This document shows positions 1 through 58,715 of a stretch of 58,715 bases of DNA, piece after piece. A program made the translations under genes and the position numbers. Position 1 is the stretch's first letter; each line of letters opens with the position of its first letter. Source of the stretch: Candidatus Epulonipiscium sp. (GTDB lineage: Bacteria > Bacillota > Clostridia > Lachnospirales > Defluviitaleaceae). The stretch is from positions 1 to 58,715 of the forward strand of contig JAAYQR010000020.1 of the NCBI GenBank assembly GCA_012519205.1, in the 5' to 3' direction. Below the pieces are notes generated by a model that searched no databases, was not told where the DNA came from, and saw only the letters and a list, made by a program, of their open reading frames with translations.

Positions 1-57
1 CAGGTCTACAATCTGCTGCTTGAATTCTGGTGTATAGGATTTTTGCTTTTTTGCCAT
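1..57 (-). CDS. IS3-family transposase OrfA, N-terminus only (runs off window)
   Basis: Reading from the ATG at 57 down to base 1 gives 19 residues beginning MAKKQKSYTPEFKQQIV, the typical start of the helix-turn-helix OrfA subunit of IS3/IS150-type transposases, which binds the element ends. An AAAGGAGTG ribosome site lies just upstream on the minus strand. The frame is open to the window edge, so the gene continues outside. Its transcription runs away from the interrupted transporter gene. Family assignment rests on this short N-terminal motif. Confidence 0.7.
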   Translation of the reverse strand, partial: MAKKQKSYTPEFKQQIVDL

Positions 58-123
58 GATTGAACACTCCTTTGTTATATTATAGAATGTTCAACTTTCC
101 GTGTCCATAGTTATATACTAACA
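1..123 (-). mobile_element. End of an IS3-family-like insertion sequence (partial)
   Basis: The left edge holds the 5' end of a transposase gene on the minus strand and its outer flank. A terminal-repeat-like stretch (TGGACACGGAAAGTTG, read on the minus strand from 107) lies just outside the gene. IS3 elements end in 5'-TG...CA-3'. Two ends are possible, CA at 106-107 or CA at 122-123. The second is favoured because the adjacent solute-binding-protein frame has an in-frame TAA at 119-121, which must belong to inserted DNA. The rest of the element lies outside the window, so target duplications cannot be checked. Confidence 0.7.
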
Positions 124-1195
124 CCAAGATTTACCTGATGTTTATGCAGCAGAAAATGCTTTTGTAAAACGTTTTGTAAATATGCCTGGTGGATACATGT
201 CCTTATCTAGTTTCGATGGAGTTAACGATGTTGTATCTAATGTAGTACCTTTTGTAGCAGGAATCGGTACAAATAATGACGGAGAATTAGTAGCTTTATC
301 TCACCAAGCAGCAGCAGGTGCTATTGCTTATAAAAGAGAAATGGCTAAGCAATACCTTGGAACCGATGATCCTGCAGAAGTAGGAGAAATGTTAAAACCT
401 GAAAACATGCTTGAAACAGGACGTAAACTTAAAGATGCAAGTGGTGGAAAAGCTAAACTTTGGGTTGGTACTGAAGAATTATTTAAAATCTACGTTGGTT
501 CTCGTCAAAAAGGATGGGTTGAAAACGGAAAGTTCGTTATAGACGAAAGAATTTATGAATTCCTTGATATAGCTGAAGTATTACGTAAAGAAAATCTTGA
601 AGGTGGACTTCCACAATGGCAAGAGGCTTGGGCAAACTCTATTCAAGATGACATACATATGTGCTACGCAGTTCCAACTTGGGGAATACAATGGATTATT
701 GACTGCCGTGAATCCGACGATATCATGGTTATGACAAGCGATGATCATCCAGAAAGCGGAACCGGCGGAAGATGGGCAATAACAACACCTATCCCATATT
801 ATGAAGGTGGAACATGGTTTGGTATTTCTCAAAATGCTAAGAACCCAGAATTAGCTTGGGAATTCATCAAATTTATTACTGGTAACGAAGATTACTTAGC
901 AGAACTTGCAGAAGCAGGGGACTTTGTAAGTAATACAAAGATGATTGATAAATTTAAGGCAGATAACGGCTTTATTAATAAAGTTGTAAACCAAAACATT
1001 TACCAAGTTTATGGTGATGTTGCAGATAAGATTGATGGTAGTATCATTACTCAATATGACGATACCATAAAAACAGCATTTTTAAACTGCATGAATTCAT
1101 ATCTTGCAGGAGAAATCAGCAAGGATGAAATGTTTGTACAATTTAAAGAAACATTACAATCTCAATTGCAAGGGGAAGATATTGCTTTTGAATAA
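124..1195 (+). pseudogene. Sugar ABC transporter solute-binding protein, 5'-truncated by the IS
   Basis: This is the C-terminal part of a family-1 (CUT1-type) extracellular sugar-binding lipoprotein, which captures sugar outside the cell for the two permeases downstream. The coding frame is continuous from about 122 (…DLPDVYAAENAFVKRFVN…), 20 codons before the first ATG at 182, and the upstream part ends at the insertion sequence. Family members are usually 420-450 residues; about 357 remain. The signal peptide, lipobox cysteine and first lobe start are missing. A protein begun at 182 could be made but would stay in the cytoplasm, so the gene is very probably non-functional. The remaining frame has no stops, suggesting a recent insertion. 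Confidence 0.85.
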
Positions 1196-1223
1196 TATAT
1201 CTAAGTTGTAATTCTTTAAGATT

Positions 1224-1261
1224 ATCTATGCCTTATTAGATTTGTCTAATAAGGCATAGAT
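1224..1261 (+). promoter_or_regulatory. Intercistronic stem-loop between binding protein and permease
   Basis: A perfect 17-bp inverted repeat (1224-1240 with 1245-1261) with a 4-base loop sits between the binding-protein stop and the permease ribosome site. No T-run follows, so it is not a standard terminator. Such hairpins commonly protect the abundant upstream binding-protein mRNA or limit read-through into permeases; that role is inferred. Confidence 0.7.
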
Positions 1262-1278
1262 TCTAAGGAGGATAATTG

Positions 1279-2184
1279 ATGCGCTCGAATAAAAGTTCTA
1301 CTATCAGCAGGAGAAAGTATTATGGTATTATGTTTATTTTGCCTTTCTTCATCCTTTTAAGTATATTTATCATTTATCCCATAGGATATTCAGTTTTTTT
1401 GAGTTTTCATAAATGGGATGGAAGTATTGTAGCGCCTGAATTTATAGGAATGAAAAACTATATTTTCTTATTTAAAGATAAATTATTTATAAAAAGTATC
1501 ATCAATACTTGGGTTATCTGGGGAATTAGTTTTATTCCGCAACTGGTTTTATCCCTTGGTTTAGCTGCTATTTTATCTAATACAAATATAAAAGGAAAAG
1601 GATTCTTTAGATGGATTTATTTTTTACCAGTATTAGTTACAATGGCTTCAGTAGGTAATTTAGTATTTTTTATCATGGATTGGAAAACAGGGATACTCAA
1701 CCAGATGCTAATGAGTATAGGAATTATTCAAGAACAAATTCAGTGGCTTGAAAAAATAACAATTGCTAGACTTACAATCTCCATAACATTGTGTTGGATG
1801 TGGTTTGGTTATACTATGGTTATATTTATGGCAGGAATTAAAGCAATACCCATTGAATATTATGAAGCAGGAGTAGTGGATGGAACTAATAAGTGGCAAG
1901 CATTTCAATACATCACACTTCCTTGCTTAAAACCTACAATAACTTACAATATAGTAACATCAATTATTGGTGGATTAACAATGTATGACGTTGCAGCAGT
2001 AGTCTCTCCAGCAGGGGCACCTCAGTCATCTACATTAACTATGGTTATGCATTTGTATAATTTAGGATTTAGAAATTACAATGTAGGTTATGCAGCAACA
2101 ATTGCTATGGGGTTATTTATAATGGTTATGTTATTTGTTTCTGTCGCATATAACATGTTAATGAAAAACACACAACAAGGATAG
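1279..2184 (+). CDS. Sugar ABC transporter permease (CUT1, MalF/UgpA-like)
   Basis: An inner-membrane permease subunit of about 301 residues with six predicted membrane segments. It carries the EAA loop that contacts the ATPase (EYYEAGVVDG…LP near residues 195-215). It should form a heterodimer with the next gene product and import a sugar delivered by the binding protein. ATG 1279 is preferred over the in-frame TTG at 1276 because AAGGAGG (1265-1271) is then 7 bases away. No ATPase gene is nearby; CUT1 systems often share a distant MsiK/UgpC-type ATPase. Confidence 0.9.
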   Translation: MRSNKSSTISRRKYYGIMFILPFFILLSIFIIYPIGYSVFLSFHKWDGSIVAPEFIGMKNYIFLFKDKLFIKSIINTWVIWGISFIPQLVLSLGLAAILSNTNIKGKGFFRWIYFLPVLVTMASVGNLVFFIMDWKTGILNQMLMSIGIIQEQIQWLEKITIARLTISITLCWMWFGYTMVIFMAGIKAIPIEYYEAGVVDGTNKWQAFQYITLPCLKPTITYNIVTSIIGGLTMYDVAAVVSPAGAPQSSTLTMVMHLYNLGFRNYNVGYAATIAMGLFIMVMLFVSVAYNMLMKNTQQG

Positions 2185-2199
2185 AAAAAGGTGATTATA

Positions 2200-3084
2200 A
2201 TGTCGGATAATAATGTTAGATTAACTAGGGAAATAGTTTTACCGGAAAGTAATTTAGGAAAGAAAAAAATAAGTGTTGGCAGGGTTTTCTTATATATTGG
2301 CTTAATCATCCTAGCGGTAATTACTTTTTTTCCATTCTATATAATGATCATTAATGCATCCCATACAAGTTTAGAGATAAGTACAAAACTTAACTTATTA
2401 CCTGGTAATGCATTTATTTCGAATATTTTAAGAGCACAAAGGGGACAAAATGTTATAAACGGGTTTAAAAACAGTTTAATCGTAGCAGTATCCACTACAA
2501 TCATTGGGGGATATATAGGTGCATTGACAGCATATGGATTTTCAAAATATCATTTTCCAGGGAATAAAGTATTATTTTGGGTAGTAATTGGTTCTATGAT
2601 GTTTCCTGCTCAACTAGGCCTTATTGGATATTATCAAGTTTGTAATTCTCTAGGGTTAATAAATAATCATTTAGCTTTGATTTTACCCAATTCAGCTATG
2701 GCGAACCTGGTGTTTTTTGTAAAAATGTATATGGACTCGGCAATACCTGATTCAATAATCGAATCAGCAAAAATCGATGGCTGTAGTGAATTCCATATTT
2801 TTAACAGAATCGTATTGCCTATATCTATACCTTCGATAGCCGCAATGTGTATTCTAAACTTTATATCAGTTTGGAATAACCTAATACAGGCGTCTGTGGT
2901 ATTTACGGAAAAGGAAATGTATACTATACCTATTATTATGCAAAATGTTCGAGGGTTTTATAGAAATGATTTAGGAGCAGTATACGGAGTAATTGCCCTT
3001 TCGATTATTCCGATAATGATAGTTTTTGCAATAGGCTCTAAATATATTATAGGCGGAATGGTAGCAGGATCGGTTAAAGAATAA
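2200..3084 (+). CDS. Sugar ABC transporter permease (CUT1, MalG/UgpE-like)
   Basis: The second membrane subunit of the same importer, about 294 residues. An N-terminal membrane segment follows a short cytoplasmic tail, and the EAA motif is visible as ESAKIDGCSEFHIFNRIVLP near residue 185. It lies 15 bases after the first permease and is cotranscribed. The ORF also opens at GTG 2191, but AAGGTGAT at 2188-2195 is positioned for ATG 2200. Substrate is unknown; the beta-glucosidase and LacI genes 9 kb downstream hint at a beta-glucoside, but the link is indirect. Confidence 0.9.
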   Translation: MSDNNVRLTREIVLPESNLGKKKISVGRVFLYIGLIILAVITFFPFYIMIINASHTSLEISTKLNLLPGNAFISNILRAQRGQNVINGFKNSLIVAVSTTIIGGYIGALTAYGFSKYHFPGNKVLFWVVIGSMMFPAQLGLIGYYQVCNSLGLINNHLALILPNSAMANLVFFVKMYMDSAIPDSIIESAKIDGCSEFHIFNRIVLPISIPSIAAMCILNFISVWNNLIQASVVFTEKEMYTIPIIMQNVRGFYRNDLGAVYGVIALSIIPIMIVFAIGSKYIIGGMVAGSVKE

Positions 3085-3145
3085 AAAACTTTTATAATAG
3101 GAAGATAACAGTGCTTAAATTAAATAGAAAACCCATTATTATTAA

Positions 3146-3196
3146 ATCAGCGGCGGCATATTATTTATAAAATGTCTCCGCTGATATTGTTTTTTT
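3146..3196 (+). terminator. Rho-independent terminator of the sugar ABC operon
   Basis: A 14-bp stem with one mismatch (3146-3159 with 3172-3185, core ATCAGCGG/CCGCTGAT) is followed by ATTGTTTTTTT. It ends the transporter unit. Confidence 0.85.
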
Positions 3197-3264
3197 AAAT
3201 TTTACTTGTATTCTAATATATATAAGTTAAAATATAGATGAGTTTGTAAAAAAGGAGAATGCCT

Positions 3265-4296
3265 ATGGATACTATAAAAGACCATAAATGCCCCAGTTGT
3301 GGGGCGGGATTAGAATTTAACCCTATTACTCAGAATTGGAAATGTAGCTATTGTCTCACAGAATTTAACAAAGGAGAGTTAAATACTACTTTACCAAAAG
3401 AGGAAACCTTAAATGAGGATATGGAAGAGTTAGATTCTTACCGTTGTCCTAGCTGTGGCGCCGAGTTAATTGCAGATAGTACTACATCGGCTACATTTTG
3501 CCTATATTGTAGGAATCACAATATCATAAAGTCAAGAATTTCAGGGAAGTTTAAGCCGAAAAGTGTGCTTCCCTTTAGATTGACCAAGGAACAAGCGGCA
3601 GACATATACAAGAAATGGATAAAAAAACGCATACTTGCTCCTAAGGAGTTTAAGAAAAAAGAAGAGATAGAAAAGATAACGGGAATATATGCCCCCTTCT
3701 GGTTATTTGACTGTAAAACCCATGGGATGATTGAAGGTGAAGGGACTAGGGTAAGTTCCTGGAGCGATGGAAAGTATAGGTATACACAAACAAAATATTA
3801 TAGGGTTGTTCGAGAAGGAAGGGCGGGCTATAGTAGGGTTCCTGTTGATGGTTCCAAAAAGTTAGATGATAAATTTATGCATCTGATTGAGCCCTATAAT
3901 TATGGTGGTCTACTTGACTTTTCCATGAAATACATGTCCGGATTTATGGCTGAGAAATATGATGTTGATTCCCCTGAAGCAGAATTAACTATGAAAAAGA
4001 GAGTGGAAAGATATTTTGAAGACAGATTAAGAGGAACAGTAAATGGCTATTCTTCCTTTACAGTTCAGAATAAAAGCGTAAGTATATCAAACACTTCTCA
4101 TGAGTATGCAATGCTACCTATTTATTTACTTAATAACAGATATAAAGATAAGGACCATATGTTTATAATTAATGGTCAGACAGGTAAGGTCGTGGGGGAA
4201 ACTCCTGTAAGTTTATTAGGGCAAATCGGCTTTGCTGGGGCTGTTTTTATCCTGACTTTAATAATTACCATTTTTGGGGGTGCCTTATTTGTTTAG
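3265..4296 (+). CDS. Zinc-ribbon membrane protein, YdjG-like
   Basis: About 343 residues with two N-terminal zinc ribbons: a first with CPSCG and CSYC, a second with CPSCG and CLYC around residues 60-85. A long soluble domain and a C-terminal membrane segment (about 320-340) follow. This matches TFIIB-type zinc-ribbon proteins such as Bacillus YdjG, which with YdjH anchors the YdjI-PspA complex at the membrane. ATG 3265 has AAAGGAG 7 bases upstream; the ATG at 3259 would be too close. It overlaps the TPM gene start. The expected partners PspA and YdjI are encoded 6-7 kb downstream. Confidence 0.75.
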   Translation: MDTIKDHKCPSCGAGLEFNPITQNWKCSYCLTEFNKGELNTTLPKEETLNEDMEELDSYRCPSCGAELIADSTTSATFCLYCRNHNIIKSRISGKFKPKSVLPFRLTKEQAADIYKKWIKKRILAPKEFKKKEEIEKITGIYAPFWLFDCKTHGMIEGEGTRVSSWSDGKYRYTQTKYYRVVREGRAGYSRVPVDGSKKLDDKFMHLIEPYNYGGLLDFSMKYMSGFMAEKYDVDSPEAELTMKKRVERYFEDRLRGTVNGYSSFTVQNKSVSISNTSHEYAMLPIYLLNNRYKDKDHMFIINGQTGKVVGETPVSLLGQIGFAGAVFILTLIITIFGGALFV

Positions 4297-5098
4297 AAAA
4301 ATAGGAATCTTATTATTTGTTTTTTCGATTATTATTACTATGGGAAACGTTCAGGTAAAAGCAGATATAACCAGTAATGTGATTGATTTTTTAGATTATC
4401 TTAATCAGGAAGAGATAAAGGACTTGCAACAATCCATTGATGATGTTGCTAAGGAATACGAGCTAGATACTGTCATTGTCATTACCGATGATACAAAAGG
4501 AAAAACATCACAAGCCTTTGCAGATGATTATTATGATAATAATGATTATGGAATTGGCAGTGATTATTCAGGCTTACTCTTGTTAGTTAATATGGGAGAA
4601 AGAAAAATGCACATATCTACTACAGGTAAAGCTATCGACATTTTTACCGATGGCAGAATCCAAGATATGATAAATAATATAACTCCTCTTCTTTCTGAGG
4701 GAAAATACTACAAAGCCGCTCAAGCATTTGTCAGCGATATTAGATACTACGCAAAAGAGGGTATTCCTATAGGACAATACCAAGAATCTGTTGAAAATAA
4801 AAGCATCCCCTATTTGTATAGGGTAAAAAGACTTCTTACATTGCCAGTAACCTATGCAATTGCCGTAGTTATTTCACTTATTGCTACGATCGTTGTTTCA
4901 TTTTCTAGTAAAGGTAAGACCACAATCAACCATCAGACCTATGAGGGGAAAAATTCCTTCGCCCTTTCCAATAGCGGGGATTATTATATAAGACAATTTA
5001 CCACAAAAACACGGATTGAAAGTAGTTCAGGCAATAAAAGTAGCGTTCATAGCGGAAGTAGTGGAAGAAGTCATGGCGGTGGGGGAGGAAGGTTCTAG
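4289..5098 (+). CDS. TPM domain membrane protein, YdjH/YgcG-like
   Basis: About 269 residues: a signal peptide (about 1-25, ending VKA), a TPM (TLP18.3/Psb32/MOLO-1) domain over roughly residues 30-160, a membrane segment near 185-205, and a cytoplasmic tail ending in a serine/glycine-rich SHGGGGGRF typical of the family. The start is uncertain: TTG 4289 follows a GGGGGTG site and begins exactly at the signal peptide, while TTG 4274 and GTG 4280 also lie in frame. It overlaps the zinc-ribbon gene, implying translational coupling and a shared membrane complex. Biochemical activity is not known from sequence. Confidence 0.8.
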   Translation: MFRKIGILLFVFSIIITMGNVQVKADITSNVIDFLDYLNQEEIKDLQQSIDDVAKEYELDTVIVITDDTKGKTSQAFADDYYDNNDYGIGSDYSGLLLLVNMGERKMHISTTGKAIDIFTDGRIQDMINNITPLLSEGKYYKAAQAFVSDIRYYAKEGIPIGQYQESVENKSIPYLYRVKRLLTLPVTYAIAVVISLIATIVVSFSSKGKTTINHQTYEGKNSFALSNSGDYYIRQFTTKTRIESSSGNKSSVHSGSSGRSHGGGGGRF

Positions 5099-5115
5099 AA
5101 TTTTTGGAGGATAAG

Positions 5116-6084
5116 ATGGTAAATAAAAACAATTTATATAGAAGATATTCAGATTATTTAAAGGAAAGGTATGGCGAGAAGGTTTATAAACTTCCTATAA
5201 ACTTACCAATAACATGTCCCAATAGGGAAGGTGTAGCAGGTTGTGGAGGATGTACTTTTTGTGGTGAAAAAGGAGCAGGATTTGAAAATCTATCAAACCA
5301 AATATCAGTTCGAGACCAGATTTCAAAAAACAAAGAGTATATTGGCAAAAAATATAATGCAAATAAGTTTATTGTTTATTTTCAAAACTTTAGCAATACC
5401 TATATGCCCCTAGAAGATTTCGAAACTGTCATAGAAGAAGCAATAATCAAAGATGTGGTACAGATTGCAATTTCGACAAGACCTGATTGCATAAGGGATG
5501 AATATCTAGAATTTCTAAAGCAAATGCAAGATGAAAAGGGCATTGATATCGCAATTGAATTAGGCCTTCAGACTACTAATTATCATTCCCTATATAAAAT
5601 TAATAGGGGCCATACATTAGGGGAATTTATTGATGCAGTCCTTAGGATTAAAAAATATGGATTTGAAATTTGCACTCATTTGATACTAAACCTACCCTGG
5701 GATAACGATAGGGATGTGGTAGAAAGTGCCAAAGTCCTTTCTGCTCTATCCATAGAACAAGTAAAACTTCATTCTTTATATATTATAGAAAATACCAAGA
5801 TGGGCAGACAGTTTAAAAACAAAGAATTTGATATGATATCTGTTCAAGAATATAAGAAAAGAGTTATAAACTTTTTAGAGCATCTCGATTCTAACATTGT
5901 AGTTCAAAGGCTTATAGGAAGGGCTCCAAAGGAGAATACCTTGTTCGTAAACTGGAATATGAGCTGGTGGAAAATTAGAGACGAGATTGAAGAAGAAATG
6001 ATAAAAAGAGGAAAGTATCAAGGACGATTATGTAACTATTTAAATGGTAGAGCCGTGAAACATTTTTTCAACGATAAAGAATAA
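5116..6084 (+). CDS. Radical SAM protein, YhcC family (TIGR01212-like)
   Basis: About 322 residues. The N-terminus shows CPNREG…GCGGCTFCG (cysteines 34, 43, 46, 49), the cluster-binding region of the YhcC-type radical SAM family, followed by a TIM-barrel-like body (FIVYFQNFSNTY, TRPDC, ELGLQT). Family members bind a 4Fe-4S cluster and S-adenosylmethionine; a tRNA-related role has been suggested but is not established. ATG 5116 follows GGAGG by 5 bases; the upstream TTG 5104 overlaps the ribosome site. It lies 17 bases after the TPM gene and is probably cotranscribed. Confidence 0.85.
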   Translation: MVNKNNLYRRYSDYLKERYGEKVYKLPINLPITCPNREGVAGCGGCTFCGEKGAGFENLSNQISVRDQISKNKEYIGKKYNANKFIVYFQNFSNTYMPLEDFETVIEEAIIKDVVQIAISTRPDCIRDEYLEFLKQMQDEKGIDIAIELGLQTTNYHSLYKINRGHTLGEFIDAVLRIKKYGFEICTHLILNLPWDNDRDVVESAKVLSALSIEQVKLHSLYIIENTKMGRQFKNKEFDMISVQEYKKRVINFLEHLDSNIVVQRLIGRAPKENTLFVNWNMSWWKIRDEIEEEMIKRGKYQGRLCNYLNGRAVKHFFNDKE

Positions 6085-6145
6085 AACCTTAGGCTTTAAT
6101 AAGAAATCCATAAGAATTCATGAATACAGATTACCCCAGCATATA

Positions 6146-6175
6146 ATAAGACAGAGCCATTGCTCTGTCTTATTT
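6146..6175 (+). terminator. Hairpin terminator after the radical SAM gene
   Basis: A perfect 12-bp stem (6146-6157 with 6162-6173, GACAGAGC/GCTCTGTC core), 4-base loop, short T-run. It ends only a few bases before the M23 gene, so its hairpin would be close to that gene's translation start. Confidence 0.75.
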
Positions 6176-6178
6176 CAA

Positions 6179-7090
6179 GTGGATTGGGGGGTAAATAAGA
6201 TTAAGAAGAGAAGAAAACATAAAAAAAGAAGAAAGCAAAATATTAGGTATTTAATAATTTTGGGCACAGTTTTACTATTATTACTACTTTTAAAAAAATG
6301 TACGGAAAAAAGCAAAGATGTTCTACCAACTTTAGTAGAGGGGGCTTCTGCATTTGATATTTCGGGAGATATCCTATATCAGCTTAAACAGATTTCAAGT
6401 CAGATAGATAAAGATTATATTGAAATCATCACTTTATATTCCTTAAAGAATAATTTTACTGTATCTAAGGATAATTCTATCACTGAGAAGGAATTATATA
6501 AATTTTGCATAGAAGAAACAAAAAATATCGGTAAAAAATATAAAAAGAAAGATATGAAAAGATTATATCTAATGTATAAACAAATGCTAAAGGATATAGG
6601 AGTGTTTCCTATACCCAATGAAGCCCAATATATATATGCTGATTCTTGGGAAGCAAACAGAGATTATAAGGGCCCTAGGAAGCATTTGGGGACTGATGTT
6701 ATTGATATTAATAACAGTAGAGGAAATATCCCGATTGTAAGCATGACGGATGGAGTTGTAGAAAGAATGGGATGGAACGAAAAAGGGGGATGGAGGGTAG
6801 GAATTCGTGCTCCTAGTGGTGCTTACTTTTACTATGCTCACCTGGATTCCTTCTCCCATGCGATAAAGGAAGGAATGGAAATAAAGGCGGGGCAGTGCAT
6901 AGGATATATGGGAGATTCAGGATATGGGAAAGAACCAGGAACGGTAGGAAACTTTCCAGTGCATCTTCATTTGGGTATAATGCTTGATATTTCTTTTGTT
7001 AAGGGAGAAGTATGGGTCAACCCCTATAATATTTTGGGTCTTGCGGAATATAATAAGGTCAATTGGAACCCTCAGGATGAAGAATCATAA
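6179..7090 (+). CDS. M23-family metallopeptidase, membrane-anchored
   Basis: About 303 residues: a very basic N-terminus (KKRRKHKKRRKQ), one membrane segment (about 22-40), then a C-terminal M23 domain with zinc ligands H169, D173 (HLGTDV) and H264 (HLHLG), and catalytic H262. M23 enzymes cut peptidoglycan cross-bridges; here the domain faces outside. The start is unclear. GTG 6179 has no ribosome site, while a strong GGGGGG (6186-6191) points to an in-frame ATT at 6200, eight bases further. Some related proteins act in sporulation, but nothing here proves that. Confidence 0.85.
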   Translation: MDWGVNKIKKRRKHKKRRKQNIRYLIILGTVLLLLLLLKKCTEKSKDVLPTLVEGASAFDISGDILYQLKQISSQIDKDYIEIITLYSLKNNFTVSKDNSITEKELYKFCIEETKNIGKKYKKKDMKRLYLMYKQMLKDIGVFPIPNEAQYIYADSWEANRDYKGPRKHLGTDVIDINNSRGNIPIVSMTDGVVERMGWNEKGGWRVGIRAPSGAYFYYAHLDSFSHAIKEGMEIKAGQCIGYMGDSGYGKEPGTVGNFPVHLHLGIMLDISFVKGEVWVNPYNILGLAEYNKVNWNPQDEES

Positions 7091-7337
7091 GGTTTTCATC
7101 TGTAAAGAAGGCCCCTATTTTATAACTACAAACTCTTACAAAAAAATAAAAAAAGTTAATGTAGCTGATGATATAAGTTTTGAATTAAAAAGTATAGATG
7201 TAACTTTTTTAGTAATTGGATTAGTAAATATTATAACTTCAATAATCCGATTTTTATTTGCGAATCTTATATTTGATAGAGTTAAAATTGAGATAATGAT
7301 TAAGGAAAGAGGGAGACTATGGCAATGTATGCGATAG
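7077..7337 (+). CDS. Small hypothetical membrane-associated protein (86 aa)
   Basis: An open frame from ATG 7077, overlapping the M23 gene end by 14 bases and the phosphoesterase start by 19. It fills the otherwise empty 228-base gap exactly. It encodes one hydrophobic segment (FLVIGLVNIITSIIRFLF) between charged stretches. I do not recognise the family. A CAGGA upstream is a weak ribosome site, so expression would rely on coupling. Both-sided overlap and lack of stops support reality, but AT-rich chance ORFs of this size occur. Confidence 0.45.
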   Translation: MKNHKVFICKEGPYFITTNSYKKIKKVNVADDISFELKSIDVTFLVIGLVNIITSIIRFLFANLIFDRVKIEIMIKERGRLWQCMR

Positions 7338-8005
7338 GTGATTTGCACCTAAGTGGTTCTGTTGATAAGCCCATGGATAAGTTCGGAGAAAATTGGGAAA
7401 ATCATTCGACGAAAATCAAAAAAAACTGGTCAAATATCGTTAAAACAATGGATACAGTTTTAATTCCTGGGGATATTTCTTGGGCAATGACATTAGAAGG
7501 AGCTAGAATTGATCTCGAATGGATTCATGACTTGCCCGGGAAAAAGGTATTTATTAAAGGCAACCATGATTATTGGTGGCATTCTATAACTAAGTTAAAT
7601 ACCCTATACGAGGATATGTTCTTTATTCAGAATAACTTTGTTGAAGTAGAAGGGTTTATTGTCTGTGGAAGTAGGGGCTGGACATGTCCTAATGATACCA
7701 GTTTTACCACCCATGATAAAAAGATATATGAAAGAGAAGTAAAGAGGTTAAGGCTTTCCCTGGAAGGAGCAACCAAATCAAATAAAAAAATAATAACAAT
7801 GATGCATTATCCCCCTACTAATGAAAACTTAGAACCTTCGGACTTTACTCAGTTGTTTGAAGAGTATAAGGTAGAAAAGGTGATATATGGTCATCTTCAT
7901 GGTCAGAGTTCCTTTGATACCGGATTAAAAGGAAGGAAGAATGGCGTTGAATATATATTAGTATCTAGTGATTATATTGACTTTAGACCTGTAAAAATTG
8001 GATAG
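7319..8005 (+). CDS. Metallophosphoesterase (calcineurin-like)
   Basis: About 228 residues with the full two-metal phosphoesterase motif series in order: GDLHL near the N-terminus, GDISW, KGNHDYWW, MMHYPP and GHLHG. Such cytoplasmic enzymes hydrolyse phosphomono- or diesters; the substrate cannot be told from sequence. ATG 7319 follows GAGGGAGA; a second ATG two codons later is possible. Convergent with the next minus-strand gene. Confidence 0.9.
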   Translation: MAMYAIGDLHLSGSVDKPMDKFGENWENHSTKIKKNWSNIVKTMDTVLIPGDISWAMTLEGARIDLEWIHDLPGKKVFIKGNHDYWWHSITKLNTLYEDMFFIQNNFVEVEGFIVCGSRGWTCPNDTSFTTHDKKIYEREVKRLRLSLEGATKSNKKIITMMHYPPTNENLEPSDFTQLFEEYKVEKVIYGHLHGQSSFDTGLKGRKNGVEYILVSSDYIDFRPVKIG

Positions 8006-8007
8006 AA

Positions 8008-8042
8008 TTAAATAAAGTGCGTCCTAGGCGCACTTTATTTAA
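8008..8042. terminator. Bidirectional terminator between convergent genes
   Basis: A perfect 14-bp stem (8008-8021 with 8029-8042) with a 7-base loop; A-rich on the left and T-rich on the right, so it works for transcripts from both sides. Confidence 0.85.
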
Positions 8043-8044
8043 AG

Positions 8045-8281
8045 TTAATCATATTCTTCCACAGATTTTAAAATCATTTCCTTTAAATCGTCTTCATCAT
8101 AATCCTTAGGATCAGTTTCTAGGACTAATTCTTCGAACTCATCTATTTCAGGGTTATAGGTAGCCTGGAAAGTAGTTATTAATTCTTCTTCGAAAGTTAT
8201 TTCACCTTCGATGACCCAAGTTTCTTCTGATTTATCCACAGTGATAATATTGATTTCAGTTATAGTCATTACAGTAGCCAT
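8045..8281 (-). CDS. Conserved-looking small acidic protein (78 aa)
   Basis: A very acidic, soluble 78-residue protein with a start supported by AAAGGAGA just upstream of ATG 8281. The predicted pattern is alternating beta strands (TVMTITEINIITV, TWVIEGEITFEEEL) then an acidic helix (DDLKEMILKSVEEYD). I do not recognise a named domain. It is divergent from the PilZ gene, with about 200 bases of AT-rich promoter DNA between them. Confidence 0.7.
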   Translation of the reverse strand: MATVMTITEINIITVDKSEETWVIEGEITFEEELITTFQATYNPEIDEFEELVLETDPKDYDEDDLKEMILKSVEEYD

Positions 8282-8489
8282 TTGATGTCTCCTTTACTTT
8301 GAAGATTAATTGCTTATATACAATGTTTTATGTAGTTTTTTTGAAAAAATACCTGGTATGTTTTTAAAAAAATCTGATTTTTAATAAATAATATTGTATT
8401 AATGGGAAAATTAATATAAAATAAAGATATTGGTGGAAATTTATAGGATTACATTATTATCATATTTATAATAAAGGGGTGTGAAAACG

Positions 8490-8762
8490 TTGGAAACCAA
8501 TGAAAAAAGAAGGTTTTTGCGTTTTGTTAATGAAGAGGAAATCAAAATTAAAATAGGAGATGATACTTTTTCATATCCAATGCAAGACCTTTCAGCGGGG
8601 GGATTTAGAATCGATTATGTTAAGGGTTTTGAAATAGAACAAATCGTAGATGTAGTCATTGAATTTGCTTGCGGAAAATTCGTAACTAAGACAAAGGTTA
8701 AATGGCAGGATGAAAAAAGTGGTATAGGTTTTGAATTCATAGATACTGAATTATTTTCTTGA
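8490..8762 (+). CDS. PilZ domain protein (c-di-GMP receptor)
   Basis: A single-domain protein of about 90 residues. Both halves of the c-di-GMP-binding signature are present: RRFLR (RxxxR) near residue 7 and DLSAGG (D/NxSxxG) near residue 33. PilZ proteins bind the second messenger cyclic di-GMP and alter motility, adhesion or secretion through partner proteins. TTG 8490 suits the AAAGGGG site (8473-8479); the GTG at 8481 is adjacent to it. No cyclase, phosphodiesterase or flagellar gene is next to it. Confidence 0.85.
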   Translation: METNEKRRFLRFVNEEEIKIKIGDDTFSYPMQDLSAGGFRIDYVKGFEIEQIVDVVIEFACGKFVTKTKVKWQDEKSGIGFEFIDTELFS

Positions 8763-8769
8763 TGATTTT

Positions 8770-8797
8770 AAGCGTGCCCTTTGTGCACGCTTTTCTT
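8770..8797 (+). terminator. Terminator after the PilZ gene
   Basis: An 8-bp stem AAGCGTGC/GCACGCTT (8770-8777 with 8785-8792), then TTTTCTT. The GCGTGC/GCACGC core recurs in two other terminators of the window. Confidence 0.85.
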
Positions 8798-8881
8798 ATG
8801 ATTATCTTAAATATGAATATATAGAGCAAGACTTGAGAAACTATTTATAATAATTTTTATTATAAGAGGGAGAAATAGAAT

Positions 8882-10243
8882 ATGAATCTGCCAAAAAAGT
8901 TTGGGGAAAAAATGAAAGCACTCCTTAAAGATGAATTCGATGAATATATCCAGTCATTTAGTGATGAAAGATATTATGGGCTTAGGGTAAATACATTAAA
9001 AATAATACCGGGAGATCTTGTTCATCAGGTGGATTTCAAATTAACTCCTGTTCCATGGTGCAATGAAGGATTTTACTATTTAGAAACAGATAAGCCTGCA
9101 AAGCATCCATACTATCATGCGGGGCTGTATTATATCCAAGAGCCCAGTGCTATGGCGCCAGGGGAAGTCTTATATATTAATCCCGGAGATAAGGTATTGG
9201 ATTTATGTGCAGCCCCAGGGGGAAAGAGTACCCATATCGCAGCTAAATTAGGGGGAGAGGGGGTATTGTTTTCTAATGATGTCAGCGCAGGCAGGGTTAA
9301 GGCATTGGTCAAAAACATCGAATTATTTGGAATAAAGAATGTAATAATAACTAATGAAACACCAGAAAGGCTATCGCAGAAGCTTATAGGATATTTTGAT
9401 AAAATACTAATTGATGCCCCTTGTTCAGGAGAGGGTATGTTTAGGAAGGAACCTGAAGCGGTGAAAAGCTGGGAAACCCATGGAATTGAGTTTTGTTGCG
9501 GTATCCAAAGAAGTATTCTACCTCATGCTGCGAAAATGCTAAAGCCAGGGGGATATATGCTATATTCTACCTGTACATTTTCTCCGGAGGAAAATGAGGG
9601 CACTATAGAAGAGTTTCTAAAGACTCATGAAGAATTTGAGATAATACCCATACCCCACAAAAACGGATTTGATAGGGGAAGACCGGAGTGGATAGGAGCA
9701 AGACATGCCCTAGAAGACGCTGCTAGGTTATGGCCTCATAAATTAAAGGGAGAAGGACATTTTTTAGTACTGCTTCGTAAAAGAGAAAGCCTTCTTCAAG
9801 GAGGAACCTCTATACCTAAGAGGACAGTACCTAAGAAAGAATTATATAGTTTTTATGACTTTATAAATGAGAATATAAATGTTAAACTAGAGGGAGAGTT
9901 TGAAATTCATGGGGATGGACTTTATATGCTCCCAAACCATGTACCAGATCTTAAAGGGCTAAGAGTTGTAAGGTCAGGCTGGTTAATTGGAAACCTTAAA
10001 AAAGGTCGTTTTGAACCTTCACAAGCCATGGCAATGGGGCTTATAAAAGAGCAGGTGAAAAATGTAATCAACTTAACCCTAAAGGATTCAAATGTAATTC
10101 GTTATCTAAAAGGTGAAACTCTTCAAGTAGAAGGAAAAGATGGGTGGAATTTAGTCTGCGTTGATGGATATCCTTTGGGCTGGGGTAAAATTAAAGATAA
10201 TAAATTAAAAAACAAGTATTCCCCAGGATGGAGATGGAATTAG
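8882..10243 (+). CDS. RNA m5C methyltransferase, RsmF/NOL1-NOP2-Sun family
   Basis: About 453 residues, full length for the RsmB/RsmF class. An N-terminal domain leads to a Rossmann SAM-binding core (LDLCAAPGGKSTHIAA), then the two catalytic cysteines in DAPCSGEGMF and YSTCTFSPEENEG. The C-terminal third resembles the PUA-like extension of RsmF. It should methylate cytosine-5 in 16S rRNA (or possibly tRNA) in the cytoplasm; the exact site cannot be predicted. Start ATG 8882 follows an AGAGGGAG site. Confidence 0.9.
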   Translation: MNLPKKFGEKMKALLKDEFDEYIQSFSDERYYGLRVNTLKIIPGDLVHQVDFKLTPVPWCNEGFYYLETDKPAKHPYYHAGLYYIQEPSAMAPGEVLYINPGDKVLDLCAAPGGKSTHIAAKLGGEGVLFSNDVSAGRVKALVKNIELFGIKNVIITNETPERLSQKLIGYFDKILIDAPCSGEGMFRKEPEAVKSWETHGIEFCCGIQRSILPHAAKMLKPGGYMLYSTCTFSPEENEGTIEEFLKTHEEFEIIPIPHKNGFDRGRPEWIGARHALEDAARLWPHKLKGEGHFLVLLRKRESLLQGGTSIPKRTVPKKELYSFYDFINENINVKLEGEFEIHGDGLYMLPNHVPDLKGLRVVRSGWLIGNLKKGRFEPSQAMAMGLIKEQVKNVINLTLKDSNVIRYLKGETLQVEGKDGWNLVCVDGYPLGWGKIKDNKLKNKYSPGWRWN

Positions 10244-10343
10244 TAGGATAAAGATATAGAATATATAAGTATTAAGATATAAAAAAGTATTATAAAGTTA
10301 GTAAAATTCATGTATAATGAAAAATAGATTAGGGGGCTTACAA

Positions 10344-10898
10344 ATGTCAATTTTAAAAAGGATTTCAAATCTTACAAATTCAAGCGAAAACAAAGAAAAA
10401 AAAGTTAATAAAGAAGTTCAAAAACTTATTCATTCTATAGAAGAAGATTTAGCGAATATCAAAATTAAAAGTTCAAAAACTGAAGTAGAAAGGAATAGGT
10501 TAAAAAGAGAATTAGACGAATGTACAAATGAAAAACGAAAAATGGAAACATACATAGAAAAGACAAGGCAATCAGGAAACGAAAGTGAGGCATTAATATA
10601 TATTACTAAAAAGGAAGATTTAGAGGAGAAAGAAAAGGCACTAAAGACTACTTATGAAAGAATGGCAAGCAATCAATTAAAAATGAATCAATCTCAGGAA
10701 GTTCTGACTTCTAAAGTAGAAGATTTAAGGGAAAGAAAAACATCTATAGATATAAAAATAGAAAAAGCTAAATTACAGGAAAAGCTAAATGATATAAATT
10801 CAGGTACTTTTACAGATATGGAAAAAGATGCCACTCGTATACTTGATGAAGCAGAAGCTATGGCAGAACTTAATGAAATAGAAAGAGGCAATTTTTAA
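10344..10898 (+). CDS. pspA: PspA/IM30-family envelope stress protein
   Basis: About 184 residues, almost entirely charged coiled coil (roughly 20-150), as in phage-shock protein A, the bacterial ESCRT-III-like protein that coats and stabilises damaged membranes. It is somewhat shorter than the usual 220-230 residues. ATG 10344 has AGGGGG 7-8 bases upstream; the ORF also opens at 10317 without a site. The SPFH gene 52 bases downstream matches Bacillus ydjI, whose product recruits PspA to membranes, which supports the call despite low motif content. Confidence 0.75.
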   Translation: MSILKRISNLTNSSENKEKKVNKEVQKLIHSIEEDLANIKIKSSKTEVERNRLKRELDECTNEKRKMETYIEKTRQSGNESEALIYITKKEDLEEKEKALKTTYERMASNQLKMNQSQEVLTSKVEDLRERKTSIDIKIEKAKLQEKLNDINSGTFTDMEKDATRILDEAEAMAELNEIERGNF

Positions 10899-10950
10899 AT
10901 AGTTACTTTAAAGTTCTAATAAAAATCTATAAAATATAGGGGGTTAAGTT

Positions 10951-11994
10951 ATGGCGCTATTTGGGAAACAGTTGTTAAATGTAATCGAGTGGAATGAAAC
11001 TAGAGATGATGTTTTATTTTGGAAATGGAACAATAATGAAATTAAAAAAGGAAGTAGACTTATTATAAAACCGGGTCAAGATGCCATATTCTTATGCAAT
11101 GGTAAAATTGAAGGTATATTCAAAGATGAGGGGAATTATGAAATTGAAACACAGATTATACCCTTTTTAAGTACCTTAAGAGGTTTTAAGTTTGGGTTTA
11201 ACAGTGGTCTAAGAGCAGAGGTAATATTTGTAAATACTAAAGAGTTCTTAGTTCGTTGGGGAACCAAAAATCCAGTTAATATTCCTGCTCCTAATATGCC
11301 GGGAGGAATTCCTATCAGGAGCTTTGGAACCTTTAGTGTTAAGGTAGATGACTATATAATGTTTATCGATAAAATAGCAGGAATCAAACAAAGTTTTACT
11401 ATAGACGATATAAAGGAGCGTACCCTAACTCTTTTAGATCAACTACTTATGAAGTGGATTGTAAAAGAAGGTAAAAATATGTTTAACCTTCAAGCCAATG
11501 CCTACGACATTGCAAAAGGTATCAAATCAGATTTGGATATGGAAATGGTTAAAATAGGACTAACAATTACGGATTTAGCTATTTCTAGTTTTAACTATCC
11601 CGAAAAAATTCAAAAAATGATAGAAAAAAATGCTTCCTATGAAATGGTTGGAGATTTAGGTAAATATCAACATATAGGAATGGTCGATTCCCTAGAAAAA
11701 AATCCTGGAGGTGGCATAGGAAGTACTCTTCAAGTCGGAGCGGGCCTAAGTATGGGAATGGAAATGGCTAAACAAATGGCAAAAACCCACGCCACAACAA
11801 ATACTACTCCTACTGAGAAAGGTCCGGTTTGTAAGAAGTGTTATGAACCCCTAACCCCTAATATGAAATTTTGTGCCAGCTGTGGCGAAAAAGTAGAAGA
11901 AGCCGTATCAACGACTCCTAAGTTCTGCTCGGGATGTGGGGCCAAAGTGGAAGGTGGGTCAAAGTTTTGTAGTGAATGTGGAAATAAGTTATAA
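10951..11994 (+). CDS. SPFH-domain protein with C-terminal double zinc ribbon, YdjI-like
   Basis: About 347 residues. An SPFH (band-7-like) domain spans roughly residues 20-215 (IIKPGQDAIF, RAEVIFVNTKEFLVRWGT). A short linker leads to two zinc ribbons: CKKC…CASCG and CSGCG…CSECG. This is the architecture of Bacillus YdjI, a soluble SPFH protein needed to bring PspA to the membrane through YdjG/YdjH. AGGGGG precedes the start. It follows pspA directly as an operon. Its membrane partners lie in a separate block at 3.3-5.1 kb. Confidence 0.85.
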   Translation: MALFGKQLLNVIEWNETRDDVLFWKWNNNEIKKGSRLIIKPGQDAIFLCNGKIEGIFKDEGNYEIETQIIPFLSTLRGFKFGFNSGLRAEVIFVNTKEFLVRWGTKNPVNIPAPNMPGGIPIRSFGTFSVKVDDYIMFIDKIAGIKQSFTIDDIKERTLTLLDQLLMKWIVKEGKNMFNLQANAYDIAKGIKSDLDMEMVKIGLTITDLAISSFNYPEKIQKMIEKNASYEMVGDLGKYQHIGMVDSLEKNPGGGIGSTLQVGAGLSMGMEMAKQMAKTHATTNTTPTEKGPVCKKCYEPLTPNMKFCASCGEKVEEAVSTTPKFCSGCGAKVEGGSKFCSECGNKL

Positions 11995-12001
11995 AAAGAT
12001 T

Positions 12002-12018
12002 GACGCATGGTATGCGTC
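12002..12018 (+). terminator. Weak hairpin after the SPFH gene
   Basis: A 7-bp perfect stem GACGCAT/ATGCGTC with a 3-base loop follows the stop codon. The following CCTTACAG is not T-rich, so termination may be partial. Confidence 0.45.
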
Positions 12019-12052
12019 CCTTACAGTATAGAAATTTTTGCAGATAACATAT

Positions 12053-12082
12053 TGAAACCGCTCTCGAAACATGGTACCATGT
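12053..12082 (+). promoter_or_regulatory. lacI promoter with candidate operators
   Basis: TTGAAA (12053-12058), 16-base spacer, TACCAT (12075-12080) reads as a SigA-type promoter. The sequence TGAAACCGCTCTCG (12053-12066) resembles half of the CelR-type operator found before the beta-glucosidase (9 of 14 positions match TGGGAGCGCTCCCA). A separate perfect 14-bp palindrome, ACATGGTACCATGT (12069-12082), covers the -10. Autoregulation by the LacI protein is a reasonable inference. Confidence 0.5.
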
Positions 12083-12108
12083 AAAAGAATATAAGAAGTG
12101 GTGAAATA

Positions 12109-13119
12109 ATGATTACAATTTATGATGTAGCTAAAGAAGCAGGGGTATCTAGAAGCACCGTTTCTAGGGTCCTTAATAGTAGAAAAGAAGTAAAAGAAGA
12201 AACAAGAATAAAGGTAATGAATACAATCGAAAAATTAAATTACAACCCTAATTCTGCTGCTAGAGCATTGGCTATGCAAGCCAATAATGCTATAGGGGTT
12301 GTTGCTGCAGGTTTAACTGATAATTTTTATGCTCCTATCATTGATGCAATATATACATGTTCCGATAAAATGGGGTATGGGAGTCTATTTTGTAAACATA
12401 ACTCTAAGAACACAGTTAAGGTAAACTATTTAAGTATCCTTTTTGGAAAAGTGGATGGTATTATTTTTATAGGGGAAAAGACAGTAGAAAGAAGTAATCT
12501 TATTCGTTTTATTGATGGGGGATATCCTGTTGTATCCATATTTAATAAGCATAATACAAATATCCCGGGGGTAGTTAATGTAAATATTGATAATTTTCAA
12601 GGAGGATATAGCGCCACTAGACATCTTATACAGCTGGGACATAAAAAAATTGCACATATTATAGGAGATAGGAAATCCTTTGAAGCCCTAGATAGATTTG
12701 AAGGATACAAACAAGCCCTAAGTGACTATGGGTTAGATATAGACCATAATCTTATCAAACAGGGAAGCTTTTCTTTTAGAGATGGTTATCATTGTGGAAA
12801 AGAACTTTTAGCTTCTGCTAGTCCTATGACAGCAATATTTTGTGCCAGTGATAATATCGCAGCAGGATTTATGCATGCAGCTTTAGAAAAAGACATATCC
12901 ATACCTAAAGATATTTCCGTTGTAGGATTTGATGATATCAATCAAAGTGGCTTGTTTTTAAAGGATATGCCAGCTATTACTACTATCAGGCAGCCCCGTA
13001 ATCAAATGGCAGAATATGCAGTTGCCGCACTTATTAATCAAATCAATAAAAACAAAGTAGAAGAAAATAAAATTTTTCAAACAGAATTAATAATTCGCGA
13101 TTCTACACGCTACCTATAA
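12109..13119 (+). CDS. LacI-family transcriptional regulator (probably beta-glucoside/cellobiose)
   Basis: About 336 residues: an N-terminal LacI helix-turn-helix (IYDVAKEAGVSRSTVSRVLN, residues 4-23) with hinge helix (SAARALA), then a periplasmic-binding-protein-like effector domain (residues 60-336). It represses sugar genes until a sugar ligand binds. It is immediately upstream of a GH1 beta-glucosidase on the same strand. A near-consensus CelR operator between them indicates that the enzyme gene is its target and that cellobiose or another beta-glucoside is the likely inducer. GTGGTGA precedes ATG 12109. Confidence 0.9.
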   Translation: MITIYDVAKEAGVSRSTVSRVLNSRKEVKEETRIKVMNTIEKLNYNPNSAARALAMQANNAIGVVAAGLTDNFYAPIIDAIYTCSDKMGYGSLFCKHNSKNTVKVNYLSILFGKVDGIIFIGEKTVERSNLIRFIDGGYPVVSIFNKHNTNIPGVVNVNIDNFQGGYSATRHLIQLGHKKIAHIIGDRKSFEALDRFEGYKQALSDYGLDIDHNLIKQGSFSFRDGYHCGKELLASASPMTAIFCASDNIAAGFMHAALEKDISIPKDISVVGFDDINQSGLFLKDMPAITTIRQPRNQMAEYAVAALINQINKNKVEENKIFQTELIIRDSTRYL

Positions 13120-13133
13120 TTTTTTAGGATATA

Positions 13134-13147
13134 TGGGAGCGCTCACA
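13134..13147 (+). promoter_or_regulatory. CelR-type LacI operator upstream of the beta-glucosidase
   Basis: TGGGAGCGCTCACA differs at one position from the palindrome TGGGAGCGCTCCCA known for cellobiose-responsive CelR. It lies 21 bases before the beta-glucosidase start, downstream of a TATAAT at 13115-13120 that overlaps the end of lacI. A bound repressor would block this promoter. Confidence 0.75.
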
Positions 13148-13167
13148 TACAGAAGGAGGAGATTATT

Positions 13168-14517
13168 ATGAAGGAATTGAAACATATTTTCCCTAAAGAT
13201 TTTTTATGGGGGGTTGCCACTGCATCTTATCAGATAGAAGGGGCCTACAAGGAGGGTGGTAAAGGTGAATCAATATGGGATAGATTTAGCCATATACACG
13301 ATAATATATTTGATGATCATAATGGGGATATTGCTTGTGACCACTATCATTTATATGAAGAAGATGTAAAACTTTTAAAAGAAATGGGGGTGCAGACTTA
13401 TCGTTTCTCAATTTCGTGGCCTAGGATTTTTCCTGAGGGGAGGGGAAACCCAAACGAAAAAGGGGTTGAATTTTATAGAAATTTAATAAGTTTGTTGAAT
13501 AAATATGGGATAAAACCGGCAGTAACCTTATATCATTGGGATTTACCACAAAAACTTCAAGATATCGGGGGATGGGCCAACAGAGAAGTAGTAAACTATT
13601 ATGTGGAATATGCTTCTTATATATTTGAAGAATTTGGTCAAAGTGTTCCCATATGGATTACCCATAATGAACCCTGGGTTGTATCTTTTTTAGGTTATGG
13701 GTTTGGCGTACATGCTCCGGGAATAAAAGATATTTCCACTGCTTTATTGGTCTCACATCATTTGATGCTTTCCCATGGAAGGACTGTAAAATTATATAGA
13801 AAGATGGGTCTAAAAGGTCAAATAGGTATTACCCTTAATTTATCTACAGAGTATTCTAACTCTAATGACGAAAATGATATCGAAGCTGCTAGAAATCAAG
13901 ATGGATTTGCCAACAGATGGTTTTTAGACCCCCTTTTAAAGGGAAATTACCCCAAAGATATACTTGAACTTTTTGTTTCTAATAACTTGGTATTACCACA
14001 GATTACCCAAGAAGACCTCGAAGAAATTTATCAACCTATAGATTTTTTAGGAGTAAATTACTATTCTGCCCATGTTAATAAGTTTGATGCTAATAATAAT
14101 TTATTGAAAGCAGAAAGAGTTTCCACCGGTAGGGATAAAACGGAAATGGGGTGGGAAATATATCCAGAAGGCCTTTATGATTTATTAATAAGACTTCATA
14201 AAGAGTATGGGGGCATTCCCTTGATGATTACGGAAAATGGGGCAGCATTTAATGATATAGTTGATTACGAGGGAAAGATAAATGATTATAATCGTTTGGA
14301 TTATCTGTATAGGCATTTTAGAGAAGCGCATAAGGCTATAAATGATGGAGTAAATCTTAAGGGCTATTATGTATGGTCTTTTATGGATAATTTCGAATGG
14401 ACCTATGGATATAGTAAGCGGTTTGGGATAACTTATATTGACTATAAAACAAAAGAAAGAATATTAAAAAAGAGCGGGTACTGGTATGGGAAAGTCATAA
14501 AAAATAACGGATTTTAA
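13168..14517 (+). CDS. Glycoside hydrolase family 1 beta-glucosidase
   Basis: About 449 residues, standard length for a cytoplasmic GH1 enzyme. The acid/base glutamate E168 lies in THNEPW and the nucleophile E356 in ITENG. Substrate-pocket motifs ASYQIEG, YHWDLP and the late WSFMDNFEW are present. It hydrolyses cellobiose or other aryl/alkyl beta-glucosides to glucose; phospho-beta-glucosidase activity is less likely given the ABC rather than PTS transport nearby. AGAAGGAGGAG precedes the ATG. Regulated through the LacI operator just upstream. Confidence 0.93.
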   Translation: MKELKHIFPKDFLWGVATASYQIEGAYKEGGKGESIWDRFSHIHDNIFDDHNGDIACDHYHLYEEDVKLLKEMGVQTYRFSISWPRIFPEGRGNPNEKGVEFYRNLISLLNKYGIKPAVTLYHWDLPQKLQDIGGWANREVVNYYVEYASYIFEEFGQSVPIWITHNEPWVVSFLGYGFGVHAPGIKDISTALLVSHHLMLSHGRTVKLYRKMGLKGQIGITLNLSTEYSNSNDENDIEAARNQDGFANRWFLDPLLKGNYPKDILELFVSNNLVLPQITQEDLEEIYQPIDFLGVNYYSAHVNKFDANNNLLKAERVSTGRDKTEMGWEIYPEGLYDLLIRLHKEYGGIPLMITENGAAFNDIVDYEGKINDYNRLDYLYRHFREAHKAINDGVNLKGYYVWSFMDNFEWTYGYSKRFGITYIDYKTKERILKKSGYWYGKVIKNNGF

Positions 14518-14556
14518 TATATAAAAGAGCGCAATATTGCGCCCTTTTATATATTA
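14515..14556. terminator. Bidirectional terminator with both stop codons inside
   Basis: A 19-bp stem with one mismatch (14515-14533 with 14538-14556). The beta-glucosidase TAA is at the left base of the stem and the pepF stop lies in the right arm. Flanked by A/T runs on both sides. Confidence 0.85.
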
Positions 14557-16313
14557 ATGAATTTATCTATATCTTTTTTTATTAATGCAAGAGAATTTTC
14601 CCAAAACTCTAAGGAGTGAAGGTCGATATTCATCCTTTTTGACACATCAATTAAGTTATTTTTCCCTGTAGACATTAGTAAAATATCGAAATCCTTTATG
14701 AATTCCTCTCCTTTATCTAGATAAAGGGCGTAGAGACCCTTGGAAAACAAAAGGCCGAAAGCATAAGGGAAGTTGTAGTAATTATACTCAGCAGAGTAAT
14801 AATGGGGCTTACATACCCACATATAGGGGTGGAGATAATTATTATCAAGCCCTTCACCATAGGCTTTTCTCTGGGAATCAAGCATTAATTCATTCAATTC
14901 TTTTACTGATAAGGAAGCTTTTTCTCTAATTTTGAACAATCTGTCTTCAAATAAGAAACGGCTGTATATGTCCACAATCACTTGCGTGGAACTCATTAAA
15001 TCGCTTTCTAAAATACTTAGGGCCTCATCCTTAGAAGCCTCTTCAAGGGCAGCATTTATTATAATTGTTTCTGCAAAGATAGAAGCAGTTTCAGCAATAG
15101 GCATAGGGTAATCACTATTTAGGTAAGTTTCATTTTTCAGACATTCTCCGTGATAACCATGGCCTAGTTCATGGGCAAGGGTTATTACATCATTAAACAT
15201 TCCAGTAAAGTTGCTTAAAATTCTACTTTCTCTTATAGAGTGAATATTAGAGCAAAAGGCGCCACCTCTTTTTCCATCTCTAGGCATAGCATCAATCCAA
15301 TTTTTTTCAAAAGCATTTTTTGCAAAACTACCTAGAGAAGGATTAAATTTAGTAAAGTTTTTTATGATAAAATCTTTTGCTTCTTCATAGGTAAATTTCA
15401 TATCAGTTTCCCCGATAGGAGCAAATAAATCAAAAAATGGAAGACCATTTTTATATCCAAGTAAACTTGCCTTCTTTTTAAGATATCTCCTAAAGGTAGG
15501 TAAGCTCTCCTCGATGGCTCTAAACATAACATCGAGGGTTTCTTTGTCCATCCTAGAGTGAATAAGTGTCATTTCAAGGGGAGAAGAATAACCTCTTAAT
15601 TTACATTCTGTAATGACTTCTCCTTTTATTCCATTAAGGGCAGCAGCAGAGGATTCTGCAATCTTTTCATAGGATTTTAATTCAGCTTTATAGGCTGTTT
15701 TTCTAAGAACGGCATCTTTTTCATAGGCCATATTTCTTACAATAGAAAGTGGGAGTTTTTTATCTATACCATCTAAGGTTATATCTACAAGAAGAGTAGA
15801 TGAAACAAGCTCTTGCAATTTTTCCCAAGACTTTGAACCGGTATTCTTCATTTTTGCTAAAATTACTTCTTCACTGTCATTTAATAAATATTTGTTTTCA
15901 GAAATTAATTCTTTAAGATAAAAGGTATGTTCCTTTAAAAGATCCGAACAGGGTATTAGGGTGCCCAAATTTTCGAGGCTACTTAGCCATTTTTTAAACC
16001 TTACAGAAGGTTCTGCAAGATCAGTTATCATATTTTCTAAGGATTCAATTATTTGTAGTGCCTTTTCATTTTTCGCATCTACGCTAATGGTAAGGAAAGC
16101 ATATTCATATAAACGGCTGTATGTATTCCCGAATTCAATTTGCATTTTAATAAAAGCCTCTATCTTGGAAACGGAGCTATCAGTTGTGTCGAGATTATCC
16201 AATGCCCATAATTTAATTTTTTCAATTTGTTCAAAAACCTTTTCTAAATCACTTTCAAATTGTTCCGAACCAAATGAAGAATATAATTCCTTAAGGCTCC
16301 AGTGCATATCCAT
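14547..16313 (-). CDS. pepF: M3-family oligoendopeptidase F
   Basis: About 588 residues, normal length. The zinc site HELGH (H381, E382, H385) is followed by a downstream glutamate region (PIAETASIFAETI), as in M3 thimet-type peptidases. The enzyme is cytoplasmic and degrades oligopeptides of about 5-20 residues. AGGAGG is 7 bases before ATG 16313. It is convergent to the beta-glucosidase and appears to be a single-gene unit. Confidence 0.92.
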   Translation of the reverse strand: MDMHWSLKELYSSFGSEQFESDLEKVFEQIEKIKLWALDNLDTTDSSVSKIEAFIKMQIEFGNTYSRLYEYAFLTISVDAKNEKALQIIESLENMITDLAEPSVRFKKWLSSLENLGTLIPCSDLLKEHTFYLKELISENKYLLNDSEEVILAKMKNTGSKSWEKLQELVSSTLLVDITLDGIDKKLPLSIVRNMAYEKDAVLRKTAYKAELKSYEKIAESSAAALNGIKGEVITECKLRGYSSPLEMTLIHSRMDKETLDVMFRAIEESLPTFRRYLKKKASLLGYKNGLPFFDLFAPIGETDMKFTYEEAKDFIIKNFTKFNPSLGSFAKNAFEKNWIDAMPRDGKRGGAFCSNIHSIRESRILSNFTGMFNDVITLAHELGHGYHGECLKNETYLNSDYPMPIAETASIFAETIIINAALEEASKDEALSILESDLMSSTQVIVDIYSRFLFEDRLFKIREKASLSVKELNELMLDSQRKAYGEGLDNNYLHPYMWVCKPHYYSAEYNYYNFPYAFGLLFSKGLYALYLDKGEEFIKDFDILLMSTGKNNLIDVSKRMNIDLHSLEFWENSLALIKKDIDKFINI

Positions 16314-16728
16314 AATAATTCCTCCTGATTTATATATAAAATCTTCATTTTATATGATACCCCGTAATAAGCCAAACTACAATAGAACAATGAAAATTAA
16401 CTTAATCTTTATCTAGGAGATCAAACATGTGTAATATAGATCCTTAAAAAGTTTCCCTGAATAATGTTGTGGTTTTAAATAATTATTGATAATATCACAT
16501 TAAGCAGCATTTTTTCCTTCCCAGACTTCATAGGCTATAATGAATTTACTAGACATATTTACTGTTGTTATTTGATTTTATAGCAGAAATTTTTATTTAG
16601 ATATATATTTATAATTTATCTTTCTAAAACATAAACTAACTAAAATTAATATAATAAAATTCTAATCCAAATATACTTTATTGTCCTAGGCGATACAAAA
16701 TAACATTATAAACGGATAAGGTGAAATT
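16314..16728. other. AT-rich intergenic region, no gene seen
   Basis: The region separates divergent pepF and the glycosylase gene and should hold both promoters. I see no RNA gene or long inverted repeat. A mini-frame ATGTGTAATATAGATCCTTAA after AGGAG near 16423-16449 encodes only six residues and is probably chance. Confidence 0.6.
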
Positions 16729-17361
16729 ATGAAAAAGCTAGAAAGAAGGTTTTATAATAGAGATACACTAATAGTTGCTAAGGAATTACTGGGTAAATAT
16801 ATTGTGCATAAAATAGACGGGCAAGATTTAATAGGTAGAATTGTAGAAACAGAGGCTTACAAGGGAGCAATAGATAAGGCTGCCCATAGTTATCAAAATA
16901 AGAGAACCCCTAGAACTGAGATTATGTATGGACCTTCGGGATATGCTTATGTGTATTTGATTTACGGTATGTACTATTGTATGAATATAATTACTGAAGA
17001 AGAGGGAAATCCTTGTGGAGTGCTTCTTAGGGCAGTAGAACCTTATAAAGGTTTAGAAAAAATGGCAAAAATAAGATTTAATAAACCCTATGAAAAACTT
17101 AATACAACACAAAAAAGAAATTTAAGTAATGGCCCTGGGAAGCTTTGTATGGCCCTTAAAATCACAGTAAAAGATTATGGTTTAGACCTTTGCGGGGATA
17201 AATTATTTATATGCGGTGAAAATGAAAACCTTAATTTTGAAATAATAGAAGATAAAAGAATAAATATAGATTATGCAGAAGAAGCGGCAGAATATCCTTG
17301 GAGATTTTATATAAAGGGTAATCCCTATGTATCGGTTAAAAAAAGCCTAAAAAAAGAATAG
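16729..17361 (+). CDS. DNA-3-methyladenine glycosylase (AAG/MPG type)
   Basis: About 210 residues, the usual length of bacterial alkyladenine glycosylases. Diagnostic segments are GRIVETEAY (catalytic region), MYGPSGYAYVYLIYGMYYCMNI and the later LSNGPGKLC. It flips out and excises alkylated or deaminated purines, starting base-excision repair. A GATAAGGTGA site precedes ATG 16729. No repair partners are adjacent. Confidence 0.93.
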   Translation: MKKLERRFYNRDTLIVAKELLGKYIVHKIDGQDLIGRIVETEAYKGAIDKAAHSYQNKRTPRTEIMYGPSGYAYVYLIYGMYYCMNIITEEEGNPCGVLLRAVEPYKGLEKMAKIRFNKPYEKLNTTQKRNLSNGPGKLCMALKITVKDYGLDLCGDKLFICGENENLNFEIIEDKRINIDYAEEAAEYPWRFYIKGNPYVSVKKSLKKE

Positions 17362-17387
17362 GGAGAAACCCTTGAAGTTTCCCCCTA
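17359..17387. terminator. Hairpin after the glycosylase gene
   Basis: An 11-bp stem with one mismatch (17359-17369 with 17377-17387) begins at the stop codon. No long T-run follows, so strength is uncertain; it may serve the small minus-strand gene as well. Confidence 0.55.
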
Positions 17388-17415
17388 CTTATCTTATAAT
17401 GATTATTACTTAACT

Positions 17416-17538
17416 TTAATTTTCATTATTCTTATTTTCTTGTTCTTTATCATTGGTTTTTTGAGCCTTTATTGTTAGATATACAGTTGCAATTCCTGCT
17501 ATAACTAAAAACACAACAACGAAGATATCTGTACCCAT
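17416..17538 (-). CDS. Small single-pass membrane protein (40 aa)
   Basis: ATG 17538 with a strong GGGAGGTGAG site opens a 40-codon frame: MGTDIF, then a hydrophobic segment (VVVFLVIAGIATVYLTI), then a highly charged tail (KTNDKEQENKNNEN). This is the classic layout of small bacterial membrane regulators. I know no named family. The start lies 13 bases beyond the end of the next minus-strand gene, so both are probably one unit. The strong ribosome site is the main evidence. Confidence 0.6.
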   Translation of the reverse strand: MGTDIFVVVFLVIAGIATVYLTIKAQKTNDKEQENKNNEN

Positions 17539-17550
17539 GAACTCACCTCC

Positions 17551-17922
17551 CTATAATCGTATATAAAATAGGTGATATGTCCACTTTTTAATATTCCCTT
17601 CGAAATAATATGGAAACAACTTTAAAATATATTTTCTTTTATCTAAGACACCTTGGTTTTTCCTTTGATAACTATAAAGTGTAAAATAAGAAAAGACGAG
17701 CATATCAAATAAAATAATTAATCGTATTATAGAAAACAAAAATCTTTTATCCCATATTCTGCTTAACTCTAAAGAGGATAATATGGAATCCATATCAGGC
17801 ACATATGACATCAGCGCAAGTTCATTCTGTAAAGAATATATGTAAGTTTGTCTGATACTTACAGGATATATCAGTATATAAAGAAATAAGATAATCAAGA
17901 TTAATACATTTATTTTTTTCAA
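17551..17922 (-). CDS. Small hypothetical membrane protein (123 aa)
   Basis: Starts at TTG 17922 with AGAGGA six to seven bases upstream. Two hydrophobic segments are visible, one at the N-terminus (about 5-22) and one near 65-85 (FSIIRLIILFDMLVFSYFTLY), followed by a basic C-terminus. No family recognised. It precedes the 40-residue membrane protein on the same strand. Absence of an ATG lowers confidence. Confidence 0.55.
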   Translation of the reverse strand: MKKINVLILIILFLYILIYPVSIRQTYIYSLQNELALMSYVPDMDSILSSLELSRIWDKRFLFSIIRLIILFDMLVFSYFTLYSYQRKNQGVLDKRKYILKLFPYYFEGNIKKWTYHLFYIRL

Positions 17923-18041
17923 GGGAAATTCCTCTTTCTATAGTTGAAATAATATATTTATTTATACATATATTATACCTAAACTATATTAGTTTGCATA
18001 GAAGGAAATAATAAAATAAATTATTATAAGGAGGCATTACA

Positions 18042-18416
18042 ATGCAAAATTTAGGACAATTATTACAAAGCGGTGATTGGAAGGGGGAGAAACATGTGCC
18101 TATAATCCACATTCCTCAAAACATAACTGGGGGGGAGGCCTTTGAGCTTAAGGTATCCATAGGGGACGAAATTAAACATCCTAATGAGTTAGAGCATCAT
18201 ATCAAATGGATAAAGTTATTTTATTTCAAGGAAGATGGTAAATTTCCTGTTGAAATTGCTTCCTTTGATTTTGTTTCCCATGGAGAAGCAGGAGTTATTA
18301 GTGAACCAATAGGAAGTGTAAATGTTAAACTTAATGCATCTGGATTTATTTATGCTATGGCTTATTGTAATATACATGGGCTATGGGAAAATAAAGCAGA
18401 GATTAAACTGGATTAG
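18042..18416 (+). CDS. Class II superoxide reductase (neelaredoxin-type)
   Basis: About 124 residues, a one-iron SOR domain without the N-terminal desulforedoxin part. Iron ligands are visible in order: EKHVP (H18), HPNELEHH (H46, H52), and CNIHG (C109, H112). It reduces superoxide to hydrogen peroxide using rubredoxin-type donors, protecting anaerobes from air. AAGGAGG precedes ATG 18042. Single-gene unit with its own terminator; no rubredoxin or rubrerythrin is adjacent. Confidence 0.9.
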   Translation: MQNLGQLLQSGDWKGEKHVPIIHIPQNITGGEAFELKVSIGDEIKHPNELEHHIKWIKLFYFKEDGKFPVEIASFDFVSHGEAGVISEPIGSVNVKLNASGFIYAMAYCNIHGLWENKAEIKLD

Positions 18417-18445
18417 AGTAGGGTCTTATCCCTTAGATTCACAGG

Positions 18446-18471
18446 AGCGTGCAGTTTTTGCACGCTTTTTT
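18446..18471 (+). terminator. Terminator after superoxide reductase
   Basis: An 8-bp stem AGCGTGCA/TGCACGCT (18446-18453 with 18459-18466) followed by TTTTTT. Shares the GCGTGC core with terminators at 8770 and 29535. Confidence 0.9.
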
Positions 18472-18533
18472 GATTGATACTTGTTTAATAATGTATTAAG
18501 ATAATACTAAAGAACCAAATAAGGAAGTGACGT

Positions 18534-19631
18534 ATGTTTACAAACTTCATACATAATGCCTATCCTATTTTTATTGAAGAAGGCTTTGAACTGATATCTA
18601 ATGAAAGTGAAGTAGATATATTTTCAAAGGAGAAGGATGTAATAAGATTAATCAAAAGGCAGAATACAATGTTGTATATTGTCAATGTTTGGAATATGCA
18701 AAACACCGATTTAGAAACATTAAAATTTAGAAATGATTCCTATGAGCAGAGATTAAAAGGCTTATTTAAAGAATTAAATTGCAGCTATCTTTTGGTGCTT
18801 AATTTATTAATAACAGAGGAAGAAATAACATTAAATAATCCTGTAGAGTTCCAGCCGAATAACGAAATATACATGATTTCATGGATTGTAGATTTGTACA
18901 GTAAGAAAATCATTGTTCCTAAAAAAGAAATAGATGAGGTTCTTAATATAAGGGAATTAATACAAAAGGTTTTCAATATTATTTATCCGGAATTTGACCT
19001 GAAGGATTCAGATTTATCAAAGTATGGCCATCGAATGAAGAAGAAGATTATCCTAAAACAAAAAAGTAAAAACACCTCGCTTACCTACGGGCTTATAATG
19101 CTTAATATTATTTTATGGCTTTTGATGGAGCTAAACGGAGGATCAACTAATATTAATACTTTGCTCTTATTTGGGGCTAACGATAGATTTTTGATATTAG
19201 AAAGAAATCAATATTGGAGATTGATTTCTTCTACATTATTGCATATTGGAATTAGCCATTTACTGTATAATAATTTAGCCCTTTATTTATTTGGAACAAG
19301 GGTTGAAAGATATTTTGGTAAAATAAAATTTTTAGCTATTTATTTTATCACTGGTATAATAGGAAGTATAGCAAGCATATTTTTTAGTGATGTCATATCT
19401 GCAGGAGCCTCTGGAGCAATATATGGAATTTTAGGAGCACTGTTGGTTTTGGCTTATATGACAAATAAAGAAATAGACGGGTTAAATTCCTATATCATTT
19501 TAATTATGATTATGTCAGGTATTGGTATGGGCTGGGTGATGCCTTCTATAGACAATGCTGCACATTTAGCAGGATTATTTACAGGCATTCTAACAGGAAT
19601 AATAATGCTTAATCAAGGGAAAAAAACATAG
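18534..19631 (+). CDS. Rhomboid intramembrane serine protease with N-terminal domain
   Basis: About 365 residues. The first 175 form a soluble cytoplasmic domain of mixed alpha/beta type. The rest has about seven membrane segments with the catalytic serine S293 in GASG, histidine H344 in NAAHLAG, and the asparagine pair of the oxyanion region in HLLYNNLALY. It cleaves membrane-protein segments inside the bilayer. Bacillus GluP/YqgP has a similar N-terminal domain and helps membrane protein quality control; that function is only suggested here. An AAGGAAGTGA site precedes ATG 18534. Confidence 0.9.
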   Translation: MFTNFIHNAYPIFIEEGFELISNESEVDIFSKEKDVIRLIKRQNTMLYIVNVWNMQNTDLETLKFRNDSYEQRLKGLFKELNCSYLLVLNLLITEEEITLNNPVEFQPNNEIYMISWIVDLYSKKIIVPKKEIDEVLNIRELIQKVFNIIYPEFDLKDSDLSKYGHRMKKKIILKQKSKNTSLTYGLIMLNIILWLLMELNGGSTNINTLLLFGANDRFLILERNQYWRLISSTLLHIGISHLLYNNLALYLFGTRVERYFGKIKFLAIYFITGIIGSIASIFFSDVISAGASGAIYGILGALLVLAYMTNKEIDGLNSYIILIMIMSGIGMGWVMPSIDNAAHLAGLFTGILTGIIMLNQGKKT

Positions 19632-19645
19632 CCCCCTAAAAGTAC

Positions 19646-19674
19646 TTGACAATAGAACGATAGAGTTGTACAAT
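19646..19674 (+). promoter_or_regulatory. SigA promoter of the NfeD-flotillin operon
   Basis: TTGACA (19646-19651), 17-base spacer, TACAAT (19669-19674): near-perfect consensus. The 5' extension AGTAC before TTGACA is also present at the rny promoter. The untranslated leader is about 80 bases. Confidence 0.85.
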
Positions 19675-19760
19675 ATAGGTCGTAGAGAAAAACTCGATAA
19701 TATAAGGAGGTTAAGACAAGAGTTAAATGTATCTAAAGTATCTTAAGGGAGGAATGGGCC

Positions 19761-20291
19761 ATGGAAAAACTTTTCTATATTTGTTTCTATACAGGGATTA
19801 TATATACAGCTGCTTCATTTATCCTAGGTCAGGTTTTTGATTTTATAGGACTAGATGGTGAATTTGGCTTTGATGGTGATTTTTTTGGTTTTGGTATTTC
19901 TCCCTTAAAACCAGTTGTAATTGCAGCATTTGTTACTGTCTTCGGTGGTGTTGGTATCATTACTGAAAAGAGCAACTTAGGGGATTACATAAGTTTATTT
20001 ATTGCTTTAGTTTCTGCTTTGACGGTTTCTTTTCTTATATTCAGGTTTGTCTTGGTTCCTTTATACAAACTTCAAAGCAAGGGGCCGGTAGATAAAGAGG
20101 GGCTAATAGGCCAAATTGCCAAAGTAGTTCTAACTATCAGGGAAGGACAATTTGGAAAGATTATTTATGTTGTAAATGGCAATACTTATTCAGCACCAGC
20201 GAAATCTGATACAAATGAACTTATTGAAAAAGGGGAAGAGGTCGTGATTGTAGAAATTAGGAACAACGCATTTTATGTTAAAAAAATATGA
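19761..20291 (+). CDS. NfeD-family membrane protein (YuaF-like flotillin partner)
   Basis: About 176 residues: membrane segments near 5-25, 50-66 and 75-95, an acidic glycine-rich loop between the first two, then a C-terminal OB-fold NfeD domain (VDKEGLIGQIAKVVLTI… to the end). NfeD proteins are encoded with SPFH proteins and help organise membrane microdomains; Bacillus YuaF pairs with flotillin YuaG. A flotillin gene follows after 12 bases. GGGAGGAATG precedes the ATG. Confidence 0.88.
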   Translation: MEKLFYICFYTGIIYTAASFILGQVFDFIGLDGEFGFDGDFFGFGISPLKPVVIAAFVTVFGGVGIITEKSNLGDYISLFIALVSALTVSFLIFRFVLVPLYKLQSKGPVDKEGLIGQIAKVVLTIREGQFGKIIYVVNGNTYSAPAKSDTNELIEKGEEVVIVEIRNNAFYVKKI

Positions 20292-20303
20292 GGAGGGTAT
20301 AAA

Positions 20304-21761
20304 ATGGGAATGGAATCAACGATTGCTATTGCTGCAATAATTGTAGGGGTTATCATTGTCCTAATGATTAGTATTAGCACCATGTGGAAAAAGGTTTCTC
20401 AGGATAAAGCACTTGTAATTACTGGGCTGAAAAAGAGGGTAATTTCCGGTGGCGGGGGATTTGTAGTACCCCTTTTAGAAAGAACTGATGTAATTTCGCT
20501 AGAGAATATGAAGATTGTTGTAAAGACAGAGGGGGCCCTGACCGAACAAGGGGTTGATATCATAGCAGACGGTGTAGCAGTTATTAAGGTGAAATCAGAT
20601 AAGGAATCAATCCTTGCCTCTGTTGAGCAATTTAACACAGGGTCAGAAAAAAGAACTATTGAGGTAATTAAGGATACAGCCAATGACGTATTAGAAGGAA
20701 AACTTCGAGAAATCATTTCTAAAATGACCGTGGAAGAAATATATAAAGATAGAGAAAAATTTGCTTCTCAAGTCCAAGAAGTAGCGGCTATGGATTTGGC
20801 AGAAATGGGGCTTGAAATAAAAGCTTTTACCATCCGGGATATTTCTGATAATAACGGGTATTTACAAGCCTTAGGTAAAAAACGTATTGCAGAAGTAAAA
20901 AGAGACGCTCAAATAGCAGAAGCAGAAGCGACAAAAGAAACTAAAATAAAAACTGCCGATGCAGCAAGATATGGAGAAGAAGCAAGGCTCCAAGCAGAGA
21001 CCCAAATAGCAGAAGCGGCTAAGGAAAAAGAACTAAAAGTGCAGGCTTATAGGAAAGACCAAGAAACAGAAAAGGCTAAGGCAGACCTGGCATATGAAAT
21101 AGAAACAAGTAAGATTCAACAAGAAGTAGAAAAGGAAAAAATGCAGATTCAGATTGTAAAAAAACAAAAAGAAATTGAATTGGCAGAACAGGAAGCAGCT
21201 AGAAAGGAAAAAGAATTAGAAGCAACAGTAAAAAAACAAGCGGATGCAGAAAAATATAGCTCAGAAAAAAGAGCCGACGCAGCAAAATATAAAGAAATTC
21301 AAGAAGCCCTAGCAGCAGCCGAAACTATCAAAGCTACAGGGGCAGCTAAAGCCGAAGCCAATCGTCTTGAAGGTATGGCAGAGGTTGATATTATCCGTGA
21401 AAAAGGTAAAGCCGAGGCCGAAGCTATGCTTAAAAAAGCTGAGGCATTCAAACTATACAACGATGCGGCTGTTACCCAGATGATTATAGAAAAACTTCCT
21501 GATATAGCAAAGTCCATTGCAGAACCTTTATCAAAAGTAGAAAAAATTGTTATTGTGGATTCAGGAAATGGTGAAGGCAAGGGGGCTTCAAAGGTAACAG
21601 GATATGTAACAGAAATCATGTCCACTCTTCCTGAAACCATGGAGGCCTTAACGGGGGTAGATCTTAAAAAGGTTCTAAAAAACGTAGATATCATGGGGAC
21701 TATGAAGGACTTACCAGTTAATACTGAAGAAATTGTTGTTACATCAGAAGAAAAAAATTAA
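20304..21761 (+). CDS. floT: Flotillin (SPFH protein, YuaG/FloT-like)
   Basis: About 485 residues. One N-terminal membrane segment (about 5-27), an SPFH domain (about 35-200), then a long alanine/glutamate/lysine-rich coiled coil with repeated EA motifs (about 200-400) and a short C-terminal region. It scaffolds functional membrane microdomains and affects membrane fluidity, secretion and sporulation signalling in relatives. Cotranscribed with the NfeD gene from the promoter at 19646; AGGAGGG precedes the ATG. Confidence 0.93.
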   Translation: MGMESTIAIAAIIVGVIIVLMISISTMWKKVSQDKALVITGLKKRVISGGGGFVVPLLERTDVISLENMKIVVKTEGALTEQGVDIIADGVAVIKVKSDKESILASVEQFNTGSEKRTIEVIKDTANDVLEGKLREIISKMTVEEIYKDREKFASQVQEVAAMDLAEMGLEIKAFTIRDISDNNGYLQALGKKRIAEVKRDAQIAEAEATKETKIKTADAARYGEEARLQAETQIAEAAKEKELKVQAYRKDQETEKAKADLAYEIETSKIQQEVEKEKMQIQIVKKQKEIELAEQEAARKEKELEATVKKQADAEKYSSEKRADAAKYKEIQEALAAAETIKATGAAKAEANRLEGMAEVDIIREKGKAEAEAMLKKAEAFKLYNDAAVTQMIIEKLPDIAKSIAEPLSKVEKIVIVDSGNGEGKGASKVTGYVTEIMSTLPETMEALTGVDLKKVLKNVDIMGTMKDLPVNTEEIVVTSEEKN

Positions 21762-21786
21762 ATCGGCAATTTGCCGATTTTTTCTT
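21760..21786 (+). terminator. Terminator of the flotillin operon
   Basis: An 8-bp stem AAATCGGC/GCCGATTT (21760-21767 with 21773-21780), 5-base loop, then a long T-run interrupted by one C. Confidence 0.9.
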
Positions 21787-21873
21787 TTATATTAGAATAA
21801 AATATTATAGAATATTAATAAAGATTTTCTAGTTTAATATGTTATTATTTTTATACTATAGAGGAGGATAAAT

Positions 21874-23115
21874 GTGAATGCAGAAATACTGTCGGTAGGT
21901 ACGGAACTTTTACTTGGGGATATTGTAAATACCAATGCCCAATATATTGCAAAGAGACTGGCTGATATTGGGATAGGAGTATATCATCAATCAGTTGTTG
22001 GAGATAACGAATCCCGTTTATATGATGCTTTTAGTTTAGCTCTTAAAAGGGCCGATATAGTTATTACAACGGGAGGGTTAGGACCTACAAAGGATGATTT
22101 GACTAAGGAAATAGCAGCAATGATTTCAGGAAAAGATATGGTTATGGATGGGGAGTCTTTAGAGTGGATTAAATCCTATTTTTTAAAGATAGGTAGGACA
22201 ATGACCGAAAGCAATATAAAGCAAGCCTATTTCCCGAAAGGAGCCACTATTTTTCATAATAATAATGGAACAGCTCCAGGATGTGCTATTGAAGTTGGGG
22301 AAAAGAAAATTATCCTTCTTCCGGGACCGCCAAGAGAAATGAAACCTATGTTCGAGGAAAGTGTAATCCCATATCTAATTCCATTTCAAGAAGGTATACT
22401 TGTTTCTAAGGTATTAAGGATTTGCGGCATTGGTGAAAGTCAAGTAGAAGACATGCTAAAAGATTTAATTGATATTCAAACAAATCCCACCATCGCCCTC
22501 TATGCAAAAACGGGAGAGGTAACCATTCGTATAACAGCCAAGGCACCTAAAAAGGAAAATGCCAATGCATTAATAAAACCTATTGATGAAAAAATCAGAA
22601 GTATTCTAGGGGATAATATTTATGGAGAAGGGATTGTATCCTTAGAAGATGTGGTTGCAAACTTATTGATAAAAAACAATAAAACAATTGCAGTGGCTGA
22701 ATCCTGTACCGGAGGGCTGCTTGCTGCAAAACTTATAAATTATCCAGGAATTTCAGCAGTTTTTAAGGAGGGGGCCGTAACATACTCTAATGAAGCAAAG
22801 GTTAGCCGCTTAGGAGTAAATGCAGATACCCTAAAAAATCATGGGGCTGTTAGTAAAGAAACAGCAAAAGAGATGGCAAAAGGGATTTGCAAGACCGGTG
22901 GAACCGATATAGGCATTTCTACTACAGGAATTGCAGGACCTGAAGGAGGAACTACACAAAAGCCAGTAGGGCTTGTATATGTAGGGTTATGCATCGATGG
23001 TGAAGTAAACTATAAGAGATTTCAATTTAGAGGAAACAGGCAAAACATAAGGGAACGAGCAGTGATATCTGCTTTAGATTGGGTTAGGAGAGAATTAAAC
23101 AAAAAATATAAATAA
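21874..23115 (+). CDS. cinA: CinA: competence/damage-inducible protein, NMN deamidase
   Basis: About 413 residues, full length. The N-terminal MoaB-like domain (ILSVGTELLLGDIVNTN, TTGGLGPTKDD) is linked to the C-terminal amidase domain (VAESCTGGLLAAKL, TTGIAGPEGG). CinA deamidates nicotinamide mononucleotide in NAD recycling and cleaves ADP-ribose in some species. GTG 21874 follows GAGGAGG. Its place directly before recA is the classical Firmicute order; recA also has its own promoter here. Confidence 0.94.
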   Translation: MNAEILSVGTELLLGDIVNTNAQYIAKRLADIGIGVYHQSVVGDNESRLYDAFSLALKRADIVITTGGLGPTKDDLTKEIAAMISGKDMVMDGESLEWIKSYFLKIGRTMTESNIKQAYFPKGATIFHNNNGTAPGCAIEVGEKKIILLPGPPREMKPMFEESVIPYLIPFQEGILVSKVLRICGIGESQVEDMLKDLIDIQTNPTIALYAKTGEVTIRITAKAPKKENANALIKPIDEKIRSILGDNIYGEGIVSLEDVVANLLIKNNKTIAVAESCTGGLLAAKLINYPGISAVFKEGAVTYSNEAKVSRLGVNADTLKNHGAVSKETAKEMAKGICKTGGTDIGISTTGIAGPEGGTTQKPVGLVYVGLCIDGEVNYKRFQFRGNRQNIRERAVISALDWVRRELNKKYK

Positions 23116-23141
23116 GGATATCCTAATCTGGGGATTTTTTA

Positions 23142-23184
23142 TTGACTAATTCATGGAAATAAGATATAATAAGAACATAAGTTC
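23142..23184 (+). promoter_or_regulatory. recA promoter with LexA (SOS) box
   Basis: TTGACT (23142-23147), 17 bases, TATAAT (23165-23170). The Gram-positive LexA/DinR box GAAC-N4-GTTC lies at 23173-23184 (GAACATAAGTTC), just after the -10 and over the transcription start, so LexA would block initiation until DNA damage. Confidence 0.92.
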
Positions 23185-23244
23185 GTCTGTTTAAATAGTC
23201 TAAAAATGGATATGATTTTACTATAAAATTACGAAAGGTGGTGT

Positions 23245-23274
23245 TCCCGAAAGATATAATTATCTATCGGGAGG
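23245..23274 (+). promoter_or_regulatory. Stem-loop covering the recA ribosome site
   Basis: Positions 23245-23256 pair with 23261-23272 (11 of 12 pairs, 4-base loop). The right arm contains the first four bases of GGGAGG (23269-23274), the recA Shine-Dalgarno site. Folding would partly hide the site and could tune RecA translation; this is a prediction. Confidence 0.6.
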
Positions 23275-23277
23275 AAT

Positions 23278-24330
23278 ATGGTATCAGAAAAGCAAAAGGC
23301 ATTAGATGCAGCAATAAGCCAAATCCAAAAGCAATTTGGAAAAGGTTCCATCATGAAACTTGGAGAAACTACAGAAAATAATATTTCGACCATTCCAACT
23401 GGTTCTTTGAGTCTAGATGTTGCTCTAGGAGTAGGGGGAGTTCCTAGAGGAAGAATTATTGAAGTATATGGGCCTGAATCTTCAGGTAAGACTACAGTTG
23501 CTCTTCATATGATAGCCGAAGCACAAAAATTAGGAGGAATTGCAGCATTCATTGATGCGGAACATGCCTTAGATCCTTCCTATGCAGAGAAATTAGGAGT
23601 TAATATCGATGACTTATATATTTCTCAGCCGGATCATGGGGAACAGGCTCTAGAAATTGCCGAAACGATGGTTCGATCGGGAGCTATTGATATCGTTATT
23701 GTGGATTCAGTAGCGGCCTTAGTCCCCAAGGCAGAGATAGAAGGAGAAATGGGGGATAGTCATATGGGTCTTCAAGCACGTTTGATGTCTCAGGCCCTTA
23801 GGAAATTAACAGGTATCGTAAATAAATCTAAATGTATTGTGGTATTTATCAATCAGCTCCGTGAGAAGGTAGGAATTGTATTCGGAAGTCCAGAGACAAC
23901 AACAGGAGGCCGTGCTCTTAAATTCTATTCTTCTATTAGACTTGATGTAAGAAGAATTGACTCCCTAAAACAAAGCAATGATTTTATAGGGAACCGTACA
24001 AGGGTTAAGGTGGTTAAGAATAAAGTAGCACCCCCTTTTAAACAAGCGGAATTTGATATTATGTATGGTCAGGGAATTTCAAAAGAAGGTGATATACTAG
24101 ATTTAGCCGTTGAACTAGATATTGCCAATAAAAGTGGAGCATGGTTTTCCTATGGGGATATTCGTCTCGGACAGGGAAGGGAAAATGCAAAAATATTTTT
24201 AAAAGAAAATCCCGATCTATGCAATGAACTAGAAAATATGGTGAGAAAACATTATGAACTTCCTTTAACAACTCCTATAGGGCAAACAGAGGAAGAAGCT
24301 CAACCAAATTTAGAAACAATAGTAAAATAG
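23278..24330 (+). CDS. recA: RecA recombinase
   Basis: About 350 residues. The Walker A motif GPESSGKT is at 65-72; [11 protein letters not shown] (Walker B), the L2 loop ([22 protein letters not shown]) and the C-terminal acidic tail are intact. RecA coats single-stranded DNA, drives homologous pairing and triggers LexA self-cleavage. Regulation is by the SOS box and possibly by the leader hairpin. An intrinsic terminator separates it from recX, so recX receives only read-through. Confidence 0.98.
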
Positions 24331-24334
24331 CTAT

Positions 24335-24364
24335 AAAACCTCTTTGAATTCCAAAGGGGTTTTT
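24335..24364 (+). terminator. recA-recX intergenic terminator/attenuator
   Basis: A 12-bp stem including one G-U pair (24335-24346 with 24352-24363) with a short T-run. Only 20 bases lie between it and the recX start, so it probably sets the RecA:RecX ratio. Confidence 0.8.
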
Positions 24365-24382
24365 ATAATAGGGGTGATAAGA

Positions 24383-24850
24383 TTGGAAAAAGCCTATTCT
24401 AAGGCCAAGGATATTGCTATTTATTACTTAGGTTATAGAGCCAGGAGTGAAAAGGAAGTAGTGGATAAATTATCATCAAAGGGATATGATAAATCCATTA
24501 TTGATAAGGTGATTGATTTTTTGAAGGAATATGATTATGTTAATGATAAGAAATTTGCAGATAGTTATGTTAGAGATAAGAATCGGTTTAAACCTGTGGG
24601 AAGAAAAAAATTAGCCTATGAATTAAAACAAAAAGGAATAAGTAATGAAATAATTGACCATGTTCTAGATAACACCGATTTAAATGAATTGGACTCCGCT
24701 TTAAGGTTAATAAGGAAGAAGGCACCCAATAGCACCCTAGATATAAAAGAAAAGCAAAAAATATATCAATTTTTATCAAGAAGGGGATTCGATTATTATA
24801 TTATAAAACAGGCCTTAGAAAAATTTTATGCTGAAGATATGATAGAATGA
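24383..24850 (+). CDS. recX: Regulatory protein RecX
   Basis: About 155 residues of three tandem helical repeats typical of RecX (YYLGYRARSEKEVVDKL, FADSYVRDKNRFKPVGRKKLAYEL, IYQFLSRRGFDYYIIKQAL). RecX binds and caps RecA filaments. TTG 24383 is 5 bases after AGGGGTGA; an earlier in-frame TTG at 24344 lies inside the terminator stem and is rejected. Follows recA. Confidence 0.92.
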   Translation: MEKAYSKAKDIAIYYLGYRARSEKEVVDKLSSKGYDKSIIDKVIDFLKEYDYVNDKKFADSYVRDKNRFKPVGRKKLAYELKQKGISNEIIDHVLDNTDLNELDSALRLIRKKAPNSTLDIKEKQKIYQFLSRRGFDYYIIKQALEKFYAEDMIE

Positions 24851-24945
24851 ACTATATTTCTTAATTTGATATAAAATTTATTTAGAAAATGGCAAAAGGC
24901 TTAGAACATTAGTATTACAAGGTCATTTCCTAATGTTTGTAGTAC

Positions 24946-24974
24946 TTGACATGATTTTTAAAAAGTAATACAAT
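24946..24974 (+). promoter_or_regulatory. SigA promoter of rny
   Basis: TTGACA (24946-24951), 17 bases, TACAAT (24969-24974), with the same AGTAC 5' extension as the flotillin promoter. A small hairpin (24981-24986 with 24991-24996) would lie at the very 5' end of the transcript. Confidence 0.85.
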
Positions 24975-25023
24975 CAATATGTTATTCTATAATAACCCGA
25001 ACTATGAAAACTGAATAAAGGAG

Positions 25024-26544
25024 GTGTTACCTATCAATGCATTAGAGATTGCAATAGTTTTTTTGATTACTGCAATTGTTGTTGGAGCAATCGCCTTTGC
25101 TATGGGTGTTTCTTATAGAAAACGTATTGCTGAAGCGCAAATTGGTTCTGCTGAGGAAAAAGCAAGTAAAATCATAGACGATGCAATAACTACTTCCGAG
25201 GCAAAGAAACGTGAAGCTATGTTGGAAGCAAAAGAAGAAACTTTAAAAGCAAAGAATGAACTCGATCAAGAAGTGAAAGAGCGAAGAGGAGAATTGCAGC
25301 GCTTAGAAAGACGAATTATTCAAAAAGAAGAAGCTCTTAACGAAAAAGTGGAACAAATTGAAGAAATGAGGAATGAAGTTACTGCTCTTCAACAAAAAGA
25401 AATACAGGAGTTAGAAAGAATTTCCGGACTCACCTCCGAGGAAGCTAAAGAATACCTGTTAAAGACTATTGAAAGTGAAGTACAACATGAATCAGCTATG
25501 TTGATTAAAGAAATTGAAAACAGAGTAAAACAAGAGGCAGATAAGAAGGCAAGAGATATTATAACAAATGCCATTCAAAAATGTGCTGCTGACCATGTTG
25601 CAGACACAACTGTATCTGTTGTACCTCTTCCTAATGATGAAATGAAGGGCCGAATTATTGGTAGAGAAGGTCGAAATATCAGGACCCTAGAAACCCTAAC
25701 AGGGATTGACTTAATTATTGATGATACCCCTGAAGCAGTTATCTTATCAGGATTTGACCCTATTAGGAGAGAGGTTGCAAGGATTGCCTTGGAAAAATTA
25801 ATAGTTGATGGAAGAATTCATCCGGCAAGAATTGAAGAAATGGTTGAAAAAGCTAAAAAAGAAGTGGAAACATTAATTAGGGAAGAAGGAGAATCAGCCA
25901 CCTTTGAAACAGGGGTACATGGGCTCCATCCAGAACTTATTCGACTGTTGGGTAAATTGAAATTTAGGACTAGCTATGGTCAAAATGTATTAAAACATTC
26001 CATTGAGGTTTCAAACTTATGTGGTTTAATTGCTGCTGAAGTAGGGGTCGATATTCGACTAGCTAAACGGGCAGGACTGCTTCATGATATAGGTAAAGCG
26101 GTGGATCATGAGATGGAAGGTTCTCATATCAGTATCGGTGTTGAATTATGTAGAAAATATCGAGAGACAAGTATAATTCTTAATGCAATTGAAGCCCATC
26201 ATGGGGATGTAGAACCAGAAAGTATTATTGCTGTTATTGTACAGGCAGCAGATACAATTTCTGCTGCAAGACCAGGTGCAAGAAGAGAAACTTTAGAAAC
26301 CTATATTAAACGTTTGCAGAAGTTAGAAGAAATTGCGGATTCATTTAAAGGTGTTGAGAAATCATTTGCAATTCAAGCAGGTAGAGAACTTAGAATTATG
26401 GTTATACCTGATGAAACAAATGATACAGAAATGGTATTACTATCGAGAGAGATAGCTAAGAGAATTGAAAACGAACTGGAATATCCAGGTCAAATAAAGG
26501 TACATTTAATTCGTGAGACAAGAGCAATAGAATATGCAAAATAA
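25024..26544 (+). CDS. rny: Ribonuclease Y
   Basis: About 503-506 residues. An N-terminal membrane anchor (about 5-28), a long charged coiled coil (30-190), KH domain ([15 protein letters not shown]), HD domain ([10 protein letters not shown]…[12 protein letters not shown]) and a conserved C-terminus ([11 protein letters not shown]). RNase Y starts mRNA decay by endonucleolytic cleavage at the membrane. The start is problematic: GTG 25024 lies within the perfect AAGGAGGTG ribosome site, and the codon correctly spaced from it is an in-frame ATC at 25033. No ATG exists in frame before the membrane anchor. Confidence 0.97.
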
Positions 26545-26593
26545 TCCAAATAAAGAAGGCGTAGTGATACGCCTTCTTTATTTGGATTATTTT
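26541..26593 (+). terminator. Strong terminator after rny
   Basis: A perfect 23-bp stem (26541-26563 with 26568-26590) with a GTGA loop and a short T-run. The stem begins inside the last codons of rny and is the longest perfect hairpin noticed in the window. Confidence 0.9.
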
Positions 26594-26665
26594 ATGAAAG
26601 AACACAAAGACATTAACTGTAATATTATGTAGTTATATATATTTTATATAATATATGGCTTTTTA

Positions 26666-26692
26666 AAAGGTATTAGGTAAAAAATGGAGAAT
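26666..26692 (+). promoter_or_regulatory. Candidate SigH promoter of spoVS
   Basis: AAAGGTATT (26666-26674), 11-base spacer, GGAGAAT (26686-26692) followed by AA. This fits the SigH consensus RnAGGwwww / RnnGAATww closely. Bacillus spoVS is known to depend on SigH. Confidence 0.65.
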
Positions 26693-26736
26693 AATATAAA
26701 GAATCTAATTTTATATTAATAAAGGGGGTCACAAAA

Positions 26737-26997
26737 ATGGAAGTATTAAAAGTTGCCACAAAATCAAATCCCAATGCTGTTGCAGGTGCCTTAGCTAACA
26801 CTATTCGTGAAAAGGGCGGGGCGGAGCTGCAAGCAATAGGGGCAGGAGCTCTTAATCAAGCACTAAAGGCAGTGATTATTGCACGAGGATATGTAGCACC
26901 CTCGGGAATTGATTTAATCTGTGTTCCAGCTTTTGCGGACATTGAGATTAATGGGGAAGAAAGAACAGCTATAAAATTAATAATACAAGCTCGTTAA
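26737..26997 (+). CDS. spoVS: Stage V sporulation protein S
   Basis: Exactly 86 residues, the normal SpoVS length, with the characteristic Alba-like fold sequence (EVLKVATKSNPNAVAGALA, GAGALNQALKAVIIARGYVAPSG). SpoVS is a small nucleic-acid-binding-type protein needed for coat assembly and septum timing in Bacillus sporulation. AAAGGGGG precedes the ATG. It lies downstream of rny, as in many spore formers, and has its own SigH-like promoter. Confidence 0.97.
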   Translation: MEVLKVATKSNPNAVAGALANTIREKGGAELQAIGAGALNQALKAVIIARGYVAPSGIDLICVPAFADIEINGEERTAIKLIIQAR

Positions 26998-27012
26998 GAG
27001 CTTGTATTTTTT
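26982..27012. terminator. Terminator after spoVS
   Basis: An 11-bp stem (26982-26992 with 26998-27008) whose loop contains the stop codon, followed by TTTTTT. Also close to the end of the convergent DUF1540 gene. Confidence 0.85.
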
Positions 27013-27014
27013 AT

Positions 27015-27182
27015 TTATTCTACATCAGGCTCAAAACTCATACAATCAGTTTCATGCTTACTTTTTGCGTTAGTAACATGTTCGCCTACTAGAATATCAT
27101 CTAAAGTACAGTATTTAACTTTATCGTTATATTTACAAGATTTTACGCTGCATTTAATTACTTGGGAACTTGGACGTGACAA
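27015..27182 (-). CDS. DUF1540 small cysteine-rich protein (55 aa)
   Basis: Read from TTG 27182 after AAAGGAGA. The sequence shows the DUF1540 pattern: VIKCSVKSCKYN, a later YCTLDDILVG, and a final DCMSFEP (cysteines 11, 16, 25, 47). The four cysteines probably bind zinc. DUF1540 proteins are common in spore-forming Clostridia; function is unknown. An in-frame ATG at 27191 is too close to the ribosome site. Convergent with spoVS. Confidence 0.85.
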   Translation of the reverse strand: MSRPSSQVIKCSVKSCKYNDKVKYCTLDDILVGEHVTNAKSKHETDCMSFEPDVE

Positions 27183-27314
27183 TATAATCATCTCCTTTTA
27201 AATTGTTCTACATGGTAAAATTGAAACTATATATGAAATATAGACTCCATATTATTATTTACATATTACAGTTTTTTATTCAATAATTTATCCATACACA
27301 TAGGAGGCTATAAA

Positions 27315-28253
27315 ATGGATAGTCTTATAATTGATGCCCATTGTGACACAATTACAAAAATAATGCACCAAAATAAAAGTTTGTATAAAAATAAATATCA
27401 GGTAGACCTAGAAAGGCTGCAGAGTTTTATAAATCCTATACAGTTTTTTGCTATTTGGACCCATCCAAGGTTTTATCAAAATCCGATTATTGAAACGCTA
27501 AAGGGAATAGATTATTTTTACAAAGAAATCAAAGAAAATAAGGACATAGTAGGACTGGCTACTTCTTTAGGAGAAATAGAAAAAAACATATCCGGCAAAA
27601 GGATAAGTGCTATTTTATCCATAGAGGGTGGTGAGGCATTAGAAGGGCAGATAGAAATTCTTAGGATATTTTATAGGCTAGGTGTTAGGAGCATGACTCT
27701 AACCTGGAATTATAAAAATAATATTGCCTATGGGGCAATGGAAAAAAACAAGGAAGGGCTTACTGACTTTGGTATTGAGGTTATAAAAGAAATGAATAAA
27801 TTAGGAATGATTATAGATGTCTCACATTTGTCTGAAAGTGGTTTTTGGGAAGTAAAAAACATATCTCAAACACCCTTCATAGCTAGTCATTCTAATGTTA
27901 GGGAACTATGCAATCATCCGAGAAACTTAAGTAATGAGCAGCTAAAGGCTATTGCGGACGTAGGAGGGGTTATAGGAATAAACACATACCCGCCTTTTCT
28001 TAATATGTCAGGAAAAGCTAAGATAGATGATTTTTTTCTTCATATAGATTATATTATAAAATTAATAGGCATAGACTATGTAGGATTAGGTTGTGATTTT
28101 GATGGTATCGACATTTTTACAGAGGGGATAGAAGATGTATCTAAAATTGGCAAAGTATGCAGGTATCTAAGGAAAAAATATGGGGATAAGGGAGCAGAAA
28201 AAATATTAGGGAAAAACTTTTTACGGGTTATAAAAGAAGTATGGGATGAATAG
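27315..28253 (+). CDS. Membrane-dipeptidase-type (M19) dipeptidase
   Basis: About 312 residues with the M19 amidohydrolase signature: DAHCDT near the start, IEGGEAL, DVSHLSE and ASHSNVRELCNHPRNL, and GLGCDFDG late. Metal-dependent enzymes of this family split dipeptides including D-containing ones. No signal peptide is visible, so it is cytoplasmic. An AGGAGG-type site precedes ATG 27315. Followed after about 85 bases by an aminotransferase. Confidence 0.92.
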   Translation: MDSLIIDAHCDTITKIMHQNKSLYKNKYQVDLERLQSFINPIQFFAIWTHPRFYQNPIIETLKGIDYFYKEIKENKDIVGLATSLGEIEKNISGKRISAILSIEGGEALEGQIEILRIFYRLGVRSMTLTWNYKNNIAYGAMEKNKEGLTDFGIEVIKEMNKLGMIIDVSHLSESGFWEVKNISQTPFIASHSNVRELCNHPRNLSNEQLKAIADVGGVIGINTYPPFLNMSGKAKIDDFFLHIDYIIKLIGIDYVGLGCDFDGIDIFTEGIEDVSKIGKVCRYLRKKYGDKGAEKILGKNFLRVIKEVWDE

Positions 28254-28338
28254 AAAAAAGAATATTTTAAATTAATATCTTGCAAATATCAGAAAAATGT
28301 TTTACAATATTAAAAAATGAAAATGGATGGTGAAACAC

Positions 28339-29532
28339 ATGAAACTTTCAAATAAAGCAATGGACATTACACCTTCTTCAACACTGGCTATTACTGCCAA
28401 GGCGAAACAAATGAAGGCTGAGGGAATCGATGTTGTAGGATTTGGTGCAGGAGAACCGGACTTTGATACTCCTGATTTTATAAAGGAAGAAGCAATTAAG
28501 GCAATCGAAGAAGGCTTTACAAAATATACCCCTGCTGCAGGAACTATAGAGTTAAAAAAAGCAATTTGTGAAAAATTCAAGAATGAAAATGGCTTAATAT
28601 ATTTGCCGAATCAAATTGTTATTAGCAATGGTGCAAAGCATTCTCTAACCAATACATTTATGGCAATTTTAAATCCAGGGGATGAAGTTATTATTCCAGC
28701 ACCTTTTTGGCTAAGCTACCCGCAAATGGTTAAATTAAGTGATGGGGTACCGGTAATTGTATATGCTAAGGAAGAGAATAATTTTAAAATTACCGTGGAG
28801 GATTTAGAACAGGTTGTAACGGATAAAACCAAAGCCCTTGTAATTAATAGTCCTAGTAATCCGTCAGGGGTCGTATATTCCGAAGAAGAACTAAGAGAGA
28901 TTGCAGATTTCGCTGTAAAACACGATATATATGTTGTATCTGATGAAATATATGAAAAGTTAATATATGATGGTAAAAAACATGTAAGTATCGCCTCTTT
29001 CAATGATGAAATCTATAAAAGAACCATCGTAATCAACGGAGTATCTAAAAGCTATGCTATGACAGGTTGGCGAATAGGATATCTTGCAGCACCTGCGGAT
29101 GTTGCAAAGGCTATTGCTGATATGCAAAGCCATGCTACATCCAATCCCAATTCCATTGCACAAAAAGCTACTTTAGCAGCTTTAACAGGGTCTCAGGATT
29201 GTGTAGAAAAAATGCGCAAGGAGTTTGAAATAAGAAGAAATTATATGGTGGAAAGGCTAGATAAAATTCCTAAGCTTACAATAATAAAGCCTCAAGGTGC
29301 TTTTTATGTAGTGATTGGTATTTCTAATATATTAGGTAAAGAATTTGAAGGAAAAATCATTAAAAATGCAGATGATTTTTCTGATATTTTGTTAGAAAAA
29401 GAAAGTGTGGCGGTAGTTTCCTGTACAGATTTTGGATTTTCTAATTGTATTAGATTATCCTATGCGATTTCACTTGAAAGTATTAAAAAGGGCTTGGATA
29501 GAATAGAAGACTTTGTTAATAATAAATTATAA
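28339..29532 (+). CDS. PLP-dependent aspartate-type aminotransferase (class I)
   Basis: About 397 residues, fold-type I. Motifs: GFGAGEPDFDTPDFIK at the N-terminus, NSPSNPSG, the PLP lysine in SKSYAMTGWRIGY, and a C-terminal arginine region (NCIRLSYAIS). Close to AspB/AspC of Gram-positives, which transfer the aspartate amino group to 2-oxoglutarate. GGTGA is 5 bases before ATG 28339; the ATG at 28327 lacks a site. Exact substrate range is not decidable. Confidence 0.92.
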   Translation: MKLSNKAMDITPSSTLAITAKAKQMKAEGIDVVGFGAGEPDFDTPDFIKEEAIKAIEEGFTKYTPAAGTIELKKAICEKFKNENGLIYLPNQIVISNGAKHSLTNTFMAILNPGDEVIIPAPFWLSYPQMVKLSDGVPVIVYAKEENNFKITVEDLEQVVTDKTKALVINSPSNPSGVVYSEEELREIADFAVKHDIYVVSDEIYEKLIYDGKKHVSIASFNDEIYKRTIVINGVSKSYAMTGWRIGYLAAPADVAKAIADMQSHATSNPNSIAQKATLAALTGSQDCVEKMRKEFEIRRNYMVERLDKIPKLTIIKPQGAFYVVIGISNILGKEFEGKIIKNADDFSDILLEKESVAVVSCTDFGFSNCIRLSYAISLESIKKGLDRIEDFVNNKL

Positions 29533-29534
29533 TA

Positions 29535-29560
29535 TAAAAGCGTGCATTTGCACGCTTTTA
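29535..29560. terminator. Bidirectional terminator between aminotransferase and SPFH gene
   Basis: A perfect 11-bp stem TAAAAGCGTGC/GCACGCTTTTA (29535-29545 with 29550-29560). The minus-strand SPFH stop codon lies in the right arm. Confidence 0.9.
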
Positions 29561-30523
29561 TTGTTGTTCTTCACTTTCGTCAGCATCTTTTAGAACTTCT
29601 CTAATACCTTTAACTGAACCTAGAAGGCTTACAGCTTCAGAGGGAAGTATTAATTTTGAAGATTTACCTTCGGCAATTTTTTCTAATGCTTCCATGGAGC
29701 GAATAGCCAAAACTGCATCATTAGGCGCACTTTCTTTCATCGCAAGATATATTTTCTTAAGGCCCTCAGCCTTAGCGCTTTGGATGGCGAGAATTGCCTC
29801 AGCTTCCCCTTGAGCCATTAGTTTTTTGGATTCTTTTTCCCCTTCAGCCCGGCGAATATTTGCTTCCTTTTCCGCCTCAGCTTGTAAAATAGAAGATTCT
29901 TTTTTACCTTCAGCTTGTAGGATAGCAGCACCTTTTTCCCCTTCAGCCCGAAGTATTGATTCTCTTCTTTGACGTTCTGCACGCATTTGTTTTTCCATAG
30001 CATCTTGGATATCTTTTGGTGGATTAATATTTTTTAGTTCCACACGATTTACTTTTATACCCCATTTATCGGTAGCTTCATCTAATATGGAACGAAGTTT
30101 TGAGTTAATAATATCTCTTGAGGTTAATGTCTCATCTAAGTCTAATTCCCCAATAATATTACGGAGGGTCGTAGCCGTAAGATATTCAATTGCTGAAATA
30201 GGGTTTGCTATTTCATATACATAAAAGATAGGATCTGTAACTTTGTAATAAACAACAGTATCAATCTGCATGGTTACATTATCTTTAGTAATAACTGGCT
30301 GTGGAGGGAAATCGACAACCCTTTCTCTTAGGTCAACAATACTTTTCATGCTGTCAATAAAGGGTACTAAAAAATTGACACCAGTGTCTGCTTTTTTATG
30401 AAAGCGCCCTAAACGTTCAACAATTCCTATGGTTGACTGACGAATAATTCTAATGCTAGTAAAAGCCACGATAAGGATAAAGAAAAATACAATAACTAAA
30501 GCAAATACAATTAAATAACCCAT
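29558..30523 (-). CDS. SPFH/stomatin-like protein (QmcA/YbbK type)
   Basis: About 321 residues: N-terminal membrane segment (about 4-25), SPFH domain (about 27-190, including GIVERLGRFH and FPPQPVITKDNV), then an EA/EK-rich coiled coil (200-260) with repeated AEGEKE/AEAEKEA units and a C-terminal tail. Stomatin-type proteins form oligomeric cages and regulate membrane proteases. It follows an NfeD gene on the minus strand, the usual stomatin-NfeD operon. AGGAGG precedes ATG 30523. Confidence 0.92.
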   Translation of the reverse strand: MGYLIVFALVIVFFFILIVAFTSIRIIRQSTIGIVERLGRFHKKADTGVNFLVPFIDSMKSIVDLRERVVDFPPQPVITKDNVTMQIDTVVYYKVTDPIFYVYEIANPISAIEYLTATTLRNIIGELDLDETLTSRDIINSKLRSILDEATDKWGIKVNRVELKNINPPKDIQDAMEKQMRAERQRRESILRAEGEKGAAILQAEGKKESSILQAEAEKEANIRRAEGEKESKKLMAQGEAEAILAIQSAKAEGLKKIYLAMKESAPNDAVLAIRSMEALEKIAEGKSSKLILPSEAVSLLGSVKGIREVLKDADESEEQQ

Positions 30524-30568
30524 ATTTTATTCCTCCTAAATTATAATATGATATTTCATGTGGACAGG

Positions 30569-31012
30569 CTAGGATGCAAAATCCTGCTCTACTACCAGCT
30601 TTACACCCCTAAGCTCTAAGACGATTATCTTGGTGTTTGAAGGTATTATCGTATCACTAGCCGATATGGCAGACCAAATTTCACCTTTTATCTTAACCTG
30701 TCCCGTTCCTTTGGCATTATCGATTTCTTGAGTAACAATCCCTAGAGCATTTTTTAGAGTATCTATATTGGTTTTATAAGTAGGTCTTGAATGAAAGAAA
30801 GATTTAGATATCCTTCTAGTAAATATAAGCAGTAGAGTAGACACAACAAGGAAAACAAGCAGTTGAATAGCTACAATAGGAATAAATAAAGATGTAATTA
30901 GTGCTGCTAAGGAACCAATTGAGAACCAAACTATAAAAAAGCTGGTATTAGATATTTCTATCAAAGCAAATACAATTGCAAATATAAGCCATACAACCCA
31001 CATGTAATTCAT
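30569..31012 (-). CDS. Short NfeD-family membrane protein (stomatin partner)
   Basis: About 147 residues: membrane segments near 3-22 and 28-65, then a C-terminal OB-fold (ALGIVTQEIDNAKGTGQVKIKGEIWSA). This is the short NfeD class without a serine-protease domain, which pairs with stomatin-like proteins. GGGGGTGG precedes ATG 31012. The stomatin gene follows after 45 bases. Confidence 0.9.
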   Translation of the reverse strand: MNYMWVVWLIFAIVFALIEISNTSFFIVWFSIGSLAALITSLFIPIVAIQLLVFLVVSTLLLIFTRRISKSFFHSRPTYKTNIDTLKNALGIVTQEIDNAKGTGQVKIKGEIWSAISASDTIIPSNTKIIVLELRGVKLVVEQDFAS

Positions 31013-31064
31013 ATTACCACCCCCCCTTAAAATGATGTAGTGTAGAGCGATACTCTATAATAGT

Positions 31065-31093
31065 AGTATATGATATTAATGTTTACTTGTCAA
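31065..31093 (-). promoter_or_regulatory. SigA promoter of the NfeD-stomatin operon
   Basis: On the minus strand, TTGACA (31093-31088), 17 bases, TATACT (31070-31065), about 50 bases before the NfeD start codon. Confidence 0.75.
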
Positions 31094-31281
31094 TAATATT
31101 TAGAAAAGCTTTATAATGGCATTATACCATAAATTAATTATTAGATATAATATGTTTATAAATATATTATCCATGATAAGGATAAATAATAATCTCAAAT
31201 AGTGAAATATTCTTTGGTTTAAATATGCAAAATAACTTTTTATGATATAATATTTAAAATCGGATAAATGGGAGGATTAAA

Positions 31282-32082
31282 ATGAAGAAAATAGGGTTTA
31301 TAGGAGCCGGAAACATGGGATATGCCATGATGAAGGGATTACTTAATTATAAAGGCAATGAAAACATTATTTTTACCGATGTATGCACCAAAAGGATTCA
31401 ATTGGTAAAGGAGAACTTACATATTGAATCCGTTACCAACAATAAGGAATTGATAGAAAAAACAAAATACATTGTATTAGCTATTAAACCCCAGTATTAT
31501 TCTTCTGTGCTTAAGGAAATCAAAGGGATCCTTACAAGTAATCATGTAGTAATAAGTATAGCACCGGGAATAACCATAGACTACATAAAATCACAATTAA
31601 AAGAAGATATAAGAGTTGTCCGTGCTATGCCCAATACCCCGGCACTTATCGGCGAAGGAATGAGTGTTATAAGTTTTTCCAAAGATTTATTTGAAGATAA
31701 AGAAAGAAATGAGGTTCATAGAGTATTTTCCACTTTTGGAAAAGTAGAAGAAATAGAAGAAAGTTTAATGGATGCGGTGGTGCCCATATCGGGAAGTTCT
31801 CCAGCCTATGTTTATATGATGATTGAAGCTATGGCTGACGGTGGGGTGTTAGCCGGCCTACCAAGAGAGCTTTCTTATAAATTAGCAGCACAAACAGTAA
31901 TGGGTTCAGCAAAAATGATACTAGAAACCAAGGCGCATCCGGGGGAACTTAAGGATGCCGTTTGCTCCCCAGGAGGAACTACAATAGAAGCTGTTGCAAC
32001 TTTGGAAAAGCTTGGATTTAGGAGCAGTATTATAGAAGCTATGAAAGAATGTATGAGAAAGACAAAATCTATGAGAAAATAA
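31282..32082 (+). CDS. proC: Pyrroline-5-carboxylate reductase
   Basis: About 266 residues. The N-terminal dinucleotide-binding motif GFIGAGNMG is followed by AIKPQYY, RAMPNTPALIGEG, and the dimerisation/active-site region ISGSSPAYVYMMIEAMADGGVLAGL with LKDAVCSPGGTT. It reduces pyrroline-5-carboxylate to proline with NAD(P)H. GGGAGG precedes ATG 31282. rnhA follows 10 bases later. No proA/proB are present here. Confidence 0.96.
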   Translation: MKKIGFIGAGNMGYAMMKGLLNYKGNENIIFTDVCTKRIQLVKENLHIESVTNNKELIEKTKYIVLAIKPQYYSSVLKEIKGILTSNHVVISIAPGITIDYIKSQLKEDIRVVRAMPNTPALIGEGMSVISFSKDLFEDKERNEVHRVFSTFGKVEEIEESLMDAVVPISGSSPAYVYMMIEAMADGGVLAGLPRELSYKLAAQTVMGSAKMILETKAHPGELKDAVCSPGGTTIEAVATLEKLGFRSSIIEAMKECMRKTKSMRK

Positions 32083-32092
32083 GGAGGAATAT

Positions 32093-32677
32093 ATGGACTG
32101 GCTTGAAGTATATACGGATGGTGCCTGTACCAATAATCAAGGGGAAGGATTACAGCCCGGGGGGTGGGCCGCAGTTTTTATAGACGGTCCTTCTTTATCA
32201 GGAGGAGAAAATAAAACTACAAATAACAGAATGGAAATGAAAGCAGTGATTGAGGCCCTAAAAAATACTCCTCCAAATAGCAATATTAGAATCTATTCCG
32301 ACTCCGCATATGTTATTAACTGCTTTAAACAAAATTGGATTGGACGCTGGGAAAAAAATGGATGGATTACTTCTGCAAAAAAACCCGTAGAGAATAAAGA
32401 ATTATGGATGGAAATGAGGAATCTTGAAAGGGAAAGAAATGTAGAATGGGTTAAGGTAAAGGGACACTCGGGAAATAAGTGGAATGAAAAAGTGGATAAA
32501 TTGGCCGTAGAAGCGATCCCAAACAATAAGAATGAAAATGTAGAAAAAACAACAACACTCCATTTAAGTAGTAGGGAGAAAAATGATTTAATCAAATTAT
32601 TAGAAAGCAACGAAGAAACTATTAGACCTTCGATTAAAAGCATATTGTATAAATTAAAAGGCGATTGTTTGGAATAA
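32093..32677 (+). CDS. rnhA: Ribonuclease HI with C-terminal extension
   Basis: About 194 residues. The four catalytic acids are in place: D9 (YTDGAC), E48 (NRMEMKAVIEAL), D70 (IYSDSAYV) and D135 (NEKVDKLA), with H125 in KVKGHSG. It degrades RNA in RNA-DNA hybrids. A tail of about 50 residues beyond the normal 145-155 contains LSSREKNDLIKLLE, of unknown role. AAGGAGG is just before ATG 32093. Confidence 0.94.
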   Translation: MDWLEVYTDGACTNNQGEGLQPGGWAAVFIDGPSLSGGENKTTNNRMEMKAVIEALKNTPPNSNIRIYSDSAYVINCFKQNWIGRWEKNGWITSAKKPVENKELWMEMRNLERERNVEWVKVKGHSGNKWNEKVDKLAVEAIPNNKNENVEKTTTLHLSSREKNDLIKLLESNEETIRPSIKSILYKLKGDCLE

Positions 32678-32732
32678 AAGCCACAATAAATGGCAAAGAT
32701 TCGGATAAAGTGCTAAATAAGAGGAGTCTTCC

Positions 32733-33793
32733 ATGGTCCACTTAAAAGAGGGAATAGTAAATAGAATTATTAGAAGCCATAAGGATATGATTGAAGTCTC
32801 TGTATATGTGGATGGCACAGAGCATAAAGCCATTGCATACCCATATATTACAGGAAATGTGTCTATAGGAGATAGAGTAGGGTTAAACACAACAGCAGTG
32901 GATTTGAATCTTGGAACCGGCGGATATCATTTTGTACTTTTTAATAAAACTATAAATACCTTAAAAACCGGTCCGTTGGGGCATATTATGAAATTAAAAT
33001 ATACCCCTATTCAAATAAAATGCCATACCATTGAAGAACAATATCCAGATAGTATTAATTCTTTTAAATCCTTAGATGGAATGCCAATAGTAACAGGAAG
33101 CATTCATAGTATGCTTCCACCAGTGGTAGCAGCAGCAAAATCTGTAAATCCAAACATAAAAATAGCGTATATAATGACTGATGGAGGAGCACTACCTATT
33201 AGTTTTAGCAATACAGTCCGTATGCTTAAAGAAAAAAACTTATAGATTGCACAATTACCTGTGGGAATGCCTTTGGAGGAGATTTAGAAACAGTAAATTT
33301 ATATACGGCATTAATTGCTGCAAAGTTAATAAGAAAATGTAATGGGGCTGTAATCATAATGGGACCAGGTCATGTGGGTACCCATACAAAACTAGGTTTT
33401 ACCGGGGTAGAGCTTGCTAATAATGCTCATACTATCTATTCCATGGGAGGAACCCCTATATGCATACCAAGGGTTAGTTTTAGTGAAAAAAGAAATAGGC
33501 ACTATGGTATTAGTCATCATTTCCTAACTACCATGGGTCAGCATTGTTTGATACCATGCCATATGGCTTTTGCTAATTATGCCTATAATGAAAAAGAATA
33601 TATTATGGGTCAATATGAAAAATACAATTTGGGCAAAAAGCATATTATTCATTTTGTAGAAGAAGACACAATCTCTGTAATGGAAAGATATGATTTATCC
33701 ATTAAGACCATGGGCAGAACCATAAGAGAAGATCCTGAGTTTTTTAGGACTGCTGGAGCCTGTGGAATGTTAATGACTGGATTTCTTGTTTAA
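32733..33793 (+). pseudogene. DUF3866 family protein, split by a -1 frameshift
   Basis: Two frames together encode one DUF3866-like protein. The first (ATG 32733, AGAGGAG site) runs to TAG 33243-33245; the sequence continues in the -1 frame from 33242 (IDCTITCGNAFGGDLETVN…) to TAA at 33791-33793, including a stretch before the ATG at 33359 that makes an independent second gene unlikely. The join is a run of seven A's at 33232-33238 followed by C, which forms A-AAA-AAC in the zero frame, a known slippery heptamer. Either one A has been lost (mutation or sequencing error) or -1 frameshifting produces the full protein of about 353 residues. Function of DUF3866 is unknown. Confidence 0.8.
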
Positions 33794-33922
33794 GGGTCTT
33801 TGTTTATCATCAATATATTCTTGAATTGTTTTATATTGAAGTTCTAACTCTGTCAAATAGGAAATGATTTCATCAATTTTTCCAACACATGTAAATTGAT
33901 TCTTAAAAACAATAGCCTTCAA
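33770..33922 (-). CDS. Small hypothetical protein (50 aa)
   Basis: TTG 33922 follows a good GAGGTGA site and opens a 50-codon frame (MKAIVFKNQFTCVGKIDEII… ending LNKKSSH), predicted as a short strand plus an acidic helix. It overlaps the 3' end of the convergent DUF3866 gene by 24 bases. I do not recognise it; the ribosome site and protein-like composition are the evidence. Confidence 0.55.
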   Translation of the reverse strand: MKAIVFKNQFTCVGKIDEIISYLTELELQYKTIQEYIDDKQRPLNKKSSH

Positions 33923-34046
33923 GCAATCACCTCATTATAAAATATAGATAGAGCTAGGTCCTATAAAAAGGGAACCATGTTTGTAGCAAGATTTATATAT
34001 AGTTTATTCCTAAAAGGACAAGTTTATGAATGGAAGGAGAATAAAA

Positions 34047-34586
34047 ATGGATTTTGAACATGAAACCATTAATAGAAAAGAAATATACAAAGGAAAAATC
34101 ATATCATTAGTACAAGACATTATTAGCCTACCTAATGGAAAAACAGCGAAAAGAGATGTGGTGCTTCATAACGGGGCAGCAGCTATAGTGCCTATGGATG
34201 AAAGTGGAAACATTTTATTTGTTCGTCAATATAGGCAACCAGTAGGGGAAGAAATATTAGAAATTCCCGCAGGTACTTTAGAGGAGGGGGAGGAGCCTTT
34301 AGAATGTGCCAAAAGGGAATTGGAAGAAGAAACAGGGTACAAGGCAAATGAGTTCACCCACATTTGTTCGATGTATACCGCAGTAGGTTTCTGCACCGAA
34401 ATAATACATATTTATCTAGGGACCGATTTGATTATGGGGAAACAAAACCTTGATGAGGACGAGTTCGTTAATGTTGAGAAATATCCATTTAATGAGGCGA
34501 TGAAAATGATATTTGATGGTAGGATAAAAGATAGTAAAACCATATCGGGTATATTAGGGGCCAATCATATAATGAACAGTAAATAA
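34047..34586 (+). CDS. nudF: ADP-ribose pyrophosphatase (Nudix)
   Basis: About 179 residues. The Nudix box is complete: G-TLEEG-E-x7-RELEEETGY around residues 80-102, preceded by the ADP-ribose-type N-terminal dimer strand. It hydrolyses ADP-ribose to AMP and ribose-5-phosphate. ATG 34047 is 7 bases after AAGGAG; the ATG at 34026 overlaps the site region. nudF-spoIIM-xerD is also the Bacillus order, supporting the assignment. Confidence 0.92.
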   Translation: MDFEHETINRKEIYKGKIISLVQDIISLPNGKTAKRDVVLHNGAAAIVPMDESGNILFVRQYRQPVGEEILEIPAGTLEEGEEPLECAKRELEEETGYKANEFTHICSMYTAVGFCTEIIHIYLGTDLIMGKQNLDEDEFVNVEKYPFNEAMKMIFDGRIKDSKTISGILGANHIMNSK

Positions 34587-34665
34587 ACTTTTATAGTACA
34601 AGCAGTTCTATTCCCTTTTTTGTTTTCATATATTATTAAAGACTATTTACGAAAGGAAGAGAGCT

Positions 34666-35283
34666 GTGAGGACTAAAAAAAGGGTTGTTTCAAAAAAGGA
34701 AATATTGTATGGCATCAGTATTTTAGCATTATTACTTGGAATTTGTGTCGGAGCTATATTTGCTAACTATATGAATTATATTCAAAATCAAGAACTCATA
34801 AATTATATGAACAACTTTTTTATGGGATTTCCCGATAGGAATATTTCCTACTTAGATATATTAAAGCAGTCCATACTTTCCCACGGAAGAACCATAGCGC
34901 TTTTATGGGTTTTTGGATTAGGTGTTGTCGGTATTCCACTTGCTTTCCTTGTAGTATTTGCAAAAGGATTTTCCTATGGATTTACGTCATCATTCTTACT
35001 TATCCATTATGGTTTTGATGGTTTTATATTTAGCCTTACTTCTTTTTTACCCCAAAGCATCATACTGATTCCAGGAATAATATTTGTTTCAGCGGCCAGT
35101 ATGAATTTTGCAGTTGCTAATTATAAAAGTAATCAAAAATACTTTAAAGAAAGAAGAGGTAAGTGGATGGACTATGGTTTAGTTTTATTAATTGGAATAT
35201 TGATTATCATTTTAACGGGATTTATTGAAACCTTCATTTCACCACTTTTTATGAAAATGATTATGAATAATATGATTAACTAA
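34666..35283 (+). CDS. spoIIM: Stage II sporulation protein M
   Basis: About 205 residues with about five membrane segments (about 14-35, 78-100, 100-120, 125-145, 170-195) and the SpoIIM family region SILSHGRTIALLWVFGLGVVGIPLAF. In spore formers SpoIIM joins SpoIID and SpoIIP to degrade septal peptidoglycan and drive engulfment. GTG 34666 follows GAAGAGAG. It lies between nudF and xerD as in Bacillus. Confidence 0.95.
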   Translation: MRTKKRVVSKKEILYGISILALLLGICVGAIFANYMNYIQNQELINYMNNFFMGFPDRNISYLDILKQSILSHGRTIALLWVFGLGVVGIPLAFLVVFAKGFSYGFTSSFLLIHYGFDGFIFSLTSFLPQSIILIPGIIFVSAASMNFAVANYKSNQKYFKERRGKWMDYGLVLLIGILIIILTGFIETFISPLFMKMIMNNMIN

Positions 35284-35409
35284 ATTGAACAATAAAGCCC
35301 CATTACTTTTGTATAGGTTTTTTGTAAAAAATATCGACTTTTTATGCGAAATATTTTATAATTAGAATTGGTATTGGAAATAATAGTGAACACAAAGGAG
35401 AACGTAAAA

Positions 35410-36300
35410 ATGGAAGAAGTTGTTGGTAGATATGCAGATTATCTAAAGGATCTAAAAGGTGCATCCGAAAATACTATTCTTTCCTATCAGAGAGATCTTA
35501 AAAATTTTATTATATTTCTACAAGGTATAGGAATAAATAGAATTGAAAATGTAAATCGGACAAATATCACTGCATATTTACTGGAATTACAAAAAAGTGG
35601 AAAAGCATCTTCTACTATATCAAGAAATATCGCTTCCATTCGTTCGCTTTTTCAGTTTTTACAAAAGACAGATTTAATGGATGAGGACCCCACTTTAAAC
35701 TTAGAATCTCCCAAAATACAAAAGAAATTACCTGAGGTTTTATCAATACAAGAAGTAGATATCTTATTAAGACAACCTAGTGAAAATAATCTTAAAGGGA
35801 TTAGGGACAAGGCGATGCTTGAAGTTTTATATGCCACAGGAATAAGAGTTTCAGAGCTAATTTGTCTAAAAGAGGATTGCATTAACTTAACTTTAGAGTA
35901 TGTAAAATGTAAGGATCCTAATCTCTCTAAAGAAAGAATTATACCCCTTGGAACTTCAGCTGTTAATGCATTGAGTACATATATAGAAAAAGCAAGATTT
36001 GCGATGGTTAGGGACCCTAAAGAAAAAACATTATTTGTAAATTGTAGTGGTAGGCCCATGACTAGGCAAGGCTTTTGGAAAATAATAAAAGTCTATTCAA
36101 AAAAGGCCAATATAAAAAAAGCCATAACACCCCATATGTTAAGACATTCCTTTGCAGCCCATATGGTAGCTAATGGAGCGGATTTACAGTCTGTTCAAGA
36201 AATGCTTGGACACTCTGATATATCAACAACACAAGTATATGCGCAATTAAATAAGAATAAACTAAAAGAAGTTTATTTGAAAGCACATCCGAGGGCTTAA
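35410..36300 (+). CDS. xerD: Tyrosine recombinase XerD
   Basis: About 296 residues, normal Xer length when started at ATG 35410 (AAAGGAG site 9 bases away). N-terminal SAM-like core-binding domain (1-95), then the catalytic domain with R146, H242-x-x-R245, H268 and nucleophile Y277. It resolves chromosome dimers at dif together with XerC. Context (nudF, spoIIM upstream; deoB downstream) matches Bacillus ripX/xerD, so XerD is preferred over XerC. Confidence 0.92.
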   Translation: MEEVVGRYADYLKDLKGASENTILSYQRDLKNFIIFLQGIGINRIENVNRTNITAYLLELQKSGKASSTISRNIASIRSLFQFLQKTDLMDEDPTLNLESPKIQKKLPEVLSIQEVDILLRQPSENNLKGIRDKAMLEVLYATGIRVSELICLKEDCINLTLEYVKCKDPNLSKERIIPLGTSAVNALSTYIEKARFAMVRDPKEKTLFVNCSGRPMTRQGFWKIIKVYSKKANIKKAITPHMLRHSFAAHMVANGADLQSVQEMLGHSDISTTQVYAQLNKNKLKEVYLKAHPRA

Positions 36301-36311
36301 GCCCTTTTTTT
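36291..36311 (+). terminator. Terminator after xerD
   Basis: AGGGC/GCCCT stem (36292-36296 with 36301-36305), loop TTAA holding the stop codon, then a seven-T run. Confidence 0.8.
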
Positions 36312-36405
36312 GTTTCCATTAGCATATACAGGTATAATTGCATACATTAAATTTTGAAATACTCATAACATAAGATAAAGAATTTAACAGGAAGGTGGTA
36401 CCATA

Positions 36406-37581
36406 ATGGTAAAAAGAATAATATGGATTATTTTAGACAGTGTTGGAATGGGAGCAATGCCGGATGCAGATAAATTTGGAGATGAGGGTAGTAATACTAT
36501 TGGTAATGTTTCTAAAATGGTTGGAGGACTTGATATTCCAAATTTGATAAGTTTAGGATTAGGTAATATTGAGGGAATGATAGGATTATCTAAAACAAAT
36601 GCTCCTCTAGGTTGTTATGGAAGATTTGCTGAGATTTCCAATGGAAAGGATACAGTAACTGGGCACTGGGAAATGGCAGGAATTTATTCCGAAAGGCCTT
36701 TTCCTACTTATCCCCAAGGATTTCCTAAGGAAATAATGGAACCTTTTGAGAAAGCAATCGGAACCAAAACCTTAGGAAATAAAGCCGCATCGGGAACAGT
36801 TATATTAGATGAACTAGGGGAGGAACATATGAAAACGGGATACCCCATAGTATATACTTCTGCAGATAGCGTATTTCAAATAGCAGCACATGAGAAAATT
36901 ATCCCTATCGATAGATTATACGAAATATGTTCCATGGCAAGGGAATTGCTCAGAGGAGAACATGCGGTAGCTAGGATAATAGCAAGGCCTTTTGTAGGTG
37001 ATAAAAAAGGAGCTTTTACAAGAACACCAAATAGAAGGGATTATGCCCTAGTGCCACCCCATGACACTATTTTAGATAAGGCTAAGGCTAAAGGCATGGA
37101 TGTAATTGCTGTAGGAAAGATTGAAGATATATTTTCAGGGAAGGGAATTACGGAAGCAGTTCATACAAAAGATAATATGGATGGTGTTGATAAAACACTA
37201 GAATATATTAAGAGTGATAATCATGGAATAATATTTACAAATCTAGTAGATTTTGATATGAAATGGGGACATAGAAACGATTATAAAGCCTATGCCAAGG
37301 GCCTAGAAGAATTTGATAAAAGACTTCCGGAAATTTTAAATGCCATGGGAAATGAAGATGTATTAATGATAAATGCCGACCACGGCTGTGATCCTACCAC
37401 TCCAAGCACAGATCATTCGCGGGAATACGTTCCCTTTATAGCATATGGTAAAGCTCTTAAACAAAATGTAGATTTAAAAACAAGGAAGTCTTTTGCGGAT
37501 ATTGGACAAACCATAGGAGAACTTTTAGGAACTGCAAGCATAAAATATGGGGTAAGCTTTGCACAGGAGATTGAAAAGTAA
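36406..37581 (+). CDS. deoB: Phosphopentomutase
   Basis: About 391 residues of the alkaline-phosphatase superfamily: IILDSVGMGAMPDA (metal aspartate), GKDTVTGHWEMAG (phosphorylated threonine), ADHGCDPTTPSTDHSREYVP (metal-binding). It interconverts ribose/deoxyribose 1- and 5-phosphates in nucleoside salvage. AGGAAGGTGG precedes the ATG. A nucleoside phosphorylase gene follows in the same unit. Confidence 0.97.
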   Translation: MVKRIIWIILDSVGMGAMPDADKFGDEGSNTIGNVSKMVGGLDIPNLISLGLGNIEGMIGLSKTNAPLGCYGRFAEISNGKDTVTGHWEMAGIYSERPFPTYPQGFPKEIMEPFEKAIGTKTLGNKAASGTVILDELGEEHMKTGYPIVYTSADSVFQIAAHEKIIPIDRLYEICSMARELLRGEHAVARIIARPFVGDKKGAFTRTPNRRDYALVPPHDTILDKAKAKGMDVIAVGKIEDIFSGKGITEAVHTKDNMDGVDKTLEYIKSDNHGIIFTNLVDFDMKWGHRNDYKAYAKGLEEFDKRLPEILNAMGNEDVLMINADHGCDPTTPSTDHSREYVPFIAYGKALKQNVDLKTRKSFADIGQTIGELLGTASIKYGVSFAQEIEK

Positions 37582-37649
37582 AAAAGGAATAGAAATAACT
37601 AGGAAATATTTTAGAAAACATATAAAAAGCTATAGGGAGGGCGGATTAG

Positions 37650-38951
37650 ATGAGAGCATATGATCTTATTATGAAAAAAAGAAACGGTGGAATCTTAACA
37701 AAGAAAGAAATAGAATTTTTAATTGAAGGATACGTAGCAGGAGACATCCCCGATTATCAAGTATCAGCTATGCTTATGGCCATATATTTTAAGGGTATGA
37801 CCAAAGAAGAAACTTCCAATCTCACAATGGCTTTTGTAGATTCAGGGGATATGGTTGATTTATCTCCGATAGAAGGCATAAAGGTAGATAAGCATTCAAC
37901 AGGAGGAGTAGGGGATAAAATTAGTTTAATCATTATTCCCCTAGTTGCCACATTGGGTATACCCATTGCCAAAATGAGTGGACGGGGTTTAGGACATACC
38001 GGTGGTACCATAGATAAGTTAGAGTCCATAGAAGGTTTTAGAACCGAATTAGACAGCGATGAATTTATAAACAATGTAAATACTTATCAAATGGCCATAG
38101 TAGGTCAGACTGCCAACCTGACCCCAGCAGATAAAAAAATATATGCTCTAAGGGATGTGACAGCTACAGTAGATAGCATCCCCCTTATCGCTAGCTCCAT
38201 TATGAGTAAAAAGATTGCCTCAGGTTCCGATGCTATCGTATTAGATGTAAAAGTTGGAACGGGGGCTTTTATGAAAAACTTAGAAGATGCCAAAGATTTG
38301 GCAAAAACCATGGTTGATATAGGAAAATCTTTAAATAAAAAAGTCATTGCAGTCATAACCAATATGGATCAGCCTCTAGGTCATGAGGTTGGCAATGCCA
38401 ATGAAATAAAAGAAGCAATCAACGTCTTAAAAGGTAAAGGTTCAGATGATGAAACCAAAGTGGCCCTCACCATAGCCTCCTATATGGCTGTACTTGGAGG
38501 AGCTTACAAGGATTATGATAAGGCTTATGAAGATTTAGAAAAGAAAATCGAAAGCGGAGAAGCAATAAACAAATTAAAAGAGTTTATCAAAATCCAAGGG
38601 GGAAACGAAGAAGTAGTAGATAATCCCAATAAACTTCCTCAGGCAAAATATCATGTAGAGATTAAGGCATCATCTTCAGGATATATAAAATCAATCGACG
38701 CAGAAGACATTGGTATAGCTGCTATGCTACTTGGGGCTGGAAGAAGGACTAAGGAGGACAAAATAGACTTTTCAGCAGGAATAACAATAGTAAAAAAAAT
38801 AGGTGATAAAATAAAGTTCGATGATACAATTTGTATACTTCACACTAATTTGGAAAAAATTAAGGAAGCAAAAAAAATAGCAAAAGATGCATTTATCATA
38901 ACAGATCTAAAACCTGAACCTATAAAATATATTTACGAAGTAATTCAATAA
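37650..38951 (+). CDS. pdp: Pyrimidine-nucleoside phosphorylase
   Basis: About 433 residues. The phosphate-binding loop KHSTGGVGDKIS and the DKLESIEGFRTEL region are typical of thymidine/pyrimidine-nucleoside phosphorylases. It splits uridine or thymidine with phosphate, giving the pentose-1-phosphate that DeoB processes. GGGAGG is 7 bases from ATG 37650; cotranscribed with deoB. In Bacillus the equivalent place is held by a purine phosphorylase (pupG). Confidence 0.93.
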   Translation: MRAYDLIMKKRNGGILTKKEIEFLIEGYVAGDIPDYQVSAMLMAIYFKGMTKEETSNLTMAFVDSGDMVDLSPIEGIKVDKHSTGGVGDKISLIIIPLVATLGIPIAKMSGRGLGHTGGTIDKLESIEGFRTELDSDEFINNVNTYQMAIVGQTANLTPADKKIYALRDVTATVDSIPLIASSIMSKKIASGSDAIVLDVKVGTGAFMKNLEDAKDLAKTMVDIGKSLNKKVIAVITNMDQPLGHEVGNANEIKEAINVLKGKGSDDETKVALTIASYMAVLGGAYKDYDKAYEDLEKKIESGEAINKLKEFIKIQGGNEEVVDNPNKLPQAKYHVEIKASSSGYIKSIDAEDIGIAAMLLGAGRRTKEDKIDFSAGITIVKKIGDKIKFDDTICILHTNLEKIKEAKKIAKDAFIITDLKPEPIKYIYEVIQ

Positions 38952-39284
38952 TACTAAGCTTGTCTATTTTTCATATTAGTAGTCAAAAGGTGGGACCCTT
39001 ATACCAAAATTTCATGATATTATAAACAAGAGGAAATCAACGATTGGGTAGGAAGAGGAACTTCAGCTTTAAGGGAAGTTAATAGATATTGTAGTAGTTG
39101 TTAATTTAGGTTGGGGATTTTAAATAGGACTAAAAAGAAAATAAAGATAATAGGTTAATCTACTCCTTTTAAAAAATTCGTATGATTATGGAAACAATTT
39201 CATCTCCTGTGTTCATATGCATATTTTATCAAAAATAGTCTAACATAATATTAGATTAAAATAACTGCATGAGGAGGCACAAAG
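38952..39284. other. Intergenic region before dacF, no gene identified
   Basis: AT-rich DNA of 333 bases. A short open stretch near 39031-39104 (…EINDWVGRGTSALREVNRYCSSC) has no start codon or ribosome site and may be a gene relic. I could not identify a convincing forespore SigF or SigG promoter. Confidence 0.5.
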
Positions 39285-40475
39285 ATGTCATCGAATAAAC
39301 GTATTGCTATTATACTTAGTGCTATATTATTAGTTAATATGATGTCTTTTAGTATTGTAAGGGGAGAAGAGAAAACCACAGATACTGCTAAGGTAGAACT
39401 TCAAATAGAATCTCCCTCAGCAGTACTTATGGAGGCAAAAACAGGTAAAGTACTGTTTGAAAAAAATATGAATGAAAAGCATTTCCCAGCCAGCACCACC
39501 AAGATTATGACTCTTCTTCTTATATATGAAGCAGTAGAACAGGGGAAGATTTCCTGGGGAGATATGGTAACCGTCAGTGAACGTGCAGCAGGTATGGGAG
39601 GATCACAGGTATATCTAGAACTAAATGAACAGCAGACAGTACATGATATGACTAAATGTATTGCAGTGGCATCTGCTAACGATGCATCGGTAGCCATGGC
39701 GGAACACATTGCTGGCAGTGTAGAGTCCTTTGTAAAGATGATGAATGACAAGGCTCAAGCATTAGGGATGAAGGATACGAATTTTATAAATACCAATGGC
39801 TTACATGATGATAATCATATTACTACAGCATATGATATAGCATTGATGTCTAGGGCATTAATAACAAAATACCCGGATATCCATAAGCTCACAACTATAT
39901 GGCAGGACAGTATTATTCATAAGACAAGACGGGGAGAAGAAGAATTCGGTCTTACCAACACTAATAACCTAATCAAATGGTATGAAGGAGCTAATGGCTT
40001 AAAAACCGGTTTCACCCCAGAATCCATGTATTGCTTATCTGGAACTGCTAAAAGAGGTGAATTAAATCTTATTGCTGTTGTTATGGGTTCAAAAGCTAAA
40101 CAAACCAGAAACTCAGAAGTAGCTAAGATGCTAAATTATGGATTTGCAAATTATGCTATCGTAAAAGGAGATCCCGTTGGGAAAGTGGTAGGAACCATAG
40201 ATGTATCTAAAGGTAATATTTCGAAAGTAGATTGTGTAATCAAAAAGGATGTTCAATTATTAGTAAGTAAAAATATTGCGGATCAAAAGATTGAATCGAA
40301 GATAGAACTGCCAGAAACTATTCAAGCCCCAGTGGAAAAAGGGATGAAAGTAGGAGAAATCATTTATACCTTTCAAGGAAAAGAAGTAGGACGTTCGGAT
40401 TTGGTAGCAGCTGAATCTGTTAAAAAAGCAAATTTAAAAATAATGATGAAATTACTATTACAGCAATGGCATTAG
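39285..40475 (+). CDS. dacF: D-alanyl-D-alanine carboxypeptidase, DacF-like
   Basis: About 396 residues: signal peptide (1-27), penicillin-binding catalytic triad motifs S70TTK73, S130AN132, K240TG, then a beta-rich domain and a C-terminal amphipathic anchor (LKIMMKLLLQQW). It trims the terminal D-Ala of peptidoglycan stem peptides outside the membrane. Position after deoB/phosphorylase matches Bacillus dacF, which is made in the forespore, but the spoIIA operon that normally follows is absent. GAGGAGG precedes the ATG. Confidence 0.92.
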   Translation: MSSNKRIAIILSAILLVNMMSFSIVRGEEKTTDTAKVELQIESPSAVLMEAKTGKVLFEKNMNEKHFPASTTKIMTLLLIYEAVEQGKISWGDMVTVSERAAGMGGSQVYLELNEQQTVHDMTKCIAVASANDASVAMAEHIAGSVESFVKMMNDKAQALGMKDTNFINTNGLHDDNHITTAYDIALMSRALITKYPDIHKLTTIWQDSIIHKTRRGEEEFGLTNTNNLIKWYEGANGLKTGFTPESMYCLSGTAKRGELNLIAVVMGSKAKQTRNSEVAKMLNYGFANYAIVKGDPVGKVVGTIDVSKGNISKVDCVIKKDVQLLVSKNIADQKIESKIELPETIQAPVEKGMKVGEIIYTFQGKEVGRSDLVAAESVKKANLKIMMKLLLQQWH

Positions 40476-40477
40476 AT

Positions 40478-40519
40478 ATTAATAAAGCGTCTAAGAATTT
40501 TCTTAGGCGCTTTATTAAT
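40478..40519 (+). terminator. Terminator after dacF
   Basis: A 19-bp stem with one G-U pair (40478-40496 with 40501-40519), loop ATTT. The 3' arm is T-rich but there is no long T-tail. Confidence 0.75.
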
Positions 40520-40693
40520 TGGTGATATACTACTTAGCTATAAATACTATTTGAAATTTCCGCAATTACCGTTTACAATATCTGTAGGCATCGGCGTTGA
40601 TGAAGATGTTTTATGGGTAATTCAAATAAAACATACGCAATCTAATTAATGCAAATAATATCAAAGTACAGTAAGGAAAAAGGAGAATGAAAT

Positions 40694-41320
40694 TTGACAA
40701 ATCCTATATTAGATATATTGATTAAATTACCGGGAATATTATGTGGTCTTACTTTTCATGAATTTACTCATGGAATAATTGCTCATTTTTTTGGAGATTT
40801 GACACCCAAAAAAGAAGGAAGACTAACATTAAATCCTATACCTCATGTTGACCCCATTGGATTAATATTGCTTTTATTTATGAATTTCGGGTGGGCAAGG
40901 CCAATACACACTAACCCCTCAAACTTCAAAAACAAAAAGAAAGCTATGATTTTGGTTTCCCTAGGGGGTCCCATAGCGAATTTATTTGTAGCGGCTATAT
41001 TTGCTATTATATTAAAACTCATGAATATATATCATATAAATGCAATTCAATATAACTGGGCCTTTGAAATGGTTAATTATGGTATAATGATAAATATTGT
41101 ATTAGGAATTTTTAATTTAGTTCCTATTCCACCTTTGGATGGTTCTAAGATTTTATTTAATATTATTCCTCCTCGAACCTATTTTAAGATTATACAGTAT
41201 GAATATATACTTCAAATGTTGTTGATTATCCTTTTACTTACAGGTATTATTCCTATGCTTATTAATCCTGTTATTACATATATCTATAAATTTCTACTTA
41301 CTCTTATGGGGCTTATGTAG
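40694..41320 (+). CDS. Site-2 protease family membrane metallopeptidase (M50)
   Basis: About 208 residues with five to six membrane segments. The zinc motif HEFTH (FHEFTHGIIAHFFGD, near residue 20) and the second ligand region NLVPIPPLDG (about residue 145) mark a compact S2P-type intramembrane protease. TTG 40694 is 9 bases after AAAGGAG. It precedes scpA, a common clostridial order. Substrate unknown; no SpoIVF-like partners are adjacent. Confidence 0.9.
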   Translation: MTNPILDILIKLPGILCGLTFHEFTHGIIAHFFGDLTPKKEGRLTLNPIPHVDPIGLILLLFMNFGWARPIHTNPSNFKNKKKAMILVSLGGPIANLFVAAIFAIILKLMNIYHINAIQYNWAFEMVNYGIMINIVLGIFNLVPIPPLDGSKILFNIIPPRTYFKIIQYEYILQMLLIILLLTGIIPMLINPVITYIYKFLLTLMGLM

Positions 41321-41349
41321 ATTAATTTAATTGAGATGGGGTATTTATT

Positions 41350-42129
41350 TTGAGTATTACGGTAAGGTTAGAAGTCTTTGAAGGTCCCTTTGATTTGTTG
41401 TTTCATTTAATTGAAAAAAATAAAATTAATATATATGATATTCCCATATCTCTTATAACGGAGCAGTATATGGAATATATTGATTCTATAGAAGATAAAA
41501 ACATGGAAAACATGAGTGAATTTTTGGTTATGGCAGCAACTCTTTTGGAAATCAAGTCAAAAATGCTTCTTCCAAACCTTAAAGAAGATGAAGAAGTAGA
41601 TATAGACCCGAGGGAGGAATTGGTAAATAAGCTATTAGAATATAAAAAAATTAAGCATTTCTCTGAGGAACTAAAAGAAAGACAAAAAGAGGCTAAAAAG
41701 ATATTTTTTAAATCTGCAGACCTACCGGAGCATCTAAAAAGTTTAATACAAGATGTACCAGTAGACATTGAGGAAGTGTTAGAAGGTGTTACACTTCAAA
41801 AAATGTTTTGTGTGTTTCAGGAATTATTAATAAGAAAAGAAAACAAAATTGATACTGTAAGAAGTGGGTTTAAATCTATTCAGAGAGATATTTACAAAAT
41901 AGAAGATAAAGTTACATATATTCTAGATTTATTGGTATTATCTCCTGCCTTATATTTTCATGAGTTGTTTTATGATAATTGTGATAGAATGGAAATAGTA
42001 GTTACATTTCTAGCTTTATTGGAGCTTATACGTCATAAACGAGTAAAAATTAAACAAGAATATCCCTTTGAAAATATTTTTATTACAACCTATGATAGGA
42101 TGGATGCAAATGAAGTTGATGGAAGCTGA
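41350..42129 (+). CDS. scpA: Segregation and condensation protein A
   Basis: About 259 residues, the kleisin subunit of SMC-ScpAB. The N-terminus VRLEVFEGPFDLLFHLIEKNKINIYDIPI is diagnostic; the acidic middle and C-terminal winged helix (VVTFLALLELIRHKRVKIKQE) are present. It bridges SMC heads to compact and segregate the chromosome. Begins at TTG 41350 after GATGGGG and overlaps scpB. Confidence 0.96.
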   Translation: MSITVRLEVFEGPFDLLFHLIEKNKINIYDIPISLITEQYMEYIDSIEDKNMENMSEFLVMAATLLEIKSKMLLPNLKEDEEVDIDPREELVNKLLEYKKIKHFSEELKERQKEAKKIFFKSADLPEHLKSLIQDVPVDIEEVLEGVTLQKMFCVFQELLIRKENKIDTVRSGFKSIQRDIYKIEDKVTYILDLLVLSPALYFHELFYDNCDRMEIVVTFLALLELIRHKRVKIKQEYPFENIFITTYDRMDANEVDGS

Positions 42130-42694
42130 GGCCGCAGTAGAGGCTATTCTTTTTATATCAGGAGAAGCAGTTACTTTAAAAAGGATATCAGAGATAATGG
42201 GAGAAAATATAGATAAAACAAAGCAAATAGTAGAAGCCCTAATGGAAAGATATAAAAAAGAAGAAAGAGGAATTCAAATTATTGAAATCAATAACGCATT
42301 TCAAATGTGTACAAGTCCAAAACTCTTTCAAATTATCCAATCTTTTTATCAAACCCCTAAAAAATTTAATATGACACAGGCAGTTTTAGAAACCCTCTCC
42401 ATTGTCGCCTATAAACAACCAGTAACGAAAGCCCACATTGAAGAGATTAGAGGAGTTAATTCCGACTATGTCATAAATAAATTAATAGAATACAATCTAA
42501 TCTGCGAAATAGGGAGGATGGATGCCCCGGGAAAACCGATTTTATTTGGAACCACTCAAGATTTCCTTAGGCACTTTGGTTTTAAATCTATCGAGGAACT
42601 ACCTCAGCTTCAAGAAGAATTGCTTTTGAAATTACAAGATGAGGTAAAGGACGAAGTTAAACAAATAGGATTATTTGATGTTCAAAAGAAGTAA
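42110..42694 (+). CDS. scpB: Segregation and condensation protein B
   Basis: About 194 residues: two winged-helix domains (EAAVEAILFISGEAVTLKRI… and FNMTQAVLETLSIVAYKQPVTKAHIEEIRGVNSD), the ScpB hallmark. It dimerises on ScpA in the condensin complex. Overlaps the scpA end by 20 bases, implying coupling. ATG 42104, 42110 and 42119 are all possible; AGGA at 42097 favours 42110. Confidence 0.95.
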   Translation: MKLMEAEAAVEAILFISGEAVTLKRISEIMGENIDKTKQIVEALMERYKKEERGIQIIEINNAFQMCTSPKLFQIIQSFYQTPKKFNMTQAVLETLSIVAYKQPVTKAHIEEIRGVNSDYVINKLIEYNLICEIGRMDAPGKPILFGTTQDFLRHFGFKSIEELPQLQEELLLKLQDEVKDEVKQIGLFDVQKK

Positions 42695-42713
42695 GTTCTT
42701 TTGAACATTTTTT
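42678..42713 (+). terminator. Terminator after scpB
   Basis: A 13-bp stem (42678-42690 with 42696-42708), loop containing the TAA stop, then TTTTTT. It may separate segregation genes from the following spore genes. Confidence 0.9.
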
Positions 42714-42804
42714 GTATTGTTTATTATTCTTAGGGGAATATAAGCTTATAGAGTGTATTCTTGTTTAAGAGGAAACCTATAAGAATTGATAAGCGGGTGA
42801 AAAA

Positions 42805-43377
42805 TTGAAGCTTATAATAGATTATAAAAAAAAAGAACACAACCAAATTTTAACGGTCAGTATATACCTGTTTAGATACATGAAGATATTCAGAATAAAT
42901 CCTAGGGAACAGCTTTTGTACTATCTAAAAAGATATTTTGAGGGAGATAATAACAATACCTTTTCAATAAATTCATACATAAACTATAAATGTTTAGCAA
43001 AAATAATATGGTATAGATTAAAAAAGATAAAAAAACATATGGCCATTGATTATTTTGATTTGAGAACTATTATAGGCACCACAAATCCACTAGCTACGAC
43101 ATTTGCTTATGGAATTTTAAATAGAGTGCTCCCTAACTCTATATATTTTTTAAATGAAACAATCCCAATTAAGGATTACTATATTAAAATCATACCAACT
43201 TTTAGTTCTCAAAAGACTTTGATATCATTCACTGGTGTAGTTAACATAAGCACATTTTATATGCTTTACCAGTATATTTCAATAAAGAGGAGGTTGAAAA
43301 AATATGACAAATGCAAATCAGCATCCGATAGAATCCTTAATGAAAACGGCAATGGAAAATATCAAGGAAATGGTTGA
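42805..43377 (+). CDS. DUF2953-like protein
   Basis: About 190 residues from TTG 42805 (AGCGGGTGA site). The central GTTNPLATTFAYGILNRVLP resembles the conserved region of DUF2953 proteins, which sit between scpB and ytfJ in many spore formers. No clear signal peptide. The last 25 codons overlap ytfJ by 74 bases and look unrelated to the rest, so the true end may have been shifted by a frameshift. Function unknown, probably sporulation-linked by context. Confidence 0.75.
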   Translation: MKLIIDYKKKEHNQILTVSIYLFRYMKIFRINPREQLLYYLKRYFEGDNNNTFSINSYINYKCLAKIIWYRLKKIKKHMAIDYFDLRTIIGTTNPLATTFAYGILNRVLPNSIYFLNETIPIKDYYIKIIPTFSSQKTLISFTGVVNISTFYMLYQYISIKRRLKKYDKCKSASDRILNENGNGKYQGNG

Positions 43378-43789
43378 AGTAAATACAGTTATAGGAGATG
43401 CTATTGAAACAGAAAATGGAACAATTATTATGCCAATAACAAAGATAGCCCTTGGATTTACAGCGGGAGGGGCTGAATACGGAGTGCCTAAGGAGGATTC
43501 AGAACCGGAAGATGGATCTCAAAACAGCACGGGAAGATATCCCTTCGGAGGAGGTAGTGGAGCGGGAATTAGCGTACAGCCTGTTGCTTTTATGGTTATG
43601 GACAAAGACAGTGTTAAAATGCTCCATGTAAATTATCATTTTGGTACCATGGCCAAAATTATGGAAGAAGCCCCTAATCTCATGACTAAGTTTTACAGTC
43701 ATTTGGATTCAAAAGCAAAAAGCAAAAAGGGTCAAAAACATTCTCAGGAAGGAAAAATAATAACGAAGGTTTTAGAATTTGATGAATAA
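43304..43789 (+). CDS. ytfJ: GerW-family sporulation protein YtfJ
   Basis: About 161 residues. Family signature: HPIESLMKTAMENIKEMVEVNTVIGDA, VSLGF-like ALGFTAGGAEYG, and the glycine-rich PFGGGSGAGISVQPVAFMV. Made in the forespore and needed for normal germination in Bacillus. GAGGAGG precedes the ATG at 43304, which lies within the DUF2953 reading frame. Confidence 0.95.
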   Translation: MTNANQHPIESLMKTAMENIKEMVEVNTVIGDAIETENGTIIMPITKIALGFTAGGAEYGVPKEDSEPEDGSQNSTGRYPFGGGSGAGISVQPVAFMVMDKDSVKMLHVNYHFGTMAKIMEEAPNLMTKFYSHLDSKAKSKKGQKHSQEGKIITKVLEFDE

Positions 43790-43876
43790 AAGGGGTAAGT
43801 ATGTTTGACTAATCCTGCATAATACAAGTTAAATATTTATATGATGAAACAAAGAGTTTTTTAAAAGGAGTTAGTC

Positions 43877-45040
43877 ATGAAGAAAAAAGTATTCTCTTGG
43901 GTTGCAACATTTATATTAGTCTTTTATTTTTGTCCTTCTTTGACCTATGGGGAAGAAGTGAAAGAGCCTAAGGTAGAATCACAATCCGCTATCTTAATAG
44001 AAGCTGATACCGGTAGAATTCTATGGGAAAAAAATGCTTATGAACCTAGGGCCATGGCAAGTACCACCAAGATAATGACCTGCATTATAGCCCTAGAAAA
44101 TGGCAATCTTTCCGATGAAGTAATCGTAAGTAAAAGAGCAGCTAGGGCTCCTCAGGTCAAATTAGGATTAAGGGAGGGGGAAAAACAGCGTTTAGGAGAT
44201 TTATTGTATGCATTAATGATGAAATCATCTAATGATGCAGCAGTTGTAATCGCTGAACATATAAGTGGTTCTGTCGAAGTCTTTTGTGAGAAAATGACCG
44301 AAAAGGCAAAGGAATTAGGAGCAAAGGATACAGTATTTAAAACTTCTAATGGATTGGATGCAGAAGGTCACGGTTCAACGGCTTATGATTTGGCCCTAAT
44401 CACCCAATATGCAATGAAAAACCCCAAGTTTGTCGAAATCATTAATACAAAGCACCTAACTATCGGGGGAAATGGTGATTACCCTCCTTATAGCCTTGCC
44501 AATGCTAATAGATTTTTATACGATTTTCCAGGGGCAAATGGTGTTAAAACAGGTTATACGGGCAAAGCCGGCTATTGTTTTGTAGGGGCAGTAAAACAAA
44601 ATGAGATGCAGCTTATCTCTGTAGTACTAGCCAGCGGATGGGGTTCAAGGGGAAAAGAGCAAAAATGGACCGATACAAGGAGAATTATGGATTACGGTTT
44701 TAAAAATTTTAAGAAAGAAACGCTCTTAGAAAAAGGGAAACTTTTAAAGACCATACCCGTAAAGCGCTCAAGAGAAGATAAGATTTCATTATATTCCAAT
44801 GAAAAAGTCATATATACCATTAAGGAATCAGAAAAATCAAAGATTAAAATAAAGATAACGGTTCCTGATTATATAGAGGCCCCTATCACTAAAGGCCAAA
44901 AAATAGGTGTTACAAAAATATATATAGGGGATGAACTTTGCAAAGTCATACCTCTTATTGCGGATAGAGATATTGAACGTCATGACTTTCCCACTTCCTT
45001 GAAAAAAGTGCTAAACAATTGGTTAAAAATAACTAAATAA
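43877..45040 (+). CDS. dacB: D-alanyl-D-alanine carboxypeptidase, DacB-like
   Basis: About 387 residues: signal peptide (1-25), S62TTK65, S117SN119, K224TG226, then the PBP5 C-terminal beta domain and amphipathic tail. Its place after ytfJ and before rluB matches the Bacillus scpAB-dacB-spmAB region, where DacB modifies spore cortex; spmA and spmB are missing here. AAAAGGAG precedes the ATG. A second DacF-like enzyme lies 4 kb upstream. Confidence 0.92.
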   Translation: MKKKVFSWVATFILVFYFCPSLTYGEEVKEPKVESQSAILIEADTGRILWEKNAYEPRAMASTTKIMTCIIALENGNLSDEVIVSKRAARAPQVKLGLREGEKQRLGDLLYALMMKSSNDAAVVIAEHISGSVEVFCEKMTEKAKELGAKDTVFKTSNGLDAEGHGSTAYDLALITQYAMKNPKFVEIINTKHLTIGGNGDYPPYSLANANRFLYDFPGANGVKTGYTGKAGYCFVGAVKQNEMQLISVVLASGWGSRGKEQKWTDTRRIMDYGFKNFKKETLLEKGKLLKTIPVKRSREDKISLYSNEKVIYTIKESEKSKIKIKITVPDYIEAPITKGQKIGVTKIYIGDELCKVIPLIADRDIERHDFPTSLKKVLNNWLKITK

Positions 45041-45051
45041 GGTATAATAGC

Positions 45052-45084
45052 AGATGGAAGATATTATTCTTCCATCTCTTTTTT
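45052..45084 (+). terminator. Terminator between dacB and rluB
   Basis: A 10-bp stem AGATGGAAGA/TCTTCCATCT (45052-45061 with 45068-45077) followed by CTTTTTT. Confidence 0.88.
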
Positions 45085-45135
45085 AAATAAGATTCATTTT
45101 TAAAAGAAGAACTCTTGTGTACTAAGGAGGGTACC

Positions 45136-45849
45136 ATGGATATTAGACTCCAAAAGTATTTGGCAGATGCCGGCATTGCTTCAAGGCGAAAAGCGGAAGA
45201 GTATATAAAACAAGGCAGGGTAAAGGTAAATAACGAAGTTATTACGGTCCTAGGCATTAAGGTTAATCCAAATAGGGATAGGGTTCACTTTGATAATAGG
45301 ATAGTCGAAATAAAAAATAGCAAAGTATATATTCTATTGAATAAGCCGGAAAACTATGTTACAACAGTTGAAGATCAGTTTAATAGACCTACGGTTATGG
45401 ATTTACTTCATATGGTAGAGGAGAGAGTTTATCCAGTTGGAAGATTAGATTACAACACATCAGGACTTCTTCTTCTTACCAATGACGGGGATTTAACCTA
45501 TAAGATAACTCATCCGAAACACCATGTAGATAAAACGTATGTTGCTACGGTAAGGGGTATCCCCAAAAAAGATTCTCTAGAGAAGCTCAGAGAAGGGATT
45601 ATTATAGAGGGCTATAAAACAGCACCTACTAAAGTAAAAATTCTAACTAAATCTAGCAATACTTCGGTTCTTCAGATAATAATTCACGAAGGAAGGAATA
45701 GACAGGTGAGAAAAATGTGCGAAGCTATTGGCCACCCTGTTATAACTTTAAAGAGAACAGCCATCGGAGGTATTTCTTTAGGGGAGGTTCCTGTTGGTAA
45801 ATTTAGGAGATTAACAAAAGAAGAGGTACATTACTTAAAAACATTATAG
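45136..45849 (+). CDS. rluB: 23S rRNA pseudouridine synthase RluB-type
   Basis: About 237 residues: S4 RNA-binding domain (MDIRLQKYLADAGIASRRKAEEYI, 1-60), then the RsuA/RluB catalytic domain with D105 in GRLDYNTSGLLLLTNDG and the C-terminal RKMCEAIGHPV. Converts a uridine near 23S position 2605 to pseudouridine; RluB rather than RsuA is judged by context with dacB/scpAB. AAGGAGGG is 7 bases before ATG 45136. Confidence 0.92.
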   Translation: MDIRLQKYLADAGIASRRKAEEYIKQGRVKVNNEVITVLGIKVNPNRDRVHFDNRIVEIKNSKVYILLNKPENYVTTVEDQFNRPTVMDLLHMVEERVYPVGRLDYNTSGLLLLTNDGDLTYKITHPKHHVDKTYVATVRGIPKKDSLEKLREGIIIEGYKTAPTKVKILTKSSNTSVLQIIIHEGRNRQVRKMCEAIGHPVITLKRTAIGGISLGEVPVGKFRRLTKEEVHYLKTL

Positions 45850-45919
45850 TACTTCCAAAAGGTAAAAAATAATAAGATTGTAATTTGATAAAAAGATGTT
45901 ATTGGGGACTATCTGACGT

Positions 45920-45945
45920 GATAGTATACCTAGTTGTATACTATC
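45920..45945 (+). promoter_or_regulatory. Perfect inverted repeat upstream of speB
   Basis: GATAGTATAC-N6-GTATACTATC, a perfect 10-bp dyad about 37 bases before the speB start. No T-run follows, so an operator or a 5' leader hairpin is more likely than a terminator. The binding factor is unknown. Confidence 0.5.
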
Positions 45946-45981
45946 GGAATCTGTCGAATAATTAACAAAGTAGGAGGTTGT

Positions 45982-46854
45982 ATGGATATATTAAAAACTA
46001 AACAAACACTCTTTTATAATTTTATAGGTTCTAAGGAAAAGTACGAAGATGCAAACATTATATTATTTGGGGTGCCCATGGATTTTACAACTAGCTTTAG
46101 ACCTGGGACAAGGCAAGGGCCTATGAAGATTAGGGAAGTATCCATAGGAATAGAAGAATACAGCTTTTATCAAAACAAGAGCCTAGAAGAAATTTCCTAT
46201 TACGATGGTGGAGATTTGGATCTTCCCATTGGTAATGTGGACAAATGTCTAGAATTGATATCCAAAGCCACTGCTGAAGTTTTAAGGGATAATAAGTTTC
46301 CTATAGTTATAGGCGGAGAACATTTAATAAGCCTTCCTGTCATAAAGGAAGTTTACAACAAATATGGGGATGATTTAATTTTGCTACATATCGATGCCCA
46401 TGCAGATCTTAGGGAAGACTATATTGGTGAAAACAGATCCCACGCAACAGTCATAAGACGCTGTTGTGATTTTATAAATTCCAAAAACATATATCAGTTT
46501 GGAATTCGTTCCGGCACGAAGGAAGAATATCTATATGCAAAAAGCAATACTAACTTTTATCCTTTTAAACTATTAGAACCCTTGAAAAAATGCATAAAAG
46601 ATTTACAAAAAAGGCCGATTCATATAACCCTAGATATCGATGCCTTAGACCCGGCTTATGCCCCTGCTACTGGAACACCTGAGGCTGGAGGAATATCCTC
46701 TAAAGAAATGTTAGATGCAATTTTACTTATGTCCTCCCTTGATATAGTAGGTTTTGATTTGGTTGAAGTTTCTCCCATATATGATGTTGCTGACAGAACC
46801 TCACTTTTAGCAGCAAAACTTATTAGGGAAGTAATGCTTATGGTATCTAAGTAG
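45982..46854 (+). CDS. speB: Agmatinase-type ureohydrolase
   Basis: About 290 residues. The binuclear manganese site is complete: GGEH, HIDAHADLR (D-x-H-x-D) and TLDIDALDPAYAPATGTPE. It removes urea from agmatine to give putrescine. AGGAGG is 5-6 bases before ATG 45982; the ORF start at 45934 overlaps the inverted repeat. No speE or speA is adjacent, though in Clostridia these are often close. Confidence 0.92.
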   Translation: MDILKTKQTLFYNFIGSKEKYEDANIILFGVPMDFTTSFRPGTRQGPMKIREVSIGIEEYSFYQNKSLEEISYYDGGDLDLPIGNVDKCLELISKATAEVLRDNKFPIVIGGEHLISLPVIKEVYNKYGDDLILLHIDAHADLREDYIGENRSHATVIRRCCDFINSKNIYQFGIRSGTKEEYLYAKSNTNFYPFKLLEPLKKCIKDLQKRPIHITLDIDALDPAYAPATGTPEAGGISSKEMLDAILLMSSLDIVGFDLVEVSPIYDVADRTSLLAAKLIREVMLMVSK

Positions 46855-46862
46855 GTGATAAT

Positions 46863-47426
46863 TTGTTCCTAAAGGCGAAATTAACAGATATTGTTCATGA
46901 ATTATTAAAATCAAGGATTAACATGGGGGATACAGTAATTGACGCTACAGCAGGTAATGGTTTTGATACGATATTTCTAGCTAAGGCAGTAGGGGAAAAG
47001 GGAAGGGTAATAAGTTTTGATATCCAAAAAAAGGCTATTTATAATACCAAAGATTTATTAATGCAAGAGGGATTATTAGATAGAGTAAAACTGATTCAAG
47101 ATTCCCATAGTAATATAGATAAATATGTTACAAATCCTATTGCTGGGGCTATGTTTAATTTGGGATATCTACCTAAAGGTGATGGGGAAGTAATCACTAA
47201 GGCACACTCAACCCTGAAGGCTTTAGAAAAGGCTTCTTCTTTATTAATGCCTGGGGGAGTTATAAGTGTTATAAGCTACTGGGGTCATCCAGGAGGATTA
47301 GAGGAAAAAGAGGCTGTAGAAAATTTTTTAAGTAAGTTAGAAAGTGAAAAATTTATAACAGCTAAGTTTAATTATCTTAATAGAGGGGGGTATCCGCCTA
47401 TTATATATTTTCTGGAAAGAATCTAA
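46863..47426 (+). CDS. mnmM: tRNA mnm5s2U34 methyltransferase MnmM (YtqB family)
   Basis: About 187 residues, single Rossmann methyltransferase domain: VIDATAGNGFDTIFLA (SAM binding), FNLGYLPKGD and ISYWGHPGG(L)EEKEAV, the YtqB/MnmM pattern. It completes the wobble-uridine modification in tRNA. TTG 46863 is 8 bases after the speB stop with AGGTGAT as ribosome site, so the two are cotranscribed. Confidence 0.88.
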   Translation: MFLKAKLTDIVHELLKSRINMGDTVIDATAGNGFDTIFLAKAVGEKGRVISFDIQKKAIYNTKDLLMQEGLLDRVKLIQDSHSNIDKYVTNPIAGAMFNLGYLPKGDGEVITKAHSTLKALEKASSLLMPGGVISVISYWGHPGGLEEKEAVENFLSKLESEKFITAKFNYLNRGGYPPIIYFLERI

Positions 47427-47457
47427 ATTCTATATTTATTTTATTATGGCAAATCCC

Positions 47458-47486
47458 TTGCACGGGGTAATAGAATAATGTAGAAT
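47458..47486 (+). promoter_or_regulatory. Promoter of the Na+ decarboxylase operon
   Basis: TTGCAC (47458-47463), 17 bases, TAGAAT (47481-47486), about 55 bases before the first gene. The leader has a small GCGA/TCGC hairpin near 47494-47504. Confidence 0.65.
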
Positions 47487-47545
47487 ATATTTGGCGATTG
47501 TCGCGTTTTTAACAGAGCCTAAAATTTAAAAATGGAGGGTTATAA

Positions 47546-49090
47546 ATGAGTACATTGTCTAAGGTAAATGAACTCAATGCGCGTCGCTCTGCTATAGTTA
47601 TGGGCGGCGGTGAAGAAAAGATTAAAAAACTTCACAGCGCTGGAAAACTAACAGCTAGAGAACGCATTGAAAGATTTCTTGATGAAAGTAGTTTTGTAGA
47701 AGTAGGCGCATTTGTGAATCATCGTTCTACAGATTTCAATTTGGCACAAAAGGATACCCCAGCGGATGGAGTGGTTACAGGGTATGGTACAGTAGAAGGC
47801 AGATTAGTATATGTGTATAGTCAGGATCCTACAGTACTTGGTGGCTCAGTTGGTGAGATGCATGCACAAAAAATTTGTTCCCTTTACGACCAGGCAATTA
47901 AAATGGGGGCACCTATTGTTGGATTTTTGGATTCTGCGGGATTAAGACTGCAAGAAAGTGTAGATGGCCTAAATGGCTATGGTAATTTATTTGTGAAACA
48001 ATCCCTAGCTTCTGGGGTGATTCCACAAATCACCATAGTAATGGGAGAGTGCGCAGGTGGAGCAGGCTGTATAGTTGGACTTTCAGATTTTACTTTTATG
48101 ATCACAAAAAATGCAAGATTATTTATGAATAGTCCAAACACGATAGAAGAGTCAGGAAGCAAAGGTGTCACTTTTGAAACTATCGGTAGCACTAATATAC
48201 ATACCGAAAAAAGCGGAATGGTACATTTTCAATACGACAATGAACAAGACAGCATTGAAAATGCAAGAAAGTTCCTTAGCTATCTTCCAACAAATAATAT
48301 GGAGGATGCTCCCTTTTATGAAGTTACAGATGATTTAAATCGTATAGATTCAGTTCTGAATTCTATCATACCAGATGATATAAACATTTCCTTTGATATA
48401 AAAACAATTATTGCATCTTTAGCAGACGAGAGGGAACTTATAGAAATTCAAGCTCAATATGCTAAGAATATAGTAATTGGTTTTATCCGTCTTAATGGAG
48501 CCACAGTAGGTATAATAGCAAACCAATCCCAAGAAAAGGAAGGCCTATTAGATAGTAATGCGGCAGAAAAAGGGGCAAGATTTGTCAATTTTTGCAATGC
48601 ATTTAATATCCCTATAGTTTCTATTACCGACGTGGGAGGATTTAAGTCTTCCGTCGAAGAAGAACAAAGGGGAATACTAAGAAGTGGGAGCAAGCTAGTA
48701 TATGCCTTTGCTAATGCAACAGTTCCAAAGGTAAACATCATAGTTAGAAAGGCTTTTGGTAGTGCTTATATAGCAATGAATAGTAAACATATAGGAGCCG
48801 ATATTGTTTTTGCATGGCCTACTGCTCAGATTTCTGTAATGAATCCGGAAGGGGCAGTAAACATAATGTATGCTGAGGAATTAAAAACTTCCCCAGATCC
48901 AAATGCCTTAAGGAGTTCAAAAATAGAGGAATTTTCTAATATGCAAGCTAGCCCTTATGCTATAGCTACCAGAGGATATATTGATGATATAATTGAGCCA
49001 GCAGCGACAAGAAAACGTGTAATTGCAGCATTAGAAATGCTTTATAGCAAGAGGGAAGAACGACCTGCAAAAAAACACAGTACCGTTTAA
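47546..49090 (+). CDS. mmdA: Carboxyltransferase subunit, MmdA/12S type
   Basis: About 514 residues, the crotonase-fold carboxyltransferase of methylmalonyl-CoA decarboxylase, propionyl-CoA carboxylase beta or transcarboxylase 12S. Both halves are present (SVGEMHAQKICSLYDQAIKMGAPIVGFLDSAGLRLQE; NIPIVSITDVGGFKSSVEEE and KAFGSAYIAMNSKHIGAD). It moves a carboxyl group between acyl-CoA and biotin on the carrier encoded three genes on. The Na+ pump subunits downstream favour a decarboxylase role. GGAGGG precedes the ATG. Confidence 0.88.
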   Translation: MSTLSKVNELNARRSAIVMGGGEEKIKKLHSAGKLTARERIERFLDESSFVEVGAFVNHRSTDFNLAQKDTPADGVVTGYGTVEGRLVYVYSQDPTVLGGSVGEMHAQKICSLYDQAIKMGAPIVGFLDSAGLRLQESVDGLNGYGNLFVKQSLASGVIPQITIVMGECAGGAGCIVGLSDFTFMITKNARLFMNSPNTIEESGSKGVTFETIGSTNIHTEKSGMVHFQYDNEQDSIENARKFLSYLPTNNMEDAPFYEVTDDLNRIDSVLNSIIPDDINISFDIKTIIASLADERELIEIQAQYAKNIVIGFIRLNGATVGIIANQSQEKEGLLDSNAAEKGARFVNFCNAFNIPIVSITDVGGFKSSVEEEQRGILRSGSKLVYAFANATVPKVNIIVRKAFGSAYIAMNSKHIGADIVFAWPTAQISVMNPEGAVNIMYAEELKTSPDPNALRSSKIEEFSNMQASPYAIATRGYIDDIIEPAATRKRVIAALEMLYSKREERPAKKHSTV

Positions 49091-49109
49091 ATAAATTTGG
49101 GGTGATAAA

Positions 49110-49460
49110 ATGGATGAGCTTATGAAAGGCCTAATGGTAACAGTCATTGGTATGGGCATCACATTTCTTGCATTAACAGCTTTATCATATATTCTTGATT
49201 TATTCCGCATTATTGCTGAGGGTTCTTCCCCAAAAAAGGTAGAAGGGCCCGAACAAGAAGAGGCAGTTATTGAGAAAAGGACCCATGAAGAAGCTAAGGA
49301 AGAAGATCTAGAATTAGTTGCTGTAATTACTGCAGCAATAGCGGCTAGTCTAGATACTACAGTCGATAACCTAAAGGTTCGTTCCTTTAGGAAAATTCAT
49401 TCCAATGTTTCGGAATGGAAGAAGGTAGGACGTATAAATCAAACCGAAAGAATATTTTAA
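49110..49460 (+). CDS. OadG/MmdD-type small membrane subunit
   Basis: About 116 residues: one N-terminal membrane segment (about 7-28), an acidic linker, then a soluble C-terminal part (LVAVITAAIAASLDTT…VRSFRKI…SEWKKVGRINQTERIF), as in OadG-family subunits that hold the decarboxylase complex together. It starts 19 bases after mmdA with a GGGGTGA site. Confidence 0.88.
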   Translation: MDELMKGLMVTVIGMGITFLALTALSYILDLFRIIAEGSSPKKVEGPEQEEAVIEKRTHEEAKEEDLELVAVITAAIAASLDTTVDNLKVRSFRKIHSNVSEWKKVGRINQTERIF

Positions 49461-49490
49461 TCAAGTTTGAATATTAAAGGAGGAGTTAAA

Positions 49491-49859
49491 ATGAAAAAAT
49501 TTCAAGTTACTATAAACGGTAATTCATATGAAGTAGAAGTAGAAGAGTTACAAGGCGGACAAGCACCAGCAGCACCAGCACCAGCAGCGCCAGCACCAGC
49601 AGCAGCACCGGCACCGGCACCAGCTGCTGCACCGACAACGGCAGGAGGTATTAAAGTAACCTCCCCTATGCCTGGAACCATTTTAGATATCAGAGTTAAT
49701 GTGGGGGATAGTGTAAAAGAGGGAGATCCTATTGTTATATTAGAAGCAATGAAGATGGAAAATGAAATCGTAGCAACAGAAAATGGTAAAATTGCGTCTA
49801 TAAATGTTTCTAAAGGAACAAATGTAAATACAGGAGATTTAATCGCAACCATCGGCTAA
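49491..49859 (+). CDS. mmdC: Biotin carboxyl carrier subunit (MmdC type)
   Basis: About 122 residues: a short N-terminal domain, an Ala/Pro-rich flexible linker (about 24-48, made from GCA/CCA codon repeats), and a biotinyl domain with the acceptor lysine K88 in EAMKME. It shuttles carboxyl groups between the carboxyltransferases and the membrane decarboxylase. ATG 49491 has AAAGGAGG 7 bases away; the ORF start at 49467 lacks a site. Confidence 0.94.
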
Positions 49860-49896
49860 CATTCAACCATCGTTTGAAAAGGAGGGAGCAAATCAA

Positions 49897-51066
49897 ATGG
49901 ACTTTATAAATATGATAGTAGAATCATTAAGCGAATTATATTCTACTTCGGGATTTGCCGGCTTAACTATAAGCAATGTAATTATGATAGGCGTCTCACT
50001 AATACTTTTATATCTTGCAATTAAAAAAGAATATGAGCCTTTACTTTTATTACCTATTGCCTTTGGAATGCTACTTACTAATTTACCTTTGGCAGGGTTA
50101 ATGGCAGGACCGAAAAATGGTGAGATAGGCGGTATTCTTTATTACTTATATCAAGGGGTTAAGTTAGGGATTTTCCCACCGCTTATCTTCTTAGGGGTAG
50201 GAGCAATGACTGACTTCGGACCACTTATTGCAAACCCAAGAAGTATTTTATTAGGGGCTGCAGCACAATTTGGTATTTTCTTTGCTTTTTTAGGAGCATT
50301 AGTATTGAAATATATTATTCCGGCTATTCATTTTACTGGTGCAGAAGCGGCGAGTATCGGGATTATTGGGGGGGCTGATGGTCCTACAGCAATATACCTA
50401 ACATCAAAATTAGCTCCGCATTTGTTAGGACCTATTGCAGTGGCAGCTTACTCATATATGGCCTTAGTACCAATTATTCAGCCACCAATTATGAAAGCAT
50501 TAACAACTAAGGAACAAAGAAAAGTTAAAATGGAGCAGTTAAGGCCGGTTTCACAAAATGAAAAGATTTTATTCCCAATTATCGTTACAATTTTAGTTTC
50601 CCTATTACTTCCATCAGCAGCACCCCTTATAGGAATGCTTATGTTTGGTAATCTACTAAAAGAAAGCGGTGTTGTGAGTAAGTTAGTAGACACAGCATCC
50701 AATGCGTTGATGTATATAATTACTATTTTCTTAGGGACTACCGTTGGGGCTACAGCCAGTGCAGAAAACTTCTTAAATCCTAAGACATTGGGTATTTTAG
50801 CTCTAGGTCTTATAGCCTTTTCAATAGGGACGGCAACTGGTGTGATTTTTGGAAGGATTATGCACAAATTATCAGGAGGAAAGGTTAATCCTTTAATCGG
50901 TGCTGCCGGAGTTTCTGCAGTACCTATGGCAGCTAGGGTAGTTCAAAAAGTAGGAAAAGAAGAAAATCCATCGAACTTTCTTCTTATGCATGCTATGGGT
51001 CCAAACGTTGCAGGAGTAATTGGTTCTGCAGTGGCTGCAGGAGTGTTATTATCGATATATGGTTAA
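49897..51066 (+). CDS. mmdB: Na+-pumping decarboxylase beta subunit (OadB/MmdB)
   Basis: About 389 residues with 9-11 membrane segments. Conserved [20 protein letters not shown] contains the aspartate for Na+ and proton handling, and [22 protein letters not shown] is typical. It decarboxylates carboxybiotin and exports Na+, conserving energy. AAGGAGGG precedes the ATG. It pairs with both carboxyltransferases in this operon. Confidence 0.95.
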
Positions 51067-51089
51067 TTAATTAAGAAGGAGGTAGAAAG

Positions 51090-52505
51090 ATGTCAGAACA
51101 ACTTAAAAATAGGCCGGTAAAGATTACGGATACCACATTTCGTGATGCCCATCAATCTTTAATTGCAACAAGGATGAAAACTGAAGATATGCTTCAGATA
51201 GCAGAAAAAATGGATAAGGTAGGCTTTTATTCTATGGAAGTATGGGGAGGAGCAACTTTTGATGCTTCCCTACGTTTCTTAAAGGAAGATCCCTGGGAAC
51301 GTCTTAGAAGGCTAAGAGCTACTATTAAAAATACCAAGCTTCAAATGCTTCTTAGGGGACAAAACCTACTGGGATACCGTCATTATGCCGATGATGTTGT
51401 AGAATATTTTGTTCAAAAGAGTATCGCTAATGGGATAGACATTATTCGTATATTTGATGCTTTAAATGATCCGAGAAATTTAGAAACTGCTATTAGATCA
51501 GCAAATAAAGAAAAAGGCCATGCCCAAGTTGCAATTTCTTATACATTAAGTGAAGTTCATACCCTAGAGTATTATGTTAAGCTTGCTAAGCAATTTGAAA
51601 ACATGGGGGCAGACTCTATCTGTATTAAAGATATGGCAGGATTATTAGTTCCATATGCAGCTTTTGAATTGGTTTCTGCCTTAAAGAGCGCTATTAAAAT
51701 ACCTGTGCAAATTCACAGTCATTATACCAGTGGTGTTGCCGGAATGTCATACCTTAAAGCAGTAGAAGCAGGAGCTGATATAATTGATACAGCTATGTCT
51801 CCTTTTGCGATGGGAACTGCACAACCCGCTACCGAAGTTATGGTCGAGACTTTTAGAGGGACACCATATGATTCGGGTCTTGGTCAAGAAATATTGGCAG
51901 AAATCGCCGATTACTTCAGACCGCTTAGGGAAAAATCTATGGATGAAGGTCTTCTAAATCCAAAGGTTTTAGGAGTAGATATCCAAACATTACTGTATCA
52001 AGTACCTGGTGGAATGCTGTCTAATCTAGTTTCTCAGCTTAAGAACCAAAATGCTGAAGACCGTTTTTATGATGTATTAAAAGAAATTCCAAGGGTAAGG
52101 GCAGACTTTGGGTATCCTCCACTAGTTACTCCCTCTAGCCAGATTGTTGGTACCCAGGCGGTTCTTAATGTATTAATGGGTGAAAGATATAAGATGGTTA
52201 CAAAGGAATCTAAGGCAATAGTCCGTGGAGAATATGGTAGGACACCAGTTTCGATTTCTGATGAAATAAGAAAGAAGATTATTGGTGACGAAGAGCCTAT
52301 TACTTGCAGACCTGCAGATTTACTAGAACCTGAATTAAAGAAAATCGAAGCAGAAATGAAACAATATAAAGAGCAAGATGAGGACATTTTATCTTATGCA
52401 TTATTCCCACAGGTTGGAGAAGACTTTTTCAAATACCGTCAAGCACAAAAAACAAAAATCGATCCTATTTTAGCAGATGCAGAAAATAAGGTTTATCCGG
52501 TATAG
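51090..52505 (+). CDS. oadA: Oxaloacetate/pyruvate carboxyltransferase, 5S/OadA type
   Basis: About 471 residues: TIM-barrel carboxyltransferase with ITDTTFRDAHQSLIATRM (metal site), the catalytic-lysine region CIKDMAGLL, IHSHYTSG, and the C-terminal conserved carboxylase domain. It lacks a biotinyl domain, like transcarboxylase 5S and the separate-carrier OadA proteins. It handles oxaloacetate/pyruvate using the carrier encoded upstream. AAGAAGGAGG precedes the ATG; last gene of the operon. Confidence 0.92.
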   Translation: MSEQLKNRPVKITDTTFRDAHQSLIATRMKTEDMLQIAEKMDKVGFYSMEVWGGATFDASLRFLKEDPWERLRRLRATIKNTKLQMLLRGQNLLGYRHYADDVVEYFVQKSIANGIDIIRIFDALNDPRNLETAIRSANKEKGHAQVAISYTLSEVHTLEYYVKLAKQFENMGADSICIKDMAGLLVPYAAFELVSALKSAIKIPVQIHSHYTSGVAGMSYLKAVEAGADIIDTAMSPFAMGTAQPATEVMVETFRGTPYDSGLGQEILAEIADYFRPLREKSMDEGLLNPKVLGVDIQTLLYQVPGGMLSNLVSQLKNQNAEDRFYDVLKEIPRVRADFGYPPLVTPSSQIVGTQAVLNVLMGERYKMVTKESKAIVRGEYGRTPVSISDEIRKKIIGDEEPITCRPADLLEPELKKIEAEMKQYKEQDEDILSYALFPQVGEDFFKYRQAQKTKIDPILADAENKVYPV

Positions 52506-52512
52506 AAAGATT

Positions 52513-52544
52513 AAAAAGAACAAGCAAATTTGCTTGTTCTTTTT
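52513..52544. terminator. Bidirectional terminator after the decarboxylase operon
   Basis: A 13-bp perfect stem (52513-52525 with 52532-52544), A-run on the left and T-run on the right. The stop codon of the convergent minus-strand gene begins in the right arm. Confidence 0.9.
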
Positions 52545-53199
52545 AGCAATTTTTATGAAGGTATACCTCATTTACCCGGTTACTTTTGAATCTTAATATC
52601 TTACTTTTTTCAGAAGGATTCATTTTTTTGCCACATTTAAGGCAATGGTATTCTCGTGTTAGCGGGAGATAGTCGTAGCTTACTTCTATAGGGAGATTTC
52701 CATACTTATCCCAGCTTCTCCATCCTATTTTACATAATTTTGTTCTTTTGTCGTAATCTGCATAGACCCATTTTAATATTCTATGAAAATGAAATGGGTA
52801 TTTGGTATACTTTATAAATGCTTCGGGAAAGCCTAAAGAAATAACGTATTCCTCGAAACGTTTTTCAACTCTTTCTTGAAGGGGGCCGTCGATAACTGTG
52901 TTAGACCATATATAGTTTTCTTTATCAAGCCATTTTCTAAGTCCATCAAACATATAGCCACGGCATATCTTTATGGATTCATTCTCTTTTACATCTAATT
53001 TTTTAAAACTTCTTTGGATTATTTTAACAACATAATTTAAATAGGCCTTCTTTTTCATATTTGTTTTTGAATAGTAATTAAGAGGTATAATTTCATCGGT
53101 ATATTCTTTTGTTTCGATACGATAAACTCCGATAATTGTGCCACCAATAAAGCTTCCACTACCGGCATCATCTATTTCAATCAAAGAAATCAACTCCAT
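52543..53199 (-). CDS. Uncharacterised protein, RNase HII-like N-terminal motif and Cys-rich end
   Basis: About 218 residues. The N-terminus LIEIDDAGSGSFIGG resembles the catalytic entry of RNase HII (IDEAGRGPLAGP), suggesting an RNase H-like fold. The C-terminus has CLKCGKK and a final HKNC, a possible zinc site, and several tryptophan/histidine-rich segments lie between (FHRILKWVYADYD, IGWRSWDKYG). I cannot name a family. No ribosome site precedes ATG 53199; the in-frame TTG at 53184, after GGAG, is an alternative start. Convergent with oadA and divergent from the RpiR gene. Confidence 0.75.
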   Translation of the reverse strand: MELISLIEIDDAGSGSFIGGTIIGVYRIETKEYTDEIIPLNYYSKTNMKKKAYLNYVVKIIQRSFKKLDVKENESIKICRGYMFDGLRKWLDKENYIWSNTVIDGPLQERVEKRFEEYVISLGFPEAFIKYTKYPFHFHRILKWVYADYDKRTKLCKIGWRSWDKYGNLPIEVSYDYLPLTREYHCLKCGKKMNPSEKSKILRFKSNRVNEVYLHKNC

Positions 53200-53419
53200 T
53201 TTTCAGGCAATTATAAAGATTAATTTGGAAGATCATACAAAACACCATAATAATAATCTAGTTATTATATAAAAATATGACAATTTCAATTAAAGAATTC
53301 TTATTTCTTATAATATTATTTGTAAAAATTTATTTTTTATATATAATAATTAATATGAAATAATTTTCAAACAAGGATTCAAATGTATAAAAATTAATTA
53401 TTGTATGCGAGGGGTCAAT

Positions 53420-54322
53420 ATGCACAAAAAGAATGATTTAATTCAACGGATTCATAATAGCCTGCCTAAATTAAGTAAGGGACAGAGGCTTATTGCAAAC
53501 TATATCCTAAATCATTATGAAAAGGCGGTTTTCTTAACTGCTGCAAAACTAGGGAATATAGTAGGAGTTAGTGAATCGACAGTGGTTCGCTTTGCAAACG
53601 AGTTGGGATATGATGGTTATCCTAAATTGCAAAGGGCATTAGAGGAATTGGTAAAAAACAGGCTTACTTCTGTTCAAAGAATGGAGGTCGCATCTGATAG
53701 GCTAGAGCAGCAACATGTTTTAAAACATGTACTTCAGTCTGATGCGGAAAAAATCAAATGCACTTTAGAAGAGATTGATGAAGAAACCTTCGATAAATCT
53801 GTAGATATCATATTAAATGCCCGCCAGATTTATATTCTAGGGGTTAGAAGTTCTGCTGCATTAGCCAGTTTTCTTGGATTTTATTTTAATCTTTTGTTTG
53901 ACAATATAAAATTAATTCATACAAACAGTGTAAGTGAAATGTTTGAGCAAATTTATAAGATTAAATCTGATGATGTGGTAATAGGAATTAGTTTTCCCAG
54001 ATATTCAAAAAGAACTATAAAGGCAATGGAGTTTGCTAAAACCCAAGGAGCAGCTGTTATTACAATTACCGATAGTCCTCTTTCCCCAATGACACAGTAT
54101 GCCGATTATAGTTTATTAGCTAGAAGTGATATGGCATCCTTTGTGGATTCTCTAGTAGCCCCAATGAGTGTACTTAATGCATTGATTGTAGCCCTAAGTC
54201 TAAGAAAAAAAGAGGAGATATCAGATACATTAAGCAAATTAGAAAATATATGGACAGAATACCAAGTATACGATAATCAAGATGAGGATTTAAATTTAAC
54301 TTATTCATTAAATAAAAAATAA
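53420..54322 (+). CDS. MurR/RpiR-family transcriptional regulator
   Basis: About 300 residues: an N-terminal HTH_6 domain (LPKLSKGQRLIANYIL… VGVSESTVVRFANELGYDGYPKLQ) and a C-terminal SIS sugar-phosphate-binding domain (IYILGVRSSAALASFLGFYF, VIGISFPRYSKRTI). Such proteins sense phosphosugars and control sugar or cell-wall catabolism. ATG 53420 has GAGGGG upstream; the ATG at 53405 has none. It is followed by a histidine phosphatase, so its target is not obvious from context. Confidence 0.92.
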   Translation: MHKKNDLIQRIHNSLPKLSKGQRLIANYILNHYEKAVFLTAAKLGNIVGVSESTVVRFANELGYDGYPKLQRALEELVKNRLTSVQRMEVASDRLEQQHVLKHVLQSDAEKIKCTLEEIDEETFDKSVDIILNARQIYILGVRSSAALASFLGFYFNLLFDNIKLIHTNSVSEMFEQIYKIKSDDVVIGISFPRYSKRTIKAMEFAKTQGAAVITITDSPLSPMTQYADYSLLARSDMASFVDSLVAPMSVLNALIVALSLRKKEEISDTLSKLENIWTEYQVYDNQDEDLNLTYSLNKK

Positions 54323-54333
54323 GGTGGCTAAAT

Positions 54334-54975
54334 ATGTTGAGGTTATTTCTTATAAGACATGGAGAGACCGAATGGAACTCCCTAAATAAGTACCAGGGAA
54401 CACGGGATATCCCTTTAAGTTGTACGGGAATTAAGCAGGCAAAACTACTGGCTGATAGGATGAAAAACTACAAAATAGATGCTGTTTTTTCTTCGAATCT
54501 ATTGAGGGCTTACGAAACAGCAGAAAATATTTCAAAAACAGGGAATATACCTTTGGGAATAATTCCACAGCTTAGGGAAATTAATTTTGGAGAATGGGAA
54601 GGTCATACTACAGGGGAATTAAAAAAACTATATGGTGAAGATTATGAACGGTTTTTAATTCAACCCCATAAATATAATTTTCCGGGGGAAGGAAGCATGC
54701 AGGCTGTTCAAGCGAGAATGAAAAAGGCAATTGAAATTATAACAGATAAGCATTGTAGAGGGAATATTGCGGTTGTCTCCCATGGAGGGGTATTAAAAAT
54801 ATTGATTTTGACCTTGCTAAATATGGATTTAGGCTTTTATAAAAGTTTTTGGTTAGGGAATACTTCCTTATCCATTATAGACAGAAAGGATACTGGAAAC
54901 TGGGTGCTAAGTCTTTTGAATGATAGCAATCACTTACAAATTTCTAGTCCTTCTAAACAACCTTCAATTAGTTAG
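54334..54975 (+). CDS. Histidine phosphatase (phosphoglycerate mutase-like)
   Basis: About 213 residues. Catalytic LIRHGETEWN with the phosphorylated histidine at residue 9, SSNLLRAYETAE, the acid in LREINFGEWEG, and the second histidine in VSHGG. Similar to CobC/PhoE-like broad phosphatases rather than true mutases. It begins 12 bases after the regulator with an AAGGTGG site, so they are cotranscribed. Substrate unknown. Confidence 0.9.
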   Translation: MLRLFLIRHGETEWNSLNKYQGTRDIPLSCTGIKQAKLLADRMKNYKIDAVFSSNLLRAYETAENISKTGNIPLGIIPQLREINFGEWEGHTTGELKKLYGEDYERFLIQPHKYNFPGEGSMQAVQARMKKAIEIITDKHCRGNIAVVSHGGVLKILILTLLNMDLGFYKSFWLGNTSLSIIDRKDTGNWVLSLLNDSNHLQISSPSKQPSIS

Positions 54976-54986
54976 GAGAATAGTTT

Positions 54987-55349
54987 ATGTCAATAGGTGC
55001 CATAAGAGGTGCAATAACAATCGAAGAAAATACTAGAGAAGAAATTCTAGGAAACACGGTTATACTTCTTAAAGAAATTATATCTAAGAACAATATAAAC
55101 ATAGATGATATTATTTCCATAACATTTACAGCAACAAATGATATTGATGCAGCTTATCCAGCAGTAGCTGCAAGAAATCTTAATATTACCCATGCAGCCC
55201 TATTATGTTTTCAGGAAATGAATGTAATGGGAAGTCTTAGAATGTGCATACGGGTTATGCTTCAGATTAAAACAGTCAAATCCCAACAAGAAATGAAACA
55301 TATCTATCTAAAAAGAGCATCATCTTTAAGACCGGATTTATCTTTGTAG
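54987..55349 (+). CDS. aroH: Chorismate mutase, AroH type
   Basis: About 120 residues, the trimeric AroH class: IGAIRGAITIEENTREEIL, SITFTATNDIDAAYPAVAAR, and the active-site cysteine region ALLCFQEMNVMGSLRMCIRVML. It converts chorismate to prephenate for phenylalanine and tyrosine. AGGAG precedes ATG 54987. Located between the phosphatase and cmk, a frequent clostridial arrangement. Confidence 0.95.
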   Translation: MSIGAIRGAITIEENTREEILGNTVILLKEIISKNNINIDDIISITFTATNDIDAAYPAVAARNLNITHAALLCFQEMNVMGSLRMCIRVMLQIKTVKSQQEMKHIYLKRASSLRPDLSL

Positions 55350-55434
55350 GGATTAGGCTATGGTTGGACTTTAAAATTAGACAGGATAAAGGCCTATCCT
55401 ATTAAGCAGTATTATATAAAAGGGAGGTAGATTT

Positions 55435-56103
55435 ATGAGGCATTATGCCATTGCAATAGATGGGCCGGCAGGAGCCGGAAAGAGTACAATTGCAAAACAA
55501 GTAGCAAACCATCTAAATATTGTATACGTTGATACAGGAGCAATGTATAGGGCAGTTGCTTTATACTGCATTCAATATGGAATTAATTATAATGACCAAG
55601 AGGAAGTTAAAAAAATATTAGATGAAATTAACATTAAGATAGAATACAAAGAAGATAACCAAATAATTTTATTAAATAATAAGGATATAACAGAAGAAAT
55701 TCGTACACAAGAAGTTACAAAGGCAGCTTCGACGGTTGCAACAATCCATGCTGTGCGTATAAAAATGGTAGAATTCCAAAGAGATATAGCTAAGGATACA
55801 TCTGTTGTTATGGATGGTAGGGATATTGGCACTTGTGTGTTACCCAATGCAAATATTAAAATATTTCTTACTGCCAGTGTAGAAGAAAGAGCGCAAAGGA
55901 GATATAAAGAACTATGTCAAAAAGGTATAGAATGTACTAAAGGACAGATTAAAAGTGAAATAGAAGCTAGGGATAAAAACGATTCGACAAGAAAATTTTC
56001 ACCCCTAACTAAAGCAGAAGATGCTATTGAAATAGATACAACACATTACACCATAGGAGAAGTCGCCAATAAAATTATTAAAATCATAGAATCAGTGCAA
56101 TGA
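55435..56103 (+). CDS. cmk: Cytidylate kinase
   Basis: About 222 residues. P-loop IDGPAGAGKSTIAK, YVDTGAMYRAVA, VMDGRDIGTCVLP, RAQRRYKE and RDKNDSTRKFSPL are all standard. It phosphorylates CMP and dCMP. GGGAGG precedes ATG 55435. In many Clostridia ispH lies between cmk and rpsA; here it is absent. Confidence 0.97.
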   Translation: MRHYAIAIDGPAGAGKSTIAKQVANHLNIVYVDTGAMYRAVALYCIQYGINYNDQEEVKKILDEINIKIEYKEDNQIILLNNKDITEEIRTQEVTKAASTVATIHAVRIKMVEFQRDIAKDTSVVMDGRDIGTCVLPNANIKIFLTASVEERAQRRYKELCQKGIECTKGQIKSEIEARDKNDSTRKFSPLTKAEDAIEIDTTHYTIGEVANKIIKIIESVQ

Positions 56104-56132
56104 ATACTATTTAAAGGGTTGCTAATTTAGAG

Positions 56133-56161
56133 TTGAATAATTTCATATCTAGTGATAAAAT
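56133..56161 (+). promoter_or_regulatory. Promoter of rpsA
   Basis: TTGAAT (56133-56138), 17 bases, TAAAAT (56156-56161), about 50 bases before the rpsA ribosome site. Confidence 0.6.
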
Positions 56162-56218
56162 TGGTATAATTGTAGGTGCGTATGCTCCTGCTTGTATAAT
56201 AAAGGAGGTTATTACAGC

Positions 56219-57313
56219 ATGAATGATTTGGAAAATCACACTAGTGAAAATTTTGAAGAATTGTTAAATCAATCTTTGATAACATTAAGAAGTGGAGAGA
56301 TTGTAAAAGGGACTATTATTAATGTAACTGATACAGAAGTATCTGTTAATCTTGGTTATAAATCCGACGGAATTATTACTAAAACTGAACTTTCTAATGA
56401 CCCTAATATTAATCCTAAAGATGAATTTAAAATTGGGGATGAAATAGATGTATACATTCTGAGGGTAAATGATGGAGAAGGCATTGTAGAGTTATCTAAA
56501 AAACGAGTAGATGCTCAAAAAGGTTGGGATATGATACAAAAATCTTTTGAAGAAGGGACCGCATTAAAGGGTAAAGTTATTGAAGTAGTTAATGGCGGAG
56601 TAATAGTTATGAGCAATGAAGTAAGAGTCTTTATTCCTGCCTCTTTAATGGGACCGAGATATATACAAGATTTAAATCAATTCTTAGGAGAAGTAATTGA
56701 ATACAAAATAATTGAACTTGATAAGCGAAGACGCAAGATAGTAGGGGATCATAAGCAAATTTCCCTAAAAGAAAGAGAAAAGAAAAAAGAAGAGGTACTA
56801 AGCACCCTTGAAGTGGGGCAAAAGGTAAAGGGAATTATAAGCAATTTAACTGATTTTGGAGCTTTTGTTGATTTAGGTGGAATAGATGGACTGGTTCACG
56901 TTTCACAAATATCATGGAAAAAGATAAAGAAACCAGGGGATGTTCTTAAGATAGGGCAAGAGGTAGAAGTAATCGTAACAGAAATAAACAAAGAAAATAA
57001 TAAAATTTCCTTATCTATGAAAAAAAATGAAGATAATCCTTGGGAAAAGGTAGTGGAGAAATATCCAGTAGACTCAGTAATAAAAGGTAAAATCGTAAGG
57101 ATGGCGCCTTTTGGGGCATTTGTTGAATTAGAAGAAGGGGTTGATGGATTAATCCATATATCTCAAATTGCTAATAAACATGTGGTTAAACCAGAGGATG
57201 AACTAAAAATAGGAGAGATTGTTGAAGTAAAAGTGCTTGACATTGATATAGATAAAAAGAAGATTAGTCTTAGTAAAAAACAAGTGGAGCAAAGTGCTTT
57301 TGAGGAAGAATAA
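56219..57313 (+). CDS. rpsA: S1 RNA-binding protein, 30S ribosomal protein S1-like
   Basis: About 364 residues with four S1 domains starting near residues 34 (GEIVKGTIINVTDTEVSVNLG), 118 (GTALKGKVIEVVNGGVIV), 205 (GQKVKGIISNLTDFGAFVDLG) and 290 (DSVIKGKIVRMAPFGAFVELE). Binds mRNA and helps translation initiation. Firmicute versions are shorter than the six-domain E. coli protein. ATG 56219 has AAAGGAGG 10 bases away. Confidence 0.94.
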   Translation: MNDLENHTSENFEELLNQSLITLRSGEIVKGTIINVTDTEVSVNLGYKSDGIITKTELSNDPNINPKDEFKIGDEIDVYILRVNDGEGIVELSKKRVDAQKGWDMIQKSFEEGTALKGKVIEVVNGGVIVMSNEVRVFIPASLMGPRYIQDLNQFLGEVIEYKIIELDKRRRKIVGDHKQISLKEREKKKEEVLSTLEVGQKVKGIISNLTDFGAFVDLGGIDGLVHVSQISWKKIKKPGDVLKIGQEVEVIVTEINKENNKISLSMKKNEDNPWEKVVEKYPVDSVIKGKIVRMAPFGAFVELEEGVDGLIHISQIANKHVVKPEDELKIGEIVEVKVLDIDIDKKKISLSKKQVEQSAFEEE

Positions 57314-57375
57314 AATGCGGCGATAGCCACATTTATTATATAAAAAGCTATAATACTTTATGCGGGGAGGTATAC

Positions 57376-58158
57376 ATGACTAAAACATATGAGGATTTTA
57401 AAAAAGAAGTATTAATTATGTCGGGAATTGACTTGCATAGTTATAAAGAAAGACAAATGAAAAGACGAATAGATGCTCTAATCAAAAAAAATAATTATGA
57501 GGATTATTCTTCATATCTCAATGCACTAAAAGATGATAGGAAGTTATATACAGAATTTATAAATTATCTTACTATTAATGTTTCTGAATTTTTTAGGAAT
57601 CCAGCTCAGTGGGAGGTATTAGAAAGAGATGTTCTCCCATATTTATTAGAAAAGTCCCCTACATTAAAAATTTGGAGTGCTGCATGTTCAACAGGGGATG
57701 AGCCATATTCATTGGCAATGCTACTGACGAAATTTTTTCCTTTATCTAAGATTAAGATATTTGCTACAGATATTGACAGGCAGGTTCTTGAGAAAGCCCA
57801 AATGGGATTGTACAATAAAAAAAGCATTGAAGGTGTTCCCAAGGAGTTTTTAACTAAATACTTTGAAAAAGTGGGAGATTCCTATAGAATATCCAATCAA
57901 ATTAGGAACTGTATCGAATTTAAACAACATAATCTATTGAAGGATATCTATCCTTCTCAATGTGATTTAATTGTATGTAGAAATGTTTTAATATATTTTA
58001 CTGAAGAAGCTAAGAGTGAAATATATAAAAAGTTTAATGCCTCGCTAAAAACAGGGGGAGTTCTATTTGTGGGAAGTACTGAGCAGATTATTCTCTCCCA
58101 TAAATATGCCCTTGCCCCTATGAAAACATTTTTTTATAAAAAGGAAGAAAATATATAG
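57376..58158 (+). CDS. cheR: CheR-type protein-glutamate methyltransferase
   Basis: About 260 residues: N-terminal helical CheR domain (1-75) and SAM-binding domain (WSAACSTGDEPYSLAM, FATDIDRQVLEKAQ, DLIVCRNVLIYF). It methylates glutamates of chemoreceptors. The usual GEEPYS is GDEPYS here, a conservative change. GGGGAGG precedes the ATG. No other chemotaxis genes are near, which is unusual. Confidence 0.93.
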   Translation: MTKTYEDFKKEVLIMSGIDLHSYKERQMKRRIDALIKKNNYEDYSSYLNALKDDRKLYTEFINYLTINVSEFFRNPAQWEVLERDVLPYLLEKSPTLKIWSAACSTGDEPYSLAMLLTKFFPLSKIKIFATDIDRQVLEKAQMGLYNKKSIEGVPKEFLTKYFEKVGDSYRISNQIRNCIEFKQHNLLKDIYPSQCDLIVCRNVLIYFTEEAKSEIYKKFNASLKTGGVLFVGSTEQIILSHKYALAPMKTFFYKKEENI

Positions 58159-58161
58159 AAA

Positions 58162-58200
58162 AAAATAAAAAGTAGTCCTGGGACTACTTTTTATTTTTTT
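58162..58200 (+). terminator. Terminator after cheR
   Basis: A 7-bp AGTAGTC/GACTACT core (58171-58177 with 58182-58188), loop CTGG, extended by flanking A and T runs and ending in TTTTTTT. Confidence 0.92.
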
Positions 58201-58324
58201 CTGTTACATCTTCAGTGGTAGAGTAAGCCCCTAGAATATAAAAATTGCCTTGTTATTTCAATAATAGGATATATATAAAAGGTATAAAAAAAAATAAAAG
58301 GGTTAAAATTACACATATAAACTA

Positions 58325-58353
58325 TTGACAAATGGATTAAGCAGTGCTAAAAT
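58325..58353 (+). promoter_or_regulatory. SigA promoter of tRNA-Leu
   Basis: TTGACA (58325-58330), 17 bases, TAAAAT (58348-58353), about 30 bases before the tRNA. Confidence 0.85.
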
Positions 58354-58383
58354 AAATTCTTGTCGGATAAAATAAATATCTGA

Positions 58384-58464
58384 GCGGATGTGGCGGAATT
58401 GGCAGACGCACTAGACTTAGGATCTAGCGCCTTTGGCGTGGGGGTTCGACTCCCTTCATCCGCA
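58384..58464 (+). tRNA. tRNA-Leu (anticodon TAG)
   Basis: A class II tRNA with acceptor stem GCGGATG/CATCCGC, anticodon stem CTAGA/TCTAG around loop CTTAGGA (anticodon UAG, reading CUA and related CUN codons), a short variable arm (GCGCCTTTGGCGT) and T-loop GGTTCGACTCC. Discriminator base A at 58464; the terminal CCA is not encoded. Confidence 0.97.
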
Positions 58465-58539
58465 TTAGCCATACTATATAAATTGTATGCTATTGTTATG
58501 CAGTGATAAGATACAGTTTAAAATGTTTCAAAAAAAATG

Positions 58540-58568
58540 TTGACAAAGTGATTTTAATTTGTTATTAT
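58540..58568 (+). promoter_or_regulatory. Strong SigA promoter P1 near the window end
   Basis: TTGACA (58540-58545), 17 bases, TATTAT (58563-58568). First of two tandem rightward promoters with no gene of their own in the window. Confidence 0.85.
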
Positions 58569-58570
58569 AG

Positions 58571-58596
58571 TTTTTGTCGACACGGTTCGACAAAAA
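58571..58596 (+). promoter_or_regulatory. Inverted repeat at the P1 start site
   Basis: TTTTTGTCGA-N6-TCGACAAAAA, perfect 10-bp dyad centred a few bases after the P1 transcription start. It could be an operator or a short leader hairpin. Confidence 0.55.
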
Positions 58597-58633
58597 AAGC
58601 AACAAATGTCACAAAATGTAAAATTAAAAAGTA

Positions 58634-58662
58634 TTGACACGATAAAAATTTTGTGATAAGAT
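58634..58662 (+). promoter_or_regulatory. Strong SigA promoter P2, probable rRNA operon promoter
   Basis: TTGACA (58634-58639), 17 bases, TAAGAT (58657-58662). Downstream TCGCTTTTAAGA (58674-58685) is boxA-like and the last bases, TTGATCCTTGA, match the start of the conserved leader before Firmicute 16S genes. An rRNA operon probably starts just beyond the window. Confidence 0.7.
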
Positions 58663-58715
58663 ATGATTCGTTGTCGCTTTTAAGATAAACAAGCACACAA
58701 CAAATTGATCCTTGA

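Follow-up and report, generated by a model that had tools for sequence, protein, structure and literature searches.

A frame break at a seven-A run splits the DUF3866 gene in one Candidatus Epulonipiscium assembly, most likely through a miscounted or mutated run

The DUF3866 gene in the assembly of Candidatus Epulonipiscium sp. (GCA_012519205.1) is split by a frame break at a run of seven A residues. The gene lies on contig JAAYQR010000020.1, and the whole stretch of 58,715 nucleotides that we analysed is referred to below as the window. The break is most likely due to an A-run that was miscounted or has mutated in one genome, and not to deliberate recoding. We infer that sequencing rather than mutation is the cause: the break is probably a homopolymer-length error of the assembly, with an intact gene in the cell. 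In such an event, undercalling of the A homopolymer during sequencing or consensus building would leave the run one nucleotide short and thereby break the frame, and the cell would carry and express the intact, conserved DUF3866 gene.

The zero-frame codons at positions 33231-33245 read directly as GAA AAA AAC TTA TAG. The seven A residues (33232-33238) are followed by a C, and the heptamer AAAAAAC at 33233-33239 has the X_XXY_YYZ register, that is, A_AAA_AAC in the slippery frame of the zero-frame codons. The zero frame encodes 170 amino acids and stops at a TAG (33243-33245) one codon past the heptamer. The -1 frame is open for 187 codons up to a stop that ends at 33793, and positions 33230-33245 are the sole stretch open in both frames (Table 1). 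The two pieces match contiguous portions of the Pfam family PF12982, and the profile is therefore covered with no residue missing. A previous sequence-only reading had described both the slippery register ahead of the TAG and the continuation of the protein in the -1 frame without loss of a residue, and the codons and the profile matches bear it out on both points. Its placement of the site is also correct, except that the start it listed, 33229, is two bases ahead of the GAA codon. Separate translation of the second piece is unlikely because the first ATG, GTG or TTG in the -1 frame is at 33359, approximately 40 codons in, and a start there would exclude the GNAFGGD motif.

Table 1. Features of the DUF3866 locus in the window and homopolymer-associated frame breaks in the sampled part of the same genome
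Feature	Location	Strand	Run or evidence
Upstream neighbour, presumably proC-like	window 31282..32082	+	collinear matches 67-72% in 11/11 loci compared
Ribonuclease HI, upstream neighbour	window 32093..32677	+	PF00075, E 4.1e-39
N-terminal DUF3866 piece, zero frame, ends TAG	window 32733..33245	+	PF12982 positions 1-141, E 1e-50, 173.2 bits (cut-off 25); 64-66% identity to seven same-family proteins
Seven A + C, in-register A_AAA_AAC, frame-break site	window 33232..33239	+	sequence; dual-frame open stretch
C-terminal DUF3866 piece, -1 frame, without ATG/GTG/TTG before 33359	window 33230..33793	+	PF12982 positions 142-318 of 318, E 1.8e-57, 195.4 bits (cut-off 25); 34/34 near-invariant columns
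Downstream neighbour, presumably a NUDIX-type hydrolase	window 34026..34586	+	collinear matches 65-73% in 10/11 loci compared
Break in DUF3866 gene	window 33232-33238		A7
Break in SDR oxidoreductase	L114 17994-18000		G7
Break in calcium-transporting P-type ATPase	L115 ~4771		beside A6
Break in SleB/LysM cell-wall hydrolase	L118 ~5318		G8
Break in SufS-like cysteine desulfurase	L125 ~15394		A7
Break in DUF6320-like protein	L210 ~1798		T7; Pfam match just under cut-off
Break in UvrD-type helicase	L213 ~1619		A8

The seven other genomes of the same family all have a single open frame across the site. DUF3866 was found in 8 of the 57 relative genomes searched, our own included, and all eight family genomes searched carry the gene; the 49 genomes from other families in this sample lack it. 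In a wider sample of the class, 56 of 391 genomes contain DUF3866, and all 55 others are open across the site. The gene is one open frame in 53 of these 55. In the other two (G220 and G326) it is distributed over two contigs and broken elsewhere, near profile positions 206-253, and the larger pieces cross positions 141-142 without a stop. Among named genomes, for which the nearest matches are Ca. Epulonipiscium MAGs and Defluviitalea phaphyphila, all 73 returned loci have an open frame that extends at least 155 codons upstream from the corresponding position. Thus none of the 7 same-family genomes, 55 class genomes and 73 named loci carries the split; there is overlap among the three sets (L004 and L044, for example, give identical matches). 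The break is seen in one genome, and those compared include no second genome of the same genus. A viral origin was also considered and rejected: 111 stretches of viral contigs matched a peptide pattern, and none encodes a relative.

These comparisons bear directly on programmed -1 ribosomal frameshifting that would give two DUF3866 products, one short and one long, which the sequence-only reading had put forward as the more exciting explanation. That reading had asked whether relatives keep the split and had named an uninterrupted frame in relatives as evidence against programming; an uninterrupted frame is what we found. As a conserved mechanism, programmed frameshifting is already refuted by the sequence comparison, because no examined relative is split. 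We also consider programmed frameshifting in this genome extremely improbable. The A_AAA_AAC register is perfect, the stop follows one codon on, and the -1 frame continues the PF12982 domain exactly; however, folding without pseudoknots revealed no RNA structure above shuffles either downstream of the site (33240-33330, z -0.33) or around it (33200-33300, z +0.94), and no Shine-Dalgarno-like element was seen just upstream upon inspection by eye. Moreover, the short product would stop within the Pfam domain, and six similar breaks at homopolymers are present in unrelated conserved genes of the same genome. The arrangement shares with the A_AAA_AAN frameshifting of dnaX and IS elements an in-register heptamer, a stop soon after it, and a -1 frame that continues the product. 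In contrast to those systems, neither the split nor the heptamer is conserved here, no stimulator was found, and a single domain is interrupted by the split. Nor was the DUF3866 site seen in a mobile element, unlike the sites of IS elements.

The A_AAA_AAC motif itself is ordinary and hardly special in the window. AAAAAAC occurs 44 times compared to 31.1 +/- 6.0 in shuffles, 2 of 100 of which reach 44, and it is in the slippery register 11 times in the 17,661 codons of window ORFs of at least 100 codons. The heptamer is most likely a by-product of a shortened A-run in a lysine-rich codon stretch, since an A-run that begins within GAA, lacks one nucleotide and has a C after it yields A_AAA_AAC in the broken frame without selection. 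Some relatives (e.g. L077, L085 and L104) carry an in-frame run of eight A residues at the same place and are still open, and a long A-run is therefore a natural feature of this stretch. In L125, another break of the same genome lies in a similar context at A_AAA_AAG, which resembles a slippery site. These cases call for caution, as slippery heptamers arise spontaneously at any A-run that lacks one nucleotide, and examining the remainder of the genome soon separates such cases from conserved recoding.

Our survey covered 827,173 of 2,128,862 bases of the genome (39%), including the window, which we compared with ORFs of relatives, among them samples of G003 (800 kb) and G006 (400 kb). Detection of a break requires relatives with at least 30% identity, and the homology-covered sequence seen amounts to 277,090 bases. 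We identified seven frame breaks against 280 homology-tested ORFs, a count that includes halves of broken genes of at least 120 codons, compared to one raw break against 241 ORFs in G003 and one against 140 ORFs in G006. With two control genomes the difference is of modest significance (Fisher p 0.012 when one control break is counted, 0.041 when both raw control hits are). Each of the seven breaks is in contact with a homopolymer of at least six bases, for which the random-interval chance is 0.05-0.23 each at these lengths (product 2.5e-8). In six of the seven the sequence is one nucleotide short, and in L118 it is one nucleotide long. The names given to the broken genes derive from family matches of intact relatives, and the breaks in L114 and L125 rest on about 32-38% identity. 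In L115, the interval open in both frames contains only four A residues and abuts a six-A run.

Several further candidates were rejected. We regarded the G003 hit (L140) as spurious, since no Pfam or NCBIfam family matches its reference ORF. Shadow ORFs were stripped from the references before the final count, upon which L198 and L199 of the same genome disappeared, as did L137 of G003 and L179 of G006. Two others (L126 near 13168 and L128 near 3965) were dropped when their translations were judged to be adjacent genes. The hit in G006 lies in a Ger(x)C-family spore germination gene (L188 4244-5280, minus strand), which has a probable break beside a six-A run. In addition, runs of seven G or C residues are more frequent in our genome, at 5.9 per 100 kb versus 0.9 and 0.7 in G003 and G006, and runs of four are also approximately twice as frequent as in these two genomes of similar G+C content.

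The second half of the DUF3866 gene bears no sign of decay. It keeps all 34 of its near-invariant columns (identity of 95% or more across 37 relatives), and the first half likewise retains all 30 of its own. The identity of the second half to same-family proteins is 65-69% versus 64-66% for the first half. No second lesion was found in either piece. This pattern fits either a gene that is intact in the cell or a break so recent that decay has yet to appear. Together, the further homopolymer breaks, the unsplit relatives and the undecayed second half count for a homopolymer error of the assembly, and the loss of one A from the run, which the sequence-only reading had offered as the simplest explanation, fits all of the evidence. 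One report describes high indel rates in homopolymers for pyrosequencing (PMC3115854), and according to the GeneTack work, singleton frameshifts confirmed by BLASTp are expected to be sequencing errors (PMC3711429). The DUF3866 break shares with that class its occurrence in one genome, its place at a homopolymer, and a frameshift that both BLAST and Pfam confirm against intact homologs, and we found nothing that distinguishes it. Our genome also has more breaks than the control relatives.

The runner-up is a true and very recent one-nucleotide indel in the A-run that inactivated DUF3866 in this strain or population and left a pseudogene of recent origin; the lineage may be one in which slippage at homopolymers is increased. 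Counting against a sequencing error, A-runs are also hot spots of mutation, and all seven breaks are at homopolymers, where replication slips as well. The GerXC-like break of G006 likewise counts against it, since real indels or errors therefore occur beyond our genome. The calcium ATPase, SDR and SleB-like hydrolase with broken frames may not be required, in keeping with real mutation, and DUF3866 is patchy (56 of 391 class genomes and none of the 49 from other families), so the gene can be lost. However, all eight family genomes searched have kept it, and the near-invariant positions are all retained with no second lesion. In addition, the C. difficile relative CDR20291_1057 is tabled as essential by Tn-seq and was left untargeted by CRISPRi (PMC12548448). 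We regard a recent inactivating indel as the less likely explanation, and favor a homopolymer error of the assembly.

If the indel were real, transcriptional slippage on the A-run, or -1 frameshifting at A_AAA_AAC that is low-level and not programmed, might restore part of the product, although this presupposes the real indel and we consider it quite improbable. The heptamer has the register that such shifting needs. PMC4066793 describes an IS cluster, A_AAA_AAC_1, with proven frameshifting and no established stimulator, so low-level shifting could occur here. However, the heptamers reported there as most efficient in E. coli (C_CCA_AAG, G_GGA_AAG and A_AAA_AAG) end in AAG and not in AAC, and the folding around our site (z -0.33 and +0.94) offers no structure to assist. 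The DUF3866 gene also resembles the six split genes whose slippage products match single-ORF homologs, as described in PMC1088944, in having an A-run at the break and single-ORF homologs elsewhere. In contrast to that survey, where runs have nine bases, the run here has seven A residues, and the DUF3866 split is not conserved. A broader possibility is that the seven-A run is real and that the lineage makes full proteins from many homopolymer breaks through slippage of RNA polymerase or ribosome, which we deem very improbable. Production of full proteins by slippage has been proposed for AT-rich endosymbionts.

The neighbourhood of the gene is kept. As far as the ends of related loci reach, they retain the order proC-like, RNase HI, DUF3866, NUDIX-like, SpoIIM-like, XerD-like, DeoB-like, Pdp-like and DacF-like, where all names except RNase HI and DUF3866 are those we take the genes to have. 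An exception is the Defluviitalea phaphyphila locus (L004/L044), in which no RNase HI match was found. DUF3866 has an unknown function and a patchy distribution, and it can be essential, judging from the C. difficile entry in PMC12548448. Should the gene be important in this organism as well, a real loss of function would be costly, and if recoding were true, one gene with a C. difficile relative classed as essential would give two products. With at least seven genes in the assembly broken in this manner, annotation as pseudogenes is doubtful without reads.

On the minus strand at window positions 33770-33922 we observed a putative small-protein ORF of 50 codons with a TTG start behind GAGGTGATT. 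It is convergent with DUF3866 and overlaps its 3' end by 24 bases. Other genomes of the family have the ORF at the equivalent position with 57-74% identity, and it is weakly conserved beyond the family (e.g. L067, L036 and L057).
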